Origin: Thalassospira sp.
GTDB taxonomy: Bacteria; Pseudomonadota; Alphaproteobacteria; Rhodospirillales; Thalassospiraceae
Assembly (NCBI RefSeq): GCF_002709775.1
Contig: NZ_PAQR01000018.1
Location: 1-64,000 of the forward strand
DNA length: 64,000 bases
Reading direction: 5' to 3'
Part shown: piece after piece, positions 1 through 64,000 of the stretch
Numbering within the stretch: the first letter of the stretch is position 1
How the letters are laid out: each line of letters opens with the position of its first letter
Notes under the pieces: model-generated
What the model was told of the DNA's origin: nothing
Database searches by the model: none
The model's input: the letters and a program-made list of their open reading frames with translations, nothing else
Program-made: the position numbers and the translations under genes

Positions 1-71
1 CCTGTCCGGCTTACCCAGGGCCCTGAGAAGGGTCCTACGTCTCCCAGACGTGAAGCCTCCCTGATAAACTT

Positions 72-102
72 GCCGGGCACATTGATGCCCGGCTTTTTTT
101 TT
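72..102 (+). terminator. intrinsic terminator of an upstream unit
   Basis: An 8-bp GC-rich stem (72-79 with 86-93, loop CATTGA) is followed by nine T residues. It ends a transcript entering from outside the window. The 70 bases before it hold small inverted repeats (ACGTCT-ccc-AGACGT near 38-52) and no clear reading frame. They could be the 3' part of a structured RNA or a gene end; I cannot identify it. Confidence 0.8.
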
Positions 103-152
103 GCTTTATCGCCTTCCCTTCCTGGCTCCATCCCGCCCTGCCGCACGCAGCT

Positions 153-1655
153 GTGATCAGCCGTCATCGCATCGCGACTTGGCAAGTGCCACCCATGGTT
201 TCACTATGGGGACACCATATCGTGTCGATTAAAGACACCCCTTCGCATGACCGGGACATCGACCGCATGAAAAGCACACTTGGTGCCTTCCTGTTTGGCA
301 AGAACGCCAACAGCCATCTGCCAGAACGTGTACAAAGCGCGATTGAAAAACAGCAATATGAAAGCGAAAAGCTGATCGGCTGGGTGCAGCTGTTGCTGGT
401 GACGATCTTTGCCAGCCTCTATGCCATTTCCCCCAAGACCGCGATGTCCGATGGCATCCACCCTGTGCCATGGGCCTTGGGGCTTTATTACCTGTTCACA
501 CTCGAACGGCTTTATCTGACCTATCGTAAAAAGCTCTCGACCTGGTTTCTGACCCTGTCGGTGATTGCCGATATCGGCCTTCTGATGGTCCTGATCTGGA
601 GCTTCCATATCCAGTACATGCAACCGGCCAGCTTCTATCTCAAAGCACCGACCGTACTTTATGTCTTTATCTTCATTGCGCTGCGCAGTCTGCGGTTTGA
701 TCCGCGTTATATCCTGATCGCTGGCGGCACGGCGGCGGCCGGCTGGATCATCCTGACCGGGTATGTCATCTGGTCGGAAGGCGGCAAAAGCATGATCACG
801 CGCGATTATGTGACCTATCTGACTTCGAACTCGATTCTCATCGGGGCGGAAATCGACAAGATCATCGCCATCGTTCTGGTTACAGCCGTGCTGACGGTTG
901 CCGTACTGCGCGCCAAACGGTCCTTTGTACGCGCCGTGACCGATGAAATCGCTGCCCGCGATCTTTCGCGTTTTGTCTCGCCCGAAATTGCCGATCGCAT
1001 CACCCACGCCGAACAACAAATTCGCCCGGGCGATGGGGATGCGGTCAACGCGACCGTGATGTTTACCGACATCGAAGGCTTTTCGTCCGTCTCGGAAAAG
1101 CTGTCGCCCAAAGAACTCTCGACCATGCTCAATGAGTATTTTACCGAGACCAGCGCTGTGATCTCGCATTTTGGCGGGGTGATTACCCAGTTTGAAGGTG
1201 ACGCGATGCTGATCACCTTTAACGCCGTCACCCCCGATAGCGACCATGCGCTCAATGCCGTGCGCACGGCCCTTGCCATTCAGGATCTCGCCAACCGGCG
1301 CATCTATTGCCATGGCGGACAGCTTAAAACCCGCTGCGGCATCAATACCGGCGAAATTGTTGTTGGTGCTGTCGGCTCCGAAAGCCGCCTGACCTTCACC
1401 GTACATGGCGATAACGTCAATATCGCCTCACGGCTCGAAGCCCTGAATAAGGAATTTGGCACCTATATCCTCGCGACCGAGGATACCGTCACCGTCTGCG
1501 GCAACCATGATGACATCCCGGCATGGACACCTTGCGGCGATGTCACCGTGCGCGGCCGGGAACAGCCAACCCGGATCTTTGCGCTTTCTCCGCTCAAGAC
1601 CGCGGGCACAACACCGCTTAAAGACGTTGACAGCGATATCGCGGCACGCGGCTAA
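153..1655 (+). CDS. membrane class III adenylate/guanylate cyclase
   Basis: Predicted to make a cyclic nucleotide (probably cAMP) from NTP at the cytoplasmic face. Residues ~75-255 hold about six hydrophobic segments. Residues ~298-475 form a class III catalytic domain: metal-binding Asp in TDIEGF (D306) and in FEGDAM (D350), then the VHGDNVNIASRLE block with D420, N423 and R427, the usual base- and transition-state-binding positions. Length (500 aa) suits a six-TM bacterial cyclase. The start is uncertain: GTG 153 is the longest option, and ATG 195 or ATG 267 (MKSTLGAFLFG) are as plausible because none has a strong Shine-Dalgarno. It stands alone, ends in a bidirectional terminator and faces a convergent small gene split by the prophage. 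Cyclase is secure; ATP versus GTP is not. Confidence 0.9.
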   Translation: MISRHRIATWQVPPMVSLWGHHIVSIKDTPSHDRDIDRMKSTLGAFLFGKNANSHLPERVQSAIEKQQYESEKLIGWVQLLLVTIFASLYAISPKTAMSDGIHPVPWALGLYYLFTLERLYLTYRKKLSTWFLTLSVIADIGLLMVLIWSFHIQYMQPASFYLKAPTVLYVFIFIALRSLRFDPRYILIAGGTAAAGWIILTGYVIWSEGGKSMITRDYVTYLTSNSILIGAEIDKIIAIVLVTAVLTVAVLRAKRSFVRAVTDEIAARDLSRFVSPEIADRITHAEQQIRPGDGDAVNATVMFTDIEGFSSVSEKLSPKELSTMLNEYFTETSAVISHFGGVITQFEGDAMLITFNAVTPDSDHALNAVRTALAIQDLANRRIYCHGGQLKTRCGINTGEIVVGAVGSESRLTFTVHGDNVNIASRLEALNKEFGTYILATEDTVTVCGNHDDIPAWTPCGDVTVRGREQPTRIFALSPLKTAGTTPLKDVDSDIAARG

Positions 1656-1687
1656 ACAGGCCTGAAACCAGCCATCCAGACAAATTA

Positions 1688-1722
1688 AAAGCCCGGGGAG
1701 CTTTAAGCTCGCCCGGGCTTTG
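1688..1722 (+). terminator. bidirectional terminator after the cyclase gene
   Basis: A GC-rich stem pairs AAAGCCCGGG with CCCGGGCTTT around a GAGCTTTAAGCTC core, with A and T runs on either side, so it can work on both strands. In the uninterrupted chromosome it also held the stop codon (reverse TAA, 1703-1705) of the convergent small gene now cut by the prophage. Confidence 0.85.
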
Positions 1723-1729
1723 GGGACAG

Positions 1730-1746
1730 ATGGTCTTGGGGAGACC
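1730..1746 (+). repeat. left copy of the flanking 17-bp direct repeat
   Basis: The 17-mer ATGGTCTTGGGGAGACC also occurs at 41027-41043. It contains a dyad, GGTCT-TGGGG-AGACC. It marks the left junction of the prophage. Confidence 0.8.
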
Positions 1747-1784
1747 TGTCAGATACGCTGCTGTTAACCGACACTTATTCTTAG

Positions 1785-1830
1785 AGTGAGGCGGGATAAG
1801 GTGGGATGATACGGGACCAAGTGGGATAAA
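1785..1830 (+). repeat. 10-bp phased iterons at the prophage left end
   Basis: Four units lie in exact 10-bp register from 1791 to 1830: GCGGGATAAG, GTGGGATGAT, ACGGGACCAA, GTGGGATAAA. The first sits in a 15-mer (1785-1799) that recurs with one mismatch at the right end (40984-40998). One helical turn of spacing suggests protein binding on one DNA face, for example transposase or repressor at the element end. The binding role is inference. Confidence 0.55.
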
Positions 1831-1933
1831 CCACGGTTTCCGGGGCATTGAGCTTGTAGGGATGCCTGCGCGAAACCGCTGAACCAGTTATTGGAGTGCA
1901 TCCCTCTATTGGGGCATTCCGTCACTAGATGTT

Positions 1934-1974
1934 AGAGAGAGTTCTATTTGAGAACAAGTATTCGAACTCTCTCT
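1934..1974 (-). terminator. long perfect hairpin ending the leftward immunity genes
   Basis: An 11-bp perfect stem, AGAGAGAGTTC (1934-1944) with GAACTCTCTCT (1964-1974), loop of 19. It lies just past the stop of the leftward 202-aa gene. The T run (GATTTT) is on the + strand side, so rightward use is also possible. The remaining bases between 1831 and 1999 hold two GGGGCATT copies and an inverted GGGATGC/GCATCCC pair; I see no gene there. Confidence 0.55.
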
Positions 1975-1999
1975 GATTTTGCTCTGAGGCGGTTCTTAG

Positions 2000-2608
2000 T
2001 TATTCGATCGTAGCTGATATCAGCTGGCAACCTTTGTTAGTGATCTCGCCAGAAGCATAGCCAATGGTCATGCCGCCAAACCCGTTGCGCGCTCTGTATT
2101 TCATGATCACAGTGTGCATGCCATCTGCGGAGACTGGTGCAATCCGGGTTTCTATATGTTCATAGCTATCCGGATCTCTTAAGTTGTCTTCTACGTAACG
2201 TTCCAGTGCAGGCATGCTTCCATCCCAAGCGCTAAGGCAGTGAAAGCCCTTGCGATTGGTCTCAGCTTTCTCAGCAGCAATGCGTTCTTCCTCTGCCCGT
2301 TTGGCCTCTTCCTTTGCCGCCGCCTCTGCTCGCTCAGCTTGTTCCTTCGCTGCGGCTGCTTCAGCGGCAGCAGCATCCCGTTCTGCTTTTTCGGCGGCAT
2401 GCATTTCTGTCACGCTAGCGTAGCCAAGTTCGTTGGCGCGGTTGATATCTTTAATTGCGCCGACGACAACGCCAATCAGAAGGCTAAGCAAGACAACGCC
2501 GGAAGCGCGCAATTTCGTCGTTATTTTAAGACTTTTGATCGGGCGGAAGAAGCCGATGCAACCTGCGAAAAACAAAACAACGGCAAGAAGCCCAAGAAAA
2601 CCGGACAT
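2000..2608 (-). CDS. membrane-anchored coiled-coil prophage protein, candidate moron
   Basis: 202 aa. Two hydrophobic helices occupy residues ~1-22 and ~35-52, then an Ala/Glu/Lys-rich coiled coil covers ~65-120. A compact C-terminal domain (~122-202) carries the motifs LSAWDGS, LRDPDSYEHIETR and MKYRARNGFGG. I recall this C-terminal pattern from small secreted or membrane proteins of prophages and bacteria, without a known reaction. Being leftward and last in the repressor transcript, it would be expressed in the lysogen, which suggests lysogenic conversion or superinfection exclusion. The function is inferred only. Confidence 0.6.
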   Translation of the reverse strand: MSGFLGLLAVVLFFAGCIGFFRPIKSLKITTKLRASGVVLLSLLIGVVVGAIKDINRANELGYASVTEMHAAEKAERDAAAAEAAAAKEQAERAEAAAKEEAKRAEEERIAAEKAETNRKGFHCLSAWDGSMPALERYVEDNLRDPDSYEHIETRIAPVSADGMHTVIMKYRARNGFGGMTIGYASGEITNKGCQLISATIE

Positions 2609-2628
2609 AATTTCCTCAACTATCGGTT

Positions 2629-3021
2629 CTAGATTGTGATGGAAAGCCCCCAGCTGGGGCTGAGCTTTTGGAATAAGTTTTGGTCACGGATGGATTTTTT
2701 TATTTTGTCAGAGGTAGTTGAGATCAAGGCCTCGAGCAAAAGCACGATAGTACGATAGTACGATACAGAGATTTTTTTTTCGAAATCCGGGCAGTTCTGT
2801 CCAAAGTTTACTTTTAGGAAAGTGCACTTTTCACAGTTTTTTTTTGAGTCGGGCAGAACGATTGAAAGCTCAAGGTTCTCAATGTTCACGGTCCCTCCGT
2901 AAACATTGATACCGGCCCCAACCTCAGTGGGATTACTCGTCTGTTCCTTGTTTCCGCGACCGTTGTCGTTGCGGGATCTCAAGGCGTTCATCAGGCGTGT
3001 TATTTCGTCCAGTTCTGCCAT
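2629..3021 (-). CDS. hypothetical protein downstream of the repressor, slippage-prone
   Basis: About 130 aa from the start at 3021 (MAELDEITRL); a start at 3036 adds five residues. No family recognised. The N-terminus is charged; the middle has a GAGINVYGGTVNIENLEL segment and a cysteine pair (NCEKC). The first ~90 bp overlap the 3' end of the repressor gene in another frame, so the two are probably translationally coupled. The coding strand carries two runs of nine A (2837-2845 and 2772-2780 on + coordinates) and 2.75 copies of an 8-bp repeat (2744-2765), all able to shift frame by slippage. Confidence 0.5.
   Translation of the reverse strand: MAELDEITRLMNALRSRNDNGRGNKEQTSNPTEVGAGINVYGGTVNIENLELSIVLPDSKKNCEKCTFLKVNFGQNCPDFEKKISVSYYRTIVLLLEALISTTSDKIKKSIRDQNLFQKLSPSWGLSITI
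2744..2765. repeat. 8-bp tandem repeat inside the gene beside the repressor
   Basis: ACGATAGT is repeated twice and followed by ACGATA (22 bp). The unit length is not a multiple of three, so gain or loss of a unit would change the reading frame of the leftward gene. Two T9 tracts (2772-2780, 2837-2845) lie within 80 bp. Confidence 0.7.
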
Positions 3022-3487
3022 TTCGGGACTTTCCAAGCAAACTACTCATCACTGATTTTGGTTCAGTAAGACTCTGATCTTTCTCTTTCATTCTGGTTCG
3101 ATAAAGTAAGTAAATCAACCTAGATTTGTCACTAGGCTCCATTGTTTCGCCTCTATCGTGCAAATCGGTCTCGACAGCCTGGATGGCGGCGAGGAGTACT
3201 TCTTCGTCTACAGCTTCATTCGCGCGGTCACTATCACTATGTGGCTCTGTGCCGAATGCGAGCCAATCCAGCGATACGTTGCACGCCAGAGCAACCTGAA
3301 TGATTGCAGACCATGACGGATCGGTCGTGCCAGAAAACCACTTCTTTATTCCAGAAACCGAAAAGCCGATTTCCTCAGCTAGCGTTTCCTGAGTGAATTT
3401 CCCACGCATCGCTGTTTTCAGCCGACTGGCAAACGCTTTACGCTTCTGTTCCTGAACTGGAAAGTCCACTTTACGGTTCTTTTCCAT
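2933..3487 (-). CDS. CI/c-type phage repressor (HTH_3 family)
   Basis: 184 aa. Residues ~15-70 form a helix-turn-helix domain: FTQETLAEEIGFSVSGIKKW supplies the two helices, followed by DWLAFG, typical of phage repressors and XRE proteins. No peptidase-type C-terminal domain is visible; the tail is hydrophilic and Arg-rich, overlapping the next gene in another frame. It is transcribed leftward, divergent from the ner-like gene, across a region full of TTACGGTTC-type half sites, one of which overlaps its own start codon (autoregulation likely). The role is maintenance of lysogeny by repressing the early promoter. Induction cannot be by standard LexA-like self-cleavage. Confidence 0.8.
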   Translation of the reverse strand: MEKNRKVDFPVQEQKRKAFASRLKTAMRGKFTQETLAEEIGFSVSGIKKWFSGTTDPSWSAIIQVALACNVSLDWLAFGTEPHSDSDRANEAVDEEVLLAAIQAVETDLHDRGETMEPSDKSRLIYLLYRTRMKEKDQSLTEPKSVMSSLLGKSRNGRTGRNNTPDERLEIPQRQRSRKQGTDE

Positions 3488-3605
3488 GTTTACAGTTCCG
3501 CCAAGTCACTGAAATTGTTCAAAAAGTACCTCATAGGGTTCTCAGTTGGTAAAAAAGGAACCGTAAAAGGATTTTTTATGTTGAAAAGTTCCTTATAAGG
3601 GACCA
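3470..3605. promoter_or_regulatory. operator region between repressor and ner
   Basis: Half sites of one family occur at 3471-3479 (TTACGGTTC), 3490-3498 (TTACAGTTC, one change) and, inverted, 3557-3566 (GGAACCGTAA). A palindrome GTTCCTTATAAGGGAC sits at 3588-3603 with a perfect CCTTATAAGG core. A further TTACGGTTCT lies at 4113-4122 before the ParB-like gene. This is the layout of a repressor/Ner-controlled divergent promoter; assigning each site to a protein is inference. Confidence 0.6.
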
Positions 3606-3680
3606 TAATTTCCTCGTTCACGGAATTTCTCATTCCAAGTCTATCGGCCTGGCAGGGCCGGGAAGTTCGAGGAGATGCCA

Positions 3681-3977
3681 ATGGTGCGCAAGCACGACAA
3701 AAGCCCTCAGGAGATCCGGTTCGAATTGAACCAGAAGGGGCTTACCTTTGCTGATGTAGACCGTGCTTCCGGTTTTCGCGTCGGTACGACACGCGATGCA
3801 ACCCGTCATCCCCATGCAGAGGGTGAGCAAGCGATCGCAGAAGCACTTGGTCTACAGGCAAAGGATATCTGGCCGTCGCGCTACGACGCCAAAGGCAAAC
3901 GCCTCAAACCTCAACCTTCCCAGAACTATACGGATCGGCCACGGCTTCGTCACTGTCTAAAAGGAGAAGCCGCGTGA
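3681..3977 (+). CDS. ner: Ner-like HTH regulator of early genes
   Basis: 98 aa from ATG 3681, chosen because the CGAGGAG ribosome site (3667-3673) is then 7 nt away; ATG 3675 is too close. The motif LTFADVDRASGFRVGTT resembles the Ner/Nlp DNA-binding helices and ALGLQAKDIWPSRYDAKGKR is the typical family ending. In Mu, Ner turns down both the repressor and early promoters once lytic growth begins. It is the first rightward gene, opposite the repressor, as expected. Confidence 0.85.
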   Translation: MVRKHDKSPQEIRFELNQKGLTFADVDRASGFRVGTTRDATRHPHAEGEQAIAEALGLQAKDIWPSRYDAKGKRLKPQPSQNYTDRPRLRHCLKGEAA

Positions 3978-4066
3978 ACAGTTCCCCGGATACGAACACG
4001 CAGAATTCTCTGTTGATCGGTTTGTTTGGTCGCTTCCGATCACAGGGAAAAGTGGCGGCGGCGTGA
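3974..4066 (+). CDS. 30-aa leader-like ORF with a strong ribosome site
   Basis: GTG start overlaps the ner stop (GTGA). AAGGAG at 3961-3966 lies 7 nt upstream, an excellent site. The product is Ser/Thr/Asn-rich, then LLIGLFGRFRSQGK and an AAA end. Its last codons form the 5' arm of the 12-bp hairpin at 4052-4097. No homologue recognised; it may be a small protein or a translated leader controlling the ParB-like gene. Confidence 0.4.
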   Translation: MNSSPDTNTQNSLLIGLFGRFRSQGKVAAA

Positions 4067-4097
4067 AACCCTCTCTCAACCCCCGCGCCGCCGCCAC
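4052..4097 (+). promoter_or_regulatory. GC hairpin before the ParB-like gene
   Basis: GTGGCGGCGGCG (4052-4063) pairs perfectly with CGCCGCCGCCAC (4086-4097), loop 22 nt, with no T run after it. The 5' arm lies in the end of the 30-aa ORF, so ribosomes on that ORF would melt it. Attenuator-like; function inferred. Confidence 0.5.
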
Positions 4098-4135
4098 CTC
4101 TCAATTCATCTCTTACGGTTCTTATGAGGCTCTGA

Positions 4136-4999
4136 ATGGCTGAAATGGTTGATATCGAGTTGATCACGATTGGTGAACGTCTGCGAGCCGTTGACCAAGA
4201 CCATGTTGCAGTGATTGCAGACAGCATCCGTCAATGTGGACGTGTTCTGCAGCCAATTACGATCTCACGGAAATTTGCCACAAGGGACGCACTGCGCCCG
4301 GAGATGACCTTGCTTGCGGGTGCACACCGGTTGGCCGCTGCGAAACTGGCAGGTCTTGATGTGATCCCTGCTGAAATTGTCGACGATATCAAGCCGCTTC
4401 AAGCCAAACTAATAGAGATTGATGAGAACCTTCTGAGACACGAATTGAACCCTCTGGATCGGGCGGTTTTCCTTGCCGAACGCAAGCGCATTTACGAAGA
4501 GCTACACCCTGAAACAAAGGCCGGTGTTGCCGGTGCAAAAGCCAAACATGGGTCTGCAAGCGACACGATGTCGTTTGCAAAAGATGCAGCAGATCGTCTG
4601 GGCTTTAACCCACGCACGATTGAGCGATCAGTAAAGATCGCCACCAGCTTGTCACCGGAAGTTCGCAAGAACCTTGTCGGCACCGACCTTTCCAAAAACC
4701 AAAGTGAATTACTGCTTTTGGCCAAGCAGGAGCCGGACGCGCAGATCAAGATTGTTGAACTGATCCTTGATCAGAAGCACGGGGTTAAATCGGTTAAAGC
4801 CGCGCTTGAGCGAACCAGTGGCAAGCCGAAGGTAGTTGCGGATACGACTCAAGCCGAAATCAAAAAACTGATGGATGCCTGGCGTCATTCAGGTCTTACC
4901 GCACGACGGACGTTCGTCCGAGAGCTGTCAGCCGGAGATCGTCTTCTTCTCCAAGATTTGCTCGATATGGCAAATCCTGACACCGAGGAGGCTGCTTGA
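4136..4999 (+). CDS. ParB/KorB-like nuclease-domain protein
   Basis: 287 aa. The N-terminus (~5-110) matches the ParB/Srx fold: IRQCGRVLQPITIS, LLAGAHRLAAAKLAG (the GxxR-type motif) and IDENLLRHELNPLDRA. Residues ~140-185 carry a KorB-like HTH (ADRLGFNPRTIERSVKIA). The rest is a helical tail. Proteins of this type occur in the early region of Mu-like phages of alphaproteobacteria between ner and A. It probably binds phage DNA or regulates early functions; the biochemical role is unknown. Its stop overlaps the next start (TGATG), showing one operon. Confidence 0.75.
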   Translation: MAEMVDIELITIGERLRAVDQDHVAVIADSIRQCGRVLQPITISRKFATRDALRPEMTLLAGAHRLAAAKLAGLDVIPAEIVDDIKPLQAKLIEIDENLLRHELNPLDRAVFLAERKRIYEELHPETKAGVAGAKAKHGSASDTMSFAKDAADRLGFNPRTIERSVKIATSLSPEVRKNLVGTDLSKNQSELLLLAKQEPDAQIKIVELILDQKHGVKSVKAALERTSGKPKVVADTTQAEIKKLMDAWRHSGLTARRTFVRELSAGDRLLLQDLLDMANPDTEEAA

Positions 5000-5472
5000 T
5001 GGCACGGCAACGTTCAGATCGCAAGACACTGGACCTGCTGAGCTGGCATCCCTCCAGCCCGAAGGTCGAAAGGTTCGAAGAGCAGATGGTTCGAGCAGCG
5101 ACCATCAGCGGCAAGATCGCACTGGCGGTGTCTCGCATTCTTGCAGATGTGAAGGTCCGCGAAAAGGAACCGCTGGAACGCGAGGACGTAGCACGCCGCA
5201 TGGGAGAATTTCTTGGTGAAGAAGTCTCCAAAAACATGCTCGACGCCTATGCTAGCCAATCCCGAGAAGATCACAAAATCAGCGTGCCGCGTGCTGTTGC
5301 GCTCATGCACGCGACCGATGATTACAGGCTTTTGACCCTACTGGCCGAGGAGCTTGGCCTGACCGTAATTCCACGGAAATACGAAGGCACGGTTCGCGAA
5401 GCCATCCTTGCTGAAAAAATCGAAGAGCTTAACGGGGAGCTTCATTCTCTCCGGCGCGGGAGGAAGTCGTAA
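4999..5472 (+). CDS. conserved early protein preceding the transposase
   Basis: 157 aa from ATG 4999, which overlaps the previous stop. Mostly helical and charged, with no signal or membrane segment. Motifs include LDLLSWHPSSP and REDVARRMGEFLGEEVSKNMLDAYAS, which could be a small DNA-binding helical unit. Its position directly before A with a TAATG overlap points to a transposition or early regulatory role. I recognise it only as a gene seen at this place in related Mu-like phages. Confidence 0.65.
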   Translation: MARQRSDRKTLDLLSWHPSSPKVERFEEQMVRAATISGKIALAVSRILADVKVREKEPLEREDVARRMGEFLGEEVSKNMLDAYASQSREDHKISVPRAVALMHATDDYRLLTLLAEELGLTVIPRKYEGTVREAILAEKIEELNGELHSLRRGRKS

Positions 5473-7415
5473 TGCAAGAGTGGTTTTCACCCGCTGAAAT
5501 CGCCGAACTGAGGTTGCCAAGCACACCGGGCACCAAGATGGGTGTCAATGCGTTGGCAGATCGCAACAACTGGCGTGATGCATCCACCCATAACAATGAC
5601 CCGCTTGCAAGGAAACGCAAAGGGCGCGGCGGCGGTTGGGAATATCACTGGTCATTGCTGCCAATACCGGCCCAAACAGAGCTACAAAAGCGAGAGATCG
5701 CCCGCAAGAAAGCCGAAGCACCGCAATCAAATGGACGGGGTTCGACTGCTGCCCGCGTAGATTGGGAGTGGTTTGAGGCTCTGCCGGAAGCTCGGAAGAA
5801 AAAGGCACATGATCGGTTTGCTGTTCTTGATGCGATTTGCACTCTGCAACGTGGTGCGCTTTCAAAAGATCAAGCCGTATGCAGCGTTTCTGCACAACAG
5901 AACATCGGTGCATCCACGATCTACAACTGGTTCAAGCTGGTTGAAGGTTTGGATCGCAAAGATTGGTTGCCTGCCCTCTGTCCACGACATGCCGGCCGCA
6001 CGAAGAAGGTGCCTTGTGACCCGCTCGCTTGGGAATGTCTGAAGGCTGATTTTCTTCGCCTTGAAAAGCCGCCATTTGCTGCCTGTTATCTTCGACTTGA
6101 GACAGCGGCGCAGGAGAATGGTTGGACGATACCAGCTGCACGCACACTGGAACGGCGGTTGGAAAGCGAAATACCGGCTCCGGTTCGTGTCTTGCTGCGC
6201 GAAGGTAGTGAAAAACTCAAGATGATGTATCCGCCCCAGGTGCGCGACAGATCAGAATTCCACGCTATGGAAGCGGTCAACGTTGATGGTCACAAATGGG
6301 ACGTATGGGTTGAGTTCCCGGATGGCGAGATTTGCCGCCCAATCATGATTGCGATTCAGGATCTGTATTCCAACAAATGTGTCGCCTGGCGCGTAGATAA
6401 ATCCGAGAACTCTGACCTCGTTCGACTGGCCTTTGGTGATTTGTTCCGTGAATACGGTATCCCGGATCATGCATGGCTTGATAACGGTCGCGGATTTGCT
6501 GCCAAGTGCATTTCGGGCGGCACGCCAAACCGTTTCCGGTTCAAGGTCAAGCCTGAAGAACCAAGCGGTATCCTCACCGCACTGGGCATCAATATCCACT
6601 GGACCACACCGTATTCCGGGCAATCCAAGCCAATCGAACGCATGTTCCGGGATTTCTGCAACCACATTGCGAAACATCCGAAATTCGCCGGTGCCTACAC
6701 CGGCAACAAGCCGGATGCCAAGCCGGAAAACTACCGCAGTAAAGCGATCCCGCTTGATGAATTTTTGAAGGTCGTTGGCGAGGGCATTCGCGTCCACAAC
6801 GCACGTCCGAAGCGCAATACGCGGGTGTGCGGTCGGGTTCGGTCTTTTGACCAAGCATTCGATGCCAGCTACGCGGATTCCGTCATCCGCAAGGCAGCAC
6901 CCGAGCAATTGCGCATGTGCCTGCTTGCCGCCGAACAGATCCGCACGGATCAGCGCAGTGGCCGGATCGAGCTTATGGGGAACTTCTATTGGGATGAATG
7001 CCTGCATGATCACATGGGCAAGTCGATCATGGTGCGGTTTGACCCGGACTTCCTCCATGACAGCGTTTACGCCTATCGCCTTGATGGCAGTTTCATCGGT
7101 GAAGTCGGCCTTTGGGAGGCCAGTGGGTTCGCTGATCGCAACGCGGCTCGCGAACATGGCCGCAAGCGTCGAGCATTCATCAATCTGACCAAGAAAGCCG
7201 CCGAGATCGAGCGCACACTTTCACTTGAAGAATACATGGATCTGCTTCCGGACAGCGATGACGCCGACGCGGCACCGCAGCCCGCTGCTGTTCGCCTGGT
7301 TACAGGCAACCTTGCACGCCAAGCCGAGGCATTACCAACACCTGATGACGAAGAAGATTTTTCACGGAATTTCCGGGCTGGTCTGCAGATCCTGCAGGGC
7401 GGACGGGATGAGTGA
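5472..7415 (+). CDS. A: Mu-type DDE transposase (MuA homologue)
   Basis: 647 aa, close to Mu A (663). The N-terminus (~1-60, WFSPAEIAEL...GVNALADRNNW) resembles the Mu end/enhancer-binding domain. An Arg/Lys-rich stretch and HTH-like segments follow (QQNIGASTIYNWFK ~147-160). The RNase H-like core has D272 (VNVDGHKW), D337 (AWLDNGRG) and E389 (GQSKPIERMF), nearly the spacing of Mu D269, D336 and E392. The C-terminus is acidic and may bind the B partner. It joins phage ends to target DNA for integration and replication. The catalytic triad is intact, so the prophage should be mobile. Confidence 0.97.
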   Translation: MQEWFSPAEIAELRLPSTPGTKMGVNALADRNNWRDASTHNNDPLARKRKGRGGGWEYHWSLLPIPAQTELQKREIARKKAEAPQSNGRGSTAARVDWEWFEALPEARKKKAHDRFAVLDAICTLQRGALSKDQAVCSVSAQQNIGASTIYNWFKLVEGLDRKDWLPALCPRHAGRTKKVPCDPLAWECLKADFLRLEKPPFAACYLRLETAAQENGWTIPAARTLERRLESEIPAPVRVLLREGSEKLKMMYPPQVRDRSEFHAMEAVNVDGHKWDVWVEFPDGEICRPIMIAIQDLYSNKCVAWRVDKSENSDLVRLAFGDLFREYGIPDHAWLDNGRGFAAKCISGGTPNRFRFKVKPEEPSGILTALGINIHWTTPYSGQSKPIERMFRDFCNHIAKHPKFAGAYTGNKPDAKPENYRSKAIPLDEFLKVVGEGIRVHNARPKRNTRVCGRVRSFDQAFDASYADSVIRKAAPEQLRMCLLAAEQIRTDQRSGRIELMGNFYWDECLHDHMGKSIMVRFDPDFLHDSVYAYRLDGSFIGEVGLWEASGFADRNAAREHGRKRRAFINLTKKAAEIERTLSLEEYMDLLPDSDDADAAPQPAAVRLVTGNLARQAEALPTPDDEEDFSRNFRAGLQILQGGRDE

Positions 7416-7450
7416 GGGCGCGCCGCCGCCAAGCATTGCGCACCCTCTTT
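7414..7450 (+). promoter_or_regulatory. imperfect hairpin between A and B genes
   Basis: GAGGG (7414-7418) and CCCTC (7443-7447) plus an inner GCGC pair form a hairpin followed by TTT. It could weakly attenuate transcription between A and B. Low certainty. Confidence 0.3.
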
Positions 7451-7479
7451 GATCAAGACGACCAATAAAGGATTTTAGC

Positions 7480-8448
7480 ATGAACAATATCGTTGCGACA
7501 GACAGCACTTTTACAGACGAAGAGATTCAGGAAATCCGCAGCCGTGTCCAAGAGGTCATGGACGCAGAGGGCTACAGCCAAGCCGATGTGGCAAAGCTGA
7601 CCGGTGTAAAATACGGCACGTTCACTGGCTGGTTCAAAGGCACTTATGCCGGCAACAATTCCCGCGTGGCGGGCGAGGTTCAAATCTGGCTGTCAGGTCT
7701 GGGCGAGAAAAAGCAGACGGCAAAGCGGGTGCCGCGCATCCCTGACTATGTTGAAACCCCGTCAACGATCGAGTTCATGAGCGCGTTGCAATATGCCCAC
7801 GTGCTGCCGGAAATCGCCATTATCGCCGGTGGTGCCGGTATCAGTAAGACGACAGCGTGCGAACAATATGCCCGTACCAATCGCAATGTCTGGGTGGCGA
7901 CCATGGAGCCGAGCACCAAGGGCACGCACGGCATGTTGCTTGAATTGGCAGAAGTGCTTGGCATTACCGAGAAGTCACCAACCAAGCTGTCAAAGGCAAT
8001 CGTAAACCGCGTTGATGGCACCAACGGCTTGATCATCATCGACGAAGCCCAGCATTTGACAACTGAGGCGCTTGATCAGGCGCGGTCCATTTATGACAAG
8101 GCACGCGGAACTGTCGGGCTGGTGTTTGTTGGGAATGAAACGGTTTACGCCCGACTGGAAGGCAACGGACGCAAACCCGGTTTCGCGCAGCTTTTTTCAC
8201 GGGTTGGCGTGCGCTGTACACAAAACCAACCGAAAGCAGCCGACATGTGTGCGTTGATCGCTGCCTGGGATATCACTGAAAAAGAAGAAATCCGATACCT
8301 CAAGGCGATTGCGCGTAAGCCAGGCGCTCTGCGTGGGATGACCAAATGCTTGCAGTTGGCAACCCTTCTGGCGAATGGCGCAGGCGTTCCCCGCACAATC
8401 GAGCACATCAAGATGGCGTGGGAAAAACATTCCTCGTCAGCAGTGTAA
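7480..8448 (+). CDS. B: Mu B-like AAA+ ATPase, target selection
   Basis: 322 aa (Mu B 312). An N-terminal HTH (~30-55, YSQADVAKLTGVKYGTFTGW) is followed by an AAA+ core: Walker A GGAGISKTT (117-125, a relaxed P-loop as in Mu B) and Walker B LIIIDEAQH (184-192). The C-terminal helical domain ends IEHIKMAWEKH. By homology it coats target DNA in an ATP-dependent way, delivers it to A and provides target immunity. It sits directly after A with an AAAGGA ribosome site. Confidence 0.92.
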   Translation: MNNIVATDSTFTDEEIQEIRSRVQEVMDAEGYSQADVAKLTGVKYGTFTGWFKGTYAGNNSRVAGEVQIWLSGLGEKKQTAKRVPRIPDYVETPSTIEFMSALQYAHVLPEIAIIAGGAGISKTTACEQYARTNRNVWVATMEPSTKGTHGMLLELAEVLGITEKSPTKLSKAIVNRVDGTNGLIIIDEAQHLTTEALDQARSIYDKARGTVGLVFVGNETVYARLEGNGRKPGFAQLFSRVGVRCTQNQPKAADMCALIAAWDITEKEEIRYLKAIARKPGALRGMTKCLQLATLLANGAGVPRTIEHIKMAWEKHSSSAV

Positions 8449-8458
8449 GGAGGCCCCA

Positions 8459-8758
8459 ATGCTTAGTCAGAAACTCTCAAGCGTCACGGCCGCCCTTCGC
8501 AAGCAGGCCAACATCCATGACGGCAAACTTCAGCTCGATACGCACATGACCGATATCTTGCTGAGCAATCTGCAGGATCTGGCCGGTCAGGTCGGCAATT
8601 ACGAAAATACCGAGGGACCGATCCTGATAGCCAATCCCTGCCTGGATGCGATCGAGCGTGCAGTTGCACGCGGTCAGGTGGTCAGTCTGGCTGATCGGCG
8701 CACGGCGGCGAACCTGCAGCGGGATTTGCCGCCAGATGATGGAGGGTCGGTGGCATGA
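8459..8758 (+). CDS. hypothetical early protein
   Basis: 99 aa from ATG 8459, with AGGAGG 6-7 nt upstream and 10 nt after the B stop. Hydrophilic and helical; contains TDILLSNLQDLAGQVGNYEN and an acidic end. No family recognised. The stop overlaps the next ORF (ATGA). It belongs to the early operon between B and gam, where Mu keeps small accessory genes. Confidence 0.6.
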   Translation: MLSQKLSSVTAALRKQANIHDGKLQLDTHMTDILLSNLQDLAGQVGNYENTEGPILIANPCLDAIERAVARGQVVSLADRRTAANLQRDLPPDDGGSVA

Positions 8759-8832
8759 AACGTCGTTGCTCATTCGGACAGTGGTGCCGGTGGATGCGTT
8801 TCATCTGGTTCCCGTCCGTCAGGGGGCAGTGA
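8755..8832 (+). CDS. 25-aa basic/aromatic small ORF
   Basis: ATG overlaps the previous stop; GGAGGG at 8741-8746 gives an 8-nt spacing. The peptide is Arg- and Trp-rich (CRWMRFIWF) and could associate with membrane or nucleic acid. The stop overlaps another ATG (8832) in frame with gam. Translational coupling makes it credible, but there is no homology. Confidence 0.35.
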   Translation: MKRRCSFGQWCRWMRFIWFPSVRGQ

Positions 8833-8891
8833 TGGTTCGCTGCTACTGGCCTGAAAAAGTGATCGCAATCCCGAGAAATGAGGAAAACGCT

Positions 8892-9392
8892 ATGTCGATG
8901 GCCGAAATCGAACAGAAAACTCAAGGCTATGCTGCCGCACGTATCGAACTGCAGGAAGCCGTTACAGCGCTGCAGGAAGATATCGACAAGGTCAAGGCGC
9001 GCTATATGGGCATGATCCGCAAGCAAGCCGAAACCGTGCGCGAGCATGAGGCCGCCTTGAAGAAGGCGGTCGAGGGGGCACCGGACCTTTTTGCCAAACC
9101 GAAGTCACGCACTTTCGCGGGCATCAAAGTGGGCTTTGGCAAACAGCCAGGTCGGCTTGAATGTCCGGATGATGCGCCACTGGTTGCTGCGATCCGGAAG
9201 CTTTATCCCGATCAATTTTCATCACTGGTGAAGGTCACGGAAACGCCGGTCAAAAAGGCGCTTGGCAACCTGCCGGGTAAAGACCTGAAACGCCTTGGTG
9301 TGTCGGTGGTGGATTCTACCGATACCGTCATTGTCAAGCCGCAAGACAGTGACGTGGACAAGATGGTTGCGGCGCTCATCGAGGAGGATTGA
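8892..9392 (+). CDS. gam: Gam-like host-nuclease inhibitor
   Basis: 166 aa from ATG 8892 (GAGGAA ~6 nt upstream). ATG 8832 would add 20 residues and is coupled to the preceding ORF, so an alternative start is possible. Residues ~5-60 are a coiled coil; then TFAGIKVGFGKQP and a helical part ending in a VVDSTDTVIVKPQ strand follow the Mu Gam layout. Mu Gam binds DNA ends like Ku and protects linear DNA from RecBCD. The assignment rests on pattern and position. Confidence 0.65.
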   Translation: MSMAEIEQKTQGYAAARIELQEAVTALQEDIDKVKARYMGMIRKQAETVREHEAALKKAVEGAPDLFAKPKSRTFAGIKVGFGKQPGRLECPDDAPLVAAIRKLYPDQFSSLVKVTETPVKKALGNLPGKDLKRLGVSVVDSTDTVIVKPQDSDVDKMVAALIEED

Positions 9393-9395
9393 GAG

Positions 9396-9830
9396 ATGGT
9401 ATTCGTCGAAATCAGCCCACCAAAGAAGTATGCGAAGCCCACCATCCAGCCGGACGAAATTCAGCTGTCAACGCGCAAAATGCGCGGGTGTCGCATGATT
9501 GTCTTGCGGTTCGGAGAACAGGCACTCAAGCGGCTCAGGCTCAAGACAGGAAGTGAATATGCCGCCCGCTGGGGCATTGGTGATCATCAAGGAAAATTGC
9601 GCCTGAACGAAGTTACCAAAGGGTGGCCCTTGAAAATGCCAAAGCGCGGCAAGACTGCGCAAATCACCCTTTCACGCCTTCCCGAGCAGTATGAAGGGCG
9701 AGAATTCCAGGCCAAGAAAATCACCGGTGAACACATTGACGGTGTGCTGGGCCGCAGTGACCCGTTCGTTCAGCTCATCCTGCCATCTGACTTCTTTGCC
9801 GAGCCGGAGGATAGCGATGAGCAAGCGTAA
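9396..9830 (+). CDS. hypothetical early protein
   Basis: 144 aa, starting 3 nt after the gam stop with GAGGAGG upstream. Basic in the middle, acidic end (EPEDSDEQA). Predicted mixed alpha/beta, with strands such as RMIVLRFGEQAL and FVQLILPSDFF. No family recognised. It overlaps the next gene by 14 bp, so it is part of the tightly packed early operon. Confidence 0.55.
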   Translation: MVFVEISPPKKYAKPTIQPDEIQLSTRKMRGCRMIVLRFGEQALKRLRLKTGSEYAARWGIGDHQGKLRLNEVTKGWPLKMPKRGKTAQITLSRLPEQYEGREFQAKKITGEHIDGVLGRSDPFVQLILPSDFFAEPEDSDEQA

Positions 9831-10032
9831 GCCAACTGTCCTGTACTCGGTGCTGCTGACAGATCGCCGCAACGTCTATGTTCTGGCACGTCACGCCAAG
9901 GGAGCATTGAGCGTTGCCATATCGCATGGCTACACCCCGGATCGCAGCCCCGGTGTCAGGCCGCGCCGCGCCGTTGATGTGCTCAAGGATCGGGCGATCA
10001 ACTTCAAGTCTGCTGAGGGGGAGGCAGCCTGA
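9817..10032 (+). CDS. small hypothetical early protein
   Basis: 71 aa, ATG within the end of the previous gene, stop overlapping the next start (TGATG). Contains VLYSVLLTDRRNVYVLARHAKGAL and a basic middle; it may be a small alpha/beta nucleic-acid-binding protein. Not recognised. Confidence 0.45.
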   Translation: MSKRKPTVLYSVLLTDRRNVYVLARHAKGALSVAISHGYTPDRSPGVRPRRAVDVLKDRAINFKSAEGEAA

Positions 10033-10256
10033 TGTTTGCTTATTGCTACGAGGGTGGAGACATCCAGTTGGGCGAGCAGCTGCCTGTGAATGCGATCAAG
10101 CTCGCAAGCGGTCCTGAAGCCATTCTTCGCCGCCGTATCGGTTCAAACCGTCGCGTGCCTGGCATCCCGGCCGAGGACGCAATTGGTGACCGCCAGGCAA
10201 TCGAACAATACCGACGATTTCTGATGGCACCACGCAGACGTGTGCGTGGTGGCTGA
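10032..10256 (+). CDS. small hypothetical early protein with basic tail
   Basis: 74 aa. Acidic start (YCYEGGDIQLGEQL) and very basic end (APRRRVRGG). The codons of that tail form a perfect 9-bp hairpin (10228-10236 with 10243-10251), so the sequence may be constrained as RNA as well as protein. It lies just before the structured RNA candidate. Not recognised. Confidence 0.45.
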   Translation: MFAYCYEGGDIQLGEQLPVNAIKLASGPEAILRRRIGSNRRVPGIPAEDAIGDRQAIEQYRRFLMAPRRRVRGG

Positions 10257-10430
10257 TGAGCCAACCGGGGTCGACCCGAACCTGTTGCAAGTCCTTTGGT
10301 TCGGCCCCGGTACCGCTTCAGCAACGAGCAGTCCACGGACTGCTGATTGGTGCAGCGGCGAGCGGAGATGAGGGCGTTATTGCCAAAACCGTCAAGGCCG
10401 CAAGGCCGACCGGAATGGTCCGCTGCACCA
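10228..10430 (+). ncRNA. candidate structured RNA in the early operon
   Basis: Helices read from the sequence: CACCACGCA/TGCGTGGTG (10228-10236 with 10243-10251); ACCGGGG/CCCCGGT (10264-10270 with 10305-10311) stacked through a 5-nt bulge on CCGAACC/GGTTCGG (10276-10282 with 10298-10304); AGCAGTCC/GGACTGCT (10327-10334 with 10337-10344); an 11-bp closing stem TGGTGCAGCGG/CCGCTGCACCA (10348-10358 with 10420-10430); and inside it GGCC-GCAA-GGCC (10396-10407), a GNRA-capped hairpin. The only ORF here (10256-10438) would encode a Cys/Gly/Ala-rich, unconvincing 60-aa peptide. The next gene has its own good ribosome site at ~10441. It could be a cis-regulatory RNA or a processed sRNA. Confidence 0.5.
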
Positions 10431-10452
10431 CCCTTTAACCGAGGAGCAGAAC

Positions 10453-10746
10453 ATGAAAAAGTTCAAAGGTCATCTTAACCACAGGCAAGTTCTGGCGGCA
10501 TGTGCCAAAGCCGGGTTTGAGGTTGATACCTCTCGCTACGATGATGGTGGAGACTGGATCACCATCTGTGGAACGTTCGGAGACAAGAGCCTCCGTATCA
10601 TCTACTCGATCTGGAACGGCAAGTTCATCGGGGAGCTGCCCGATGGCGCTGTTTTCAGCGAAGCCAGCGAACGTTTCGAAGGCTCCGACTGGTACGACGC
10701 CATCTTGGATTTTCTTTACATCGCAGCTGACGACAAGGCTGCATGA
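10453..10746 (+). CDS. hypothetical early protein, acidic
   Basis: 97 aa with a strong ribosome site (GAGGAGCAGAAC before ATG). Residues show an alternating strand pattern (WITICGTFGDKSLRIIYSIWNGKFIGELP) followed by a helix with FLYIAADDKAA. Acidic overall, compact, probably a small soluble alpha/beta protein. No family recognised. It is the first gene after the structured RNA candidate and so the likely target if that RNA acts in cis. Confidence 0.6.
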   Translation: MKKFKGHLNHRQVLAACAKAGFEVDTSRYDDGGDWITICGTFGDKSLRIIYSIWNGKFIGELPDGAVFSEASERFEGSDWYDAILDFLYIAADDKAA

Positions 10747-10747
10747 A

Positions 10748-11047
10748 ATGTCTCATCACTCCGCACATAACCCGGATGCACGCGCTGCGCTTGCCGATTT
10801 GGCAATCGTCGCGGCCGGGTTTCTGCGCGGTCGCGGCCGCATGAAGGCCCGTGAACATCTGCGCAAGGCCATTCATGAAGCGAACGAAGCGTTGAGGGCC
10901 GGTGGATCGGTTGCAGATCATCCTGTGACGATCTCCGACCCTGAACAGTTGGTTCGCGCCTACATCGAGGCCGGTGGCAACTGGCAGGAACTGGTCGCGG
11001 CCGTCAGTCGCCATTCACTTGAGGGGGCAACGCGGCGTCATGATTAA
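10748..11047 (+). CDS. hypothetical early protein
   Basis: 99 aa from ATG 10748, 1 nt after the previous stop. Helical and basic in the middle (LRGRGRMKAREHLRKAIHEANEALRAGG). Overlaps the methylase start by 8 bp. Not recognised; retained for coupling and coding quality. Confidence 0.5.
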   Translation: MSHHSAHNPDARAALADLAIVAAGFLRGRGRMKAREHLRKAIHEANEALRAGGSVADHPVTISDPEQLVRAYIEAGGNWQELVAAVSRHSLEGATRRHD

Positions 11048-11696
11048 GAAGTTCGCCAAAGAATTCTTGGAAGTCCGCCCGACTGGTGGTTTTCGCGTCA
11101 TCCTGGCTGACCCGGCTTGGCCGTTTGCCAATTACTCGCCCAAGGGAGAGGGCAAAGGGCCAATGGCCCACTATGACTGCATGACAGTGGGTGAGATTGC
11201 GAAGATGCCGGTCGAGATTTTGGCGGCGGATGATTGCGCCTTGTTCATGTGGGCGACTTGGCCATTGATGCCCGAATGGAACCGCGTTCTGAAAGCGTGG
11301 GGTTTTGCGTTCAAAGGGCTTGCCTGGGAATGGCGAAAGTTCAATCCGGACACCGGCAAATATGCGTTCGGTACCGGCTACGGCACGCGAAAGAACCTGG
11401 AGCCGTGCCTGTTGGCGACACGCGGAAATCCGTCGCTTAGATCCGAGCTGCCTGATGATCTGTTTGGTGTCGGAAGCGTGCCTGAAGGGGTGCGCTCTGT
11501 CCGCGACTGGATGGAGTGGTGGCCTGATGACGAAATCCGCGCCAAAGCGCGCGGGCACTCCCGAAAACCTGACGAACAATATGACCGGATCGAAACGATG
11601 TTTTACGGTCCATATATCGAGCTGTTTGCGCGTCAGCGCCGAAAAGGCTGGTCGGCATGGGGTAACCAGGTCGACAAGTTTGGAGACGCGGCATGA
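11040..11696 (+). CDS. MT-A70-family N6-adenine methyltransferase
   Basis: 218 aa from ATG 11040. The catalytic motif is DPAW (24-27, ILADPAWPFANYS), a variant of DPPW of the MT-A70 family. Further family blocks: LFMWATWPLMPEWNRVLKAWGF, TRKNLEPCLLATRG and the end GWSAWGNQVDKF. It transfers methyl groups from S-adenosylmethionine to adenine in DNA, probably to guard phage DNA against host restriction. It is an orphan methylase in the early operon with no endonuclease nearby. Target sequence unknown. Confidence 0.88.
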   Translation: MIKKFAKEFLEVRPTGGFRVILADPAWPFANYSPKGEGKGPMAHYDCMTVGEIAKMPVEILAADDCALFMWATWPLMPEWNRVLKAWGFAFKGLAWEWRKFNPDTGKYAFGTGYGTRKNLEPCLLATRGNPSLRSELPDDLFGVGSVPEGVRSVRDWMEWWPDDEIRAKARGHSRKPDEQYDRIETMFYGPYIELFARQRRKGWSAWGNQVDKFGDAA

Positions 11697-12109
11697 ACCA
11701 TATCGCGTCAAACAGTACCAAGCCAAACGGATCGGTCTTTGCACGACCACCTCGCGGGCCGCGACGTGATCGACGGGCGATCAGGATTGAGACCCTAAAA
11801 AAGAGATCGTTTGATACGGCGCGGCTGTTTTGTGCTGGTGGCTGGATATTGGCCGGACCCAAGGATGTGATCCCGGTTGCCCCGCTTGAGGCGGTCCTTC
11901 TGATCACGCTTGCAGGGCATCGACTTGCAACGGACGAGATCCTGATGGAAGCGCTTTGGCCTCATCCGGACGATATGCCCGACTATTGGGCCGATCAAAT
12001 CAAAGTCCGGGTGTGCAAGCTCAAGAAACAACTCAAACAGGTTGGCGCTACCGAACAGATTGTCAACGAATTCGGCCGTGGATACTGGCTTCGGAGGACT
12101 GCGATATGA
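11693..12109 (+). CDS. OmpR/PhoB-type winged-helix regulator without receiver
   Basis: 138 aa. The start overlaps the methylase stop. A basic, Arg/Pro-rich N-terminus (~10-35) precedes a winged-helix domain of the OmpR C-terminal type (~65-135): LEAVLLITLAG, LMEALWPHPDDMPDYW, IKVRVCKLKKQL and IVNEFGRGYWLRR are its helix and wing landmarks. No receiver domain is present. Just upstream of gemA, it may regulate the early-to-middle switch. A DNA-binding role is well supported by pattern; its target is unknown. Confidence 0.7.
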   Translation: MNHIASNSTKPNGSVFARPPRGPRRDRRAIRIETLKKRSFDTARLFCAGGWILAGPKDVIPVAPLEAVLLITLAGHRLATDEILMEALWPHPDDMPDYWADQIKVRVCKLKKQLKQVGATEQIVNEFGRGYWLRRTAI

Positions 12110-12375
12110 GTGCGTCCTGGCTAGAAACCGCTCGCAATATCATAGCCGAGTTGGACCGAAGTCTACCCGCCGACTTGTCGCTGAAAGAACGACGGAAGGC
12201 TGTTCGTGAGGCTTACCCGTGGGGTGAGCGCAGCATGTGGCCATACAAGGCATGGTGCAAGGCGCAGCGCGAATATCTCTCCCGGTTCGTGACACCAGAA
12301 GAGAGGCTGCGCAACCTTCCTCTCACACCGCTTGAGCGTCTGGTTGCCAAGTCAAAACGCGGAGATCAATCATGA
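12106..12375 (+). CDS. hypothetical phage protein preceding gemA
   Basis: 89 aa, ATGA overlap with the gene before and an overlap with gemA after. Contains SLKERRKAVREAYPWGERSMWPYKAWCKAQREYL, a pattern I have seen in small proteins next to gemA in Mu-like phages of alphaproteobacteria. Helical and basic. Function unknown. Confidence 0.6.
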   Translation: MSASWLETARNIIAELDRSLPADLSLKERRKAVREAYPWGERSMWPYKAWCKAQREYLSRFVTPEERLRNLPLTPLERLVAKSKRGDQS

Positions 12376-13076
12376 GTGCTGTTCGCAAACCCAAAAAGCA
12401 GATCGATCCGTTCCGTCGCAGCCTGTATGCGAAGATCGAGATCGCCAAGAAAGAGCTGGCACTCGATGACGACGCATACCGCGATATCATCGGACAGAAG
12501 TTCCCGGGCAAAAGTAGCCGGACCCAGCTAGGCGCAGCGCAACTGGGCGAGCTGATCGATCACTTCAAAACACTTGGTTTCAAGCCAAAGCGCAAAGCAC
12601 CCAAACGTGCAGGTCGGGCACGGCTTGCGGACAGTGATACCGCGCGCAAAATCCGTGCGCTATGGATCTCTTTGTTTCATCTCGGCGTGATCTCAGACCC
12701 TTCTGAGAGCGCCTTGGGGGCATTCGTCAAACGGCAAGCCAAGGTCGATGACGCTGCTTTTCTGGTGCCGGAACAATCCTACAAAGTGATTGAAGCTCTC
12801 AAGAGTTGGGCTGAGCGCGAGGCCAAGGTTAACTGGTCGCCCTATCCGATCGGGTTCCGCGACAAAATCGAACGACCGCGTTGCCGCATTCTCGAAGCGC
12901 AATGGAAGATCCTGCATCCCGGAAAGTTTGACATCCTCGATCTCTGCCGGTGGGTTGAGCGGTTTGTGAAGAGCCCGCGCCAGATTTCGCATGTTCATCT
13001 GTCTGATGATCAGGCCGACCAGGCAATAGAGGCCCTTGGTGCGCGTGTGCGTGCGCTGAAAGGCGGTGCCAAGTGA
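12372..13076 (+). CDS. gemA: GemA-like regulatory protein (Mu gp16, DUF1018)
   Basis: 234 aa. The N-terminal block SLYAKIEIAKKELALDDDAYRDII...GKSSRTQL and the central KIRALWISLFHLGVI are characteristic of the Mu gp16/GemA family (DUF1018). The C-terminal half (~110-234) extends the usual domain. In Mu, GemA changes host gene expression and DNA topology. Position in the late part of the early operon agrees. Confidence 0.82.
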   Translation: MSAVRKPKKQIDPFRRSLYAKIEIAKKELALDDDAYRDIIGQKFPGKSSRTQLGAAQLGELIDHFKTLGFKPKRKAPKRAGRARLADSDTARKIRALWISLFHLGVISDPSESALGAFVKRQAKVDDAAFLVPEQSYKVIEALKSWAEREAKVNWSPYPIGFRDKIERPRCRILEAQWKILHPGKFDILDLCRWVERFVKSPRQISHVHLSDDQADQAIEALGARVRALKGGAK

Positions 13077-13342
13077 ACCTTGATGCACTGATCGCGCACC
13101 GCACCCATTGTTTTCTGCACGTGCTGAAACGGGCGCGCGCCAGACACATCGATCTTTCACCCGCCGCAATCGAGAGCCTGCAGGATGCGATTGAACGCCT
13201 TGAGCGTGCCTTTGTTCGCGATGGTCAGGCCAGATATCGTCTGACGGTTCGTCACGCTGGCCAGTGGCTGGTTGTGACCTATGACGCTCGTTTGCATTGC
13301 CTGGTCACTGTCTGGACTCATCCAAATAGGAGGCACCTATGA
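13073..13342 (+). CDS. hypothetical phage protein
   Basis: 89 aa, GTG start overlapping the gemA stop (GTGA). A helical, Arg/His-rich N-terminus is followed by a strand-rich end (RYRLTVRHAGQWLVVTYDARL). Not recognised. The gene ends overlapping the next ORF (ATGA). Confidence 0.5.
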   Translation: MNLDALIAHRTHCFLHVLKRARARHIDLSPAAIESLQDAIERLERAFVRDGQARYRLTVRHAGQWLVVTYDARLHCLVTVWTHPNRRHL

Positions 13343-13503
13343 CCAAGCGTGTTTGTCCTGCTTGTGAAGGTACAGGGTGGCTATGGATCTGGCCGTGTGA
13401 TGTGTGTCGAGGGTCTGGGACGGTAGAGGCAGATCGCGCTAGTGAAGCGAATGCAGCTACGTCGAAAACTAAAGCAGTAGTGAAGGACAATGGGCATGCC
13501 TGA
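13339..13503 (+). CDS. 54-aa DnaJ-type zinc-finger protein
   Basis: Two CxxCxGxG motifs (CPACEGTG and CDVCRGSG) form one complete four-cysteine zinc site of the DnaJ central type, followed by a short flexible tail. The start overlaps the previous stop, AGGAGG lies 7-8 nt upstream, and the end overlaps the Mor-like gene. Such mini-proteins may act as chaperone-like or RNA/DNA-binding adaptors; the role here is unknown. Confidence 0.65.
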   Translation: MTKRVCPACEGTGWLWIWPCDVCRGSGTVEADRASEANAATSKTKAVVKDNGHA

Positions 13504-13855
13504 TCTTCCGCTCCCGCACGGCTTAACTCAGATCGCTGAGGCATCAGATGCGGAAACCGCGTTGAAGATTGCGTTGGAACGCGGCGGCTCACGGTTGCGG
13601 ATTCCTCAGAAAGCCGAGGGATCTCTATTAGAGCAAATTGTTGGGATTGACGCCGCCCGCAAGATCGTGAAGGATCTGGCCGACGAACGGATTGATATTC
13701 CGCTGGCCAAAAAGATCGTTGCCGGATGGCTTCATGATCAGGGCTGGAGCCAAGAGAAGATCGCCGTGCGGCTAAAGATCAGTCGTCGAACCGTGCAATA
13801 CTGGCAGTCAGGCCAGACGCCGAGCCGCCAAGCCGACCTATTCAATTCCCTTTGA
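13496..13855 (+). CDS. Mor/C-like middle-late transcription activator
   Basis: 119 aa from ATG 13496 (ATG 13490 is close by). Two related segments, GGSRLRIPQKA and ADERIDIPLAKK, match the repeated strand motif of Mor-family dimerisation domains. The C-terminus QGWSQEKIAVRLKISRRTVQYW is a clear HTH. Position immediately before the lysis genes equals that of mor in Mu, whose product dimer activates middle transcription without a good -35 box. The palindrome 13 nt beyond its stop is a candidate binding site. Shorter and diverged from Mu Mor, so the name is by analogy. Confidence 0.7.
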   Translation: MPDLPLPHGLTQIAEASDAETALKIALERGGSRLRIPQKAEGSLLEQIVGIDAARKIVKDLADERIDIPLAKKIVAGWLHDQGWSQEKIAVRLKISRRTVQYWQSGQTPSRQADLFNSL

Positions 13856-13902
13856 TATCCTCATAGTGGCGCAACCGTTGCGCCCTCACACTCGTGAGGA
13901 TA
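13856..13902 (+). promoter_or_regulatory. two-tier palindrome before the lysis genes
   Basis: An inner 17-bp palindrome, GGCGCAACCGTTGCGCC (13868-13884), is enclosed by an outer 8-bp pair, TATCCTCA/TGAGGATA (13856-13863, 13895-13902). The inner part recurs at 21997-22015. No T run follows, so it is more like a protein-binding site or RNA element than a terminator. Confidence 0.6.
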
Positions 13903-13939
13903 GTCGCGCATCTTGCTACCAACACAGTTGGAGCAAGTC

Positions 13940-14500
13940 ATGTACTCCCCCGCGTTTAAAGCTGCCATTCAAACCGTCCTTTTGCATGAGGGCGGTTTTG
14001 CAAATAACCCTGCCGATCCGGGCGGGGCAACCAATTTCGGGATCAGCCTGCGTTTCCTTGTTCAGCAAGGCATGATCGATCTGGATGGCGATGGCTTCCA
14101 TGATTTCGATTTTGACCGGGATGGTGACGTCGATATCGATGATATCCGGGCTGTGCCCAAGGACGCCGCTGTCGAGCTTTATCACCGAGAATGGTGGCAG
14201 AAATTCAAATATGACGTTCTGCCTGCCGAGGTTGCCGCTAAGACTTTTGATCTGGCGGTGAATATGGGTGCCTCGCAGGCGCATAAGCTGCTTCAGCGGG
14301 CCTGCCGATCGTGCGGTGAGAACATCCTTGATGATGGAGTGATCGGGCCTGTCACCCGCAGAACCCTTTTCGATCTTGATCAGTGGGGCGTGATTACAGC
14401 GTTCCGTTCGGAAGCAGCCGGTTTTTACCGGGGGCTTGTCATTGCCAAACCGTCGTTTGTCGAGTTCCGCGACGGGTGGCTTAACCGCGCTTACGCCTAG
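13940..14500 (+). CDS. GH108-type endolysin with an Asp-rich Ca-loop insert
   Basis: 186 aa from ATG 13940 (GGAG 6 nt upstream). The glycoside hydrolase 108 signature HEGGF...DPGGATNFGIS is present, with E17 as the probable catalytic acid. A peptidoglycan-binding half follows (~125-180, DGVIGPVTRRTL). Residues ~46-68 form an insert with Asp at alternate positions (D47, D49, D51, then D55-D67), resembling EF-hand/dockerin loops and suggesting calcium control or stability. No signal peptide, so the downstream holin must release it. It degrades murein for host lysis. Confidence 0.85.
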   Translation: MYSPAFKAAIQTVLLHEGGFANNPADPGGATNFGISLRFLVQQGMIDLDGDGFHDFDFDRDGDVDIDDIRAVPKDAAVELYHREWWQKFKYDVLPAEVAAKTFDLAVNMGASQAHKLLQRACRSCGENILDDGVIGPVTRRTLFDLDQWGVITAFRSEAAGFYRGLVIAKPSFVEFRDGWLNRAYA

Positions 14501-14509
14501 GAGAATTCA

Positions 14510-15109
14510 ATGAATAGCGGCGTTGTAAAAACCAAAAACTGGTGGCAGTCCAAAACCATTATCGGCGCAGTGGTGTCGTTGGTTTCTACCCTGCTTGCCA
14601 GCTTCGGCGTGGCGATTGCACCGGAAATGCAGACTGAGATCGTGACTGTCTTGATCTCATTTGGTGGTGTGATTGGCACGTGCCTGTCAATCTACGGCCG
14701 TATCTCGGCAAAGCACACCATCGGCAAGATCAACAAAAGCGCAGTACGCTCAATCGCGATTGCCCTACTTGTCTTCGGTGGACTTGGTCTTGCCGGTCCC
14801 ATCGCGTGTGCGTCCTATACCGCATACGAGGCAGAGGAGGCCACACCGGCGCAAACAGTTTTTGCCCTTCAGTCGGATTATAATGCGGCTCTGGCCACTG
14901 CAACGGAGTTTGTCCGAAGTCCGAACACGGACCCAGATGTTGCGGACACCATTCGCCGCTTGGAAATCGCCGCGCACGATGCGCTGATGACAGCGCAAAA
15001 GGCTGTGCGATCTGGTGACAGCCCGACAATCCCGGTTGCAATTTCCGCCGCCCGGTCAGCCATGACCGAGTTTGGTCGATACCTTGCTGAGAAAGGAGCT
15101 TTGCCGTGA
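14510..15109 (+). CDS. holin-like protein with long C-terminal domain
   Basis: 199 aa. The opening WWQSKTIIGAVVSLVSTL and a second hydrophobic stretch, then IYGRISAKHTI, match a common phage holin type. A third helix (~80-100, SIAIALLVFGGLGLAG) and a ~95-aa Ala-rich helical tail follow. The tail may be a periplasmic or spanin-like part; no lipobox is convincing. It lies 9 nt after the endolysin, as expected in a lysis cassette. Confidence 0.7.
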   Translation: MNSGVVKTKNWWQSKTIIGAVVSLVSTLLASFGVAIAPEMQTEIVTVLISFGGVIGTCLSIYGRISAKHTIGKINKSAVRSIAIALLVFGGLGLAGPIACASYTAYEAEEATPAQTVFALQSDYNAALATATEFVRSPNTDPDVADTIRRLEIAAHDALMTAQKAVRSGDSPTIPVAISAARSAMTEFGRYLAEKGALP

Positions 15110-15309
15110 GTGCAGCAAACCTGATCCTGATGGGCATTCAGATTGCCAACGCTATTGCGGCAGGTGTGCCCGGGGCCATCAAGGCCAAGGAAGCGATCGA
15201 CAAAATGATTGCGGAAGATCGTGATCCGACAGAGGCCGAATGGGCCGAACTGAACACTGTGACCAATGCGCTACGTCTGCAGCTCCATGAAAGCAGCGAT
15301 GATGCCTGA
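15106..15309 (+). CDS. small hydrophobic lysis-region protein
   Basis: 67 aa, GTG start overlapping the holin gene stop. The N-terminus (ANLILMGIQIANAIAAGVPGAI) is hydrophobic or amphipathic, the rest charged. It may be membrane associated and help lysis. Not recognised as a known spanin. Confidence 0.5.
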   Translation: MSAANLILMGIQIANAIAAGVPGAIKAKEAIDKMIAEDRDPTEAEWAELNTVTNALRLQLHESSDDA

Positions 15310-15505
15310 CGTGATTGACGCAGCACAACGAACAGAAGAGCTCTTGCGAGACCAGGCGATGGCCCAGTCTCGCAAGAGCCTTGGTTCGCATGGTCAAACA
15401 GACTGTGTGGATTGTGGGGAACCGATCGCACCGAAACGGCTGGCGGCAAATCCACATGCATGCCGATGCCTTGATTGCCAAAACAGCCTTGAGCAAGGGG
15501 GATAG
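15299..15505 (+). CDS. TraR/DksA-type C4 zinc-finger protein
   Basis: 68 aa from ATG 15299, overlapping the gene before. CVDCGEPI...CRCLDCQ is the four-cysteine finger of the TraR/DksA family, after an N-terminal helix (VIDAAQRTEELLRDQAMAQS). Short TraR-like proteins bind in the RNA polymerase secondary channel and mimic DksA/ppGpp effects. Common between lysis and packaging genes of Mu- and P2-like phages. Confidence 0.85.
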   Translation: MMPDVIDAAQRTEELLRDQAMAQSRKSLGSHGQTDCVDCGEPIAPKRLAANPHACRCLDCQNSLEQGG

Positions 15506-15510
15506 CGTCC

Positions 15511-15903
15511 GTGACGTTAGAATTACTGAGCAAGTACGGTTGGTTGCTCGCCTTGGTCTCTCAGCTGTTCCTGGGGTGGGTTGGCTGGTCGCTCAAGAAG
15601 CAGTTCGTGACCCGAGAGGATTACGGCAAAGATGCAAAGCGATTTGTCGATGAGCTCGAAGCATTGGAAAAGCGCCTGGATGACTTTCATCGCCGTATGG
15701 AACGGGCGGAAGGACGGCTCGATGACATGCCGTCCCAGACAGAGATCCACGAATTGAGTGTTGCGCTTGAAAAACTGTCTGGCGAACTCGGACGGGTCGT
15801 TGAACGCGTCGAAGCATCCAACGTCAATCAAAGCCGATTGGAACGGGTGATGGATCGCGTTGAAACCTATCTGCTTACGAACAACGGAGGCATCCAGCGA
15901 TGA
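15511..15903 (+). CDS. DUF2730 protein (Mu gp25-like)
   Basis: 130 aa, GTG start. One N-terminal membrane helix (YGWLLALVSQLFLGWVGWSL) and a long coiled coil (~40-125). This is the DUF2730 layout of Mu gp25 homologues found just before gp26-gp28. It may be part of the lysis or DNA-handling functions; role unproven. The stop overlaps the next ATG. Confidence 0.75.
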   Translation: MTLELLSKYGWLLALVSQLFLGWVGWSLKKQFVTREDYGKDAKRFVDELEALEKRLDDFHRRMERAEGRLDDMPSQTEIHELSVALEKLSGELGRVVERVEASNVNQSRLERVMDRVETYLLTNNGGIQR

Positions 15904-16199
15904 GCTATCGGGATTTTGTAAGCGAAAAACGCCGCCTGACCATCCTGCGTTACCTGACTGAAGAAAACGGCTATTCGGCCAATGACAGCGTCATGCATTC
16001 GGTCGTTGAGCATTTTGGGTTTAACTGCTCACGGGATGTAGTGCGGGGTGACTTCGCCTGGCTTCGTGACCTTGGTTTGGTCTCGGTCGAAGAAGTCTCA
16101 GATGATGTGCATCTCGCCAAGATCACGCAGCGCGGTATTGATGTGGCCAAAGGTAACGCGCGCGTTGCCGGTGTTGCCCGCCCTAGTCCGGGGAACTGA
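15900..16199 (+). CDS. Mu gp26-like winged-helix protein
   Basis: 99 aa with an ArsR-like winged helix: LTILRYLTEENGYSANDSVM, CSRDVVRGDFAWLRDLGLVSVEE and KITQRGIDVAKG. It matches the small gp26-type family placed between gp25 and gp27 in Mu-like phages. Probably DNA-binding; exact role unknown. Confidence 0.72.
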   Translation: MSYRDFVSEKRRLTILRYLTEENGYSANDSVMHSVVEHFGFNCSRDVVRGDFAWLRDLGLVSVEEVSDDVHLAKITQRGIDVAKGNARVAGVARPSPGN

Positions 16200-16200
16200 C

Positions 16201-16776
16201 ATGGCCCCGAAATCCAAGATCGAAACAGAACTATCGCAGGATGATCTGAAAGACTTTCGTCATTTGATGGCGACGGGGCGTTGTTCGATCGACGGTCTGG
16301 TAAGTTGGCTTGATAAGCGCGGTTACGAGATTTCTCGTTCTTCAGTCGGGCGTTATAGCCAGAGCTTTGAGAGGGTCGCGGCGCGTCTTCGTGAATCGCG
16401 CAAGATCACAGAGGCTGTTACGTCAGAGCTTGGTGAGGCAGCGGTTCAAGGCAAGCAAGGCCGATTGCTGGTCGAAATGACCCGATCGCTTGTCTTTGAC
16501 CTTCTCATGAAGCTCCAGGAGCCTCAGGAAGATGAGGACGGTGACGGCGCCGGGATTTCGGCCAAGGACGTCATGATGCTTGGTAAAGGACTTGCAGATC
16601 TTGGGAAGGCCCTTCGCCAGGACCAGGACTTTGAGACGAAGGTCCGCGAACAGATCGCCGCAGAAGAACGCAAGAAGGCGGCAGATATCGTTGAGCAAGC
16701 TGCAGCCAAAGCTGGCAAGGGTTTGTCGCGTGCAGCTGTTGACTCGATCAAAGCCGAAATTCTGGGCGTAGGTTAA
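16201..16776 (+). CDS. DUF3486 protein, putative small terminase (Mu gp27-like)
   Basis: 191 aa. An N-terminal HTH-like part (SIDGLVSWLDKRGYEISRSSVGRY) and a long helical region match DUF3486/Mu gp27, which sits before the large terminase and is thought to recognise phage DNA for packaging. Start ATG 16201 follows GGGGAA. The small-terminase role is inferred from family and order. Confidence 0.75.
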   Translation: MAPKSKIETELSQDDLKDFRHLMATGRCSIDGLVSWLDKRGYEISRSSVGRYSQSFERVAARLRESRKITEAVTSELGEAAVQGKQGRLLVEMTRSLVFDLLMKLQEPQEDEDGDGAGISAKDVMMLGKGLADLGKALRQDQDFETKVREQIAAEERKKAADIVEQAAAKAGKGLSRAAVDSIKAEILGVG

Positions 16777-16781
16777 GCATC

Positions 16782-18356
16782 ATGGAACTGGCTGAAATCA
16801 ACTCGGCACCCTCCGATTTTGACCCGTCGCAGTTTGATGCGGACGAGGTCTTGCTGAAATACCAGCGCGACTGGATTGCAGATACGTCCGATATCAAGTT
16901 GGCCGAGAAGTCGCGACGCACGGGCCTTACCTGGGCGGAAGCCGCTGATGCAGTTCTGACCGCAGGCGCGTCAAAGTCTGCTGGTGGTGGCAATCACTTC
17001 TATGTCGGGTCTAACCGTGAGATGGCGGTTGAATTCATTGATGCCTGCGCGATGTGGGCAAAAGCATTCAATCAGGCGGCTGGCGAGATTGAGGAAGAGA
17101 TCCTTCAGGATGGTGACAAGGATATCCTGACCTTCAATATCCGGTTCTCAAGCGGGTTTAAAATTCAAGCGCTGTCGTCACGTCCAAGCAACCTTCGCGG
17201 TCGCCAGGGCAACGTGACGATCGATGAGGCCGCGTTCCACGATCACCTTGATGAAGTGCTGAAGGCGGCAATGGCGCTTACCATGTGGGGGTCAAAGATC
17301 CGGATCATCTCAACCCACAACGGGGTTGAGCATCTTTTCAATGAGCTGATCGAAGATACCCGTGCAGGCAAGAAGCCCTATAGCATTCATCGGATCACAC
17401 TTGATGATGCCTGCGAGCAAGGGCTTTACCAGCGCATCTGCCAGATCCGTGGGATCGATTGGAGTGCGCAAGCCGAAAAGGCTTGGAAGGAAAAGCTGCT
17501 GGCCGGTACCGCGTCAAAAGAGGACGCTCTCGAAGAATACTATTGTGTTCCGAAGTCTGGCGGTGGCGCATATCTATCCCGAACTCTTGTCGAAGCACGC
17601 ATGTTCGAGGCTCCCGTCATTCGCTTTGAGTGTGATGAGGAGTTTCGTCAGTTATCCGATGAACAACGCAAAATCGAGATCAACGAGTTCTGCCGTACCA
17701 ATTTCGCCCCGCTGTTGGATGAGCTTGATGAAAAGGACGACCACGTTTTTGGTGAAGACTTTGGGCGCAGCGCCGACCTTACGGTTATTGCTCCCATGGC
17801 GATCAAGCCATCTTTAAAACGGGTTGTTCCTTTCTTGGTCGAGCTTCGAAACGTGCCTTTCAGATCTCAGGAACAGGTTTTGTTTTACATCGTGGACAGA
17901 TTGCCCCGATTGCGTGCCGGCAAACTGGACGCACGAGGTAATGGGCAGTACCTGGCCGAGCGGGCAGTAGATCGCTATGGAGCATCGAGAATTGAAGCGG
18001 TGATGATTAGTCAGTCCTGGTACCTCGATGTCATGCCCAAATTCAAAGCGCGCTTCGAAGACGATCTGATAGCGATCCCGCGTGACCGTGATGTGAGCGA
18101 TGATTTGCGAGCAATTCAGGTGATCAAGGGTATTCCAAAGATACCAGACGACAAAACTGGCGAAGCGAAAGATCGGCATGGGGATGCAGCCATCGCGTTG
18201 GCAATGGCCGATAGTGCCAGCGATGCAGACGGTATCGAGATCGACTTCACCGTTGCGCCGAATGGTAGCAAGTTTCGTGGAGGCCGATCAGACATAGATG
18301 ACGAGTTTGAAGACACCGGCATGTTGACCGGATTTGGTTCTTCTGGTGCCTGGTAA
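16782..18356 (+). CDS. large terminase, Mu gp28-like
   Basis: 524 aa. ATPase part: adenine/Walker-like EKSRRTGLTWA (~45-55) and Walker B with catalytic Glu in NVTIDEAAFH (~148-157). The nuclease part begins GEDFGRSADLTVIAP (~322) with metal-binding Asp and ends near KDRHGDAAIALAMA. It drives headful packaging and cuts DNA. Its length is typical of Mu gp28 homologues. Confidence 0.93.
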   Translation: MELAEINSAPSDFDPSQFDADEVLLKYQRDWIADTSDIKLAEKSRRTGLTWAEAADAVLTAGASKSAGGGNHFYVGSNREMAVEFIDACAMWAKAFNQAAGEIEEEILQDGDKDILTFNIRFSSGFKIQALSSRPSNLRGRQGNVTIDEAAFHDHLDEVLKAAMALTMWGSKIRIISTHNGVEHLFNELIEDTRAGKKPYSIHRITLDDACEQGLYQRICQIRGIDWSAQAEKAWKEKLLAGTASKEDALEEYYCVPKSGGGAYLSRTLVEARMFEAPVIRFECDEEFRQLSDEQRKIEINEFCRTNFAPLLDELDEKDDHVFGEDFGRSADLTVIAPMAIKPSLKRVVPFLVELRNVPFRSQEQVLFYIVDRLPRLRAGKLDARGNGQYLAERAVDRYGASRIEAVMISQSWYLDVMPKFKARFEDDLIAIPRDRDVSDDLRAIQVIKGIPKIPDDKTGEAKDRHGDAAIALAMADSASDADGIEIDFTVAPNGSKFRGGRSDIDDEFEDTGMLTGFGSSGAW

Positions 18357-18368
18357 GGAGTGACTTTC

Positions 18369-19949
18369 GTGAACCTGAAATCAATCATCAAGCAAATTTG
18401 GGATGGCGATGGGAAAGCACTCGACGAAGAGCAGAGTGCTGGTGAAAGCCGGATCGGCCAACTCAAGAAAGAGTTTTCTCAGCATCCGTCCAAAGGACTG
18501 ACACCCGAAAAACTTCACAAGATTATGGAAGAGGCCGAACAAGGAAACCTTCTGTCCCAGTCCGAACTCTTTGAGGACATGGAAGAGAAAGATCCGCAGA
18601 TTGGGTCTGATCTGGCCAAGCGACGACAAATGGCCGCAGAACTGGAATGGCAGATTGCAGCCCCTGAAAACGCTACGCCGGCAGAGAAGAAAGCGACTGA
18701 GTTCTGCTCTGAGGTGCTTGGTGGACTTGATATCGAGGATCTGATTATCGATATGGGGGCCGGAATCGGGCACGGGTTTGCAATGCTTGAAGTGCCGTGG
18801 GACCGCGAGGGTGACAAGCGTGCAGTTAAACAACCGGAACTTAGGCCTCACAGCTGGTTTCGTCTGCATCCGGATGACCAGAACAAGTTGATGATCCGTG
18901 ATGAGAGTGCCACGGGTGCAGAACCATGGGCGCTCGGTTGGGTTCAGCACAGACATCGTGCGCGCCCCGGATACATTGCTCGCACTGGTCTTCATCGCAT
19001 GCTGGCATGGCCATATCTTTTTCAGAACTATGCGCTTGGAGATCTTGCGCAACTGCTTGAGATTTACGGATTGCCTGCACGCTTGGGATACTATCCACGA
19101 AATGCGTCGGAAAAAGAGAAAGCAGCTCTGCTCCGGGCCGTCGTTAGCCTGGGCAATTCGGCGGCAGGCATTGTTCCAGAAGGCATGAAAATTGACTTTC
19201 TGCAGGCGTCCCAGGGACGTGCTGATATGTACAAGGTCATGCTGGACTGGTGCGAGCAGGCAAAAGCAAAGGTGATTCTTGGTGGCACTTTGACCAGTGG
19301 TACAGGTGAAGGCACCAACACCAACGCCCTTGGTAATGTCCATGAGCGCGGTTTGGCCAGTTTGATTGGCTCGGACGTGAGGCAGTATGCAGCGACCATC
19401 CGACGGGATCTGCTTTGGCCGATGGCGGCATTGAACTTTGGCGTTGAGGATCTAAACCGAGCACCGAAGTTCTGGCTCGATACTGGTGAGGTAGAGGACT
19501 ACAAAGTCTTGGCAGAAGCTCTGCCAACATTTGTGGGCATGGGGATGAAAATCCCGCAATGGTGGGTGCATGAGAAATCGGGCATCCCAAAAGCGACGGA
19601 TGAGGATGATATCCTCGTCGCAGGCCCTACCGTTAGTCCTTCAGGTGAAAATGACTTCGGTGCATTGACCAGGAAAAGGCAAGCCGCACTTGCGGCGCTG
19701 CGCGCAAAACCCATTGTTGACGATGCTACGAGCGATCAACTCGGGATACTTGCGGGTGAAGATCCTACCGAAACATGGAGCAATCAGATACGAACTCTTG
19801 CTGAAACTGCAGACAGCCTCGAAGACTTGCGTGACAAGCTGGTTGAAATGATCCCTGATCTCGATGCAACGCAGTTGGCAGACTTAATGGCTGAGGCAAT
19901 GTCTGCGGCGCATTTGGCCGGTCGCTATGACATTGTGGAAGGTCTGTAG
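18369..19949 (+). CDS. portal protein, Mu gp29-like (DUF935)
   Basis: 526 aa. GTG 18369 is chosen because AAGGAG (18355-18360) lies 8 nt upstream; GTG 18360 would overlap it. Landmarks of the family: DPQIGSDLAKRRQMAAELEW, a central YALGDLAQLLEIYGLPARLGYY and GTLTSGTGEGTNTNALGNVHE. It forms the dodecameric DNA gate of the head and binds terminase. The C-terminus carries an acidic extension. Confidence 0.92.
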   Translation: MNLKSIIKQIWDGDGKALDEEQSAGESRIGQLKKEFSQHPSKGLTPEKLHKIMEEAEQGNLLSQSELFEDMEEKDPQIGSDLAKRRQMAAELEWQIAAPENATPAEKKATEFCSEVLGGLDIEDLIIDMGAGIGHGFAMLEVPWDREGDKRAVKQPELRPHSWFRLHPDDQNKLMIRDESATGAEPWALGWVQHRHRARPGYIARTGLHRMLAWPYLFQNYALGDLAQLLEIYGLPARLGYYPRNASEKEKAALLRAVVSLGNSAAGIVPEGMKIDFLQASQGRADMYKVMLDWCEQAKAKVILGGTLTSGTGEGTNTNALGNVHERGLASLIGSDVRQYAATIRRDLLWPMAALNFGVEDLNRAPKFWLDTGEVEDYKVLAEALPTFVGMGMKIPQWWVHEKSGIPKATDEDDILVAGPTVSPSGENDFGALTRKRQAALAALRAKPIVDDATSDQLGILAGEDPTETWSNQIRTLAETADSLEDLRDKLVEMIPDLDATQLADLMAEAMSAAHLAGRYDIVEGL

Positions 19950-19954
19950 ATCCG

Positions 19955-21196
19955 ATGCCTTCGTCTGTGAAATACGGCTCGCTTCCGTTCAAAAAGCAGA
20001 TCGAGTTCTTTCAAAAGAAACTCGCAATGCCGACGAAAACCTGGACCGATATTTATGCCGGTGAGCACGACCACGCGTTCATGGTTGCGGGTGCCGCGAA
20101 GATGGCCATTGTCGAGGATTTCCAGCGCACCATCGGTGACATGATCGAAAATGGTAAGACAATTGCAGATTTCCGAAAGGAGTTTGATGCAATCGTCGAG
20201 CGCCACGGATGGGCATACAAGGGCGGTCGGAATTGGCGAACACGGGTAATCTACGAGACCAATTTGCGGCAAAGCTATCATGCCGGCCGAGAAGCTCAAA
20301 TGGCAGATCCGGAACTTCGCAAGGCACGCCCATATGGTCTCTACCGTCACGGTGGTTCAGAAGATCCAAGGCCAGAGCATCTTGAGCTGGATGGTACCGT
20401 GCTTCCGCTTGATGACGAATTTTGGGACACCTGGTCACCACAGAATGGCTGGGGGTGCACGTGCAAGAAATATATGGTTTCTGACCAGGACATTGCCCGT
20501 CTGAAGTTGAAGGTCTCCGAACGCCCACCAGTCGTTGAGACAGAAACCAAGACCATTGGCATTCGCGGACCAAACCCAAGAACGGTTACCGTCCCAAAAG
20601 GTATTGATCCTGGGTTCGAACATCGGCCAGGTGCAAATCGCTTACGTGGCGTTACGCCTGCTCAGTTGGATGAGCCAATAAGATCTGAACCAGGCCGAAC
20701 TTTCCCGGCTCGTCTGGCCGAGGATGCTTTGCCTGCAACCCGAGAATTGCCGACCAAGCTACTACCTGAAGGTCTTGACGATGAGACGTATCTCAAAGCG
20801 TTCTTAAAGGAGTTTGGCGCTGATATTGGTAAGCCGGTGGTGTTCAAAGATGCAGTTGGCGAGCGGATCTCTATTTCCGAGGCATTGTTTTTGAATAACA
20901 AAGGCGAGCTCAAGGTCACGAAGCGTGAGCGTGCGCCCTATTTGCCATTGTTAGCCGCAACCGTCCTGTCACCAGATGAGATATGGGTTGCGGCAGAATG
21001 GCATCGTTCGATCGGAAGAGCCGTTCTGCGTCGTCGATATATCGCCCGATACACTGTGGAAGGGTCGGCCACACCAGGCATTGCCGTTTTTGAGTGGGGG
21101 CGTGGCGGTTGGGCCGGTGTCACGACATTTAACAGCTCAGACGAATATGTAGAGCGGTTCCGCCAAGGCGTTAGACTGTATCGCAGAGAAGAATAA
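19955..21196 (+). CDS. minor head protein F fused to a PBECR-type nuclease domain
   Basis: 413 aa. Residues ~50-175 are the Mu F/SPP1 gp7 head morphogenesis domain: RVIYETNLRQSYHAGR, PRPEHLELDG and the zinc-like NGWGCTCKK. After a linker, ~290-410 holds a second domain: GKPVVFKDAVGERISISEALF, PYLPLLAATVLSPDEIW, LRRRYIARY and WAGVTTFNSSDEYVERFRQGVRLY. This matches the PBECR class (barnase/EndoU/colicin E5-like nucleases) known at the ends of phage polyvalent head proteins. If active, it could be carried in the virion and injected. Confidence 0.85.
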   Translation: MPSSVKYGSLPFKKQIEFFQKKLAMPTKTWTDIYAGEHDHAFMVAGAAKMAIVEDFQRTIGDMIENGKTIADFRKEFDAIVERHGWAYKGGRNWRTRVIYETNLRQSYHAGREAQMADPELRKARPYGLYRHGGSEDPRPEHLELDGTVLPLDDEFWDTWSPQNGWGCTCKKYMVSDQDIARLKLKVSERPPVVETETKTIGIRGPNPRTVTVPKGIDPGFEHRPGANRLRGVTPAQLDEPIRSEPGRTFPARLAEDALPATRELPTKLLPEGLDDETYLKAFLKEFGADIGKPVVFKDAVGERISISEALFLNNKGELKVTKRERAPYLPLLAATVLSPDEIWVAAEWHRSIGRAVLRRRYIARYTVEGSATPGIAVFEWGRGGWAGVTTFNSSDEYVERFRQGVRLYRREE

Positions 21197-21294
21197 GGCC
21201 ACGACACTGCACTGTCATGGCCCAAGCGTGCATGAGGAGTAGAGGTCGGTTGCAGCGACTGCTCATGCTGTTGATCTAATTATGGGATGATCTC
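21197..21294 (+). promoter_or_regulatory. hairpins between F and G genes
   Basis: A hairpin, GGCCAcGACA/TGTCaTGGCC (21197-21222), follows the F stop, and GCATGAG/CTCATGC arms lie around 21230-21268. No T run. It may tune expression between F and G; nothing else is visible here. Confidence 0.35.
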
Positions 21295-21753
21295 ATGGCG
21301 GGTTCAAGTATCGATTTCAGGGTTTCGTTTGATGAACGTCCAGCCTTGCAGAGTTTGTCGAACCTAGCAGCTTTGAGCTCGAACATGGGGCCAGTGCTTC
21401 GCGACATTGGCGAGTATCTCGATTTGTCTCACCGCCTAAGATGGGATCGAGAAGAGTCGCCTGGCGGGAAGTCGTGGGCACCTTTGAACCCGGCGACGTT
21501 AAGCAGAAAGGCGCGCAAGGGACGCAATCGTGGCATCCTGGTTGAACGCGGAAACCTTCGTGATTTACTGAGCTATCAAATATCTGGAGAAAGCCTGTAT
21601 TACGGAACCAATCAGGTTTATGGCGCAGCTCAGCACTTTGGTCGACCAGAGATCAACCTTCCAGCCCGTCCATGGCTGGGCATTTCAGATGACGATGAGA
21701 GAGCAATTGAAGACATCTTGGTAAAGCATATTTCCGATATTACCGGACGCTAA
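21295..21753 (+). CDS. virion morphogenesis protein G (Mu gp31-like)
   Basis: 152 aa. Family landmarks: RDIGEYLDLSHRLRWDREESPGGKSWAPLNPAT and QHFGRPEINLPARPWLGIS near the end. In Mu, G acts in tail or head-tail completion and belongs to the tail-completion fold. Position after F is conserved. The gene ends the first head operon; a hairpin follows. Confidence 0.88.
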   Translation: MAGSSIDFRVSFDERPALQSLSNLAALSSNMGPVLRDIGEYLDLSHRLRWDREESPGGKSWAPLNPATLSRKARKGRNRGILVERGNLRDLLSYQISGESLYYGTNQVYGAAQHFGRPEINLPARPWLGISDDDERAIEDILVKHISDITGR

Positions 21754-22017
21754 ACACTGAAAATCGGGTAAGCCGATTTCAGCCGGGTAGATTAAACGAT
21801 GCTCTTAAAATGGCCCGTTGTACCTCTCAAGTGCCCAAACCCGCCTCTCAGGCCTCTTATTGGCTCTTAATTTTATAATCCGTGCCGTCGTCTCCACAGT
21901 TGCGCGACGAACCTGACTGGGGTAGCGTCAGATCGCTGGCACGCTCGCCTCTATTTCCCAATCCGAAGTCACCGTTTTGTATCCCTCTCGGGCAAGGGGC
22001 GCAACAATTGCGCCCTT
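21754..22017 (+). promoter_or_regulatory. late promoter region before the head protease
   Basis: 264 bp without a gene. A hairpin CTGAAAATCGG/CCGATTTCAG at 21757-21782 may end transcription from G. A TATAAT hexamer lies near 21874 without a convincing -35, as expected for an activator-dependent phage promoter. GGGCGCAACAATTGCGCCC (21997-22015) repeats the palindrome found before the lysis genes. The two palindromes share GGCGCAAC-NN-TTGCGCCCTYA. Confidence 0.55.
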
Positions 22018-22050
22018 ATGAGTGTTTGCGCGATCGCAGAAGATCAGCGC

Positions 22051-23154
22051 ATGAAAAACGCGAACCTCAAAACATCCCCCGATAACGGGCTTATTGCTGC
22101 TTGTGCTGTCGACCTGTCGGGTTCGACCGGAGACGCACGCAGAATTATTCCGGCTGGATCGTTTGACGCGCCCAACGGCTCGCTCAAAGGTCAGGGGCCG
22201 TGGGTGCTCGACCGCCAATCGGCAGAGCTGCTTATTGCACGAGGTCATCAGCGGAGCACGGATATCGTTGTTGATTACGAGCATCAGTCGTTGCTCTCCA
22301 ATCAGAACGGTCAACCGGCACCGGCGTCGGGATGGTTGAAGCCTGACACCTTGGAGTTTCGTGATGACGGTCTCTACGGGGTGATCGAATGGACCGCAGC
22401 CGCCAAGAAAGCGATTGAAGCTAAAGAGTATCGCTATCTGTCTCCTGTTTTCACCTACGACCGCGAAACCAAACACCCGCTCGATCTGCTGCAGGTCGCA
22501 CTGACCAATACGCCAGCGATCGATGGTGGTGGCGTGCAAGCTCTTGCCGCTGCGCGATCCGCCTTCAAACAGCCGGCAGACATCGCGCCGGGTTCTCAAT
22601 CAAATTCCGAGGAGGATGATCCGATGGATCTCAAACAGATCGCCGAGGCACTCGGCCTGAAAAACGACGCCGACGAAAAAGCAGTGCTGGGTGCTGTCGC
22701 CGCATTGCGCAAGGCAGATGCTGACTTGGCAGCATTGCGCAAGGAACTTGAAGTTTCTGACGATGGCGACCCGAAAGAAGCGATCGCAGCTCTTAAAGCT
22801 GGCTCCGCTGATAGCGTCCCGCGCGAAGTTTATGACGAAATGGCAAGCAAGGTTGCTGCGCTCAAGGCCGGTAGTGATCAGGCGCAAAAGGACAAGCTGA
22901 TCGAGGAAGGTCTCGCCGATGGTCGCATTCCGGGTGAAGCAACAGCGAAGTGGCTCAAGACCCAGGATCTTGCTGTTTTGACCAAGCACCTCGAAGACGC
23001 CAAACCGCTTGCTGCCCTGAAAGGTATGCAGACCGGCGGTAAGAAACCTGCTGCCGACAAAGACGGCGGCGAAGGTGATCTTTCAGAAGCTGACCTTGCG
23101 GTTTGCAAAGCAATGAACATCAAACCGGAAGACTATTCCAAAGCAAACGCTTGA
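22051..23154 (+). CDS. head maturation protease with scaffold (Mu I)
   Basis: About 367 aa from ATG 22051; ATG 22018 would start inside the palindrome. The N-terminal protease part (~1-190) has IIPAGSFDAPNG, DIVVDYEHQSLLS with the likely catalytic His, ASGWLKPDTLEFRDDGLYGVIEWTAAAKKAI and YRYLSPVF, as in Mu I. The C-terminal half is a charged coiled-coil scaffold. It processes the capsid during assembly. A nested scaffold start lies inside. Confidence 0.88.
   Translation: MKNANLKTSPDNGLIAACAVDLSGSTGDARRIIPAGSFDAPNGSLKGQGPWVLDRQSAELLIARGHQRSTDIVVDYEHQSLLSNQNGQPAPASGWLKPDTLEFRDDGLYGVIEWTAAAKKAIEAKEYRYLSPVFTYDRETKHPLDLLQVALTNTPAIDGGGVQALAAARSAFKQPADIAPGSQSNSEEDDPMDLKQIAEALGLKNDADEKAVLGAVAALRKADADLAALRKELEVSDDGDPKEAIAALKAGSADSVPREVYDEMASKVAALKAGSDQAQKDKLIEEGLADGRIPGEATAKWLKTQDLAVLTKHLEDAKPLAALKGMQTGGKKPAADKDGGEGDLSEADLAVCKAMNIKPEDYSKANA
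22624..23154 (+). CDS. nested scaffold protein (Mu Z-like) from internal start
   Basis: Same frame as the protease. ATG 22624 is preceded by GAGGAGG with 8-nt spacing, a far better site than needed inside a gene. The product would be 176 aa: MDLKQIAEALGL, a coiled coil, then DLSEADLAVCKAMNIKPEDY. Mu makes its scaffold Z in the same way from within I. Confidence 0.75.
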   Translation: MDLKQIAEALGLKNDADEKAVLGAVAALRKADADLAALRKELEVSDDGDPKEAIAALKAGSADSVPREVYDEMASKVAALKAGSDQAQKDKLIEEGLADGRIPGEATAKWLKTQDLAVLTKHLEDAKPLAALKGMQTGGKKPAADKDGGEGDLSEADLAVCKAMNIKPEDYSKANA

Positions 23155-23189
23155 GCCGTTGAAACGGCTCCAACCAAGAGGATGCTGAG

Positions 23190-23621
23190 ATGACCGCAGC
23201 TACTAAGAACCGCAATACCCCGACCCGTGCAGGCCTTCGTCGCGCCGGGAAGGTCGCCGCCGCAGCCCATTGTTTTGCCGGGACCATCGCAGTCCAGAAT
23301 GCCTCCGGCTACGTGGAACCTGCCAGCACAGCCACCACACTGATCGCATTGGGGGTGTTTACTGCAGAAGCAGACAACACAAACGGTGCAGATGGTGATG
23401 TTGTTGCTGAGTTCGATCGGGGCTGTTTCCGCCTGGCGAACTCGGCTGATGCTGACGCAATCACGTCGGCTGACATCGGCAAGGCTTGCTACCTGGTCGA
23501 CGATCAGACTGTCGCCAAGACTGATGGCACGGCATCGCGCAGTAAGGCCGGGATTGTCGATGAGGTCGACGATCTTGGTGTCTGGGTTCGGATCGATCCG
23601 ACCAGCGGTGTTCTTGTTTAA
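23190..23621 (+). CDS. capsid decoration/cement protein (DUF2190-like)
   Basis: 143 aa. Ala/Thr/Asp-rich beta protein with FAGTIAVQNASGYVEPAS, LGVFTAEADNTNGADGDVVAEFDRG and GKACYLVDDQTVAKTDG, the DUF2190 capsid cement pattern. Between protease and capsid genes, as usual. It likely stabilises the expanded head from outside. Confidence 0.82.
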   Translation: MTAATKNRNTPTRAGLRRAGKVAAAAHCFAGTIAVQNASGYVEPASTATTLIALGVFTAEADNTNGADGDVVAEFDRGCFRLANSADADAITSADIGKACYLVDDQTVAKTDGTASRSKAGIVDEVDDLGVWVRIDPTSGVLV

Positions 23622-23646
23622 CCCTATCGGATAAGGAATTTTCGTC

Positions 23647-24549
23647 ATGGATTTGACGCCACAGAACCTTGAAGCCGTCTTCAAAGGATACAAAGCACAG
23701 TTCCAGCAGGGTATGGCCTCGCTGGGCGGTGACGCCGAACTTTGGAAGAAGTTCGCAATGGAAGTGCCAAGCACAACCGCTGTCGAAGTGTATCCGTTCC
23801 TCAAGACCCTTCCGCGCCTTCGCGAATGGATCGGCGACCGTGTAATCAGTTCTCTCGAAGCAGCTGATTTCTCGATCAAGAACCGCAAGTTCGAACTCAC
23901 TGAAGGCGTCGAACGCGATCGGATCGAAGACGACAGCTTTGGCCTATACGGTCCTGTTGTTCAGGAATTTGGCCGCAGCTCGGGTGAGCACCCGAATGAG
24001 CTTTGCGTTGAAATGTTCGAGGCAAATCCGGATTGCTATGACGGTCAACCGCTGTTCGACACCGACCATGTTGTTCTTGATGCAGATGGTCAGGAACAGA
24101 GCGTATCAAACGACATGGGTGGTTCTGGCCCTGCCTGGTACGTGATGGACCTCTCACGCGCTATCAAGCCGGCCATTTTCCAGAAGCGTCGCGATTACAG
24201 TTTCCGCGCGATGAATGACTTGAGCAGTGAGCAGGTGTTCATGACAGACCGGTTCATGTTCGGTGTTGATGCGCGCGTCAATGCCGGTCCAGGCCTGTGG
24301 CAGCTGGTCGTTCGCAGCAAGCAGACCTTTAACGCGGCAAGCTATGCAGCCGCTCGCCAGGCGTTGACCGCGCTTAAAGGAGACCATGGTCGCCCGCTTG
24401 GCTTGCGTCACACTCATACGATGGTGCCGAATACACTTGAAGGGGCTGCACGCAAGGTCATCAGCAATTCGTTGGCGGCTGGTGGCGAGACCAACGAGTG
24501 GGCAGGAACTTCCGAGCTGATCCTTAACCCGTGGCTGGCGACCTCTTAA
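23647..24549 (+). CDS. major capsid protein, Mu T-like
   Basis: 300 aa, near the size of Mu T. Landmarks: WKKFAMEVPSTTAVEVYPFL, LREWIGDRVI, LTEGVERDRIEDDSFGLYGPVV and a C-terminal VPNTLEGAARKVI. HK97-like fold expected. Good ribosome site (AAGGAA). It builds the icosahedral head. Confidence 0.93.
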   Translation: MDLTPQNLEAVFKGYKAQFQQGMASLGGDAELWKKFAMEVPSTTAVEVYPFLKTLPRLREWIGDRVISSLEAADFSIKNRKFELTEGVERDRIEDDSFGLYGPVVQEFGRSSGEHPNELCVEMFEANPDCYDGQPLFDTDHVVLDADGQEQSVSNDMGGSGPAWYVMDLSRAIKPAIFQKRRDYSFRAMNDLSSEQVFMTDRFMFGVDARVNAGPGLWQLVVRSKQTFNAASYAAARQALTALKGDHGRPLGLRHTHTMVPNTLEGAARKVISNSLAAGGETNEWAGTSELILNPWLATS

Positions 24550-24585
24550 TCGCCAGTCCATAACCCGGTCAGTGAGGAAAGTACA

Positions 24586-25002
24586 ATGGCAACGCGCAGC
24601 AACCGCAAGTCCACCGCCGCAAAGAAGACGGTTCCACAGAAAGAAGGAACTGAAGGCACCACAGCAGTCAGTTCCGATACCAAACCGGCGTCGACTGAAG
24701 CGTCAGCATCGGCCGGGGAACCGGAACCGCAGGCAAGCCCGGAACAGCAAAGCCCTCAAGGCAAGGTCGCATCAGATAAGGGCGTTAAATCAGAGCGCGG
24801 TGCATCTGATGAGACGTCGTCTGAGTTGCCGTCGAAGGTGACAGTCTGCACGGTTCGCGGAAAAACCGAACATCGTCGCTCCGGGATCAAGTTTACGCGA
24901 TCCGAACAGGTTGTGGATCTGTCGGAACTCGATCAACGGAAAGCCGACGCGATTGTCAATGATCCGAAATTGATCGTTGAAGCGGTCAACCAGGAAACCT
25001 GA
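24586..25002 (+). CDS. Mu gp35-like protein with disordered N-terminus
   Basis: 138 aa. The first ~85 residues are low-complexity (Lys/Ala/Ser/Pro/Glu) and probably disordered. Residues ~86-138 hold a compact domain (RRSGIKFTRSEQVVDLSELDQRKADAIVNDP) like Mu gp35. Neck-region accessory protein; role unknown. Confidence 0.7.
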   Translation: MATRSNRKSTAAKKTVPQKEGTEGTTAVSSDTKPASTEASASAGEPEPQASPEQQSPQGKVASDKGVKSERGASDETSSELPSKVTVCTVRGKTEHRRSGIKFTRSEQVVDLSELDQRKADAIVNDPKLIVEAVNQET

Positions 25003-25030
25003 ACGTCAGATGCAAGGGTAGCGAACGGCT

Positions 25031-25438
25031 ATGGCCTATCTCACCGAGCAAGATCTCACTCAGCGGATTGGCGCAGCAGAGTTGCTGCGCCTCTCCGATA
25101 GAGATGGAGACGGACAGGCCGATGCTGGTGTCATCACTGGCGCGATTTCCGAAGCAGAGAGCACGATTAACGGCTACCTGACTGGTCGTTACAGTCTGCC
25201 GATCACGCCGGTGCCTGCGTTGCTAACAGGCCTCGCTGCTGACATCGCACTATACAACCTCCATCCATGGGGGGCTCCTGAAGAAATGCGTCTGCGCTTT
25301 AAGGATGCGATGGCGACCTTGAAGCAAATTGCTGCCGGAGATCTTGTTCTCAGTGCTGAGAGGGTTCCCAGCGTGAGCATGCCTCAATGGGGCGACAGCG
25401 GGCCTGTCTTGTCTGAGCCAAGACGGAAGGGTTTCTGA
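25031..25438 (+). CDS. head-tail connector, Mu gp36-like (DUF1320)
   Basis: 135 aa. AYLTEQDLTQRIG, LSDRDGDGQADAGVI, AESTINGYLTGRYSLP and LTGLAADIALYNLH define DUF1320. Probably a connector/adaptor ring between portal and tail. The Asp-rich loop could bind metal. The stop overlaps the next gene. Confidence 0.88.
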   Translation: MAYLTEQDLTQRIGAAELLRLSDRDGDGQADAGVITGAISEAESTINGYLTGRYSLPITPVPALLTGLAADIALYNLHPWGAPEEMRLRFKDAMATLKQIAAGDLVLSAERVPSVSMPQWGDSGPVLSEPRRKGF

Positions 25439-26007
25439 TGGCACTCGTTTTTGAGATTCCGGATCTGACCGCCGCTATCGAAGATCGCCTCAAGGCAATG
25501 GTGCCTGGATTGAAAACGGTCGAGGGCGTTACGTCCCTCTCCGATGTGATCGATCGAAAAATCCTCCCGAGCCATACACCTGCGGCTTGGGTGCTTGATC
25601 TTGGGGCAACGGGTGACAGACCGGACTTCACCACGGGCGAGTTTTCTCAACCCATCACCTCGACGGTCGGGATCGTCATCGCAGCTCGAGCGAATGATCG
25701 GTTGGCAAACCAGGCGGGTGGAAAGCTCAAGCCTCTTAGCATGGAGATCATGGCTGCACTGTCGGGCTGGTCTCCAGACATTGATCAGACCGAAAGAATG
25801 CAGTTCAGCCGCGATCGACTGATCGAAGTGAACAAAGGGGCGATCTGGCGTCAGGTCGACTTTACCGTCGAGTGGACTTTGCACGGTACCGAACCGGAAC
25901 GTGCTGATCTTGATGATTTCAAAACTGGTGTCTCCGAGTGGGATCTCGCGGCACCTGACGGCACGACGGATGCCAAAGACACGATCACACTGGAGCAAGA
26001 CCAATGA
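25438..26007 (+). CDS. tail terminator-like protein, Mu gp37
   Basis: 189 aa. VFEIPDLTAAIEDRLKAMVPGLKTVEG, AAWVLDLGATG and a beta-rich core match gp37-type tail terminator/neck proteins (DUF1834). It likely caps the tail tube at the head end. Start and stop overlap the neighbours. Confidence 0.8.
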   Translation: MALVFEIPDLTAAIEDRLKAMVPGLKTVEGVTSLSDVIDRKILPSHTPAAWVLDLGATGDRPDFTTGEFSQPITSTVGIVIAARANDRLANQAGGKLKPLSMEIMAALSGWSPDIDQTERMQFSRDRLIEVNKGAIWRQVDFTVEWTLHGTEPERADLDDFKTGVSEWDLAAPDGTTDAKDTITLEQDQ

Positions 26008-26363
26008 CCAACAAAGTCAATGTTGTGCCTGGAAAGGACGGCTTGAAGGTGCGTACCGAAAATGGTGCCCGCCATATCCGCCCCAAAGGCGAGAGCGTTT
26101 CGCTCACTTCCTATTACCGTCGTCGGATCGCTGCAGGTGATCTCAAACAGGTAAAAGATTTGCCTGAAGAGACCCATGAACCCGACACGCCAGTGGCCGA
26201 AGAGGAGGTCACTCTCGGCTCGCTTCTCAAAACGCTTGATTATAGCGACCAGGCGCAAGCGACCGAGGATGGGAAACCGTCTCTCACCTATCTCTCAGAC
26301 ATTCTAAATCGCCGTGTGACGCGCAAGGAAGTTGACGCGGCCCTGAAGGAAATGGAGGCCTGA
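26004..26363 (+). CDS. Mu gp38-like protein (DUF2635), extended
   Basis: 119 aa. The first ~55 residues (VNVVPGKDGLKVRTENG, SYYRRRIAAGDL) are the short DUF2635 domain. Mu gp38 homologues are often only that long, so the ~60-residue acidic C-terminal extension is added here. Role unknown; placed before the sheath gene. Confidence 0.75.
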   Translation: MTNKVNVVPGKDGLKVRTENGARHIRPKGESVSLTSYYRRRIAAGDLKQVKDLPEETHEPDTPVAEEEVTLGSLLKTLDYSDQAQATEDGKPSLTYLSDILNRRVTRKEVDAALKEMEA

Positions 26364-26364
26364 A

Positions 26365-27840
26365 ATGTCGATCAGCTTCGATAGTATCCCGACGAATTTG
26401 CGAGTTCCGTTCGTGTATGCCGAGTTTGACAACACGAACGCGGTATCCGGTCCGGCATTGATGCCTTATCGCAATCTGGTTATTGGCCAGCGCATTGCGA
26501 GTGGTCAGCCCGTCGCCGCTCTCACACCAATCCGGGTCACCAGTGCTGCCCAGGCAAAGAACTATTTCGGTGCTGGTTCGATGCTTGCCCAGATGCTTGA
26601 ACGCCAGTTGCAGAACAATAGCGTTACCGAGACCTGGGCAATTGCACTTGATGATGATGGTGCCGCTCAGGCCGCGACCGGGGCTTTGACCGTAGGTGGC
26701 ACGGTTTCGGCCGGCGTCATTTATCTCTACATCGGTGGTCGTCGTGTAAAGGTTGGTGTGTCTGGCGATGATGCGCTGAGCGATATCGCCAGCAACATCG
26801 TCGATGCGATTGCTGCCAACACAGATCTGTCGGTCTCTGCAGCTATTGACGGCGTTACGGCCGAGAAGGTCAACCTGACGGCACGCAACAAGGGCGTTGC
26901 GGGGAACGATCTGGATATCCGCGTCAACTACTACGATGGTGAGACCCTGCCTGAAGGCTTGACGCTTACGATCACAGCCATGTCTGGTGGGCAGGCAAAC
27001 CCGGATATAGACACCGTGTGGGCGGCGATCGGTGATGAGCATTACAACGTCATCACCAACCCTTACACCGATGCTGCTAACCTCACGGCGCTCGAGACCG
27101 AACTGGTCGATCGTTGGGGACCGCTGCGCATGATTGAGGCGATGGCTTTCAGCGCAGCCACGGGAACGCATTCGGAATTGGGCACACTGGGCGACAGCCG
27201 CAACAGCCCGCATGTCTCAATCATGAACGGTGCCGGCAGCCCGTCGCCTACTTGGGAAATTGCGGCCGCTGTTGCAGGCAAGGTTTCGTACTACGCCAAC
27301 ATCGACCCGGCCCGTCCGTTCCAGACGCTGACGCTGGATGGCATCCTGCCACCGAAGACGCAGGATCGGTTCACGCTGCAGGAGAACAACCTGCTGCTGT
27401 TCGATGGCATTTCGACCTTCATGGTTGATGACGGTGGGTTGGTTCGTATTCAGCGTCTCATTACGACCTACAAGACCAACCCGCAGGGTGCGGAAGATAT
27501 CAGCTACCTCGATGTCAATACGCCGCTGACCCTTGGCTATCTGCGCTACGATTTCCGCAATTACATCCTGCGCAAATATCCCCGTCATAAACTTGGCAAT
27601 GACAGCACGAACTACGGTGCCGGTCAGGCAATCATGACGCCGAAGCTCGGCAAGGCCGAGGCGATTGCACGTTTCCGCGTATGGGAAGAACAGGGTCTGG
27701 TCGAGAACATCGATCAGTTCAAAAACGATCTGATTTGCGAGCGCAATGAAAGCGATCCGAACCGGCTCGACTGGTATCTGCCACCGGACCTTATGAACCA
27801 GTTCCGTGTTGGCGGGGCCAAGATCGGCTTCATTCTCTAA
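26365..27840 (+). CDS. contractile tail sheath protein (Mu L)
   Basis: 491 aa, the usual length. Landmarks: ISFDSIPTNLRVPFVYAEFDNTNA at the N-terminus, YFGAGSMLAQMLERQLQNN, LTARNKGVAGNDLDIRVNYY and the C-terminal YLRYDFRNYILRKYPRHKL. Sheath subunits contract to drive the tube through the envelope. With the tube gene next, this marks the virion as a myovirus. Confidence 0.95.
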   Translation: MSISFDSIPTNLRVPFVYAEFDNTNAVSGPALMPYRNLVIGQRIASGQPVAALTPIRVTSAAQAKNYFGAGSMLAQMLERQLQNNSVTETWAIALDDDGAAQAATGALTVGGTVSAGVIYLYIGGRRVKVGVSGDDALSDIASNIVDAIAANTDLSVSAAIDGVTAEKVNLTARNKGVAGNDLDIRVNYYDGETLPEGLTLTITAMSGGQANPDIDTVWAAIGDEHYNVITNPYTDAANLTALETELVDRWGPLRMIEAMAFSAATGTHSELGTLGDSRNSPHVSIMNGAGSPSPTWEIAAAVAGKVSYYANIDPARPFQTLTLDGILPPKTQDRFTLQENNLLLFDGISTFMVDDGGLVRIQRLITTYKTNPQGAEDISYLDVNTPLTLGYLRYDFRNYILRKYPRHKLGNDSTNYGAGQAIMTPKLGKAEAIARFRVWEEQGLVENIDQFKNDLICERNESDPNRLDWYLPPDLMNQFRVGGAKIGFIL

Positions 27841-27865
27841 CCGCTTTCCGTGAGGAGACAAGGAT

Positions 27866-28237
27866 ATGTCTAATAACCCAAATCGCCGCGCCGGGCGGAT
27901 CTACTTCAAGGTCGATGGCACTCAATACGATGCCAAGGGCAGTTTCAGTTACAACCTGGGCGCAGACAAGCGCGACGGCATTGTCGGGGCGGACGGTGTG
28001 CACGGTTACAAAGCCATGCCGCAGGTTCCGTTCATCGAAGGTGCTGTGACGGACCGTCCGGACATGGACCTAAAGTCCGTTCTGGAACTGGACGGTGTGA
28101 CAGTCACCCTCGAGCTGGCCAACAGTAAAACCATCGTCCTTCGCAACGCCTGGTGGGCCGGTGAAGGAACCGGCAGCTCAGAAGAGGCCGAAATTCCGGT
28201 CCGTTTCGAAGGTATTAGCGCCGAGGAGATGAAGTAA
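27866..28237 (+). CDS. tail tube protein (Mu M)
   Basis: 123 aa. GRIYFKVDGTQYDAKGSFSYNLG and HGYKAMPQVPFIEGAVTDRPDMDL are typical of Mu M tail tube proteins; beta-rich. Polymerises into the inner tube. The stop overlaps the chaperone start (ATGA-like). Confidence 0.9.
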   Translation: MSNNPNRRAGRIYFKVDGTQYDAKGSFSYNLGADKRDGIVGADGVHGYKAMPQVPFIEGAVTDRPDMDLKSVLELDGVTVTLELANSKTIVLRNAWWAGEGTGSSEEAEIPVRFEGISAEEMK

Positions 28238-28643
28238 TGAAGCCCATCACTGCAAAACTTAAGACGCCGATCGAAGCACATGGCGAGAAAGTCAGCGAGC
28301 TCACGCTCAACGAGCCGGATCTCGGCGGCCTTGATGGCGTCGATCTCACGGTCAGCATGGAAGGTACGATCAAGATCAATCTTGGTGACCTTCACAAGAT
28401 CATCGCGTCGATGGCCGGTATCCCGCCGTCAGCCGCAAAGCAGATCAAGATCTCGGACCTGAAGAACATTGCGCCAGCGGTGATGGATTTTTTGGGAGAG
28501 TTCCTCCCAACTGGCGCGAGTTGATGGAGGAAGTGGCTTACACCTTTCATTTCCAGCCATCCGAGCTGGAGCGCATGAAGGTAAGCCAACTTCTCAAATG
28601 GCACACCGGTGCCCGCAATATTCACAAGAAATTGCATGGATAG
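28237..28643 (+). CDS. tail assembly chaperones with programmed -1 frameshift
   Basis: The zero-frame product ends at 28524 (95 aa; TPIEAHGEKVSELTLNEPDLGGLDGVD is the Mu gp41-like motif). In-frame T TTT TTG at 28488-28494 is a classic slippery heptamer, and GGGAG/CTCCC (28494-28498 with 28504-28508) pairs just after it. A -1 shift after codon 86 adds 49 residues, NWRELMEEVAYTFHFQPSEL...LLKWHTGARN, ending at TAG 28641-28643 (135 aa in all). That extension matches the second half of tail chaperone fusions in Mu- and P2-like phages. The two forms bind the tape measure during tail assembly. Confidence 0.85.
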
Positions 28644-28652
28644 CGACCCGAG

Positions 28653-30401
28653 ATGGCAAACCGCGAACTCACATTGAAGATGATCGTCCAGGCGATAGAC
28701 CGGGTGACCAAACCGGCACGCCAGATGGGAAATGCGATGGGCGATATGGCCCGTCGCGCCCGTCTTGATCATCTGCAAGCCAAATTGCTGGCAGCGCGTG
28801 AGCGTTTGTCATCGATGGGCACTGCTGCGCGCGATTTGGGTAAGCGGTTTCAGGATTTCGGTACCGGCGCTCTGACGAAGGTTACAGCGCCGTTGGCGTT
28901 GGCAGGAGGGTTTGCCTTTAACGCTTATGGCAAGATCGAGCAACTGACCACATCCTTCAAGTCGATGCTTGGTGGCGGTGAAGCAGCACGCCAGATGATG
29001 GAAAAGCTGACAACATTCGCGGCCAGCACGCCGTTTCAGCTGGAAGGTATTGGTCAGGCTACAAAGCAGTTGCTTTCCTTTGGCGTTTTGCCGGCAAAGA
29101 TCATCGAAAATTTGCGGATGCTGGGCGATATCGGTGCCGGCGCCAACGTGCCGCTTAATGAAATGGCGGCAATCTTCGGGAAGGTCAAAGCCAAGGGCAA
29201 GGCCATGACCGAAGAACTGTTGCAGCTTTCGGATCGCGGTATTCCGATCATTGATGTCCTGGCCAAGGGACTTGGCAAGTCCAAGGATCAGATTTTCGAG
29301 TTGGCGTCTCAGGGGCGGATCAGCTTCGATATCCTCAAACGTGCCATGCAGACCATGACGGCCGAGGGCGGTATCTTCTTCAAACAGATGGAAGAGCAGT
29401 CCAAAACGCTGTTTGGTAAACTGTCGACGCTGAAGGACAACGTGTTCTTGCTGTTTGCGGATATCGGAGTGACGATCGACGAGATGTTCGGTGTCAAAGC
29501 GGGAATCGATTTCCTTATTGCCCAAGTGCAGGGCCTTCGCACTTCCTTTAAGGCGTTTGCCAAAGACCATCCTGAATTGGCAACGTGGATTGCTACACTG
29601 GCGTTACTCGCCGCAGCAATTGGACCTGTGATCATCGGGCTTGGGCTCGCATCCAGTGCTATTGGTGTCCTTAGCAGTGGCTTTGCGCTTGCATTTGCAC
29701 CGATCACAGGACTGATCGCTGTCGTAGGCAACTTGGTTACGGCGTTGCGTGCCGGATATGGCGTTATGGCGGCATTCAATCTGGTTCTTGCGGCCAACCC
29801 GATCGGATTGATTGTTACGGCCGTCGCGGCTTTGGCTGCCGCAGCTTATCTGATCTACCAAAACTGGGGTCCGATCAGCAATTTCTTCTCCGGCCTATGG
29901 GCAGAAATCAAATCAGCCTTTGATCAGGGCTTCATCCAAGGTGTGTTGAAGGTTCTTGAAGTCTTCAACCCGACGATCTGGATTGCCAAAGGCGTCAATG
30001 CACTGATCGCGTACCTGTTTGGCATCGATCTGGCCAAGGTTGGCAGCGAGTGGATTGGCGGCCTTTGGGACGGGATGCAAGCCAAGTGGGCGGAGCTGGT
30101 CGACTGGTTGAGCACGGCCATTACGTCATTGATGGACTGGATGCCCGATTGGGTTAAAGAACGTCTGGGATTGGACGCAGGTGGTCTTGGGCAAATGCCT
30201 GGGGGCGCGGTCGGCAATGTCGCATCGGCAGTTGCGCCTGCAATCGGTCCGCAGAACGGCCAAGGACAGGGTCGCTTTGCCGGTGAGGTCAAGGTTTCCT
30301 TTGATAACGCGCCGTCAAACATGCGGGTCAAGGAAGTCAAATCAGACAATCCTGATTTCGTGCCGTCGGTTTATGCCGGCTACGCGATGGGAGGGTCGTG
30401 A
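28653..30401 (+). CDS. tape measure protein (Mu gp42-like)
   Basis: 582 aa. N-terminal coiled coil, a TMP core with LTTSFKSMLGGGEAARQMMEKLTTFAASTPFQL, ELLQLSDRGIPIIDVLAKGLG and GRISFDILKRAMQTM, then hydrophobic segments (~310-400) that may cross the host membrane. It sets tail length. Length suits a tail of Mu size. Start 9 nt after the chaperone stop. Confidence 0.92.
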   Translation: MANRELTLKMIVQAIDRVTKPARQMGNAMGDMARRARLDHLQAKLLAARERLSSMGTAARDLGKRFQDFGTGALTKVTAPLALAGGFAFNAYGKIEQLTTSFKSMLGGGEAARQMMEKLTTFAASTPFQLEGIGQATKQLLSFGVLPAKIIENLRMLGDIGAGANVPLNEMAAIFGKVKAKGKAMTEELLQLSDRGIPIIDVLAKGLGKSKDQIFELASQGRISFDILKRAMQTMTAEGGIFFKQMEEQSKTLFGKLSTLKDNVFLLFADIGVTIDEMFGVKAGIDFLIAQVQGLRTSFKAFAKDHPELATWIATLALLAAAIGPVIIGLGLASSAIGVLSSGFALAFAPITGLIAVVGNLVTALRAGYGVMAAFNLVLAANPIGLIVTAVAALAAAAYLIYQNWGPISNFFSGLWAEIKSAFDQGFIQGVLKVLEVFNPTIWIAKGVNALIAYLFGIDLAKVGSEWIGGLWDGMQAKWAELVDWLSTAITSLMDWMPDWVKERLGLDAGGLGQMPGGAVGNVASAVAPAIGPQNGQGQGRFAGEVKVSFDNAPSNMRVKEVKSDNPDFVPSVYAGYAMGGS

Positions 30402-31594
30402 TGTCCTGGAAAGACAAGTTGCGTCCAGCCAGCTACAAGGGTGCGCGGTTCCACATCGAAGGTCACGATTCCGATGTGGCTGGTCGTGAAGTCCAGGTGC
30501 ATGAGTATCCCGGCCGCGATGTGCCGTATCCCGAAGACATGCGCCGCAAAACCAAGAATTTCAGCTTTGCCGCCTATGTGATTGGCGATGACTACATGAC
30601 GGTCCGCGATCAGCTGATCAGCGCGTGTGACAGCGAAGGTGCGGGCACGCTGGTGCACCCATATCTGGGTTCGATCATCGCCATTTGTACTGGCTGTAAA
30701 CTGTCAGAGCGGGCTGATGAAGGACGCATGGCACGCCTTCAGCTCACTTTCGTTGAAGGTGGCACAAACCAGTTTCCGACATCGAGCAAGGATCAATCCT
30801 TTGCGCTGACGCAGGCCGTCGAAGCCGCCCACGCATCAAACCGCGAGAGTTTTGCCAATGACTTCTCGGTCGCAGGCAAACCAGCGTTTCTGGCCTATGA
30901 GTCGGTTGATGTGATTTCGGAGGCAACCAACGAGATCGATGGCGCGGTCAGTGACCAGGGCGACGGCACCTTTGCCCGTGCGCTGAGCAAGATCGGAAAC
31001 GAAGCGCTGACCTTTGTTCAGAACCCGTCGGGTCTGGCCAATCAATTGGGAGATCTGGTTGTTCAGGCTGGCGAAGCTGCCGGTGCTGGTCCGGACACCA
31101 TGCAGGCGCTCCGTCCTATTGCTCAGTTTGGTACGCAACTGGCATCGGTACCGCTGACCACGGCAACCCGAAAAGTCCAGGCGCTCAATCAGAATGCTGT
31201 CGTTTCGCTTGTGACCAACTCGGCTGTTATCGAGATGGCCAGGAACGTGATCGACACCCAGTTCGTGACAACGAACGATGCTTTCGCAACGCGCGACGAG
31301 ATTGGCGGATATCTGGATACCGCGATGGATCGCGCCAGCGAGGCTGAGGATGATCAACTGTTCGAGACGCTCCGCGTACTTCGCACGGCGACCACCGATT
31401 ACATCAACGCCCAATCGCCCCGCACAGCTCAGCTAATCAATACGGTGGCTCCGGTGACCGAGCCGGCACTGGTCACGGCTTATCGCCTTTACCAAGACGC
31501 CGGCCGTGCCGACGAGATCGCCACGCGCAACGGTGTGGCGCATCCGGGTTTTGTGCCTGGCGGGGAAATGATCGAGGTGCTGAGCAATGTCTGA
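30401..31594 (+). CDS. DNA circularisation/tail protein N (Mu N)
   Basis: 397 aa from ATG 30401, overlapping the tape measure stop. The N-terminal domain has WKDKLRPASYKGARFHIEGHDSDVAGREVQVHEYPGRD, the Mu N 'DNA circulation' signature. The rest is helical. In Mu the virion form takes part in DNA circularisation after injection and in the baseplate hub. Confidence 0.9.
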   Translation: MSWKDKLRPASYKGARFHIEGHDSDVAGREVQVHEYPGRDVPYPEDMRRKTKNFSFAAYVIGDDYMTVRDQLISACDSEGAGTLVHPYLGSIIAICTGCKLSERADEGRMARLQLTFVEGGTNQFPTSSKDQSFALTQAVEAAHASNRESFANDFSVAGKPAFLAYESVDVISEATNEIDGAVSDQGDGTFARALSKIGNEALTFVQNPSGLANQLGDLVVQAGEAAGAGPDTMQALRPIAQFGTQLASVPLTTATRKVQALNQNAVVSLVTNSAVIEMARNVIDTQFVTTNDAFATRDEIGGYLDTAMDRASEAEDDQLFETLRVLRTATTDYINAQSPRTAQLINTVAPVTEPALVTAYRLYQDAGRADEIATRNGVAHPGFVPGGEMIEVLSNV

Positions 31595-32648
31595 TGTCAC
31601 GCTTAGCCTCAGCGGTACCAATTACGGTGGTTGGAAGCGCGTGCGTATCACGCGCTCGATCGAGCATATGGCAGGCACCTTTGACCTGCAGCTCAGCGAT
31701 CGTTATCCGGCCGAGGGAAGCATTCCCGTTATCTCCCGAGGATCTGCCTGCAAGGTGGCCATCGATAGCGAAACTGTCATCACGGGTTTTGTCTATGACG
31801 ATAATCCGGGCTTTGATGCAAAGTCGCGGGAGATCCGCGCAGCCGGTCGTGATGTGACAGGTGACCTTGTCGACTGCTCGGCAATCAACCGGCCGGGTGA
31901 ATGGTTGAATGCCAGCCTTGAGAAGGTTGCGACCGATATCGCGCGGCCGTTCGGCATTCCATTGCGGGTCGAGACTGCCACGGGTGCAAGGTTCACCAAG
32001 TTCCGGATCGAGGAAGGCGAGACCGCTTTCGAGGCCATTGATCGGGCTTGCCGCATGCGCTCGGTTCTGGCGATCAGTGATGGCAAGGGAAGTCTGGTTA
32101 TTACCAAACCCGGTGTTTCGCGGGTCTCTGTCAGGCTGGAGGAAGGGGTCAACCTTCTGTCCGGATCTGCTGGCTATTCGGATAACGAACGTTTCTCGCG
32201 CTATATCGTCAAGGCACAACAGCCGGGATCGGACGACTTGTCTGTCGATCAGATTGCCCAAGTGGTTGCCGAACAAACCGATGCAGGCGTTTCGCGCTAT
32301 CGTCCGATGGTCATCCTGGCGGAGGATTCCGCCGATCGGAACTCCGCGCGCAAGCGTGCGCAGTTTGAGGCCAATGTCCGTGCAGCCCGCAGCCAGCAGA
32401 TCACTGTGCGCGTGCAGGGATGGCGGGAAACTGAAAACGGCACGCTATGGCAGCCCAACCGCCTGGTGCAAATCAAATCAGCAACACTCAAGGTCGATCA
32501 GGATCTTCTGATCTCCCAGGTCATCAATACCAAGGATCAGTCCGGTACCGTGACAGAGCTCACGCTGTTGCCACCGGCCGCGTTCGATATCGAACCACCC
32601 AAAGAGAAGAAACTCAAAGATCAGGGGGCGCTCAAATGGATCGAATAA
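31587..32648 (+). CDS. baseplate hub protein (Mu P, late control D-like)
   Basis: 353 aa. SDVTLSLSGTNYGGWKRVRITRSIEHMAGTFDLQLSD and the later RVQGWRETENGTLWQPNRLVQIK are hallmarks of Mu P/gp27-like hub proteins. Overlaps N by 8 bp. It forms the baseplate hub beneath the tail tube. Confidence 0.92.
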   Translation: MSDVTLSLSGTNYGGWKRVRITRSIEHMAGTFDLQLSDRYPAEGSIPVISRGSACKVAIDSETVITGFVYDDNPGFDAKSREIRAAGRDVTGDLVDCSAINRPGEWLNASLEKVATDIARPFGIPLRVETATGARFTKFRIEEGETAFEAIDRACRMRSVLAISDGKGSLVITKPGVSRVSVRLEEGVNLLSGSAGYSDNERFSRYIVKAQQPGSDDLSVDQIAQVVAEQTDAGVSRYRPMVILAEDSADRNSARKRAQFEANVRAARSQQITVRVQGWRETENGTLWQPNRLVQIKSATLKVDQDLLISQVINTKDQSGTVTELTLLPPAAFDIEPPKEKKLKDQGALKWIE

Positions 32649-33253
32649 GCCTGATCTTCAATCGTTTGATCCAGCCGTTGCGTCGTCGCGTGATGCTGAT
32701 GGTGTCCCGTGCGGTGATCAAGGTCGTGAATGACGCCGGGGGCATCCAGAAGCTTCAGATCGTCGGCTATGACGGTGAGCTTCTTGAGGGGGTCGAGCGT
32801 TTCCAGGAATATGGACTGACATCCGTACCAAAGGGCAATGCTGAGGCTGTGGCAACGGCCGTCGGCGGCAATCGTTCTCATACCATCGTGATCGCCGTTG
32901 ATGATCGCCGTTTTCGTCTGAAGAACCTCGCACCTGGTGAAGTGGCCCTGTACGACGATCTTGGCCAGAAAGTGTATTTGAAGCGCGACGGCATTCTGAT
33001 TGAGACAGACCAACCATCCGGTGTGACGGTCAATGCGCCTGCTGCGACGGTGAATTCGGACACGGTTACAACCAACGCGACCGAAGTCACGGTGAACGCG
33101 GCCAGGGCCGTTATCAACAGTGATGAAATTCATCTCGGCGCTGAAGGTGGACAACCGATCGCACGTGTAGGCGATCTGGTTGATGTTGCTTCGGGCAGCT
33201 CTGCAGGCCAGTGGCCGATTGTTTCTGGCTCTGACAAAGTGAGGGCCGGTTGA
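32636..33253 (+). CDS. baseplate spike protein V (Mu gp45-like)
   Basis: 205 aa from ATG 32636, 13 bp inside the previous gene. OB-fold start (QKLQIVGYDGELLEGVERFQEYGLTSVPKGNAEAV) followed by a repeat-rich triple-helix part (VTVNAPAATVNSDTVTTNATEVTV). This is the membrane-piercing tip of the contractile tail. Confidence 0.9.
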   Translation: MDRISLIFNRLIQPLRRRVMLMVSRAVIKVVNDAGGIQKLQIVGYDGELLEGVERFQEYGLTSVPKGNAEAVATAVGGNRSHTIVIAVDDRRFRLKNLAPGEVALYDDLGQKVYLKRDGILIETDQPSGVTVNAPAATVNSDTVTTNATEVTVNAARAVINSDEIHLGAEGGQPIARVGDLVDVASGSSAGQWPIVSGSDKVRAG

Positions 33254-33702
33254 TGGACGTCCTGATCGCATTTGATGACAAGCTTCTGATCGGCGACATC
33301 AAAACTGTTGCCGGCGACCTTGAAACGGACCCTTCGCTCCGCACTGCGGTTGTCATCAGCATCTTTACCGACGCACTGGCCAACCCGGACGATGAATTGC
33401 CAGCCGGTGAAACGGATCGACGTGGCTGGTGGGGAGATTTGTTGCCCGAAGTCGAAGGCGACAAGATCGGATCACGCCGCTGGCTTTATGTCCGTGAGAA
33501 GCAATCACCAGAAACCGCTGAGAAGATCCGCGAAGCCGATCAGGAAGCCCTGCAGTGGCTGATCGATGACGGGATCGCAGCGTCCGTGTCTGTTACGACC
33601 GAATGGATAGAACGCGGTGTTCTGGCCGAAGAGATCAAAATCACCAAACCCGATGGCGACCAGGTGAATTGGCGTTTTAATCAGCTGTGGGAGAACCTGT
33701 AA
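33253..33702 (+). CDS. baseplate wedge protein (Mu gp46-like)
   Basis: 149 aa from ATG 33253, overlapping the spike stop. TDPSLRTAVVISIFTDALA, RRGWWGDLLPE and GSRRWLYVREKQ are gp46 (GP46 family) motifs, related to phage W/gp25 wedges. Overlaps the next start (TAATG). Confidence 0.9.
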   Translation: MDVLIAFDDKLLIGDIKTVAGDLETDPSLRTAVVISIFTDALANPDDELPAGETDRRGWWGDLLPEVEGDKIGSRRWLYVREKQSPETAEKIREADQEALQWLIDDGIAASVSVTTEWIERGVLAEEIKITKPDGDQVNWRFNQLWENL

Positions 33703-34772
33703 TGCCATTCTCGCGTCCGACATTGGCGGATCTGGTGAACCAGATTTCAAGTGATATCAAAAGCAATCTGACCGATGCGAATGCCTGGCTGCGTCGTACC
33801 GTTCTGGGTGTTCTGTCACGCGCATTCGCCGGTGCGTTGCATGGGCTTTACGGCTTTATTTCCTATGTTGCCAAGCAGGTCTTTCCCGATACGGCCGAGA
33901 AGGCATTTTTGCGCCGCTGGGCTTCGATCTGGGGTGTAAAACCAAAGCCGGCACAGGCTGCGACTGGCAATGTAACCTTCACCGGACTAATCGGATCTAC
34001 CATCCCGGTTGATACGGTCCTTCAGCGCTCTGACGGGGTCGAGTACGTCACGCTCGCCGCCTTGGACCTTGCTGCAGAAACCGGAACTGTCGCGATCGAG
34101 GCGATTGCGGGCGGTGCCACCGGCAATCTGGATGCTGGCGCAACACTGGCACTTGTTGAGCCGATCGTAGGCGTTCAGACCAATGTAACGGTCGCGGCCG
34201 GTGGCCTGTCCAAGGGCAGTGACGCAGAACAGGATGAGTCGCTTCTTGCACGGTTGCTCAACCGTATCCAGCGCCCGCCGCACGGCGGCAACAAGGACGA
34301 CTATGAGACTTGGGCAAAGGACAAAGAGGCACATGGCATCGATGTCACGCGGGCCTGGTCAAACCCGCTCGAGCTTGGCTTGGGTACGGTTGTCCTACGC
34401 TTCATGATGGATGACACCCACGGTGATGGTATTCCGCTGCCTGCCGATGTGGCGACTGTCGCAAGCTATATTGATGAGGTTCATCCTGTAACGGCCGAAG
34501 TTACGGTCGTAGCGCCGGTGGCTGTTGCTGTGGCGTTCCAGATCTCCGGTCTGACACCAGGCAATGCAGCGGTCCGTTCTGCCATCGAGGCCGAGCTTCG
34601 CGATCTGATCCGCCGTGAAGCAGAACCGGGTAGCACGCTGTTGATCAGCCATGTTCGCGAGGCGATCTCGATCGCGGCCGGCGAGACCGATCATGTCCTG
34701 GTTGCGCCCAATGAGAACCTGGTCGCGGACACGCATGAAATCTTCACCTTTGGCAACATTACCTGGAGCTGA
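33702..34772 (+). CDS. baseplate J-like protein (Mu gp47)
   Basis: 356 aa. FSRPTLADLVNQISSDIKSNL, GLYGFISYVAKQVFPDTAEKAFLRRWA, RIQRPPHGGNKDDYETWAKD and GLGTVVLRFMMDD are the usual Mu gp47/baseplate J blocks. Builds the wedge arm linking hub and fibres. Confidence 0.94.
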   Translation: MPFSRPTLADLVNQISSDIKSNLTDANAWLRRTVLGVLSRAFAGALHGLYGFISYVAKQVFPDTAEKAFLRRWASIWGVKPKPAQAATGNVTFTGLIGSTIPVDTVLQRSDGVEYVTLAALDLAAETGTVAIEAIAGGATGNLDAGATLALVEPIVGVQTNVTVAAGGLSKGSDAEQDESLLARLLNRIQRPPHGGNKDDYETWAKDKEAHGIDVTRAWSNPLELGLGTVVLRFMMDDTHGDGIPLPADVATVASYIDEVHPVTAEVTVVAPVAVAVAFQISGLTPGNAAVRSAIEAELRDLIRREAEPGSTLLISHVREAISIAAGETDHVLVAPNENLVADTHEIFTFGNITWS

Positions 34773-34777
34773 AGGTT

Positions 34778-35362
34778 ATGCGGGCAACGATCGATCAATA
34801 TCTCAACAACCTTCGATCCCTGATGCCAAAGGGCAAAGCCTGGGCACGCGAAAATGAGGCGGCCCTGACACGGCTGCTACGCGCCTTTGCTACGCCTCTC
34901 ATGCGGGTCCACAACCGCGCAGTTGATCTGATCGATGAGGTTGATCCCAGAACGTCGGTTGAACTCCTGCCCGATTGGGAACGTGTTTGCGGGTTGCCAG
35001 ACCCGTGCAGTGGCCAACCTGAAAGTTTGGCTGAACGTCGCGACCAGGTTGTCGCCAAACTTGCCGCACGCGGGGGGCAATCAATCCCGTTCTTTATCGA
35101 GCTCGCCCGCAACCTTGGTTACGAAGTCACGATTACCGAGTTCCGCCCCTTCAGGTGCATTTCGAAATGCAAAGACCCGCTGACGCAGGGCGATTGGCGA
35201 TTTGTCTGGCAGGTCAACGCGCCCGCCGAAACCATTCGCACCATGAAGGCCAATTCCGGCTGCTCTGAGCCATTGCGGACATGGGGCAACGCACCGCTTG
35301 AATGCAACTTCAATCGCCTGAAGCCGGCGCACACCAAAGTCATTTTTACCTACGGAGCCTGA
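34778..35362 (+). CDS. tail protein, Mu gp48-like (DUF2313)
   Basis: 194 aa. NNLRSLMPKGKAWARENEAALTRLLRAFA, RTSVELLPDWERVCGLPDPC and LAERRDQVVAKLAARGGQSIPFFIELARNLGYEVTI match DUF2313/YmfQ. P2 gpI-like, connecting the wedge to tail fibres. Confidence 0.92.
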   Translation: MRATIDQYLNNLRSLMPKGKAWARENEAALTRLLRAFATPLMRVHNRAVDLIDEVDPRTSVELLPDWERVCGLPDPCSGQPESLAERRDQVVAKLAARGGQSIPFFIELARNLGYEVTITEFRPFRCISKCKDPLTQGDWRFVWQVNAPAETIRTMKANSGCSEPLRTWGNAPLECNFNRLKPAHTKVIFTYGA

Positions 35363-35363
35363 T

Positions 35364-35948
35364 ATGAAACGCATCGATACTCAAACAAAGGCAACCGATA
35401 AATTCGGCCCGGGCAAACACGGCTTTACCAATGGCAACCCGACGATCCCGACGCCAGCGACCGAACTGGACGAAAGTTGGTTTGATCACGTCCAGGAAGA
35501 GATCGCCAATTTCATCGAAGAACAAGGCATTGTCCTTGACGCGAACAATCGCACGCAATTAGCAGCCGCTATCACGGCGAAGCTGGCCAACGGCAATTAC
35601 TTGCGCGGGAATGTCAGTTCAACCCTCACGGCCGGTTTCTGGACCACGCCGGTTGCGGCCACGGTCAATGCCGGGGATGTCACCTTGCCGGTGGCATCGG
35701 GCAACCGTTTCACCCTCACCGCGACCGAGGCGCTAACGATCCTTGCGCCGGACCCGATGCCTGCCGGTGGATCGGCTCGGCTTGAACTGACCATTGATGC
35801 TGTCGGCAATCACGCGATTTCGTGGGGGGCGGGTTTCCGGGTCAATCACGGCCAAATCGACACCGATCCGAATGTCGTAAACCTGATCCACATGGAATTT
35901 ACCGGCGCACTTATCGACGTGCATATCACACAGCGGGCGGAGGCTTGA
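35364..35948 (+). CDS. tail fibre-associated protein
   Basis: 194 aa. The N-terminal part (MKRIDTQTKATDKFGPGKHGFTNGNP...TELDESWFDHVQEEIANFIEEQGI) is a common fibre-base motif; the rest is beta-rich. Between gp48 and the large fibre gene, so it is probably a short fibre or fibre adaptor. Confidence 0.75.
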   Translation: MKRIDTQTKATDKFGPGKHGFTNGNPTIPTPATELDESWFDHVQEEIANFIEEQGIVLDANNRTQLAAAITAKLANGNYLRGNVSSTLTAGFWTTPVAATVNAGDVTLPVASGNRFTLTATEALTILAPDPMPAGGSARLELTIDAVGNHAISWGAGFRVNHGQIDTDPNVVNLIHMEFTGALIDVHITQRAEA

Positions 35949-35951
35949 TTA

Positions 35952-38174
35952 ATGTCCATTCTGTTTGACAATCCGCCGCCTGCAATTGGCTGTGGTGATC
36001 CGGGTGATCCGATTGAATTTGGCTGTCTGTTTGATGGTAGCGGCGAGCTTACCAAGACATTCGCGGAGGCTGGTAATCGTCAGGAAATGACTATCCTTGT
36101 TCGGCTCAAGCTCGCAGGTCTGCCTGCTACCCAGAGAGCTGTTCTTTCTGCAAACGCTGGGGCGAACCGAACTGGAATTTTAATCAGTAATTCGCGCTTG
36201 GAATTGCATGGAGATGGTGCCATCCGGTGCCGATCAGATGCGCTATCTCGCGATTACGCAGGGCACACAAGTATCGTGCTGCATTTGCAGTCAACGAATG
36301 CGGACGCGGATCAGCGAGCAGCTTTCTTTGTCGACCTGAAGAAAATCCCGGTGACTTTCCCGGATGCTATCCCCTTGGATTGGAATTCTGGATTTTTCTC
36401 CGCGACCCAACATGCCATTTCTGGCTTGTTGTCTCCCGGAGACAACCGCCTTTCAGGATATGTTTCGGAAATCATCGCGATTGAAGGTTCGCTGGTCGCA
36501 CCAGAAGAGTTTGACTACGTGACATCATATGGGCACGTAAGGGCAAAGCGGTTTGCCGGAACGGGTGGTGGTACGGCTGTGTACGGTCCCAAAGGCTTTC
36601 ACCTGGACTTTGCCGATCCGCTTGATCTTGGCAAAGATATCTCGGGTAATGGCAACCACTTCACATCAAGCGGTTTGACGGCCAATAATCAGGTCACGGA
36701 TACGCCAACAAATACGAAGTCCACCTTTAACCCAACGTTCCCGCCAATTGCAGGGAATAATACGGGCGTGTTGTCGTTTGCGAGCGGCAACCGGCGCATT
36801 GAAAGCTCTACGCAATTCATTGGTATTGTCCCTCAGACATCTGTGATCCCGAACGAAAAGAAATGGGTGAGCCGGACAACGATAGAGTATGTTACAGGCG
36901 TGGCGGGTGTTTCTGCTGTCATTGAACAAGGTGCCACCGACTTCTCAGGCAACGTGGTGTATCTCGAAGCCAATGGCACCATTTACGTTGACAACGCAAT
37001 CGTTCAATCCGGCCTCGGATCGATTGTCGCGGAAGACGTGGTGGATACGTTTGTCGACCCACAGACAAGGCAAGTGTTTTTCAACCTGAACGGCGCACCA
37101 TTCGGGTCACCCGTATCCATTCCCGGGACCGGCAGGCTTCTTTTTGCTTATCCAGATGCGCGAAACACAGGCGGCAGTATACAGCAATTAACCGATATAT
37201 CACCGATAGCCGACTACTACCCGTTGACATCGGCCTATATGCCGTGCCCGGATATCCTTAACCCGGATGACTACTTTACAATCCGCCAATCCACCGGGGG
37301 GGCAGATGTCACCGACCTGCCTTGGGATACGCGAAGCCATAAAACTCTCGTTATCTCCAAAAGGACTGATACTAATCAGCCTTGGCGCATTCATGACACA
37401 TTGAGGGGCGCTGGGCTGCCTTGGTCACCAAACCCAGCGGACCCGGAAATCACAACCGAACTGGATGGGCTCACTGCCTTTACCGATACCGGTTACACAA
37501 TTGGGGCTGACGCGCCATACCAAGGTTCTCGTATAGACTATGTTTTCCGAGCAAGCCCCAAGTCCGGCTTCGATATCCTGACACTTGATCACGTCAATGG
37601 CGCTGCCTCAACTGTTCCGCATTTGGCCGGTGGCGCGATTGAATATGCTTGGGTCATTCCGTTGGACGGCGGCGACCGGCGCGTTTTTCACTCGAAATTG
37701 CCATCGGGCGACTACCTGAAGCTCAACGAAAATGACGTTGGCACGGATGTGGGGTGGTTTTCATCCGCGGCAAACACGGTGACGCTTGGGGCTTCGATGC
37801 CATCTGGGCGATACATCCTTTATGTTTGGAGGGCAGTGCCCCAGTTCTCGGCATTTGAAGTCCATGCCGGTACAGGCGATTCCGATGGCGCGATGGTACC
37901 AGTCGATTTCCAGCCCCGTGTGTGGCTTTGCAAGCGGGACGGAATTGGTCAACACACCGCAATTCAGGACACTGAGCGAAACCCGGAAAACCCTGCTACG
38001 CAAGTGATGTATCTGAGGCTGGATAACGCCAGTTCCGACACCGGGGAACCTGTAGATTTCGTTTCAAGCGGTGCGAAAACCAGATCCAATTCAATTGGGA
38101 ACAACGCCAGCGGATCGCTTTACTACTCTGCCCTTTGGGCAGAATTTCCCGGCAAATTCGCGCGTGCGCGATAA
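35952..38174 (+). CDS. large tail fibre / receptor-binding protein
   Basis: 740 aa. Several beta domains: a lectin/laminin-G-like first third (FFVDLKKIPVTFPDAIPLDW, SGYVSEIIAIEG), then FHLDFADPLDLGKDISGNGNHFTSSG, often seen in phage fibres, a SPRY-like middle, and a C-terminal domain with KTLVISKRTDTNQPWRIHDTLRG and SALWAEFPGKFARAR. Probably binds the host surface. Base composition is a little lower in GC than the tail genes before it, as usual for exchanged fibre genes. Confidence 0.8.
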   Translation: MSILFDNPPPAIGCGDPGDPIEFGCLFDGSGELTKTFAEAGNRQEMTILVRLKLAGLPATQRAVLSANAGANRTGILISNSRLELHGDGAIRCRSDALSRDYAGHTSIVLHLQSTNADADQRAAFFVDLKKIPVTFPDAIPLDWNSGFFSATQHAISGLLSPGDNRLSGYVSEIIAIEGSLVAPEEFDYVTSYGHVRAKRFAGTGGGTAVYGPKGFHLDFADPLDLGKDISGNGNHFTSSGLTANNQVTDTPTNTKSTFNPTFPPIAGNNTGVLSFASGNRRIESSTQFIGIVPQTSVIPNEKKWVSRTTIEYVTGVAGVSAVIEQGATDFSGNVVYLEANGTIYVDNAIVQSGLGSIVAEDVVDTFVDPQTRQVFFNLNGAPFGSPVSIPGTGRLLFAYPDARNTGGSIQQLTDISPIADYYPLTSAYMPCPDILNPDDYFTIRQSTGGADVTDLPWDTRSHKTLVISKRTDTNQPWRIHDTLRGAGLPWSPNPADPEITTELDGLTAFTDTGYTIGADAPYQGSRIDYVFRASPKSGFDILTLDHVNGAASTVPHLAGGAIEYAWVIPLDGGDRRVFHSKLPSGDYLKLNENDVGTDVGWFSSAANTVTLGASMPSGRYILYVWRAVPQFSAFEVHAGTGDSDGAMVPVDFQPRVWLCKRDGIGQHTAIQDTERNPENPATQVMYLRLDNASSDTGEPVDFVSSGAKTRSNSIGNNASGSLYYSALWAEFPGKFARAR

Positions 38175-38188
38175 ACAGGAGACAGACT

Positions 38189-38875
38189 ATGACAGCGCTT
38201 TATGCGATTTGTGACGATCAGTGGGTTTTGGCCCGCGTGGCCAACAGCCCGATGGGCCTTAAGGCGAAAACAGGTAAAACCTACAACAACGCGGCCTTGG
38301 CCACCGTCGAGGATTTGCGGGCGAACTTCGTGCTGGTGATTGATCAGGGGAGCAAGCCTGATCAGGAATGGCAGACGGTGATTGGCAACCCGCAAGTGGT
38401 GATTGACGGCGCTCCGAACGAGCCGGAAACCATGACGGCGACCTTGCAGTACATCACACAGCCGATCAGCCTTGAGGCGGCGAAGGACAAGCTGCGGAAA
38501 CGTGCGACTCACTGCTGCAAGAAAGCCATGTTTAGCGGCTGGATCTGGGATCGCGCGGAGGGTGAAAGTTACGTCGTGCAAACCGATGAAATGAGCCGTG
38601 CGAATATCGCTGAGAAAGGTCGTCTTGCCGATCGGCGGGTCGCAGCGTCGGATGCCACGCTGATCCCGTTCCGGATGGCCGATAACTCGACGCCAAAAAT
38701 CACCCCGGCAGAAATGACCTATATTGCCGACACGGTTGCCATCCTGCGTGACGATTGTATCGAAAACCTCGATGCGGTCTGGGCGTCGATCGAGGCGCTT
38801 CCGGATATTGAGGCCTGTATGGCGTTTGACTGCTCTACGGGCTTCCCGGCTGTGCCAGACCCGGAAGCGTCATAG
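38189..38875 (+). CDS. tail fibre assembly protein (DUF4376 C-terminus)
   Basis: 228 aa from ATG 38189 (CAGGAGACAGACT upstream). An N-terminal region unique to this phage is followed by a DUF4376-like end: EMSRANIAEKGRLADRRVA, LIPFRMADNSTPKITPAEM and AVILRDDCIENLD-type helices. Such proteins assist folding of the adjacent fibre. Its stop abuts the stop of the convergent membrane gene. Confidence 0.72.
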   Translation: MTALYAICDDQWVLARVANSPMGLKAKTGKTYNNAALATVEDLRANFVLVIDQGSKPDQEWQTVIGNPQVVIDGAPNEPETMTATLQYITQPISLEAAKDKLRKRATHCCKKAMFSGWIWDRAEGESYVVQTDEMSRANIAEKGRLADRRVAASDATLIPFRMADNSTPKITPAEMTYIADTVAILRDDCIENLDAVWASIEALPDIEACMAFDCSTGFPAVPDPEAS

Positions 38876-39397
38876 CTATTGTGTGACACTGAAGAGTAAG
38901 ACCAGGGCGAATATAATAGCCACCACTAGAACGATGAGCGAGATGGCGTCCAATAGAACAGGAAAGAACGACCAGCCTCTGCCAGGCCGAAAGCCGGGCT
39001 TGTCCTGGTGGACCGGCATAGCAAGGCTATGGAAGCGTTCAAGCGCCCCGAAACCCTCGATAATCATTCGGAAACCTTGAATGGCTAAGCCCAAAATGAA
39101 TATCGCAGTAAGAATGGCGACATTGGTCTTCAGGGGGCCGGTAAAGAGCTGAGAGCCGACAAATGTGAGGGAAGCGAGCAAGCCGCCGCAAAGCCCTCTC
39201 AGGATGAAGCTTTGGAAGGTCTTCCACTTCAATCTGACTTCCTGATCGTACTCATCGATCGACTTATAGATCGCTTTCAGTTCTTCGGTGTGGTTTCCGA
39301 TTTTCCGGGCGTTTGCATGGTCTCTTCGGAAATCCATCGCATTTCGGAACCATCCCCTGCGGACGTCAGATTTTTGCTTCTCGTTCTTGGTCATCAT
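38876..39397 (-). CDS. leftward multi-spanning membrane protein, probable moron
   Basis: 173 aa. Cytoplasmic basic N-terminus with RRDHANARKIGNHTEELKAIYKSIDEYDQE, then about three membrane helices (~67-85, 92-112, 147-170). Its orientation is opposite to the late genes, and its stop touches the fibre assembly stop, as for independently expressed morons. It might act in superinfection exclusion or envelope change. No family recognised. Confidence 0.6.
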   Translation of the reverse strand: MMTKNEKQKSDVRRGWFRNAMDFRRDHANARKIGNHTEELKAIYKSIDEYDQEVRLKWKTFQSFILRGLCGGLLASLTFVGSQLFTGPLKTNVAILTAIFILGLAIQGFRMIIEGFGALERFHSLAMPVHQDKPGFRPGRGWSFFPVLLDAISLIVLVVAIIFALVLLFSVTQ

Positions 39398-39415
39398 TTC
39401 CCCGTCATGAAACTA

Positions 39416-39500
39416 GGCGGGGGTCAGGGTGCGCCAACACCCTGAACCGGGAGGGCTTAGCTCCCACGATAAATCGCCCCGCCACCGTTGCAACGGCGGG
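39416..39500 (+). promoter_or_regulatory. branched RNA leader with alternative folds before the methylase
   Basis: GGCGGGG (39416-39422) pairs with CCCCGCC (39477-39483), enclosing two hairpins: TCAGGGTG/CACCCTGA (39424-39431 with 39438-39445, loop CGCCAA) and GGGAG/CTCCC (39449-39453 with 39461-39465). The same CCCGCC strand can pair instead with GGCGGG at 39495-39500 around CCGTTGCAACGG. The two folds exclude each other. The methylase start 27 nt later has no good ribosome site, so expression may be RNA-controlled, as Mu mom is. Confidence 0.5.
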
Positions 39501-39526
39501 TACAGATTAGAAAGACTTGTTTAGCT

Positions 39527-40327
39527 ATGTCGACTCAAACAGTTACGCCTGTCCGCCCTGTCGCCCCGTATCTTGGTGGCAAACGCAATCTGGCCAAGCG
39601 ATTGGTCGCCATGATCGATCAGATTGAGCACACCACCTATGCAGAGCCTTTTGTGGGTATGGGAGGCGTGTTTCTGCGCCGAATCCGTCAGCCCAAGGCC
39701 GAGGTCATCAACGATATCAACAAGGAGCTGGCGACCTTCTATCGCATCCTGCAGCGCCACTATGTGCCGTTCATGGATATGATGAAGTTTCAGATCACGA
39801 CCAGGGCAGAGTTTGAGCGCCTGGTCAAAACAGATCCAACGACGCTGACGGATCTCGAGCGCGCTGCGCGGTTCCTCTATCTTCAGAGAACAGCTTTTGG
39901 CGGCAAGGTTTCCGGCCGAAATTTCGGGGTGTCGGTGGAGCGTGGTGGCCGCTTCGATATCACCAAGCTGGGGCCGATGCTAGACGATCTGCACACGAGG
40001 CTTTCAGGTGTGGTGATTGAATGCCTGCCATATGCTGATTTCATCAAACGCTATGACCGGCCGCAGACACTGTTCTACCTCGACCCGCCGTACTATGGCG
40101 GCGAGAATGACTATGGAAAGAACATTTTTGAGCGCGCCGATTTTGAGAAGCTCTCAGAGCATCTCAGAGGCCTCTCAGGGCGGTTTATCCTGTCTCTGAA
40201 CGATACGCCAGAAGTGCGCCAGATCTTCGACGGGTTCTCAATGGACACGGCAGAGGTCAACTATTCGATCGCGAAGCAGTCTGAAAGCCGCCGTGCCTAT
40301 GGCGAGTTGATCATTTCAAACATCTGA
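39527..40327 (+). CDS. Dam-like (D12 class) DNA adenine methylase
   Basis: 266 aa from ATG 39527. Motifs in Dam order: PYLGGKRNLAKRL (motif X), AEPFVGMGGVFLRR (motif I, SAM-binding) and LFYLDPPYYGG (catalytic DPPY, motif IV); target-recognition part between. It sits at the late right end where Mu carries mom and likely protects packaged DNA from restriction. The ribosome site is weak (AGAAAG ~14 nt upstream). Confidence 0.93.
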   Translation: MSTQTVTPVRPVAPYLGGKRNLAKRLVAMIDQIEHTTYAEPFVGMGGVFLRRIRQPKAEVINDINKELATFYRILQRHYVPFMDMMKFQITTRAEFERLVKTDPTTLTDLERAARFLYLQRTAFGGKVSGRNFGVSVERGGRFDITKLGPMLDDLHTRLSGVVIECLPYADFIKRYDRPQTLFYLDPPYYGGENDYGKNIFERADFEKLSEHLRGLSGRFILSLNDTPEVRQIFDGFSMDTAEVNYSIAKQSESRRAYGELIISNI

Positions 40328-40408
40328 TGGTGCGGGCGGCTTGAAACGGTCGCCCAAGCCTCTTAAATTCCCGATCGGGACAGGTGATGACCATAGTTGA
40401 GAGGCCAT

Positions 40409-40690
40409 ATGGACATTGCCAAGGACGGAATACCGCTAAGCGACACGGTCAGACACGACCTCGAAGCCGTTCACTTCTATTGCCGCACCTGCCATAGATC
40501 GATCTCAAAGACCCCGCAACAGCTGCTGACGCTTGCGTCGCCCGAAACTGGCCTTTGGGCGCTCACCCGTCGCCTACGCTGCAATTCATGCGGAGAGAGG
40601 GATTTCACGGTCCGGCTTGGCTACCCAAGAAATTGCGCCGGAATCGGTAAAGCAATACCGGACCTCCCAGCCAAGGATGATCCGGTATGA
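40409..40690 (+). CDS. zinc-ribbon protein at the phage right end
   Basis: 93 aa from ATG 40409 (GAGAGG 6-7 nt upstream). Four cysteines in two CxxC pairs: FYCRTCHRS and LRCNSCGER, separated by ~35 residues, then VRLGYPRN. A zinc ribbon is likely. In Mu the mom gene is partnered by Com, a small CxxC zinc protein that activates mom translation. This gene is near the methylase but after it and larger, so the analogy is only suggestive. Confidence 0.65.
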   Translation: MDIAKDGIPLSDTVRHDLEAVHFYCRTCHRSISKTPQQLLTLASPETGLWALTRRLRCNSCGERDFTVRLGYPRNCAGIGKAIPDLPAKDDPV

Positions 40691-40978
40691 CGAAAAGTGC
40701 TATGCTCCAACTTTAAATGGCGAGCACTCCAAAACCAAATGTCGCGCTACAGCTGCCTTGCCCGTGGGGTGCATGACACCTGGGGGGAGGAAAGGTGTCC
40801 GTTCCGGGCCTCGGTGCCGTGAGGGAGAGCACGACATCGATGTTTTCGTATCCGACAGTTAGGAATATGCCCTTGAATTGCGGCTCAAAATACGGGGGTT
40901 GGTGACCATTTTGGGGGTAAATTGGGGCAATTGCGGCAGCGCGGATATCCCCTTTATTTCGCAGCCCGACACCCGGAC
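40691..40978 (+). other. right-end region without convincing genes
   Basis: About 290 bp. One hairpin stands out: GACACCT/AGGTGTC (40775-40781 with 40793-40799) with a purine loop GGGGGGAGGAA. Small ORFs (19 and 29 codons) overlap by ATGA near 40773 but look poor. Around 40898-40927 three G runs alternate with AT-rich DNA. TTGGGGCAATTGCGG resembles GGGGCATT sites in the left end and could be part of the transposase-binding region. Confidence 0.35.
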
Positions 40979-41008
40979 AAAAAAGTGGGGCGGGATAAAA
41001 CCCGCCCC
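40979..41008 (-). terminator. leftward intrinsic terminator in the prophage right end
   Basis: GGGGCGGG (40987-40994) pairs with CCCGCCCC (41001-41008), loop ATAAAA; on the - strand six T follow. It lies just past the new stop of the interrupted host gene, so it ends host transcription entering the prophage from the right. Confidence 0.8.
40984..40998 (+). repeat. 15-mer shared by both prophage ends
   Basis: AGTGGGGCGGGATAA matches AGTGAGGCGGGATAA at 1785-1799 with one change, in direct orientation. It overlaps the terminator stem. Could be a common end-binding motif. Confidence 0.45.
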
Positions 41009-41011
41009 AAT

Positions 41012-41341
41012 CTATTCGGGGTCATCATGGTCTTGGGGAGACCAGGTCAGCCGGGGTATTTCAGGTGGGGGAACAACCTGAAACCAATCGGGCCAGCTTC
41101 GTGAGGGGGGACAGAGACTGCTGACCGCGTCCTCGACTGACAGTTGAGAATATGCCTGCAGATCAAGGCGGGAAAACAGGTCACATTGGGCCATTTCGGG
41201 GCGAATTGTGTTCCAATCAAGGCATCCAAAACTCAACCCATTGATTTCATTGAGTCCGCCAAATTCCACCTCGGCCCAAAACCTATGAAATTCTTTTTTG
41301 GACAGGATTTCCGCGACCAACCAACGGCCCGATTCAGCCAT
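41012..41341 (-). pseudogene. host small protein gene retailed by the prophage
   Basis: As it stands the ORF encodes 109 aa from MAESGRWLVAEIL to SPQDHDDPE. Codons up to the His at 41027-41029 are host; DDPE and the TAG stop come from the prophage end. Joining host flanks replaces this with LSPKPGRA and a TAA inside the cyclase terminator (1703-1705), giving 113 aa. The protein is soluble, Trp-rich and acidic (FWAEVEFGGLNEINGLSFGCLDW). No family recognised. Probably still made with a changed C-terminus. Confidence 0.6.
41027..41043 (+). repeat. right copy of the flanking 17-bp direct repeat
   Basis: Identical to 1730-1746. In the host frame it encodes part of WSPQDH of the interrupted gene. 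It marks the right junction of the prophage. Confidence 0.8.
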
Positions 41342-41376
41342 ATCGAAGGCCCATGGGAATATCCCTACTTTCAGTA

Positions 41377-41442
41377 ATAGAATTGCCCTATCGCAAACAG
41401 TTAAACAATCAATTGGTGTAATTAAGAGCTATCACCCATACT
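41377..41442 (+). promoter_or_regulatory. dps promoter with OxyR-like box
   Basis: ATAG-N7-CTAT-N7-AGTT-N7-CAAT (41377-41413) follows the OxyR tetranucleotide spacing; the first two quarters are perfect, the fourth has one change, the third is poor. It overlaps a possible -35 (TTGGTG, 41413-41418) with CATACT 18 bp on (41437-41442). Consistent with peroxide-induced dps; inferred. Confidence 0.5.
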
Positions 41443-41504
41443 CTCTTCAAGACAAAGAGAGCACATAAAGCCGCTTGGTTTGAAAGCGGCGAAAGGAGAT
41501 AGAT

Positions 41505-41975
41505 ATGCAGATCGATATTGGCATCAATGAATCCAACCGTACCGCTATCGCCGACGGCCTTGGCCGCGTTCTGGCTGACAGCTACGCCCTGTATCTGAAA
41601 ACGCACAATTTCCACTGGAACGTCACCGGCCCGATGTTCCAGACCCTGCACACCATGTTCGAAGAACAGTACACCGAACTGGCAACGGCAATTGACGAAG
41701 TTGCGGAACGCATCCGCTCGCTGGGCGCCTATGCCCCGGCCAGCTTCTCGGCCTACGCTGAACTGACCGCGATCAAGGAAGAAAAAGGTGTGCCGGCCGC
41801 CAAGGACATGATTGCCCAGCTGGTCGAAGGCCATGAAACCGTGATCAAGACCGCGCGTTCGCTCTATCCGATTTGCGATAGCTCCGATGATGACGCCACC
41901 GCAGACCTTCTGACCGCCCGCATTCAGGTCCATGAAAAAACCGCCTGGATGCTGCGTTCCCTGCTTGAAGGCTAA
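41505..41975 (+). CDS. dps: Dps ferritin-like DNA protection protein
   Basis: 156 aa. [37 protein letters not shown] is the Dps ferroxidase signature; a second half has [15 protein letters not shown]. Twelve subunits store iron oxidised by H2O2 and shield DNA. AAAGGAG ribosome site, 7 nt before ATG. First intact host gene after the prophage. OxyR-like box upstream and a strong terminator downstream. Confidence 0.96.
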
Positions 41976-42002
41976 GAACCCGATTTATCGCGTCCCCAAT
42001 GC

Positions 42003-42035
42003 AAAACGGCCCGGAAATTTCCGGGCCGTTTTTCT
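42003..42035 (+). terminator. intrinsic terminator after dps
   Basis: AAACGGCCCGGAAATTTCCGGGCCGTTTTTC: a long perfect stem followed by T5. Symmetric A and T runs let it serve the convergent amidase operon too. Confidence 0.9.
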
Positions 42036-42052
42036 TTGTTTGTTTTACCTGA

Positions 42053-43327
42053 TCAGCCAAACAGCGGATCAATCAAACGCACCGCTTCCAGCATCGCCTG
42101 ATCATGTCCATGTGGCGCGCCGATCATAAGGGCGGCTGGTGCTGTTTCACCCGCCACCGGAACCGGTATAGAAAGCGCGCACGCATCTACAAGGTTGAGG
42201 TAACCGGTATTGCGCAACATCATCGCATTGAGGTTGTCAAAATCGGCCTCAACCGCCGCAATCTTGGGCGGCATCATCGGCAAGGTCGGCGCGATCATGA
42301 CATCGACATCGGCCATCGCTGCCCCGAACATCGATACAAGATCGGTTCGCTTGGCATAGGCATCAATCACCTCATCACTCGACAGCGTATCGGCAAACTT
42401 CATCCGTGACAGAACCCTTGGATCACCAATGGTTTCAAGCTTGTCGAAATACTTGACATAGATCCGGTGCGCTTCAAACGCCACGAGCTTTTTGTTGAGG
42501 ATCGCATTGCTGGCAATAAAGCCCAGATCAACCTCGACCAATTCATGCCCGGCATCTCTCAGCCGCTCGCAGATCATCGTAAAATCGGCCTGAACGCGCG
42601 CATCCAGCCCATCTACAAACGCATTCACCGGCACCCCGATGCGAAGCGACTTTGCACCCTCAGCAAGCGGTGCGACCATCATGCCCGTCAGGACCTCAAA
42701 CGCCGCAATCGCGGTCGCAAGGTCGGCTGCCAACGGCCCCGGCGTATCAAAACTTTTGGCCAGCGGATGAACACCCGCACCCGGCACCGACAGGCGGCTT
42801 GGCTTGATGCCATAAAGCCCGTTAATCGCCGATGGAATACGGATCGATCCGCCGGTATCGGTGCCAAGCGCGATATCAACAAGCCCATGCGCCACAGTCA
42901 AACCGCCGCCCGATGTCGAGCCACCCGGAATGCCCTCAGCGTCAAAGATATTGCCCGGCGTACCGTAATGCGGATTAAGCCCGACACCGGAATAGGCAAA
43001 CTCGCTCATGGTGGTGCGACCAAACGGAATGGCGCCTGCCGCCTTGATCCGGCGCACGCATTCGCAATCGACTTCCGCTGGCGCACGATCTTTCAGAAGT
43101 TGTGAGGCTGCAGACGTCACATGCCCCGCCTCGTCATAAAGATCCTTGACCGAGACCAGCATGCCGGCAAGCGGCGCACCAGGATTTTGCGCGCAATATT
43201 GCTCGGCCTCTGCGGCAGCTTGCAAAATTCGATCAGGATCGAACTCGGTAAAGATCTTGCCCTTCAGATCCCCCAGTTGATTGACCTTGTCGATTGCTTG
43301 TCTGGCCTTGTCAACCATCGCGCCCAT
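42053..43327 (-). CDS. amidase signature family hydrolase
   Basis: 424 aa. The Ser-cisSer-Lys triad is visible: VSVKDLYD (Lys), IPGGSTSGGG (first Ser) and GTDTGGSIRIPS (nucleophile region). It hydrolyses an amide to acid and ammonia; substrate unknown. Last gene of a leftward cluster with a TRAP transporter, a DUF1445 protein and a DUF2848 protein, so it likely acts on an imported carboxylated amide or its product. Start ATG 43327 behind AGGATGAGG. Confidence 0.88.
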   Translation of the reverse strand: MGAMVDKARQAIDKVNQLGDLKGKIFTEFDPDRILQAAAEAEQYCAQNPGAPLAGMLVSVKDLYDEAGHVTSAASQLLKDRAPAEVDCECVRRIKAAGAIPFGRTTMSEFAYSGVGLNPHYGTPGNIFDAEGIPGGSTSGGGLTVAHGLVDIALGTDTGGSIRIPSAINGLYGIKPSRLSVPGAGVHPLAKSFDTPGPLAADLATAIAAFEVLTGMMVAPLAEGAKSLRIGVPVNAFVDGLDARVQADFTMICERLRDAGHELVEVDLGFIASNAILNKKLVAFEAHRIYVKYFDKLETIGDPRVLSRMKFADTLSSDEVIDAYAKRTDLVSMFGAAMADVDVMIAPTLPMMPPKIAAVEADFDNLNAMMLRNTGYLNLVDACALSIPVPVAGETAPAALMIGAPHGHDQAMLEAVRLIDPLFG

Positions 43328-43373
43328 AGCGGTGCCTCATCCTGTTATGGTGTTGTTCTGACGATGAAATTAC

Positions 43374-44057
43374 TTACGCAACTTCTGGCAGTTCCCTAAT
43401 TTCATAGGCGTGCGTGATCGTGCGATCAAGTACTGGATCATGCAACGCCATTTTGAAACGACGTGCCGGACGAACGCCGCCCTTTGCACCAAGTGTACCG
43501 CACAGCATGACAGACGCCTTACCGTTGGCAGCATTTCCAATCAACTGTGATCCCTCTATCAGATCACTTAACGGACGGATCGAAGCAATCGTTCCTTCCT
43601 GATAAGGTACCCAGCCTTCGCCATCATGGTCCTGAATCCAGGATCGCATTTCAATCTGCTCGATATGATCTTTGACCTCATCGAAGCGCCAAATTTCAGA
43701 TGCAACAGGCTTCTCGCAAATCTGCTTGGACAGTGCGACTGAGTGAGTTTCAAGCTCTCGATCCGTATGATCAGATGCAAGACCAAGGTAAAGCTCGCCA
43801 TCACAAGCAATCAGGAACGGTTCGACTTCGCCCGACGTTCCTTTTCCCACAACCTCGATACAGGATTGCTGGGTTACCATTCCTGATGCGGTCCGATAAT
43901 AAAGCGGCACGCTTGACGGCGATTTGACACCAATCGCGGCAAGCTCGTCGATATGGTGCTGGATCGCTGCGGCATCCCTGCCGGTCCATCCCGCAACAGT
44001 GCAATGGTCGATATCAAAGGTGATTTCGGTCCCTGCCAGGGTAAAGTTCATCTGCAT
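43374..44057 (-). CDS. DUF2848 protein, FAH-like catabolic enzyme
   Basis: 227 aa from ATG 44057. Motifs of DUF2848: HIDELAAIGVKSPSSVPLYYRTA, EPFLIACDGELYLGLASDHTDRELE and VMLCGTLGAKGGVRPARRFKMALHDPVL. The family resembles fumarylacetoacetate-hydrolase-like proteins and is usually found beside amidases and transporters. Precise reaction unknown. 46 nt upstream of the amidase, same operon. Confidence 0.8.
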   Translation of the reverse strand: MQMNFTLAGTEITFDIDHCTVAGWTGRDAAAIQHHIDELAAIGVKSPSSVPLYYRTASGMVTQQSCIEVVGKGTSGEVEPFLIACDGELYLGLASDHTDRELETHSVALSKQICEKPVASEIWRFDEVKDHIEQIEMRSWIQDHDGEGWVPYQEGTIASIRPLSDLIEGSQLIGNAANGKASVMLCGTLGAKGGVRPARRFKMALHDPVLDRTITHAYEIRELPEVA

Positions 44058-44186
44058 TTCTGGTTCCGATCTTTTTGGAATGATGTGTTGGACACTTGGT
44101 CTCAGACATAGAGGGGGCGCTTGGACCAGATGACACTGGTCCATTCGCCAATTGTGTTAAGGGAGGTTTTCTTACCTAATTGCACC

Positions 44187-45467
44187 TCAGAGATAATCAG
44201 GCAGGAAAAGTGCGATTTCCGGCAAGAAGATCAGACCGACGATCATCGCCAACATCACAAGAACATAGGGAACAGCGCCCAGCATGACCTCGGATAGCTG
44301 ACCCGACTTTCTTGCACCTTGCACGACATATAGGTTCAATCCGACAGGCGGCGTGATCAAAGCCATTTCGATCAAGACGATCAAAAGAATTCCAAACCAG
44401 ACCTTGTCAAAACCCATAGCAGTCATGATCGGCACAATGATCGGAATGGTCGCAACCATGAGGGACAAGGTTTCAATAAAGAAACCCAGCACAATGTAGA
44501 GCAAAATAACAACAAGCAATGTCCCCATCGGACTAAGATTAAGTCCGACAAGAAGCTCCTTGAGCTCCCGGCCCATGCCCGCTGCGGTCAGCGTAAAGTT
44601 CAGGAAATATGCCCCGATGATCACCAGCATGATCATCGCCGTGATACGAACCGTCCCAAGAAGGCACATTTTGATCATCTCGTTCGACACGCCTTTGTTA
44701 AAGGCGGCGATAATCATGGCGATGGCAACACCGACTGCCGCAGATTCCGTTGGCGTTGCCCATCCGGCATAGATTGAACCAATCACAACAAAGAACAGCA
44801 GGAAGATTGGCAGCAGATGCCTTAAGCCGCCAAACCGATCTGCCCAGCTAAACGAACGGCTTTGCCCACCAAGTCCCGGCTTCACTTTGCAAAGGGCAGC
44901 GGTCACAAGCATGAAGGCAACAGCCATCACCAACCCCGGCACCAGCCCGGCAAGGAACAAACGCGGGATCGATGTTTCAGTCAGAAACCCATAAACGATC
45001 AAATTAATGGATGGCGGGATCATGATCCCGAGCGTACCACCAGCCGCGATGGCACCCGAAAACAGCTTCGGATCATACCCCAGCTTGTCCGCTTGCGGCA
45101 TTGCAACAGTCGCGACCGTTGCGGCGGTCGCAACAGACGAACCCGAAGTTGCCGAAAACATTGTCGCCGTTCCGATATTGGCATGGACCAGCCCACCGGG
45201 CAGCCATGAGAACCACTTATCAAGTGCTTCATAGGTCTTGGCAGCAATACCACCGCGTACAAGGACCTCACCAAGCAGGACGAAAAATGGTATCGCAATC
45301 AGGGTCGAGGAATTTGAAGATGACCAGACCACCTGCCCCAAGCCGCGTAACAGCGGAAAGGGTGTAAAAAACTGATCAACACCAATACCGAGAAGGAAAA
45401 GCACAATCCCCACCGGAATGGAAAAGGCCAGAAGCCCCAACAGCGAAACGGTAACTGCTGTAATCAT
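44187..45467 (-). CDS. dctM: TRAP transporter large permease (DctM type)
   Basis: 426 aa with about 12 membrane helices. VWSSSNSSTLIAIPFFVLLGEVLVRGG, AAGGTLGIMIPPSINLIVYG and TPPVGLNLYVVQG are TRAP-M signatures. It carries solute with Na+ from the periplasmic receptor. ATGA overlap with the small permease. Confidence 0.95.
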   Translation of the reverse strand: MITAVTVSLLGLLAFSIPVGIVLFLLGIGVDQFFTPFPLLRGLGQVVWSSSNSSTLIAIPFFVLLGEVLVRGGIAAKTYEALDKWFSWLPGGLVHANIGTATMFSATSGSSVATAATVATVAMPQADKLGYDPKLFSGAIAAGGTLGIMIPPSINLIVYGFLTETSIPRLFLAGLVPGLVMAVAFMLVTAALCKVKPGLGGQSRSFSWADRFGGLRHLLPIFLLFFVVIGSIYAGWATPTESAAVGVAIAMIIAAFNKGVSNEMIKMCLLGTVRITAMIMLVIIGAYFLNFTLTAAGMGRELKELLVGLNLSPMGTLLVVILLYIVLGFFIETLSLMVATIPIIVPIMTAMGFDKVWFGILLIVLIEMALITPPVGLNLYVVQGARKSGQLSEVMLGAVPYVLVMLAMIVGLIFLPEIALFLPDYL

Positions 45468-46012
45468 GATTCAAGCTCCAGCTCGGATCGCGCACCAACC
45501 AATGAGTCTGCTTTTTCAAGATCGCGGCGCGTCAGCAAAACCAGGGTCAGGATCACCAACGCACAGGAACACAATGCAAACCACAACCAACCTGAAAACC
45601 AGACCAGCTGAGGTATCCAAAGCGGTGTTTCAAGCGGTGTATTCGCCGTCGATCCCCGTTCAATGGTTTTTGAAAGGACAGGCCAGCACTGGATGGCAAC
45701 AATCGTTGCCACCGCAGCAAGAGTGACAATTGCCAACAAATCAAGGAATGCCTTTCCGCGTTCCTGCAAGCGGAGCCGAATAAGGTCAATTCTGACATGC
45801 GCCAGTTCTGTCAGCGCATATGAAAGCCCCCAACTGGCAACCCCCGCCATGACGTAGCCAGAGATTTCCTCGGCGCCGCCCAAAGAAATTCCGATTTCAC
45901 GCAACAGAATTTCCGCGATAATCAGGATCACGCTGCCCATCAGAACAAGTCCGACGGACAACGCGATAATACGATTGGCGCGGCGGATGGCCGCGATCAA
46001 GTTTTCGGTCAC
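45464..46012 (-). CDS. dctQ: TRAP transporter small permease (DctQ type)
   Basis: 182 aa from GTG 46012, picked because GGAGG lies 8 nt upstream; TTG 46030 is the longer option. Four membrane helices, with GGAEEISGYVMAGVASWGLSYAL and ELAHVRIDLI typical of DctQ. Partners DctM. Confidence 0.9.
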   Translation of the reverse strand: MTENLIAAIRRANRIIALSVGLVLMGSVILIIAEILLREIGISLGGAEEISGYVMAGVASWGLSYALTELAHVRIDLIRLRLQERGKAFLDLLAIVTLAAVATIVAIQCWPVLSKTIERGSTANTPLETPLWIPQLVWFSGWLWFALCSCALVILTLVLLTRRDLEKADSLVGARSELELES

Positions 46013-46040
46013 TGTTCGGGCCTCCGCCAAGCACTGTCAA

Positions 46041-47093
46041 TCAGTTGAGGGGTACGGTAACACCGACAGTCTTGCCAACGCTATCGTTCCAGCGTGCAAC
46101 CCAGTCATTACCCGCACGTTCGGCCCACTCTGGCAGAACGGTGGAGGTCAGGATTTCCTTGGCTTCTGCAAGATCGCTGTCTGAAACCTCAACAAGGGTC
46201 ATGCTGGCCGGATCACCAGCCGGGCACGTGCCGTTACCTGTCAGGCAAGCAACATCATTGCTCAATGCATCAGCTGCAGACGCCCATGCCGGGGCTTCGA
46301 ACTTGGTTTTGACTTCATCCATGATGAAGGTTTGCATGTCGGAAGACAGGCTGGTCCATTTATCCATGTTCATGGCCGTGACGACAGGGTCCCAACCACC
46401 AAGCGGAATGGTCATCAGGTGATCGGAAACTTCCCACCAGCCTGCGCTATAGCCCGAACCAGCACCAGTCACAGCACAGTCAATCACGCCACGTTCCAAG
46501 GCACCCGGAACTTCGGAGAAAGCGACATTCACGCCAACCGCGCCAAGTGCTTCAAGGAATTTTGTTGTCATACGACCCGATCCACGGACTTTCTTGTCCT
46601 TCAGATCGGCAAGGGAGTTAACTTCGCCAGCACAGAAAACAACCTGCGGCGGGTACGGAGCAACAGCAAGAACCTTGGCATTAAAGCGCTCTGCAAAGAT
46701 GTCATCAACCATAGGACGGGCTGCTTCGACCATCGCCTTGGCTTCGGCTGCGCTATTTGCCACGAGCGGCACATCAAGGCCTTCAAGTTCCGGGGCATCA
46801 CCAACGGCATAATCGCCAACAGTCATCGCGACGTCGAAAACGCCATCATTTACCAAACGAAACACGTCGCCGACACCGATACCCATCTGGTCGTGCGTCG
46901 TCATCTGAACAGTGATCTCGCCATTTGAATCTGCCGGCAGAGTTTCGGTCCAGAACGGGCTTTCATACTGCTTGTAAAGCGGCAGGCTGCTCCAACTGCC
47001 GACGACGGAAAGTTCTTCGGCGAATGCCGGTGTGGCAGTAAGTCCAGCACCAAGTGCGGATACTGCCAAAAGGGAAGAAACCATCTTTTTCAT
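46041..47093 (-). CDS. dctP: TRAP transporter periplasmic solute receptor (DctP type)
   Basis: 350 aa from ATG 47093. Signal peptide MKKMVSSLLAVSALGAGLTATPAFA. DctP core: GEITVQMTTHDQMGIGVGDVFRLVNDGVFDV, LKDKKVRGSGRMTTKFLEALG (with the conserved Arg that binds a carboxylate) and YSAGWWEVSDHLMT. So the ligand is probably an organic acid. Confidence 0.93.
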   Translation of the reverse strand: MKKMVSSLLAVSALGAGLTATPAFAEELSVVGSWSSLPLYKQYESPFWTETLPADSNGEITVQMTTHDQMGIGVGDVFRLVNDGVFDVAMTVGDYAVGDAPELEGLDVPLVANSAAEAKAMVEAARPMVDDIFAERFNAKVLAVAPYPPQVVFCAGEVNSLADLKDKKVRGSGRMTTKFLEALGAVGVNVAFSEVPGALERGVIDCAVTGAGSGYSAGWWEVSDHLMTIPLGGWDPVVTAMNMDKWTSLSSDMQTFIMDEVKTKFEAPAWASAADALSNDVACLTGNGTCPAGDPASMTLVEVSDSDLAEAKEILTSTVLPEWAERAGNDWVARWNDSVGKTVGVTVPLN

Positions 47094-47148
47094 GAGTTCA
47101 AAGTCCTCTCTGATATGTCGTTTATAGTTGCTTCGTTTCAGGCTTGGT

Positions 47149-47985
47149 CTATAGGGAGAATTCTGCGGCCTCAGCCAGTACATCTGTCACCAACATCAGA
47201 CCGGGTTCGTGGGTAATGGCAAAATCCGGCATCACATTGCGGATTGCCATTTGTGGCGTGACTCCGCACGCCCAGAAAACCGGAATGTCCCCTTCTTCAA
47301 TGACAGGTTCATTGCCGAAGTCCGGTTTCATGATATCCGCGATACCGATCTGAGCCGGATCACCGATATGCACCGGTGCACCATGGGCCAGTCTGTATCT
47401 GTCGGAAAAAAGGATCGCTCGAATGGCGTCGCCGGGCGCAAAGGATCGCATTGAAACGACCAAAGGACCGTGGAAACTTCCGGCTTTTGCCGTTTCAATG
47501 TTCGTTACATACATTGGCACATTGCGGCGCGCATCCATGTGGCGCAATCGAACGCCACCACGTGTGATCGCTGCCTCGAACGAGAACGAACAACCCAAGA
47601 CAAACGTAACGAGATCATCACGCCAGATATCGGTCAGATCGGTAACGCTGGTGTACTCGTCGCTGCCGCGAAAGACGCGATAACCCGGCAAATCTGTACG
47701 GATGTCAATATCTTCGCCCAATTCCGGAATATGGGGGGATCCCGGTTCCGACATGCCTATCAACGGACATGATTTTGGGTTCTTCGCACAAAACTGCAAA
47801 AACTCATCCGCATAATCTACCGGCAAAATCGCCAGATTTCCCTGCAGATAGCCTGATGAGTAACCAGTCGTTGGTCCCGTATGTTCGCCACGTCGAATAG
47901 CTGTGCGCAACGCCAAAGGCGTCATCGCTGATGCAGTCTCGTACGCGGTGTCATCGGAACGGGTGGCGCTTTTTGACGCGTTCAT
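47149..47985 (-). CDS. DUF1445 putative hydro-lyase / D-glutamate cyclase family
   Basis: 278 aa. [61 protein letters not shown] and [16 protein letters not shown] are the DUF1445/YcsI pattern. A mammalian member converts D-glutamate and 5-oxo-D-proline, so an amide/lactam substrate is possible here. First gene of the TRAP cluster. Confidence 0.9.
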
Positions 47986-48015
47986 TTTTCAGTCCCATTC
48001 GCTGCCTCTTTTCAA

Positions 48016-48044
48016 AGATTGAAAAATGGAACTGATCTTGTCAA
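48016..48044 (-). promoter_or_regulatory. promoter of the TRAP/amidase cluster
   Basis: On the - strand TTGACA (48039-48044) and CAATCT (48016-48021) are 17 bp apart, a sigma-70 type promoter for the DUF1445 gene. ATCGAT/TGATCAA motifs just upstream could be the LysR-type regulator site. Confidence 0.55.
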
Positions 48045-48074
48045 GTAATCATTTTACTTATTTATTGATCGTTT

Positions 48075-48977
48075 TTATCGATCAATTTGATCAAAGAGCT
48101 TCGCTGCCTCGTGAATTGCCCCACCGATTTCACTGTTACGCTCAGGGAAATAAGCGATCACAAAATGTAACGCTGTCAGGGATGCTTCCCGACACACGGG
48201 AATCGACTTAATATGTTCATCCAGAATGGAATTTTTGACCATCAAGGTTGGTAAAACACCAATTCCAAACCCGCCCGCCACGAGATACTTTACCGTCGAA
48301 AGAGACGCTGAACCGTTCAATGCAGGTTGTGAAATATCAGGGGCAGAAAAGATGCTTTCGATTTCACGAAATGGGGGTGTTCCTTTTGGAAATGTCACGA
48401 TGGCATGACTGGCCAGTTCGTTCAGTGACAGCGGACTCTTGTCCAGCTCCATACTCTCGGCACAATACCATCCAAGCTCAACCGGCTTCAATGGCGCTGC
48501 TACCGCACTTTGTGGAACGGATTCGCGCAACATTATCGCGACATCTACCTCGTCGTCATCAAGCGCCTTTCCAAGCTGACCGGAGGTATCTACTGAAAGC
48601 TCAAAACGCACTTTTGGGAAGTCGTCTTTCAGCTTGTTGAGCATGTCTGCAAGCAATGTGTGAACAATGGTTTCTGCAACACCGATCCTGATTGTACCAC
48701 TCAGCTCGCCCGGATGCGTAAGCTCCTGCCAGATGCGGTCACGCGCGCGCGACAAACGCTGGGCTTCTTCTATGAACCTCAATCCTGCAGCGGTCAGACG
48801 AACCTGCCTGTTTGAGCGATCAAACAGCTTCATGCCAAGCTTCTTCTCCAGACCTGAAACACGCGCTGAAATCGCTGACTGAGACAGATTGTATTTTTGC
48901 GCTGCAGCCCTAAAACCGCCAGCCTTGATGATATCTTGCAGAATCTCGATATCCTTGAACTCAAACACGTCAGCCAT
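48075..48977 (-). CDS. LysR-type regulator of the TRAP/amidase cluster
   Basis: 300 aa. N-terminal HTH: AGGFRAAAQKYNLSQSAISARVSGLEKKLGMKLFDRSNRQV; substrate-binding domain after ~90. It is transcribed in the same direction just before DUF1445, and likely responds to the imported compound. Start ATG 48977 follows AAGGGG. Confidence 0.9.
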   Translation of the reverse strand: MADVFEFKDIEILQDIIKAGGFRAAAQKYNLSQSAISARVSGLEKKLGMKLFDRSNRQVRLTAAGLRFIEEAQRLSRARDRIWQELTHPGELSGTIRIGVAETIVHTLLADMLNKLKDDFPKVRFELSVDTSGQLGKALDDDEVDVAIMLRESVPQSAVAAPLKPVELGWYCAESMELDKSPLSLNELASHAIVTFPKGTPPFREIESIFSAPDISQPALNGSASLSTVKYLVAGGFGIGVLPTLMVKNSILDEHIKSIPVCREASLTALHFVIAYFPERNSEIGGAIHEAAKLFDQIDR

Positions 48978-49193
48978 CCCCTTCTGTAGTAATTTGTGAT
49001 CACATTACCTGCTATCTGATCAGCCTGCACGATCAATTGATCGCCGTAATGATCAAATCAGATCGGGCTAACGTAGATCAGCTGTAAGCTCGCTTTAGAC
49101 GAGCCCCCATTTCTCACCCGCCGATCACCGAGCCGTGACTTGCCCAAATCGGCTTTTGCACGGACATTAGGATCAGGATCAACGGAGGACGCC

Positions 49194-50162
49194 ATGCTGA
49201 TACGCCGCAAGAAGGGATGGGAAATCCCTGAAAAAGACGCCACACCGGAATCAATCTATAAAAACCGCCGCCAGTTCCTTAAGGGGATCGCGGCCGGTTC
49301 AATCGGCGCAACGGCATCAAGCCTCCCGCTTGGCAGCGCACTGGCGCAAGGGTCCGGCGCCACCGCCGATCTCTATCCGGTTGATCGCAACCCGGCCTAT
49401 ACAGTCGAACGCGAAATGACCGAAAAATCCAAGGCGCTGACCTATAACAACTTCTATGAATTCGGATCGCACAAGTCGATCTCGCAAGCAGCCCAAGCCA
49501 TGCGCATCCGCCCCTGGACCGTGGTGATCGACGGGCTGGTTGAAAAACCGATCGAGATTGATTTCGAAGATCTGGTCCGCAAGATGCCACTTGAAGAGCG
49601 CGTCTATCGCTTCCGCTGCGTTGAAGCCTGGGCGATGACCGTGCCCTGGTCCGGTTTCCCGATGAAGGCGCTGGTTGATTTCGCAAAGCCCCTGTCGGGT
49701 GCCAAATATGTCGAAATGGAAACCGCCAGCCAAAAGGACACCATGCCGGGCCTGCGTCAGTTCTGGTATCCCTGGCCCTATATCGAAGGCCTTTCGATGG
49801 CAGAGGCCACCAACGAACTGACCATGATCGCGACGGGCATTTACGGCGAAGAACTGCCCAAGCAGAACGGCGCCCCCTTGCGTCTGGTTACGCCCTGGAA
49901 GTATGGCTTTAAAAACATCAAATCCATCGCCCGCTTTACCTTCACCGACAAGCGCCCGAAAAGCTTCTGGGAAGATATCAATGCTGACGAATATGGCTTC
50001 TGGGCCAACGTAAACCCCGAAGTTCCTCATCCGCGCTGGACGCAGGCCTATGAACGCCTGCTCAATAACGGCGAAAGCGTCCCCACCCGGATCTATAACG
50101 GTTACGGCGAATATGTCGCTGACATCTATAAGGGCATGGAGAACGAGCGGCTGTTTATGTAA
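49194..50162 (+). CDS. msrP: MsrP methionine-sulfoxide reductase catalytic subunit
   Basis: 322 aa from ATG 49194 (GGAGG 5-6 nt upstream). Tat signal with NRRQFLKG. Molybdopterin part: VYRFRCVEAWAMTVPWSGFP with the Mo-ligand Cys, PLRLVTPWKYGFKNIKSI. It repairs oxidised methionine of periplasmic proteins with electrons from MsrQ. No msrQ gene adjoins it, which is unusual. Ends at a terminator. Confidence 0.93.
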   Translation: MLIRRKKGWEIPEKDATPESIYKNRRQFLKGIAAGSIGATASSLPLGSALAQGSGATADLYPVDRNPAYTVEREMTEKSKALTYNNFYEFGSHKSISQAAQAMRIRPWTVVIDGLVEKPIEIDFEDLVRKMPLEERVYRFRCVEAWAMTVPWSGFPMKALVDFAKPLSGAKYVEMETASQKDTMPGLRQFWYPWPYIEGLSMAEATNELTMIATGIYGEELPKQNGAPLRLVTPWKYGFKNIKSIARFTFTDKRPKSFWEDINADEYGFWANVNPEVPHPRWTQAYERLLNNGESVPTRIYNGYGEYVADIYKGMENERLFM

Positions 50163-50187
50163 CCCGCAGCCCCGCCCGCCCAAACAC

Positions 50188-50219
50188 AAAAGCCGGTGTC
50201 CTCAAACACCGGCTTTTTG
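50188..50219 (+). terminator. intrinsic terminator after msrP
   Basis: AAAGCCGGTGT/ACACCGGCTTTTT stem-loop with a T run; also useful to the convergent solute-binding gene. Confidence 0.88.
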
Positions 50220-50250
50220 CATGGCGGCCCCACATGACGCCCGCATGGGA

Positions 50251-51021
50251 TTACGAATCCGTTTGGGCATAGCGGCCATAAATCTCTTCAAACGTGCCAT
50301 CATGGCGCATCTCGATCAGATGCTGCTCAAGGATGGTAAAACTGCCATCAAGGAAAAAGTCGGATTGGCGCGATAACGCAATGAAGGATGGCTGGCCCTG
50401 TATCAACAGATCGGATTTCTTGATCCGGAACGGTCCGAATTCCCGGATATAGGCTGCAGCCAGAAGTTCCGGCGAGATCAAGGCATCAATCCGGTGCAGA
50501 TCCAGCATCTTGAACAGCGTTTCGTAATCGGCCGCCTCGACAAAGCGGATATCGCGCGCGTCATTTAGCTTCCAGCCATAATTGGCCCCGCGCACAACCC
50601 CGACCAACTTGTGCCGAAGGTCCTTGACCTCAATCACATTGGCATCGACGTCGCCGGTATAGATCACCTTTGGCTCATTGGGCAGCGCCGCCCCAAAATA
50701 ATACATGTATTTCACACGATCATCGGTGCGATTGGGACCGAGCATCAGGTCTGCTTCGCCGGTTTCCATCAGGAAAAGCGCACGTTTGAACGGAACCACG
50801 TCAAACACAAGATCAATGCCCGCGCGCCTAGCCGCTTCACGGATCACATCAACATAAATGCCGGTATAGACCGGCTCATCGGATGTTTCGGTGACAATGC
50901 GATAAGGCGGGGCATCATTGATCGCAACAACCAATGTCCGCGCAGCAACGTCATTGCCAAACCATCCTGCCCCAAGCAGGAACGCCATGGTGACCAGGCA
51001 CCAGGCTGTCAGACGCCGCAT
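50251..51021 (-). CDS. periplasmic solute-binding protein, family 3-like
   Basis: 256 aa from ATG 51021. Hydrophobic signal segment (LTAWCLVTMAFLLGAGWFG). SBP_bac_3 traits: APPYRIVTETSDEPVYTGIYVDVIREAARRAGIDLVFDVVPFKRAL and MLGPNRTDDRVKYMYYFG. No permease or ATPase genes nearby, so it may be an orphan receptor. Follows uvrB on the same strand. Confidence 0.82.
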   Translation of the reverse strand: MRRLTAWCLVTMAFLLGAGWFGNDVAARTLVVAINDAPPYRIVTETSDEPVYTGIYVDVIREAARRAGIDLVFDVVPFKRALFLMETGEADLMLGPNRTDDRVKYMYYFGAALPNEPKVIYTGDVDANVIEVKDLRHKLVGVVRGANYGWKLNDARDIRFVEAADYETLFKMLDLHRIDALISPELLAAAYIREFGPFRIKKSDLLIQGQPSFIALSRQSDFFLDGSFTILEQHLIEMRHDGTFEEIYGRYAQTDS

Positions 51022-51133
51022 CAAGTTTTCTCCATCGCGATCACACCGCACTTTGTAGTACTTCTGTTATATGTGATCGCGATGAATATTCTCAACAGCG
51101 AATACAACCGGAATTTGCAAAATATCCGGCCAC

Positions 51134-53269
<2,136 letters not shown>

Positions 53270-53298
53270 CGGGCAGGTCCCTTTTTATTCCAACCCTA

Positions 53299-53326
53299 GT
53301 TATAGGTCAGATACACCCAATCGCAA
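53299..53326 (-). promoter_or_regulatory. uvrB promoter
   Basis: On the - strand TTGCGA (53321-53326) and TATAAC (53299-53304) lie 16 bp apart, 30 bp before the uvrB start. Good sigma-70 match. Confidence 0.6.
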
Positions 53327-53335
53327 GCCCTGCCC

Positions 53336-53372
53336 CTGACAGTTCCTGTCAGTAAATGTCAGGAGACGTCAG
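53336..53372. promoter_or_regulatory. 10-bp phased TGTCAG repeats upstream of uvrB
   Basis: TGTCAG at 53347, TGTCAG at 53357 and CGTCAG at 53367 are exactly 10 bp apart; an inverted CTGACAG at 53336-53342 makes CTGACAGttcCTGTCAG a palindrome. Just upstream of the uvrB -35, so probably an activator or repressor array. It is not the alphaproteobacterial LexA box (GTTC-N7-GTTC). The rest of 53373-53584 holds only the leader of the next gene. Confidence 0.5.
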
Positions 53373-53503
53373 TACGGAAATTCCGGAACAACCGATGTTT
53401 TAACGCGTTTGCAGATCAGTTCTTTCCGCTCGGACTTCGTAAAGGGCACAAAATTGGATAAAATCATCCCAAAGAACCCGCAAAAGCCGCTAAACAGCCT
53501 TGA

Positions 53504-54787
<1,284 letters not shown>

Positions 54788-54823
54788 GGTCTGCATTCCC
54801 GAACTTCGGGATTAAAACGCATC

Positions 54824-54859
54824 AAACAGGGTCCGGCACTTGCCGGGCCCTGTTTTTTT
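54824..54859 (+). terminator. intrinsic terminator after the aminotransferase
   Basis: AAACAGGGTCCGGCA/TGCCGGGCCCTGTTTTTTT, long GC stem with seven T. Confidence 0.9.
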
Positions 54860-54941
54860 GTCCATGATTGAAATTAAATAATTACGCACCGAAATACCGA
54901 TAAATAATCCGGTCAAAGCCCGAACAAAGATTGCCCCTGAT

Positions 54942-55748
54942 ATGAAGCCTGAAAATTTCTATGCCACCGTCAATGGCATCAGCCTGTCCTGCCAGCGGAT
55001 CATTCCCGAAGGTGTCCGCGCCGATGCGCCGACCATCCTGATGCTGCACGAGGCACTTGGCACCATCCGCATGTGGCGCGATTTTCCTGAAAAGCTGGCG
55101 AATGCAACTGGCCATCCGGTGATTGTCTATGAACGGCGCGGCCACGGCAGGTCCGATCCGCATGCCGAGGGCGACATTCCGCGGGCGATTGATTTCCACA
55201 ACACCGAAAGTGATGTCTATCTGCATGGTCTGATCAACGAGCTTGGCCTGACCAAACCGATCCTGTTTGGCCACAGCGACGGGGCGACCATCGCGCTCAA
55301 ATATGCTGCGCGCTTCCCGGATAATGTAACAGCCGTCATTTCCGAAGCCGCCCACGTCTTTGTCGAGGATGTCACCGTTTCTGGCATTACCGAGGCGGCA
55401 AAAATCTATGCCGACACCGACTGGAAAACCAAACTGCAACGTCATCACTTCGCCCAGACCGATGATGTCTTCCGCGCCTGGGTCGATACCTGGCGGCAGC
55501 CGGACTTCCTGAACTGGAATATGGTCGATGAACTCGCCAACATCACCTGCCCGCTTCTGGTTATTCAGGGCGATGATGATCAGTTTGGCAGTGATGAGCA
55601 GGTCCACACCATCTGTGCCAATACCGGCGGCCCTGCTACCAAGATGCTGATCGAGGATTGCGGCCATATCCCGCATTTTGATCAACCCGATCAGGTGATC
55701 ACGGCAACGCTCAAACATCTCGGCATCACCGAACCCGCAGCTGCCTGA
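54942..55748 (+). CDS. alpha/beta hydrolase
   Basis: 268 aa. Oxyanion/strand start ILMLHEALGTIRMWRDFP, nucleophile elbow GHSDGATIAL (Ser), acid in VIQGDDDQFGSDEQ and His in DCGHIPHFDQPDQV: complete triad. Related to proline iminopeptidase/esterase-like hydrolases. Substrate unknown. Own terminator downstream. Confidence 0.9.
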   Translation: MKPENFYATVNGISLSCQRIIPEGVRADAPTILMLHEALGTIRMWRDFPEKLANATGHPVIVYERRGHGRSDPHAEGDIPRAIDFHNTESDVYLHGLINELGLTKPILFGHSDGATIALKYAARFPDNVTAVISEAAHVFVEDVTVSGITEAAKIYADTDWKTKLQRHHFAQTDDVFRAWVDTWRQPDFLNWNMVDELANITCPLLVIQGDDDQFGSDEQVHTICANTGGPATKMLIEDCGHIPHFDQPDQVITATLKHLGITEPAAA

Positions 55749-55766
55749 TCACATCTACGCAAAACA

Positions 55767-55804
55767 AAAGCCCCGGCACCGTCAGGTAACCGGGGCTTTC
55801 TTTT
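55767..55804 (+). terminator. intrinsic terminator between hydrolase and ahpD
   Basis: AAAGCCCCGG/CCGGGGCTTT with a T-rich end; serves both convergent genes. Confidence 0.85.
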
Positions 55805-55833
55805 GGGCAATTGCCCGAATTTTGTGACGCGGC

Positions 55834-56370
55834 TTAGTCAGCCAGTGCGTCTTCAGCGTCAATCACGACGGCAACCGCATGAATGACCGATGCGATGCGG
55901 ATGGCGTTCTGGATGGTTTCCTTTTTAACGCCAGCGTTTTTCAGCACCTTGTCATGGCTATCGATGCACATGCCGCAACCATTGATCGCCGAAACAGCAA
56001 TCGAAAACAGTTCGAAATCGGCCTTGTCGATGCCCGGCTTGCCGATGATGTTCATGCGCAGGCGTGCCGGCATGGTGCTGTATTCTTCATCCGATACCAA
56101 GTGGTTGAACCGGTAATAGATGTTGTTCATGCCCATGATGGCCGCCGCACCCTTGGCAGCTTCAATAGCTTCCGGGGTCAGTTTTTCTTTTGCTTCGGCG
56201 GCAACAGCCTTGGTCAGTTTGGCGTTGCGCGATGCAAATGCACAGGCAAGTGCGGTACCGTAAACCTGCTGGTCGGTCATGCCCGGATTGTTGGCCATGC
56301 TCGAAAGGTTCAGCTTAAGGTCCTTGGCATAGGCCGGCATGGAGTCCTTGATTTCAACGATCGACGTCAT
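55834..56370 (-). CDS. ahpD: alkyl hydroperoxidase AhpD
   Basis: 178 aa from ATG 56370. The redox motif NGCGMCIDSHDKVLKNAGV holds CxxC and the proton-relay His. Expected to recycle AhpC or reduce hydroperoxides directly. It follows ahpC after ~180 bp on the same strand, near divergent oxyR. Confidence 0.93.
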   Translation of the reverse strand: MTSIVEIKDSMPAYAKDLKLNLSSMANNPGMTDQQVYGTALACAFASRNAKLTKAVAAEAKEKLTPEAIEAAKGAAAIMGMNNIYYRFNHLVSDEEYSTMPARLRMNIIGKPGIDKADFELFSIAVSAINGCGMCIDSHDKVLKNAGVKKETIQNAIRIASVIHAVAVVIDAEDALAD

Positions 56371-56549
56371 GGGGAAAATCCTCTGAAACTGTCTGAAGCG
56401 ATAAACGCGTAATTCAAAAACGAATTGAAAATCAGCCGTGTCGGTGTCGCACCCGGTGGGCGCGGACAATGCAAAAGGCAGCAATATTCACAGGCTGGGA
56501 AAGCGGGACCGGGCAACTGCCCGATCCCAAAGTCACATCCGGACCGGAC

Positions 56550-57077
56550 TTAGAGGGTTTCGTCACCCTGGTTCCAGTTGCACGGGCAAAGTTCGTCGGT
56601 CTGCAGGGCGTCGAGAATACGAAGCGCTTCCTGCGGGTTACGACCAACGTTCAGGTCGTTGACCTGTACGTGGCGGATGATGTTGTCCGGGTCGACGATG
56701 AAGGTCGCACGAAGGGCAACACCGGCGTCTTTGGCCAGAACACCAAGGGCGGTCGAGAGTTCTTTTTTCTCGTCAGCCAGCCATACGAACGGGCTGTCAC
56801 CCAGGTCTTCGTGGTGGGTACGCCATGCAGCGTGCACGAAGTCGGTGTCGGTCGAGCAACCCAGAAGAACCGCGTCACGGTCTTCGAAGTCACCGTTCAG
56901 TTCGCCGTAACCAACGATCTCGGTCGGGCAAACAAAGGTGAAGTCTTTCGGCCAGAAGAACAGGATCTTCCATTTGCCTTCATAGGACTTGTCGGTAACC
57001 GGAGCGAAGCTGTCCGGGCCTTTGCCCGAAACGCCGGTCAGATTGAATTCAGGAAGCGTATCACCAACGGTAAGCAT
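56550..57077 (-). CDS. ahpC: peroxiredoxin AhpC
   Basis: 175 aa from ATG 57077 (AGGAG upstream). Peroxidatic Cys in KDFTFVCPTEIVGYG, resolving Cys near the end (ELCPCNWNQGD). Reduces H2O2 and alkyl hydroperoxides; with AhpD as partner it needs no AhpF. Divergent from oxyR. Confidence 0.96.
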   Translation of the reverse strand: MLTVGDTLPEFNLTGVSGKGPDSFAPVTDKSYEGKWKILFFWPKDFTFVCPTEIVGYGELNGDFEDRDAVLLGCSTDTDFVHAAWRTHHEDLGDSPFVWLADEKKELSTALGVLAKDAGVALRATFIVDPDNIIRHVQVNDLNVGRNPQEALRILDALQTDELCPCNWNQGDETL

Positions 57078-57206
57078 TATGGTTTCTCCTAACCCAGTTT
57101 TAAAAACACAGAACGGCCCCCGACAGGCCGTAGAAACTTTTGTGAGCAGGTGCAAAAAATGCACTGCTTGCTAGCGATTTGTAGAGAAATGCATTACCTA
57201 AGACAA

Positions 57207-57243
57207 ATAGATAAAACTTCGAGTTTTGATAGGAAAAATTTAT
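57207..57243. promoter_or_regulatory. OxyR box between ahpC and oxyR
   Basis: ATAG-N7-TTCG-N7-ATAG-N7-TTAT follows OxyR spacing exactly; quarters 1 and 3 are perfect, quarter 4 has one change. It ends in the oxyR start codon, so OxyR probably represses itself and activates ahpC from here. Confidence 0.6.
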
Positions 57244-58165
57244 GGCTGCCCAACCCAGCATCAAGCAGCTCAAATACCTAGTTGCCTTGTCCGAAACCGG
57301 ACATTTTGGCCGCGCAGCAGAGGCTTGCTTCATTACGCAGCCAAGTTTGTCGGCTGCGATCAGCGAGCTTGAGAACCTTTTGGGTGCGCAGCTGGTCGAA
57401 CGCAACAAGCGTCAGGTCCTGATGACCCCGCTGGGTGAAGAGGTCGTTTCGCGGGCGCGAAATATCCTGCAAGAAGTCGATGAATTGACCACCATGGCGC
57501 AGGCCGCCGCCGACCCGCTTTCAGGCCCGATCCATATCGGCGTCATACCGACCATCGGCCCCTATCTTTTGCCGGATGTCATGGCGTCGCTTAAATCCGG
57601 CTTCCCGAAGCTTCAGCCGCTTCTGCGCGAAGACCAGACAGCCAAGCTGATCGAACTTCTGATGGCCGGCAAGCTCGACCTTGCCCTGATTGCCCTGCCG
57701 ATTGATGAAAACTGGCTCGAAGAGTTTGAGCTGTTTGAAGACCGCTTTGTCTTTGCCTGCGCGCCGAACAATCCGCTGACGCATAAAAAGCATCTCGAGA
57801 TTGGCGACATCAAGGATGAAAAGCTTTTGCTGCTCGAAGACGGGCACTGCCTGCGCGATCAGGCGCTTGAAGTCTGCCAGAAAGCAGGCTGGAGCAAGTC
57901 AGCCGATTTCCAGGCCAATAGTCTTTCTACCCTGGTTCAGATGGTCGGTGCGGGCATCGGTGCCACACTGTTGCCTGAAATGTCGCTAGAAGTCGAAGCA
58001 CGTCGGCCGGATTTGCTCAAGATCATCCCGTTTGAGAATCCGGTTCCGATCCGGCGCATCGGCATGGTCTGGCGGCGCAGCTCGGCACGTAAACGCGAAT
58101 ATCGCCAACTGGCGGCCTATTTGCGCGATCGCCTTGCCCCGCGCGACGAGGCCGTGGTTGCCTGA
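57242..58165 (+). CDS. oxyR: OxyR peroxide-sensing LysR regulator
   Basis: 307 aa. HTH SETGHFGRAAEACFITQPSLSAAISELENLLG. Sensor cysteines at the expected places: LLEDGHCLRDQALEVCQKAG. Oxidation to a disulfide activates peroxide-defence genes. Divergent from ahpC-ahpD; starts after AGGA. Likely controls dps (41505) too. Confidence 0.95.
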   Translation: MAAQPSIKQLKYLVALSETGHFGRAAEACFITQPSLSAAISELENLLGAQLVERNKRQVLMTPLGEEVVSRARNILQEVDELTTMAQAAADPLSGPIHIGVIPTIGPYLLPDVMASLKSGFPKLQPLLREDQTAKLIELLMAGKLDLALIALPIDENWLEEFELFEDRFVFACAPNNPLTHKKHLEIGDIKDEKLLLLEDGHCLRDQALEVCQKAGWSKSADFQANSLSTLVQMVGAGIGATLLPEMSLEVEARRPDLLKIIPFENPVPIRRIGMVWRRSSARKREYRQLAAYLRDRLAPRDEAVVA

Positions 58166-58231
58166 TCGGGGGCCGTTGGCCCGCCGTAGGAATTAGGGCG
58201 ACGTTTAAGACACAGACAACGGGCATAGCCA

Positions 58232-59218
58232 ATGCTGCCGATCAAGGACAACAACCCGACCACGATCACGCCATGGGTCACCTACGCGATCATTGCGATC
58301 AATGTCGTGGTGTTTCTGGGCACCGTCACCCTTGATCCGCGCGCCGCTGTTCTGATGAACCTGCAATATGGTGCGATCCCGGCCGTGCTGTTTGGTCATG
58401 CCGAACTGCCACCGGGCTTTTCACCCTTCCCGGATGGCTTCGGCTTCCTGTCGATCTTTTCGGCCATGTTCATGCATGGCGGCTGGATGCATCTCGGCGG
58501 CAATATGCTGTACCTCTGGATCTTCGGGAATAATGTCGAAGACTCGATGGGGCATTTCCGCTTTCTGATCTTCTACCTCGCCTGCGGAGTTGTAGCCGCC
58601 CTTGGCCATGGCCTGCTTGATACCCAGTCAGAAATTCCGATGATTGGTGCATCCGGCGCGCTGGCCGGTGTGCTGGGCGCCTATTTCCTGCTTTATCCCA
58701 AGGCGCGCGTGCTGGTGTGGTTCTTCTGGGTGTTTATCTTCTATGTCCCGGCCGTGGTCGTTCTTGGCTTCTGGTTTGTCAGCCAGGTGATCAATTTCGG
58801 CAGTGGTGCCGGCGGCGGCATTGCATGGGTTGCCCATATCGCGGGCTTCCTGGCCGGCCTTGCCCTGATCCCGCTATTCAAGCATCGAAATGTGCCGCTT
58901 TGGCATGACGGATCACCCGCCCCGGCCTTTGGCATCTATCGCCCCGGTCGCAAGACGCGCGGTGCGACGTCAAACATCCCGCCCTGGGCCGCGGCCTATG
59001 AGGCGGAGCGCGCCGCCAAGCATGCCAATATGCGCCGTGATCAACGGGGTCCCTGGGGCAAAGAGGGTAAGGACGGCGAAGAACGCGACACATCCCCCTG
59101 GGGTCGCTATCAGCCAGATGCTTCGCCAAAACCGAAGCCAAAACCAAAATCCAAGCCTTCGGTTGGCGTTCCGAAAGTTGTTCGCTTGCATCCGGACCGC
59201 GACAAGGATGATACTTAG
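58232..59218 (+). CDS. rhomboid family intramembrane serine protease
   Basis: 328 aa. About six to seven membrane helices; [25 protein letters not shown], catalytic Ser in [15 protein letters not shown] and His in [11 protein letters not shown]. Polar Lys/Pro-rich C-terminal tail (~260-328). Cleaves membrane substrates; target unknown. Confidence 0.94.
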
Positions 59219-59256
59219 GCCAAAGTAAAAAGATCGTCCTTGGAGGAGTTCCGAAA

Positions 59257-60297
59257 ATGCGCGCCGCCTACTTCACCGAATATCAAGGCCCCATCGAGGT
59301 CCAGAAACTCCCCGACCCGACCCCGGAAAACGGTGGCGTGGTCATCAAGGTTGGCGCGACCGGCCTGTGTCGAAGTGACTGGCATGGCTGGATGGGCCAC
59401 GATTCCGATGTGCAACTGCCGCACGTTCCCGGCCATGAATTTGCCGGCACTGTCGTTGCCGTCGGCAAGGACATCAAACGCTGGCAGGAAGGCGACCGCG
59501 TAACCGTGCCCTTCGTATCGGGCTGCGGCCATTGCCCGGAATGTCATAGCGGCAATCATCAGGTCTGTGATCAGCAATTCCAGCCGGGCTTTACCCATTG
59601 GGGCAGCTTTGCCGAATATGTCGCGATTGATTACGCCGACACCAATCTGGTCCGCCTGCCCGATGAAATGGATTTCGCCACGGCCGCAAGCCTCGGCTGT
59701 CGCTTTGCCACAAGCTTCCGCGGCGTGATTGATCAGGGCAAGGTATCAGCCGGTCAAATCATTGCCGTCCATGGCGCGGGTGGTGTTGGCCTGTCCGCCA
59801 TCATGATTTCCGCCGCTGCCGGTGCCTATGTCATCGCGGTTGATATTGATGACGCCAAGCTTGAGTACGCCAAGGAACTCGGTGCCAACGCGGTGCTCAA
59901 TGCCGCCACCATTGATGACATCCCGGCGGCCATCAAGGACATCACACGGGGTGGCGCGCATGTGTCAGTTGATGCCTTGGGCAGCGCTGTGACCTGCTTT
60001 AACTCGGTCGCGTGCCTGCGGAAACGCGGCAAACACATCCAAATCGGCCTCATGACCGGTGATCATGCCCATGCAAGGGTGCCGATGGACCGCGTGGTCG
60101 CCCATGAACTTGAAATCCTTGGCAGCCACGGCATGCAGGCGTTTCGCTATGACGCGATGCTCGACATGATCCAGTCGGGCAAACTGGCACCGCAAAAGCT
60201 GATCGGTGATCGTGTGACACTGGCCGAAGGTGCCACGGCACTGATGAGCATGGACAGCTTTGCTGCCACCGGCGTTACCGTGATTGATCGGTTCTGA
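59257..60297 (+). CDS. zinc-dependent alcohol dehydrogenase
   Basis: 346 aa. Catalytic Zn: [14 protein letters not shown] and PGHEFAGTV; structural Zn: [18 protein letters not shown] site [15 protein letters not shown]. Medium-chain dehydrogenase for an alcohol or polyol; substrate unknown. GGAGGAG ribosome site. Confidence 0.94.
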
Positions 60298-60300
60298 TCC

Positions 60301-60813
60301 ATGCTGGCAGGTATTGCATTTCACCCCAAAGACCCGATTGACGATCTTCTCGCCGCGATTGCCGAGGGAATGCTGGCCAACGGCAAATCGGTTGCCGGTT
60401 ACGTGCAAAAGCGCCGCAAGGATGCCGATTGCGGGACGCTGGTTCATGTCCGGAACTTGCGCAGCGGCGATGAAATGCCGATCACCAAGAATCGCGGCAA
60501 AATGGCCAAGGGCTGCAAGCTTGATGGCGATGCGCTTTCGACCCTGGCATCCCAGCTGTCGCGTGATGTCGAAGCCGGAAGCGATGTGCTGATCATCGCA
60601 CGCTTTGGCCGGAGCGAGGCCGAAGGCCGTGGCCTGCGTGATGTGATTTCACGCGCGATGGATCTGGAAATCCCGGTACTGGTCGGGGTGCGCGATGAAT
60701 ATCGCGATGCGTGGGATGAATTCCATGGCGGCTATGCCAACGCGCTCGCCTTTGACGAAACCGCTATCGAAGACTGGCTCGCACAAGCACCGGCAAACAT
60801 GGTCTCGGCTTAG
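60301..60813 (+). CDS. DUF2478 protein
   Basis: 170 aa, starting 3 nt after the dehydrogenase stop. LLAAIAEGMLANGKSVAGYVQKRR, LIIARFGRSEAEGRGLRDVISRA and VLVGVRDEYRDAW match DUF2478, a family often near molybdenum or nucleotide genes with a P-loop-like fold. Function unknown; coupled to the dehydrogenase. Confidence 0.82.
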   Translation: MLAGIAFHPKDPIDDLLAAIAEGMLANGKSVAGYVQKRRKDADCGTLVHVRNLRSGDEMPITKNRGKMAKGCKLDGDALSTLASQLSRDVEAGSDVLIIARFGRSEAEGRGLRDVISRAMDLEIPVLVGVRDEYRDAWDEFHGGYANALAFDETAIEDWLAQAPANMVSA

Positions 60814-60834
60814 GGGAAACGAAGCAATTAGCGC

Positions 60835-61572
60835 TTAGCTGCTTTGTCCGACATCGCTTGGCATGCGGTTCTTGACCAGAACCTTCTCGGCGAAGCGTTC
60901 GAACCACGCGCCAAATGCCGCATCATATTTCGCCCGTCCCGCGCGCTGGGTATCGGGGCATTGGCCGTTCGGGCGATCGGTCTTGTCACCGGCATTGGAA
61001 AGCCAGCGCTCATGGCTTTCATCATCGACTTCCGGATGGAACTGAAGACCCCAGATACGTTCGTCAACGTGATAGGCCTGATGGGGGAATGTCGGGCCGG
61101 TCGCAACCAGCTCCGCCCCGTCGGGAATGCCAAATCCTTCGCTGTGCCAGTGATAGACCATCATTTCATCGGGAAACAGATGCTCTCCGGCCGGGGTCGG
61201 CTGCACCGGGTAATAGCCGATTTCGGTCATGCCTTCGGGATGGGGTTCGACTTGCGCACCAAGGCATCTCGCCATCATCTGCGCGCCCAGGCAAATGCCC
61301 AGATACATCGCATCACTCGACACCACATTGGGCAACCAGTTCATGATCGCGCTGACATTATCAAGATGATCATCATTGGCACTCATCGGCCCGCCAAACA
61401 CGACAACCAGATGATATTTGCAAAGATCGGTCGGCAGTTCGTCGCCTTCACCAGGACGGCGAATATCGAACTCGAACCCGTAGCGGCGCATGACTGTTCC
61501 CAACCGTCCCGGCTGTCCGGTGGCGGAGTTGAAAACAAGCAAAATGCGGTTTTTCGGGCTCAGGTCGTTCAT
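60835..61572 (-). CDS. class I glutamine amidotransferase-like protein
   Basis: 245 aa. Nucleophile Cys in YLGICLGAQMMARCLGA, His/Glu in WGLQFHPEVDDESHERW: intact triad. Resembles GMP-synthase-like amidotransferases acting alone. Substrate unknown. Confidence 0.9.
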   Translation of the reverse strand: MNDLSPKNRILLVFNSATGQPGRLGTVMRRYGFEFDIRRPGEGDELPTDLCKYHLVVVFGGPMSANDDHLDNVSAIMNWLPNVVSSDAMYLGICLGAQMMARCLGAQVEPHPEGMTEIGYYPVQPTPAGEHLFPDEMMVYHWHSEGFGIPDGAELVATGPTFPHQAYHVDERIWGLQFHPEVDDESHERWLSNAGDKTDRPNGQCPDTQRAGRAKYDAAFGAWFERFAEKVLVKNRMPSDVGQSS

Positions 61573-61716
61573 GCGTTCCTCTTTGCTGCAATAGCGAAGG
61601 TAGACTGCGTTTCACCTTTTTGACAAGCCCTGCGTCGGGAAAACGACACACCCAAAAGCCAAAGGCCACCGCGCATTGCACGGTGGCCTTTAGAATCATT
61701 ACGAAAAAGCCGGGGC

Positions 61717-62820
61717 TTAGACGTTGAATTTGAAGTGGAAGATATCGCCATCCTTGACGATGTAGGTCTTGCCTTCCTGACGCAGCTTGCCGGCATCGCG
61801 TGCACCCGATTCACCATTGAATTCGATGAAATCGTCATAGGCAATGGTTTCGGCCTTAATAAAGCCGCGCTCGAAATCGGTGTGAATGACACCGGCTGCA
61901 TTTGGCGCAGTCGCACCGGTAAAGACGGTCCATGCACGCGCTTCTTTCGGACCCACCGTAAAGAAGGTGAGCAGGTTCAGAAGCTTGTAGCCTTCGCGAA
62001 TGATGCGGGCGAGGCCGGTTTCCGAAAGACCAAGACCTTCAAGGAATTCCTGCTTGTCTTCGGCACTTTCAAGCAGGGCCACTTCGGCCTCAATCGCTGC
62101 TGAAATCACCACCGAACGCGCACCCTGTGCTTCGGCCATGGCGGCAACCTTGGCGGAAAGTTCGTTGCCTTCAGCCGCGCTGTCTTCATCAACGTTGCAG
62201 ACATAAAGGATCGGCTTGCTGGTCAGAAGCTGCAGCATACGAAACGCCTTGGCTTCGTCTTCGCCATCAATCTCGACAACACGGGCTGGCTTGCCTTCGC
62301 GCAGCACTTCAAGTGCGCGCTCGATCATGTCCATGGTCAGCTTGGCGTCCTTGTCATTCGAACGCGCCTTTTTCTGCAGACCCGGAATACGCTTTTCAAG
62401 GCTTTCCATGTCCGCAAGCATCAGCTCGGTCTCGATGGTTTCCGCATCACGGACCGGATCGACCGAGTTATCGACATGGGTGATGTCGTCATCTTCAAAG
62501 CAACGCAGCACATGAACGATGGCATCGGTTTCACGGATGTTGGCAAGGAACTGGTTACCCAGGCCTTCACCTTTGGACGCGCCACGAACCAGACCGGCAA
62601 TATCCACAAATTCCAGCTGGGTCGGAATGATGTTGGCCGAACCTGCAATGGCAGCGATTTTATCAAGGCGCTCATCAGGAACACTGACACGACCGGTATT
62701 GGGCTCAATCGTACAGAACGGGAAGTTTGCTGCCTCGGCCGCTGCCGTCTGGGTCAGGGCGTTAAAAAGGGTCGATTTACCGACGTTGGGCAGACCGACA
62801 ATACCGCATTTGAATCCCAT
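61717..62820 (-). CDS. ychF: redox-regulated ATPase/GTPase YchF (Obg family)
   Basis: 367 aa. G1 GIVGLPNVGKSTLFNALT, switch/G3 FVDIAGLVRGASKGEGLGNQFL, a coiled-coil part, then the TGS domain near the end (FFTVGPKEARAWTV, HTDFERGFIKAE). Binds ribosomes; universal translation factor. Downstream of pth. Confidence 0.98.
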   Translation of the reverse strand: MGFKCGIVGLPNVGKSTLFNALTQTAAAEAANFPFCTIEPNTGRVSVPDERLDKIAAIAGSANIIPTQLEFVDIAGLVRGASKGEGLGNQFLANIRETDAIVHVLRCFEDDDITHVDNSVDPVRDAETIETELMLADMESLEKRIPGLQKKARSNDKDAKLTMDMIERALEVLREGKPARVVEIDGEDEAKAFRMLQLLTSKPILYVCNVDEDSAAEGNELSAKVAAMAEAQGARSVVISAAIEAEVALLESAEDKQEFLEGLGLSETGLARIIREGYKLLNLLTFFTVGPKEARAWTVFTGATAPNAAGVIHTDFERGFIKAETIAYDDFIEFNGESGARDAGKLRQEGKTYIVKDGDIFHFKFNV

Positions 62821-62884
62821 CTTTCCGGGCTCCGTAACTTGAATTTCTGTTTATCAGGATCGGTTTGCGTGCGCGCAAACCAGA

Positions 62885-63670
62885 CTATTTCTTTTTGCCA
62901 AATGCCTTGGCAAGGGCCTCGGCCATGGCCGAGGCTGCATTGCTGACCGGGGTATCGGCGCGCTCAAGCCGCACCTTTGCCGCCCCTGAAAGATCATCGA
63001 TCCCCTCACCCGCCTGTGGCTGGTTATCGGCATCAATGGTCTTGTCACCTTTGGCTTTGTCCGCCGCCGGCTTGTCCTTTTTCGGCGCTTTTGGCTTGGG
63101 CGGTGAAACAATGGCCGAGACCTTGCTCATGAAGCCGCCGTCATCGCCCTTGATCAGGCGCCCGAATTCGGCTGCCACCGCATCCAGAAGCGTCATCAGC
63201 CAGCCATCCTGTTCGGCCTTGGAAAAATCTCCAAGCACATGGCCATGCACGCGGGATTTATCCCCGGGATGGCCAATACCCAAACGAATGCGGCGATATT
63301 CCTTGCCACAATGGGCATCAATGGACTTCAGACCGTTATGGCCGCCATGGCCGCCGCCGCGTTTGACGCGCAGCTTGCCCGGTGGCAGGTCCAGCTCATC
63401 ATGCAGGACAATAACGTCTTCGACCGGAATCTTGTAAAAGCGCAGCACTTCGCCAACGCTTTGCCCCGACAGGTTCATGAAGGTTTCCGGTTTAAGAACC
63501 AGAACTTTCTGACCGTTCAATTCACCTTCGGAAATCTGGCCCTGAAACTTCTTGCGCCAGGGACCAAAAGAATAGCGGCGGACGAGTTCGTCCGCCGCCA
63601 TGAAGCCAATGTTGTGACGATTGGCGGCATATCCCGATCCCGGGTTTCCCAATCCAACCACCAGTAACAT
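62885..63670 (-). CDS. pth: peptidyl-tRNA hydrolase with C-terminal extension
   Basis: 261 aa. [18 protein letters not shown] (catalytic His), [41 protein letters not shown] (Asp) and [12 protein letters not shown]: complete. Residues ~190-261 are a Lys/Ala/Pro-rich extension beyond the usual ~190-200 aa. Frees tRNA from stalled peptides. Coupled to rplY (15 bp). Confidence 0.97.
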
Positions 63671-63685
63671 CGTAAGACCTCGATC

Positions 63686-64000
63686 TTATTCTTCGGTCGA
63701 TTCTGCTTCTGCTTCGCCTTCTTCGTCAGAAGATTCAGACTCTTCCGAACGCAGAGCAGACGGCGCAGCAACGGTCGCAACCGTGAAGTCACGGTCGGTG
63801 ATGGTAAGCTCAACACCTTTCGGCAGTTTGATTGCCGAAATGTGGATCGAGTCACCAACTTCAACACCGGAAAGGTCGAAGACCAGCTCTTCCGGAATTG
63901 CGTTCGGTGCGCAGAGAACTTCAACGTCGTGACGAACGATGTTAAGCACGCCACCTTTTTTGAGGCCCGGGGATTTCTCTTCGTTTTCGAAGCGAACCGG
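63686..64000 (-). CDS. rplY: ribosomal protein L25/Ctc, C-terminal part (runs off the window)
   Basis: 105 codons of the 3' part. [53 protein letters not shown] is the L25 TL5/Ctc C-terminal domain, followed by an acidic Glu/Ser tail. 5S rRNA-binding protein. rplY-pth-ychF is a common bacterial order. Confidence 0.95.

Follow-up and report, generated by a model that had tools for sequence, protein, structure and literature searches.

Does a short stretch of the early operon of a Mu-like prophage in Thalassospira sp. encode a structured RNA, and if so, of what kind? We examined the first 64,000 nucleotides of contig NZ_PAQR01000018.1 (assembly GCF_002709775.1; hereafter, the window). An initial annotation, made from the sequence alone, had proposed that positions 10228-10430 contain five helices in about 200 nt, with long perfect pairings at a density not seen in the neighbouring coding DNA, a reading frame of poor composition, and a next gene with its own ribosome site. 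It named no previously described RNA at this place in Mu-like phages, and suggested either a cis switch for the gene at 10453 or a stable sRNA. The operon is Mu-like, with MuA at 5472, MuB at 7480, a Gam-like gene at 8646, an MT-A70 methylase at 11040 and GemA at 12372. The candidate RNA lies between a 74-aa and a 97-aa gene. Loci and genomes retrieved in our searches are referred to below by L and G numbers.

The initial observation is confirmed, as every proposed stem exists at its proposed position. The minimum free energy of 10220-10440 is -107 kcal/mol, against -82.9 +/- 5.1 for 200 dinucleotide shuffles (z -4.72, 0 of 200 as good). Positions 10228-10430 alone give z -5.65 (0 of 300 shuffles as good) and, with 50 shuffles, z -6.06, which ranks second among 319 plus-strand segments of 203 nt in the window. 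The density of structure is therefore exceptional but not unique. The one segment that ranks higher, 13828-14030 (z -6.37, and -5.18 in a separate calculation), lies largely between a small gene ending at 13855 and the next reading frame from 13913, and contains a long hairpin ATCCTCA...TGAGGAT with an inner GGCGCAA/TTGCGCC stem. A simple scan of 9900-10800 found no sigma-70-like promoter, so the RNA would be made as part of the operon.

Features of the structured segment and its flanking genes (L003 is a homologous locus; cells refer to the nine-locus alignment A2; type B and model R1 are explained in the text)
Feature	Position (strand)	Pairing and remarks
Upstream gene	10032..10256 (+)	74 aa; weakly like phage 'host nuclease inhibitor' (phrog_1518, E 1.9e-8); alignment A1
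Hairpin H0	10228..10251 (+)	9 bp, 10228-10236/10243-10251; overlaps the 3' end of the gene 10032-10256; partly conserved (87% of cells paired), which may reflect coding sequence
Outer helix P2	10251..10322 (+)	10251-10258 with 10316-10322, enclosing H1; 92.6% of cells paired, no double change
Hairpin H1	10264..10311 (+)	7 bp, 10264-10270/10305-10311, and 7 bp, 10276-10282/10298-10304 (ACCGGGG/CCCCGGT and CCGAACC/GGTTCGG); main stem of 15 pairs, 100% of cells paired, one pair GC to AU in 3 of 9 sequences
Hairpin H2	10327..10344 (+)	8 bp, 10327-10334/10337-10344 (AGCAGTCC/GGACTGCT); 100% of cells paired, one pair occurs as GC, UA, CG and AU among 9 sequences
Four-helix junction	10348..10430 (+)	closed by an acceptor-like helix of 11 bp (10 in the fold), 10348-10358/10420-10430; exchangeable interior, type B; unconstrained fold z -3.45; R1 hit through the closing helix only; same fold in L003 with two compensatory pairs
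Arm 1 of the junction	10362..10392 (+)	GCGG/CCGT with inner GGCG/TGCC hairpin; identical in L003 except 10385 (unpaired)
Arm 2	10396..10407 (+)	GGCC-GCAA-GGCC, GNRA tetraloop (GAAA in L003)
Arm 3	10408..10420 (+)	GACC-GGAAT-GGTC, abuts the 3' strand of the closing helix as a T-arm would; pair 10409/10419 is A-T here and G-C in L003
Mechanical ORF	10256..10438 (+)	60 aa; judged not a gene
Downstream gene	10453..10746 (+)	97 aa, no family; present in only some homologous loci

We next asked whether the segment might instead be protein-coding. The ORF that runs through it has no family, and is not kept in homologues: in L003 the matching frame has a stop and no ATG at the place, in L018 it has stops, and in L016 it is shifted by one-base indels in the hairpin. 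Between the window and L003, 8 codons change in this frame over 87 nt, of which 7 are nonsynonymous, while the counts in the other two frames are 4 of 6 and 4 of 7. We therefore rejected a protein-coding gene.

DNA and protein searches yielded nine distinct loci with the upstream hairpins (the window, L003, L016, L018, L019, L020, L021, L022 and L041; alignment A2), and these Thalassospira homologues keep the hairpins through paired changes. Compared with 500 shuffles, the number of paired cells, the number of cells with double change and the covariation score exceed all 500, but the number of pairs with double change (186/500) and the number of pair types (338/500) do not, and the structure counted was predicted from the same alignment. 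The paired changes and the lack of protein conservation mean that the segment passes the test that the initial annotation had set for its own refutation. Additional loci carry rearranged versions. L031 and L032 have an insert between H1 and H2, L049 has H2 behind another hairpin, and in L008 (about 1673-1802) and L005 (reverse strand) H2 is replaced by an insert resembling tRNA-Cys (loop TTGCAAG, T-arm ACGGG-TTCAAGT-CCCGT, long acceptor-like stem CAAAGAG/CTCTTTG), in which ARAGORN calls no tRNA. By eye, a recurrent hairpin of the form CCCCKTYACC..TTGAAG or similar loop..GGTSGGGG, or a relative of it, lies near the RNAs of L031, L032, L049, L075, L080 and L082, and also in the Thalassospira loci L051 and L052, where we saw no element.

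The initial interpretation was only partly supported: a structured RNA is supported and a stable sRNA is compatible with the data, but a cis switch for the gene at 10453 is unlikely. On reading the sequences of the nine loci, only three (the window, L003 and L021) have that gene downstream, three have other genes (L016, L022 and L041) and three have none before the next conserved gene (L018, L019 and L020). Moreover, L021 has the same gene behind an unrelated interior. In L008, the accessory gene behind the RNA (2025-2270) encodes a GapR-like DNA-binding protein (PF10073, E 2.8e-32), and similar genes were seen by eye in L032 and L049.

Comparison of these loci revealed that the RNA is modular. 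We calculated the identity of the upstream block, including the 5' strand of the closing helix, and that of the interior for nine pairs of loci. The values (upstream/interior) are 0.96/0.27 for the window and L016, 0.96/0.35 for the window and L018, 0.98/0.36 for L016 and L018, 0.91/0.24 for L003 and L021, 0.92/0.38 for L021 and L022, 0.82/0.41 for L019 and L041, and 0.84/0.41 for L020 and L041, but 0.70/0.92 for the window and L003, and 0.93/0.99 for L019 and L020. Thus, the window shares its upstream part with two relatives whose interiors are unrelated, and its interior with a third relative whose upstream part is less alike. The break is at the closing helix. Of 7 differences between the window and L003 within the junction, four make two compensatory A-T/G-C pairs, one changes G-C to G-U, one is in the GNRA loop and one is unpaired. 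One of the compensatory pairs is in the closing helix, where the window has A at 10354 and T at its partner 10424, while L003 has G and C; the exchanged interior and the frame therefore fit each other, although this is a single comparison of two sequences.

In twelve of the fifteen loci first compared, the place is taken by a tRNA-shaped RNA that we call type A. It consists of a closing helix, a CG linker, a D-arm-like hairpin (GCGTG-GAAAGCAGA-CACGC and paired variants; in L041 in a shifted register), a variable interior, and a T-arm-like hairpin (GCCGG-AGTAGCGC-CCGGC and variants) abutting the closing helix. One of the twelve, L048, has other surroundings. Motif scans found more in viral contigs, and 9 of 317 genomes matched the tail pattern. 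The matches in G001 and G020, of the same genus, and in G204 and G231, of another family of the same order, have the element, while the others that we inspected do not. Among 398 genomes drawn across the phylum there were two matches: L093, which has the frame by eye and by two split model hits (E 0.025 and 0.11), and L094, which looks coding.

The frame also occurs in phages of quite different bacteria, namely Pseudomonas, Ochrobactrum and Synechococcus. In a collection of 50,697 phage records, the D-arm query hit 35 records, of which 10 match over 22-24 nt, in stretches without annotation or annotated as 'hypothetical protein' (PotUPM1, Persinger, POI1126, vB_PaeS-D14H, the Orimi01/Orisa group and duplicate records). 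We inspected one record of each of the 5 distinct phages or groups, with Orimi01 for its group, and all 5 have the T-arm-like hairpin and flanks that pair over 6-12 bp: GGGTGATCTG/CAGATCACCC, GCAGTG/CACTGC, ATCAGAACGG/CCGTTCTGAT, TGCAGAAG/CTTCTGCA and GAGTGATCTG/CAGATCACTC. None of these is the GGTGCGG of the Thalassospira copies, but as PotUPM1 and D14H have similar closing helices, only four are independent. The tail query hit Synechococcus phages Ssp-JY40 and Yong-M3-232, of which Ssp-JY40 was inspected.

To evaluate covariation of the frame, we collected 23 hits with a pairing descriptor, which became 20 distinct composite rows after identical composites (L048, L068 and L046) were dropped. 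Of 18 pairs, 14 show double changes, with 37 such cells against 4.7 in shuffles and a covariation score of 0.370 against 0.093, and sliding the partners destroys the signal. As the hits had to pair to be counted, the 100% pairing of these rows carries no weight; the informative part is the variety of pairs, above all in the closing helix of phages that were retrieved by D-arm sequence only. Similarly, the descriptor gave 0 hits in 3 shuffles of 582 kb, but these were mononucleotide shuffles and the loci had been retrieved by motif. L041, L066, L078, L081 and L093 carry variant elements that the descriptor did not take. Unconstrained folds of L032, L076, L084 and L087 each return the frame as the minimum-energy structure, though L032 (z -0.61) and L087 (z -1.20) are no more stable than shuffles. 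A small second form, in L081 and a second element of L078, pairs D-loop GAAGGA with T-loop TATCAA(G/T)C, which hints that the two loops touch as in a tRNA elbow, but two sequences are too few to prove this. Two loci have two elements: in L084 a variant copy (about 724-818) stands just before the second (about 874-973), and in L078 they lie about 1.8 kb apart (8322 and 10140).

In contrast to the frame, the interiors are diverse. Thirty-two interiors (including L091 but not L066) fall into 25 groups at blastn E 1e-4. A few recur: L049/L080 at 92%, L065/L091 at 78% over 92 nt (although L091 has no clear frame), L042/L046 (which are L019 and L020) at 99%, L031/L045/L082/L068 at 73-91% (L045 and L068 are L022 and L005), and the window/L003 at 93%. 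The four-member group covaries internally, as 7 of 58 predicted pairs have double changes in 4 sequences. Hairpins resembling tRNA T-arms (TT[CA]RANY loop, at least 4 of 5 bp) occur in 7 of 23 interiors against 0.135 expected, which by homology represents two or three independent cases. Most interiors alone are not more folded than shuffles.

The genomic contexts of the elements vary. Only 4 of 31 elements have a canonical tRNA within 1 kb, although some loci have less than 1 kb of flank. In POI1126, the element ends 3 positions before the first base of a tRNA-Gln gene, such that tRNA maturation would, by inference, free its 3' end, and between tRNA-Met and this element lies another RNA-like stretch (L088, about 2326-2490) closed by GTGCGAGGCG/CGCCTCGCAC and ending in CACCA. 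In L078, a promoter-like site with 10 of 12 matches lies 9 bases before a variant element that is weak by model (18.8 bits, E 0.32), and the same contig has a sub-threshold type III hammerhead ribozyme match at 4114-4168 (39.6 bits, cut-off 48.5). In Persinger, the element follows the integrase gene and is followed by a symmetric A-stretch/GC-stem/T-stretch hairpin that we read as a terminator, although the scanner called neither a promoter nor a terminator there. Of ten neighbouring proteins tested, six had PHROG matches: a DNA helicase (L076), a primase/helicase and a terminase small subunit (L077), Sak4-like and exonuclease proteins (L081) and a methyltransferase (L048). One more of L048, one of L075 and two of L093 had none, so a phage setting is not shown for L093.

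How does the window's own copy relate to type A? It has the closing helix followed by the CG linker (GCGGCG after the helix) and occupies the slot behind the same upstream hairpins. However, it lacks the D-arm and T-arm consensus. A model of the type A frame (R1) aligns the closing helix, the linker and only 3 bp of a D stem, with a 38-nt stretch in place of the loop, and although arm 3 is positioned like the T-arm-like hairpin, its loop is not the (R)GTAGCGH of type A. R1 scores the copy at 15.8 bits in an 801-nt search, nearly as much on the opposite strand (12.5), and does not report it in larger searches that included the whole window. It therefore fails two defining features of type A, and we classify it as another cassette in the same slot (type B, with L003 and, more loosely, L018), which works like type A in having a closing helix, a multi-arm junction and an arm abutting the 3' strand.

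We also searched for known RNAs and for further copies. No Rfam 15 family reached its gathering score on the window, and three sub-threshold microRNA/lncRNA hits in 10000-10760 (E 2-4.2) are taken as chance. In 31 further loci that carry elements (scanned in sets of 5, 6, 8, 8 and 4, with L006 and L021 overlapping) no match lay on an element; matches elsewhere were tRNAs, sub-threshold hits and, in L049 at 6681-6847, about 5 kb from an element, isrK (51.6 bits) and C4 antisense RNA (72.9 bits), both above cut-off. A 741-nt query from the window found nothing in the phage collection, nor did the RNA region of L031 in plasmids and phages, the D-arm query in E. coli genomes or the 97-aa protein in a viral scan. 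The type B interior gave only weak hits in phages (best E 0.7), the D-arm query gave a best E of 0.4 in plasmids, and a class-wide search of 385 genomes with the 74-aa protein found only the window's own copy. We took as chance the order-wide hits of 30-35 nt in G129, G165 and G239 and the D-arm matches in L085 and L094, all of which look like coding sequence by eye, and tail matches with 2-3 mismatches in L061-L064, L067 and L070, of which L061, L062 and L067 were inspected. Literature searches, which did not cover subscription papers, listed no description of this RNA that we recognized, including in PMC5492332 and PMC11256456; the motifs of a study reported to be the source of many candidate structured RNAs (10.1093/nar/gkx699) were compared only through Rfam. 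We regard the organization into a frame and a cartridge as a new kind of RNA, with the reservations that any function is inferred and that the window's copy is a variant in the slot rather than a strict member.

Taken together, the analysis shows, with near certainty, that 10228-10430 is a structured RNA segment of the early operon and, very likely, that it is built of constant upstream hairpins (H0, H1 and H2) plus a slot, closed by a helix GGTGCRGCGG...CYGYACC, whose interior is exchanged between related phages. It also shows that in most of the related loci this slot holds a tRNA-shaped RNA whose frame is shared with distant phages, while the interior usually differs. What the RNA does, including its existence as a discrete transcript, is inferred from sequence alone. 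We favour a model, with a probability of about 0.5 overall, in which a stable RNA is taken out of the early transcript and its interior is the active part. That the closing helix with its side arms makes a compact RNA that survives, or is cut out, as a stable small RNA is somewhat more likely than not. That the interior binds a host or competitor factor that normally handles tRNA-like or structured RNA, most plausibly as a decoy or inhibitor in phage-host conflict, is a tentative suggestion, and nothing links the RNA to a defence system. In this view, the frame would keep any interior folded and protected, so new interiors could be swapped in as opponents change. The exchange of interiors independently of the downstream gene argues for selection on their diversity, as expected in conflict with hosts or other phages, and tRNA mimicry in some interiors suggests targets that handle tRNA. 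A broader possibility, doubtful on present evidence, is that phages of at least two bacterial phyla (hosts recorded as Pseudomonadota and cyanobacteria) share an undescribed class of RNA cartridge, in which a tRNA-shaped frame carries interchangeable, fast-diversifying interiors, some built from tRNA parts, that act as decoys or inhibitors against host or competitor RNA-binding systems, and that the window holds a derived cartridge of this kind. A structured RNA with a constant frame and a swapped interior would be an RNA counterpart of exchangeable anti-defence gene slots. As the frame is easily recognized by sequence and covariation, it gives a handle for finding more copies and for asking what phages do with tRNA-shaped RNAs that are not tRNAs.

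Two other explanations are each less likely but remain serious rivals. The hairpins could act in cis on the operon, through antitermination, attenuation, translational coupling or a switch for 10453. The location inside a one-direction early operon without a promoter-like site of its own fits this idea, as do the constant position of H0-H1-H2 behind the end of the upstream gene in nine loci and the next gene's own ribosome site. However, the downstream gene differs or is absent while the RNA stays, the interior changes completely, and the type A frame occurs beside tRNAs, near capsid genes and after an integrase in other phages. Alternatively, the tRNA-like shapes could be RNA punctuation, i.e., cleavage and stability signals that cut the polycistronic early RNA and protect its ends, with the interior as unconstrained filler. 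The tRNA-like frame, the few tRNA neighbours and the weak folding of most interiors are compatible with this, but the recurrence of some interiors in different phages or scaffolds at 73-92% identity and the internal covariation of one group are unlike filler.

Two further explanations are very unlikely. Exchange of both the interior and the downstream gene could reflect a DNA-level recombination hotspot or moron landing site, in which the inverted repeats serve exchange rather than an RNA, but the compensatory changes, G-U pairs and kept GNRA loop point to selection on RNA. Decayed tRNA genes of a phage tRNA cluster could account for the occasional neighbouring tRNAs and the T-arm-like hairpins. 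Against this, the loops are conserved and not those of tRNA, helices covary across distant phages, ARAGORN called no tRNA on an element in the loci scanned, and decay does not keep helices paired.

Among known RNAs, tRNA (RF00005) shares with the type A frame an acceptor-like helix, a 2-nt linker, a D-arm-like hairpin and a T-arm-like hairpin abutting the 3' acceptor strand, and the window's copy is an 83-nt four-helix junction. However, neither ARAGORN nor Rfam calls a tRNA on the window or on an element in the loci scanned, the closing helix is 6-12 bp, the T-loop is not TTCRANY but mostly (R)GTAGCGH, the frame has no anticodon arm, and the interior is 39-177 nt. Like the elements, tmRNA (RF00023) has tRNA-like ends with a long insert where the anticodon arm would be, but there is no ARAGORN or Rfam match on the window or on an element, with a tag frame sought only through ARAGORN, and the T-arm is not canonical. 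Proteo-phage-1 RNA (RF03044) is also a phage structured RNA near phage tRNA genes. A sub-threshold hit (37.6 bits, cut-off 42) lies at L066 282-369, in a stretch with five tRNA genes and about 1 kb from an element, but no hit lies on the window or on an element in the loci scanned. Bacterial Y RNAs (YrlA) have a tRNA-mimicking module inside a stem-closed RNA, but there is no Rfam match, and the Ro60/TROVE partner was absent from 7 of 7 host genomes searched, so we rejected this identity. Finally, HK022-type put RNA antitermination sites are structured hairpins in a phage early transcript, whereas the RNA described here is not promoter-proximal and has an exchangeable interior, and the frame occurs outside early operons.
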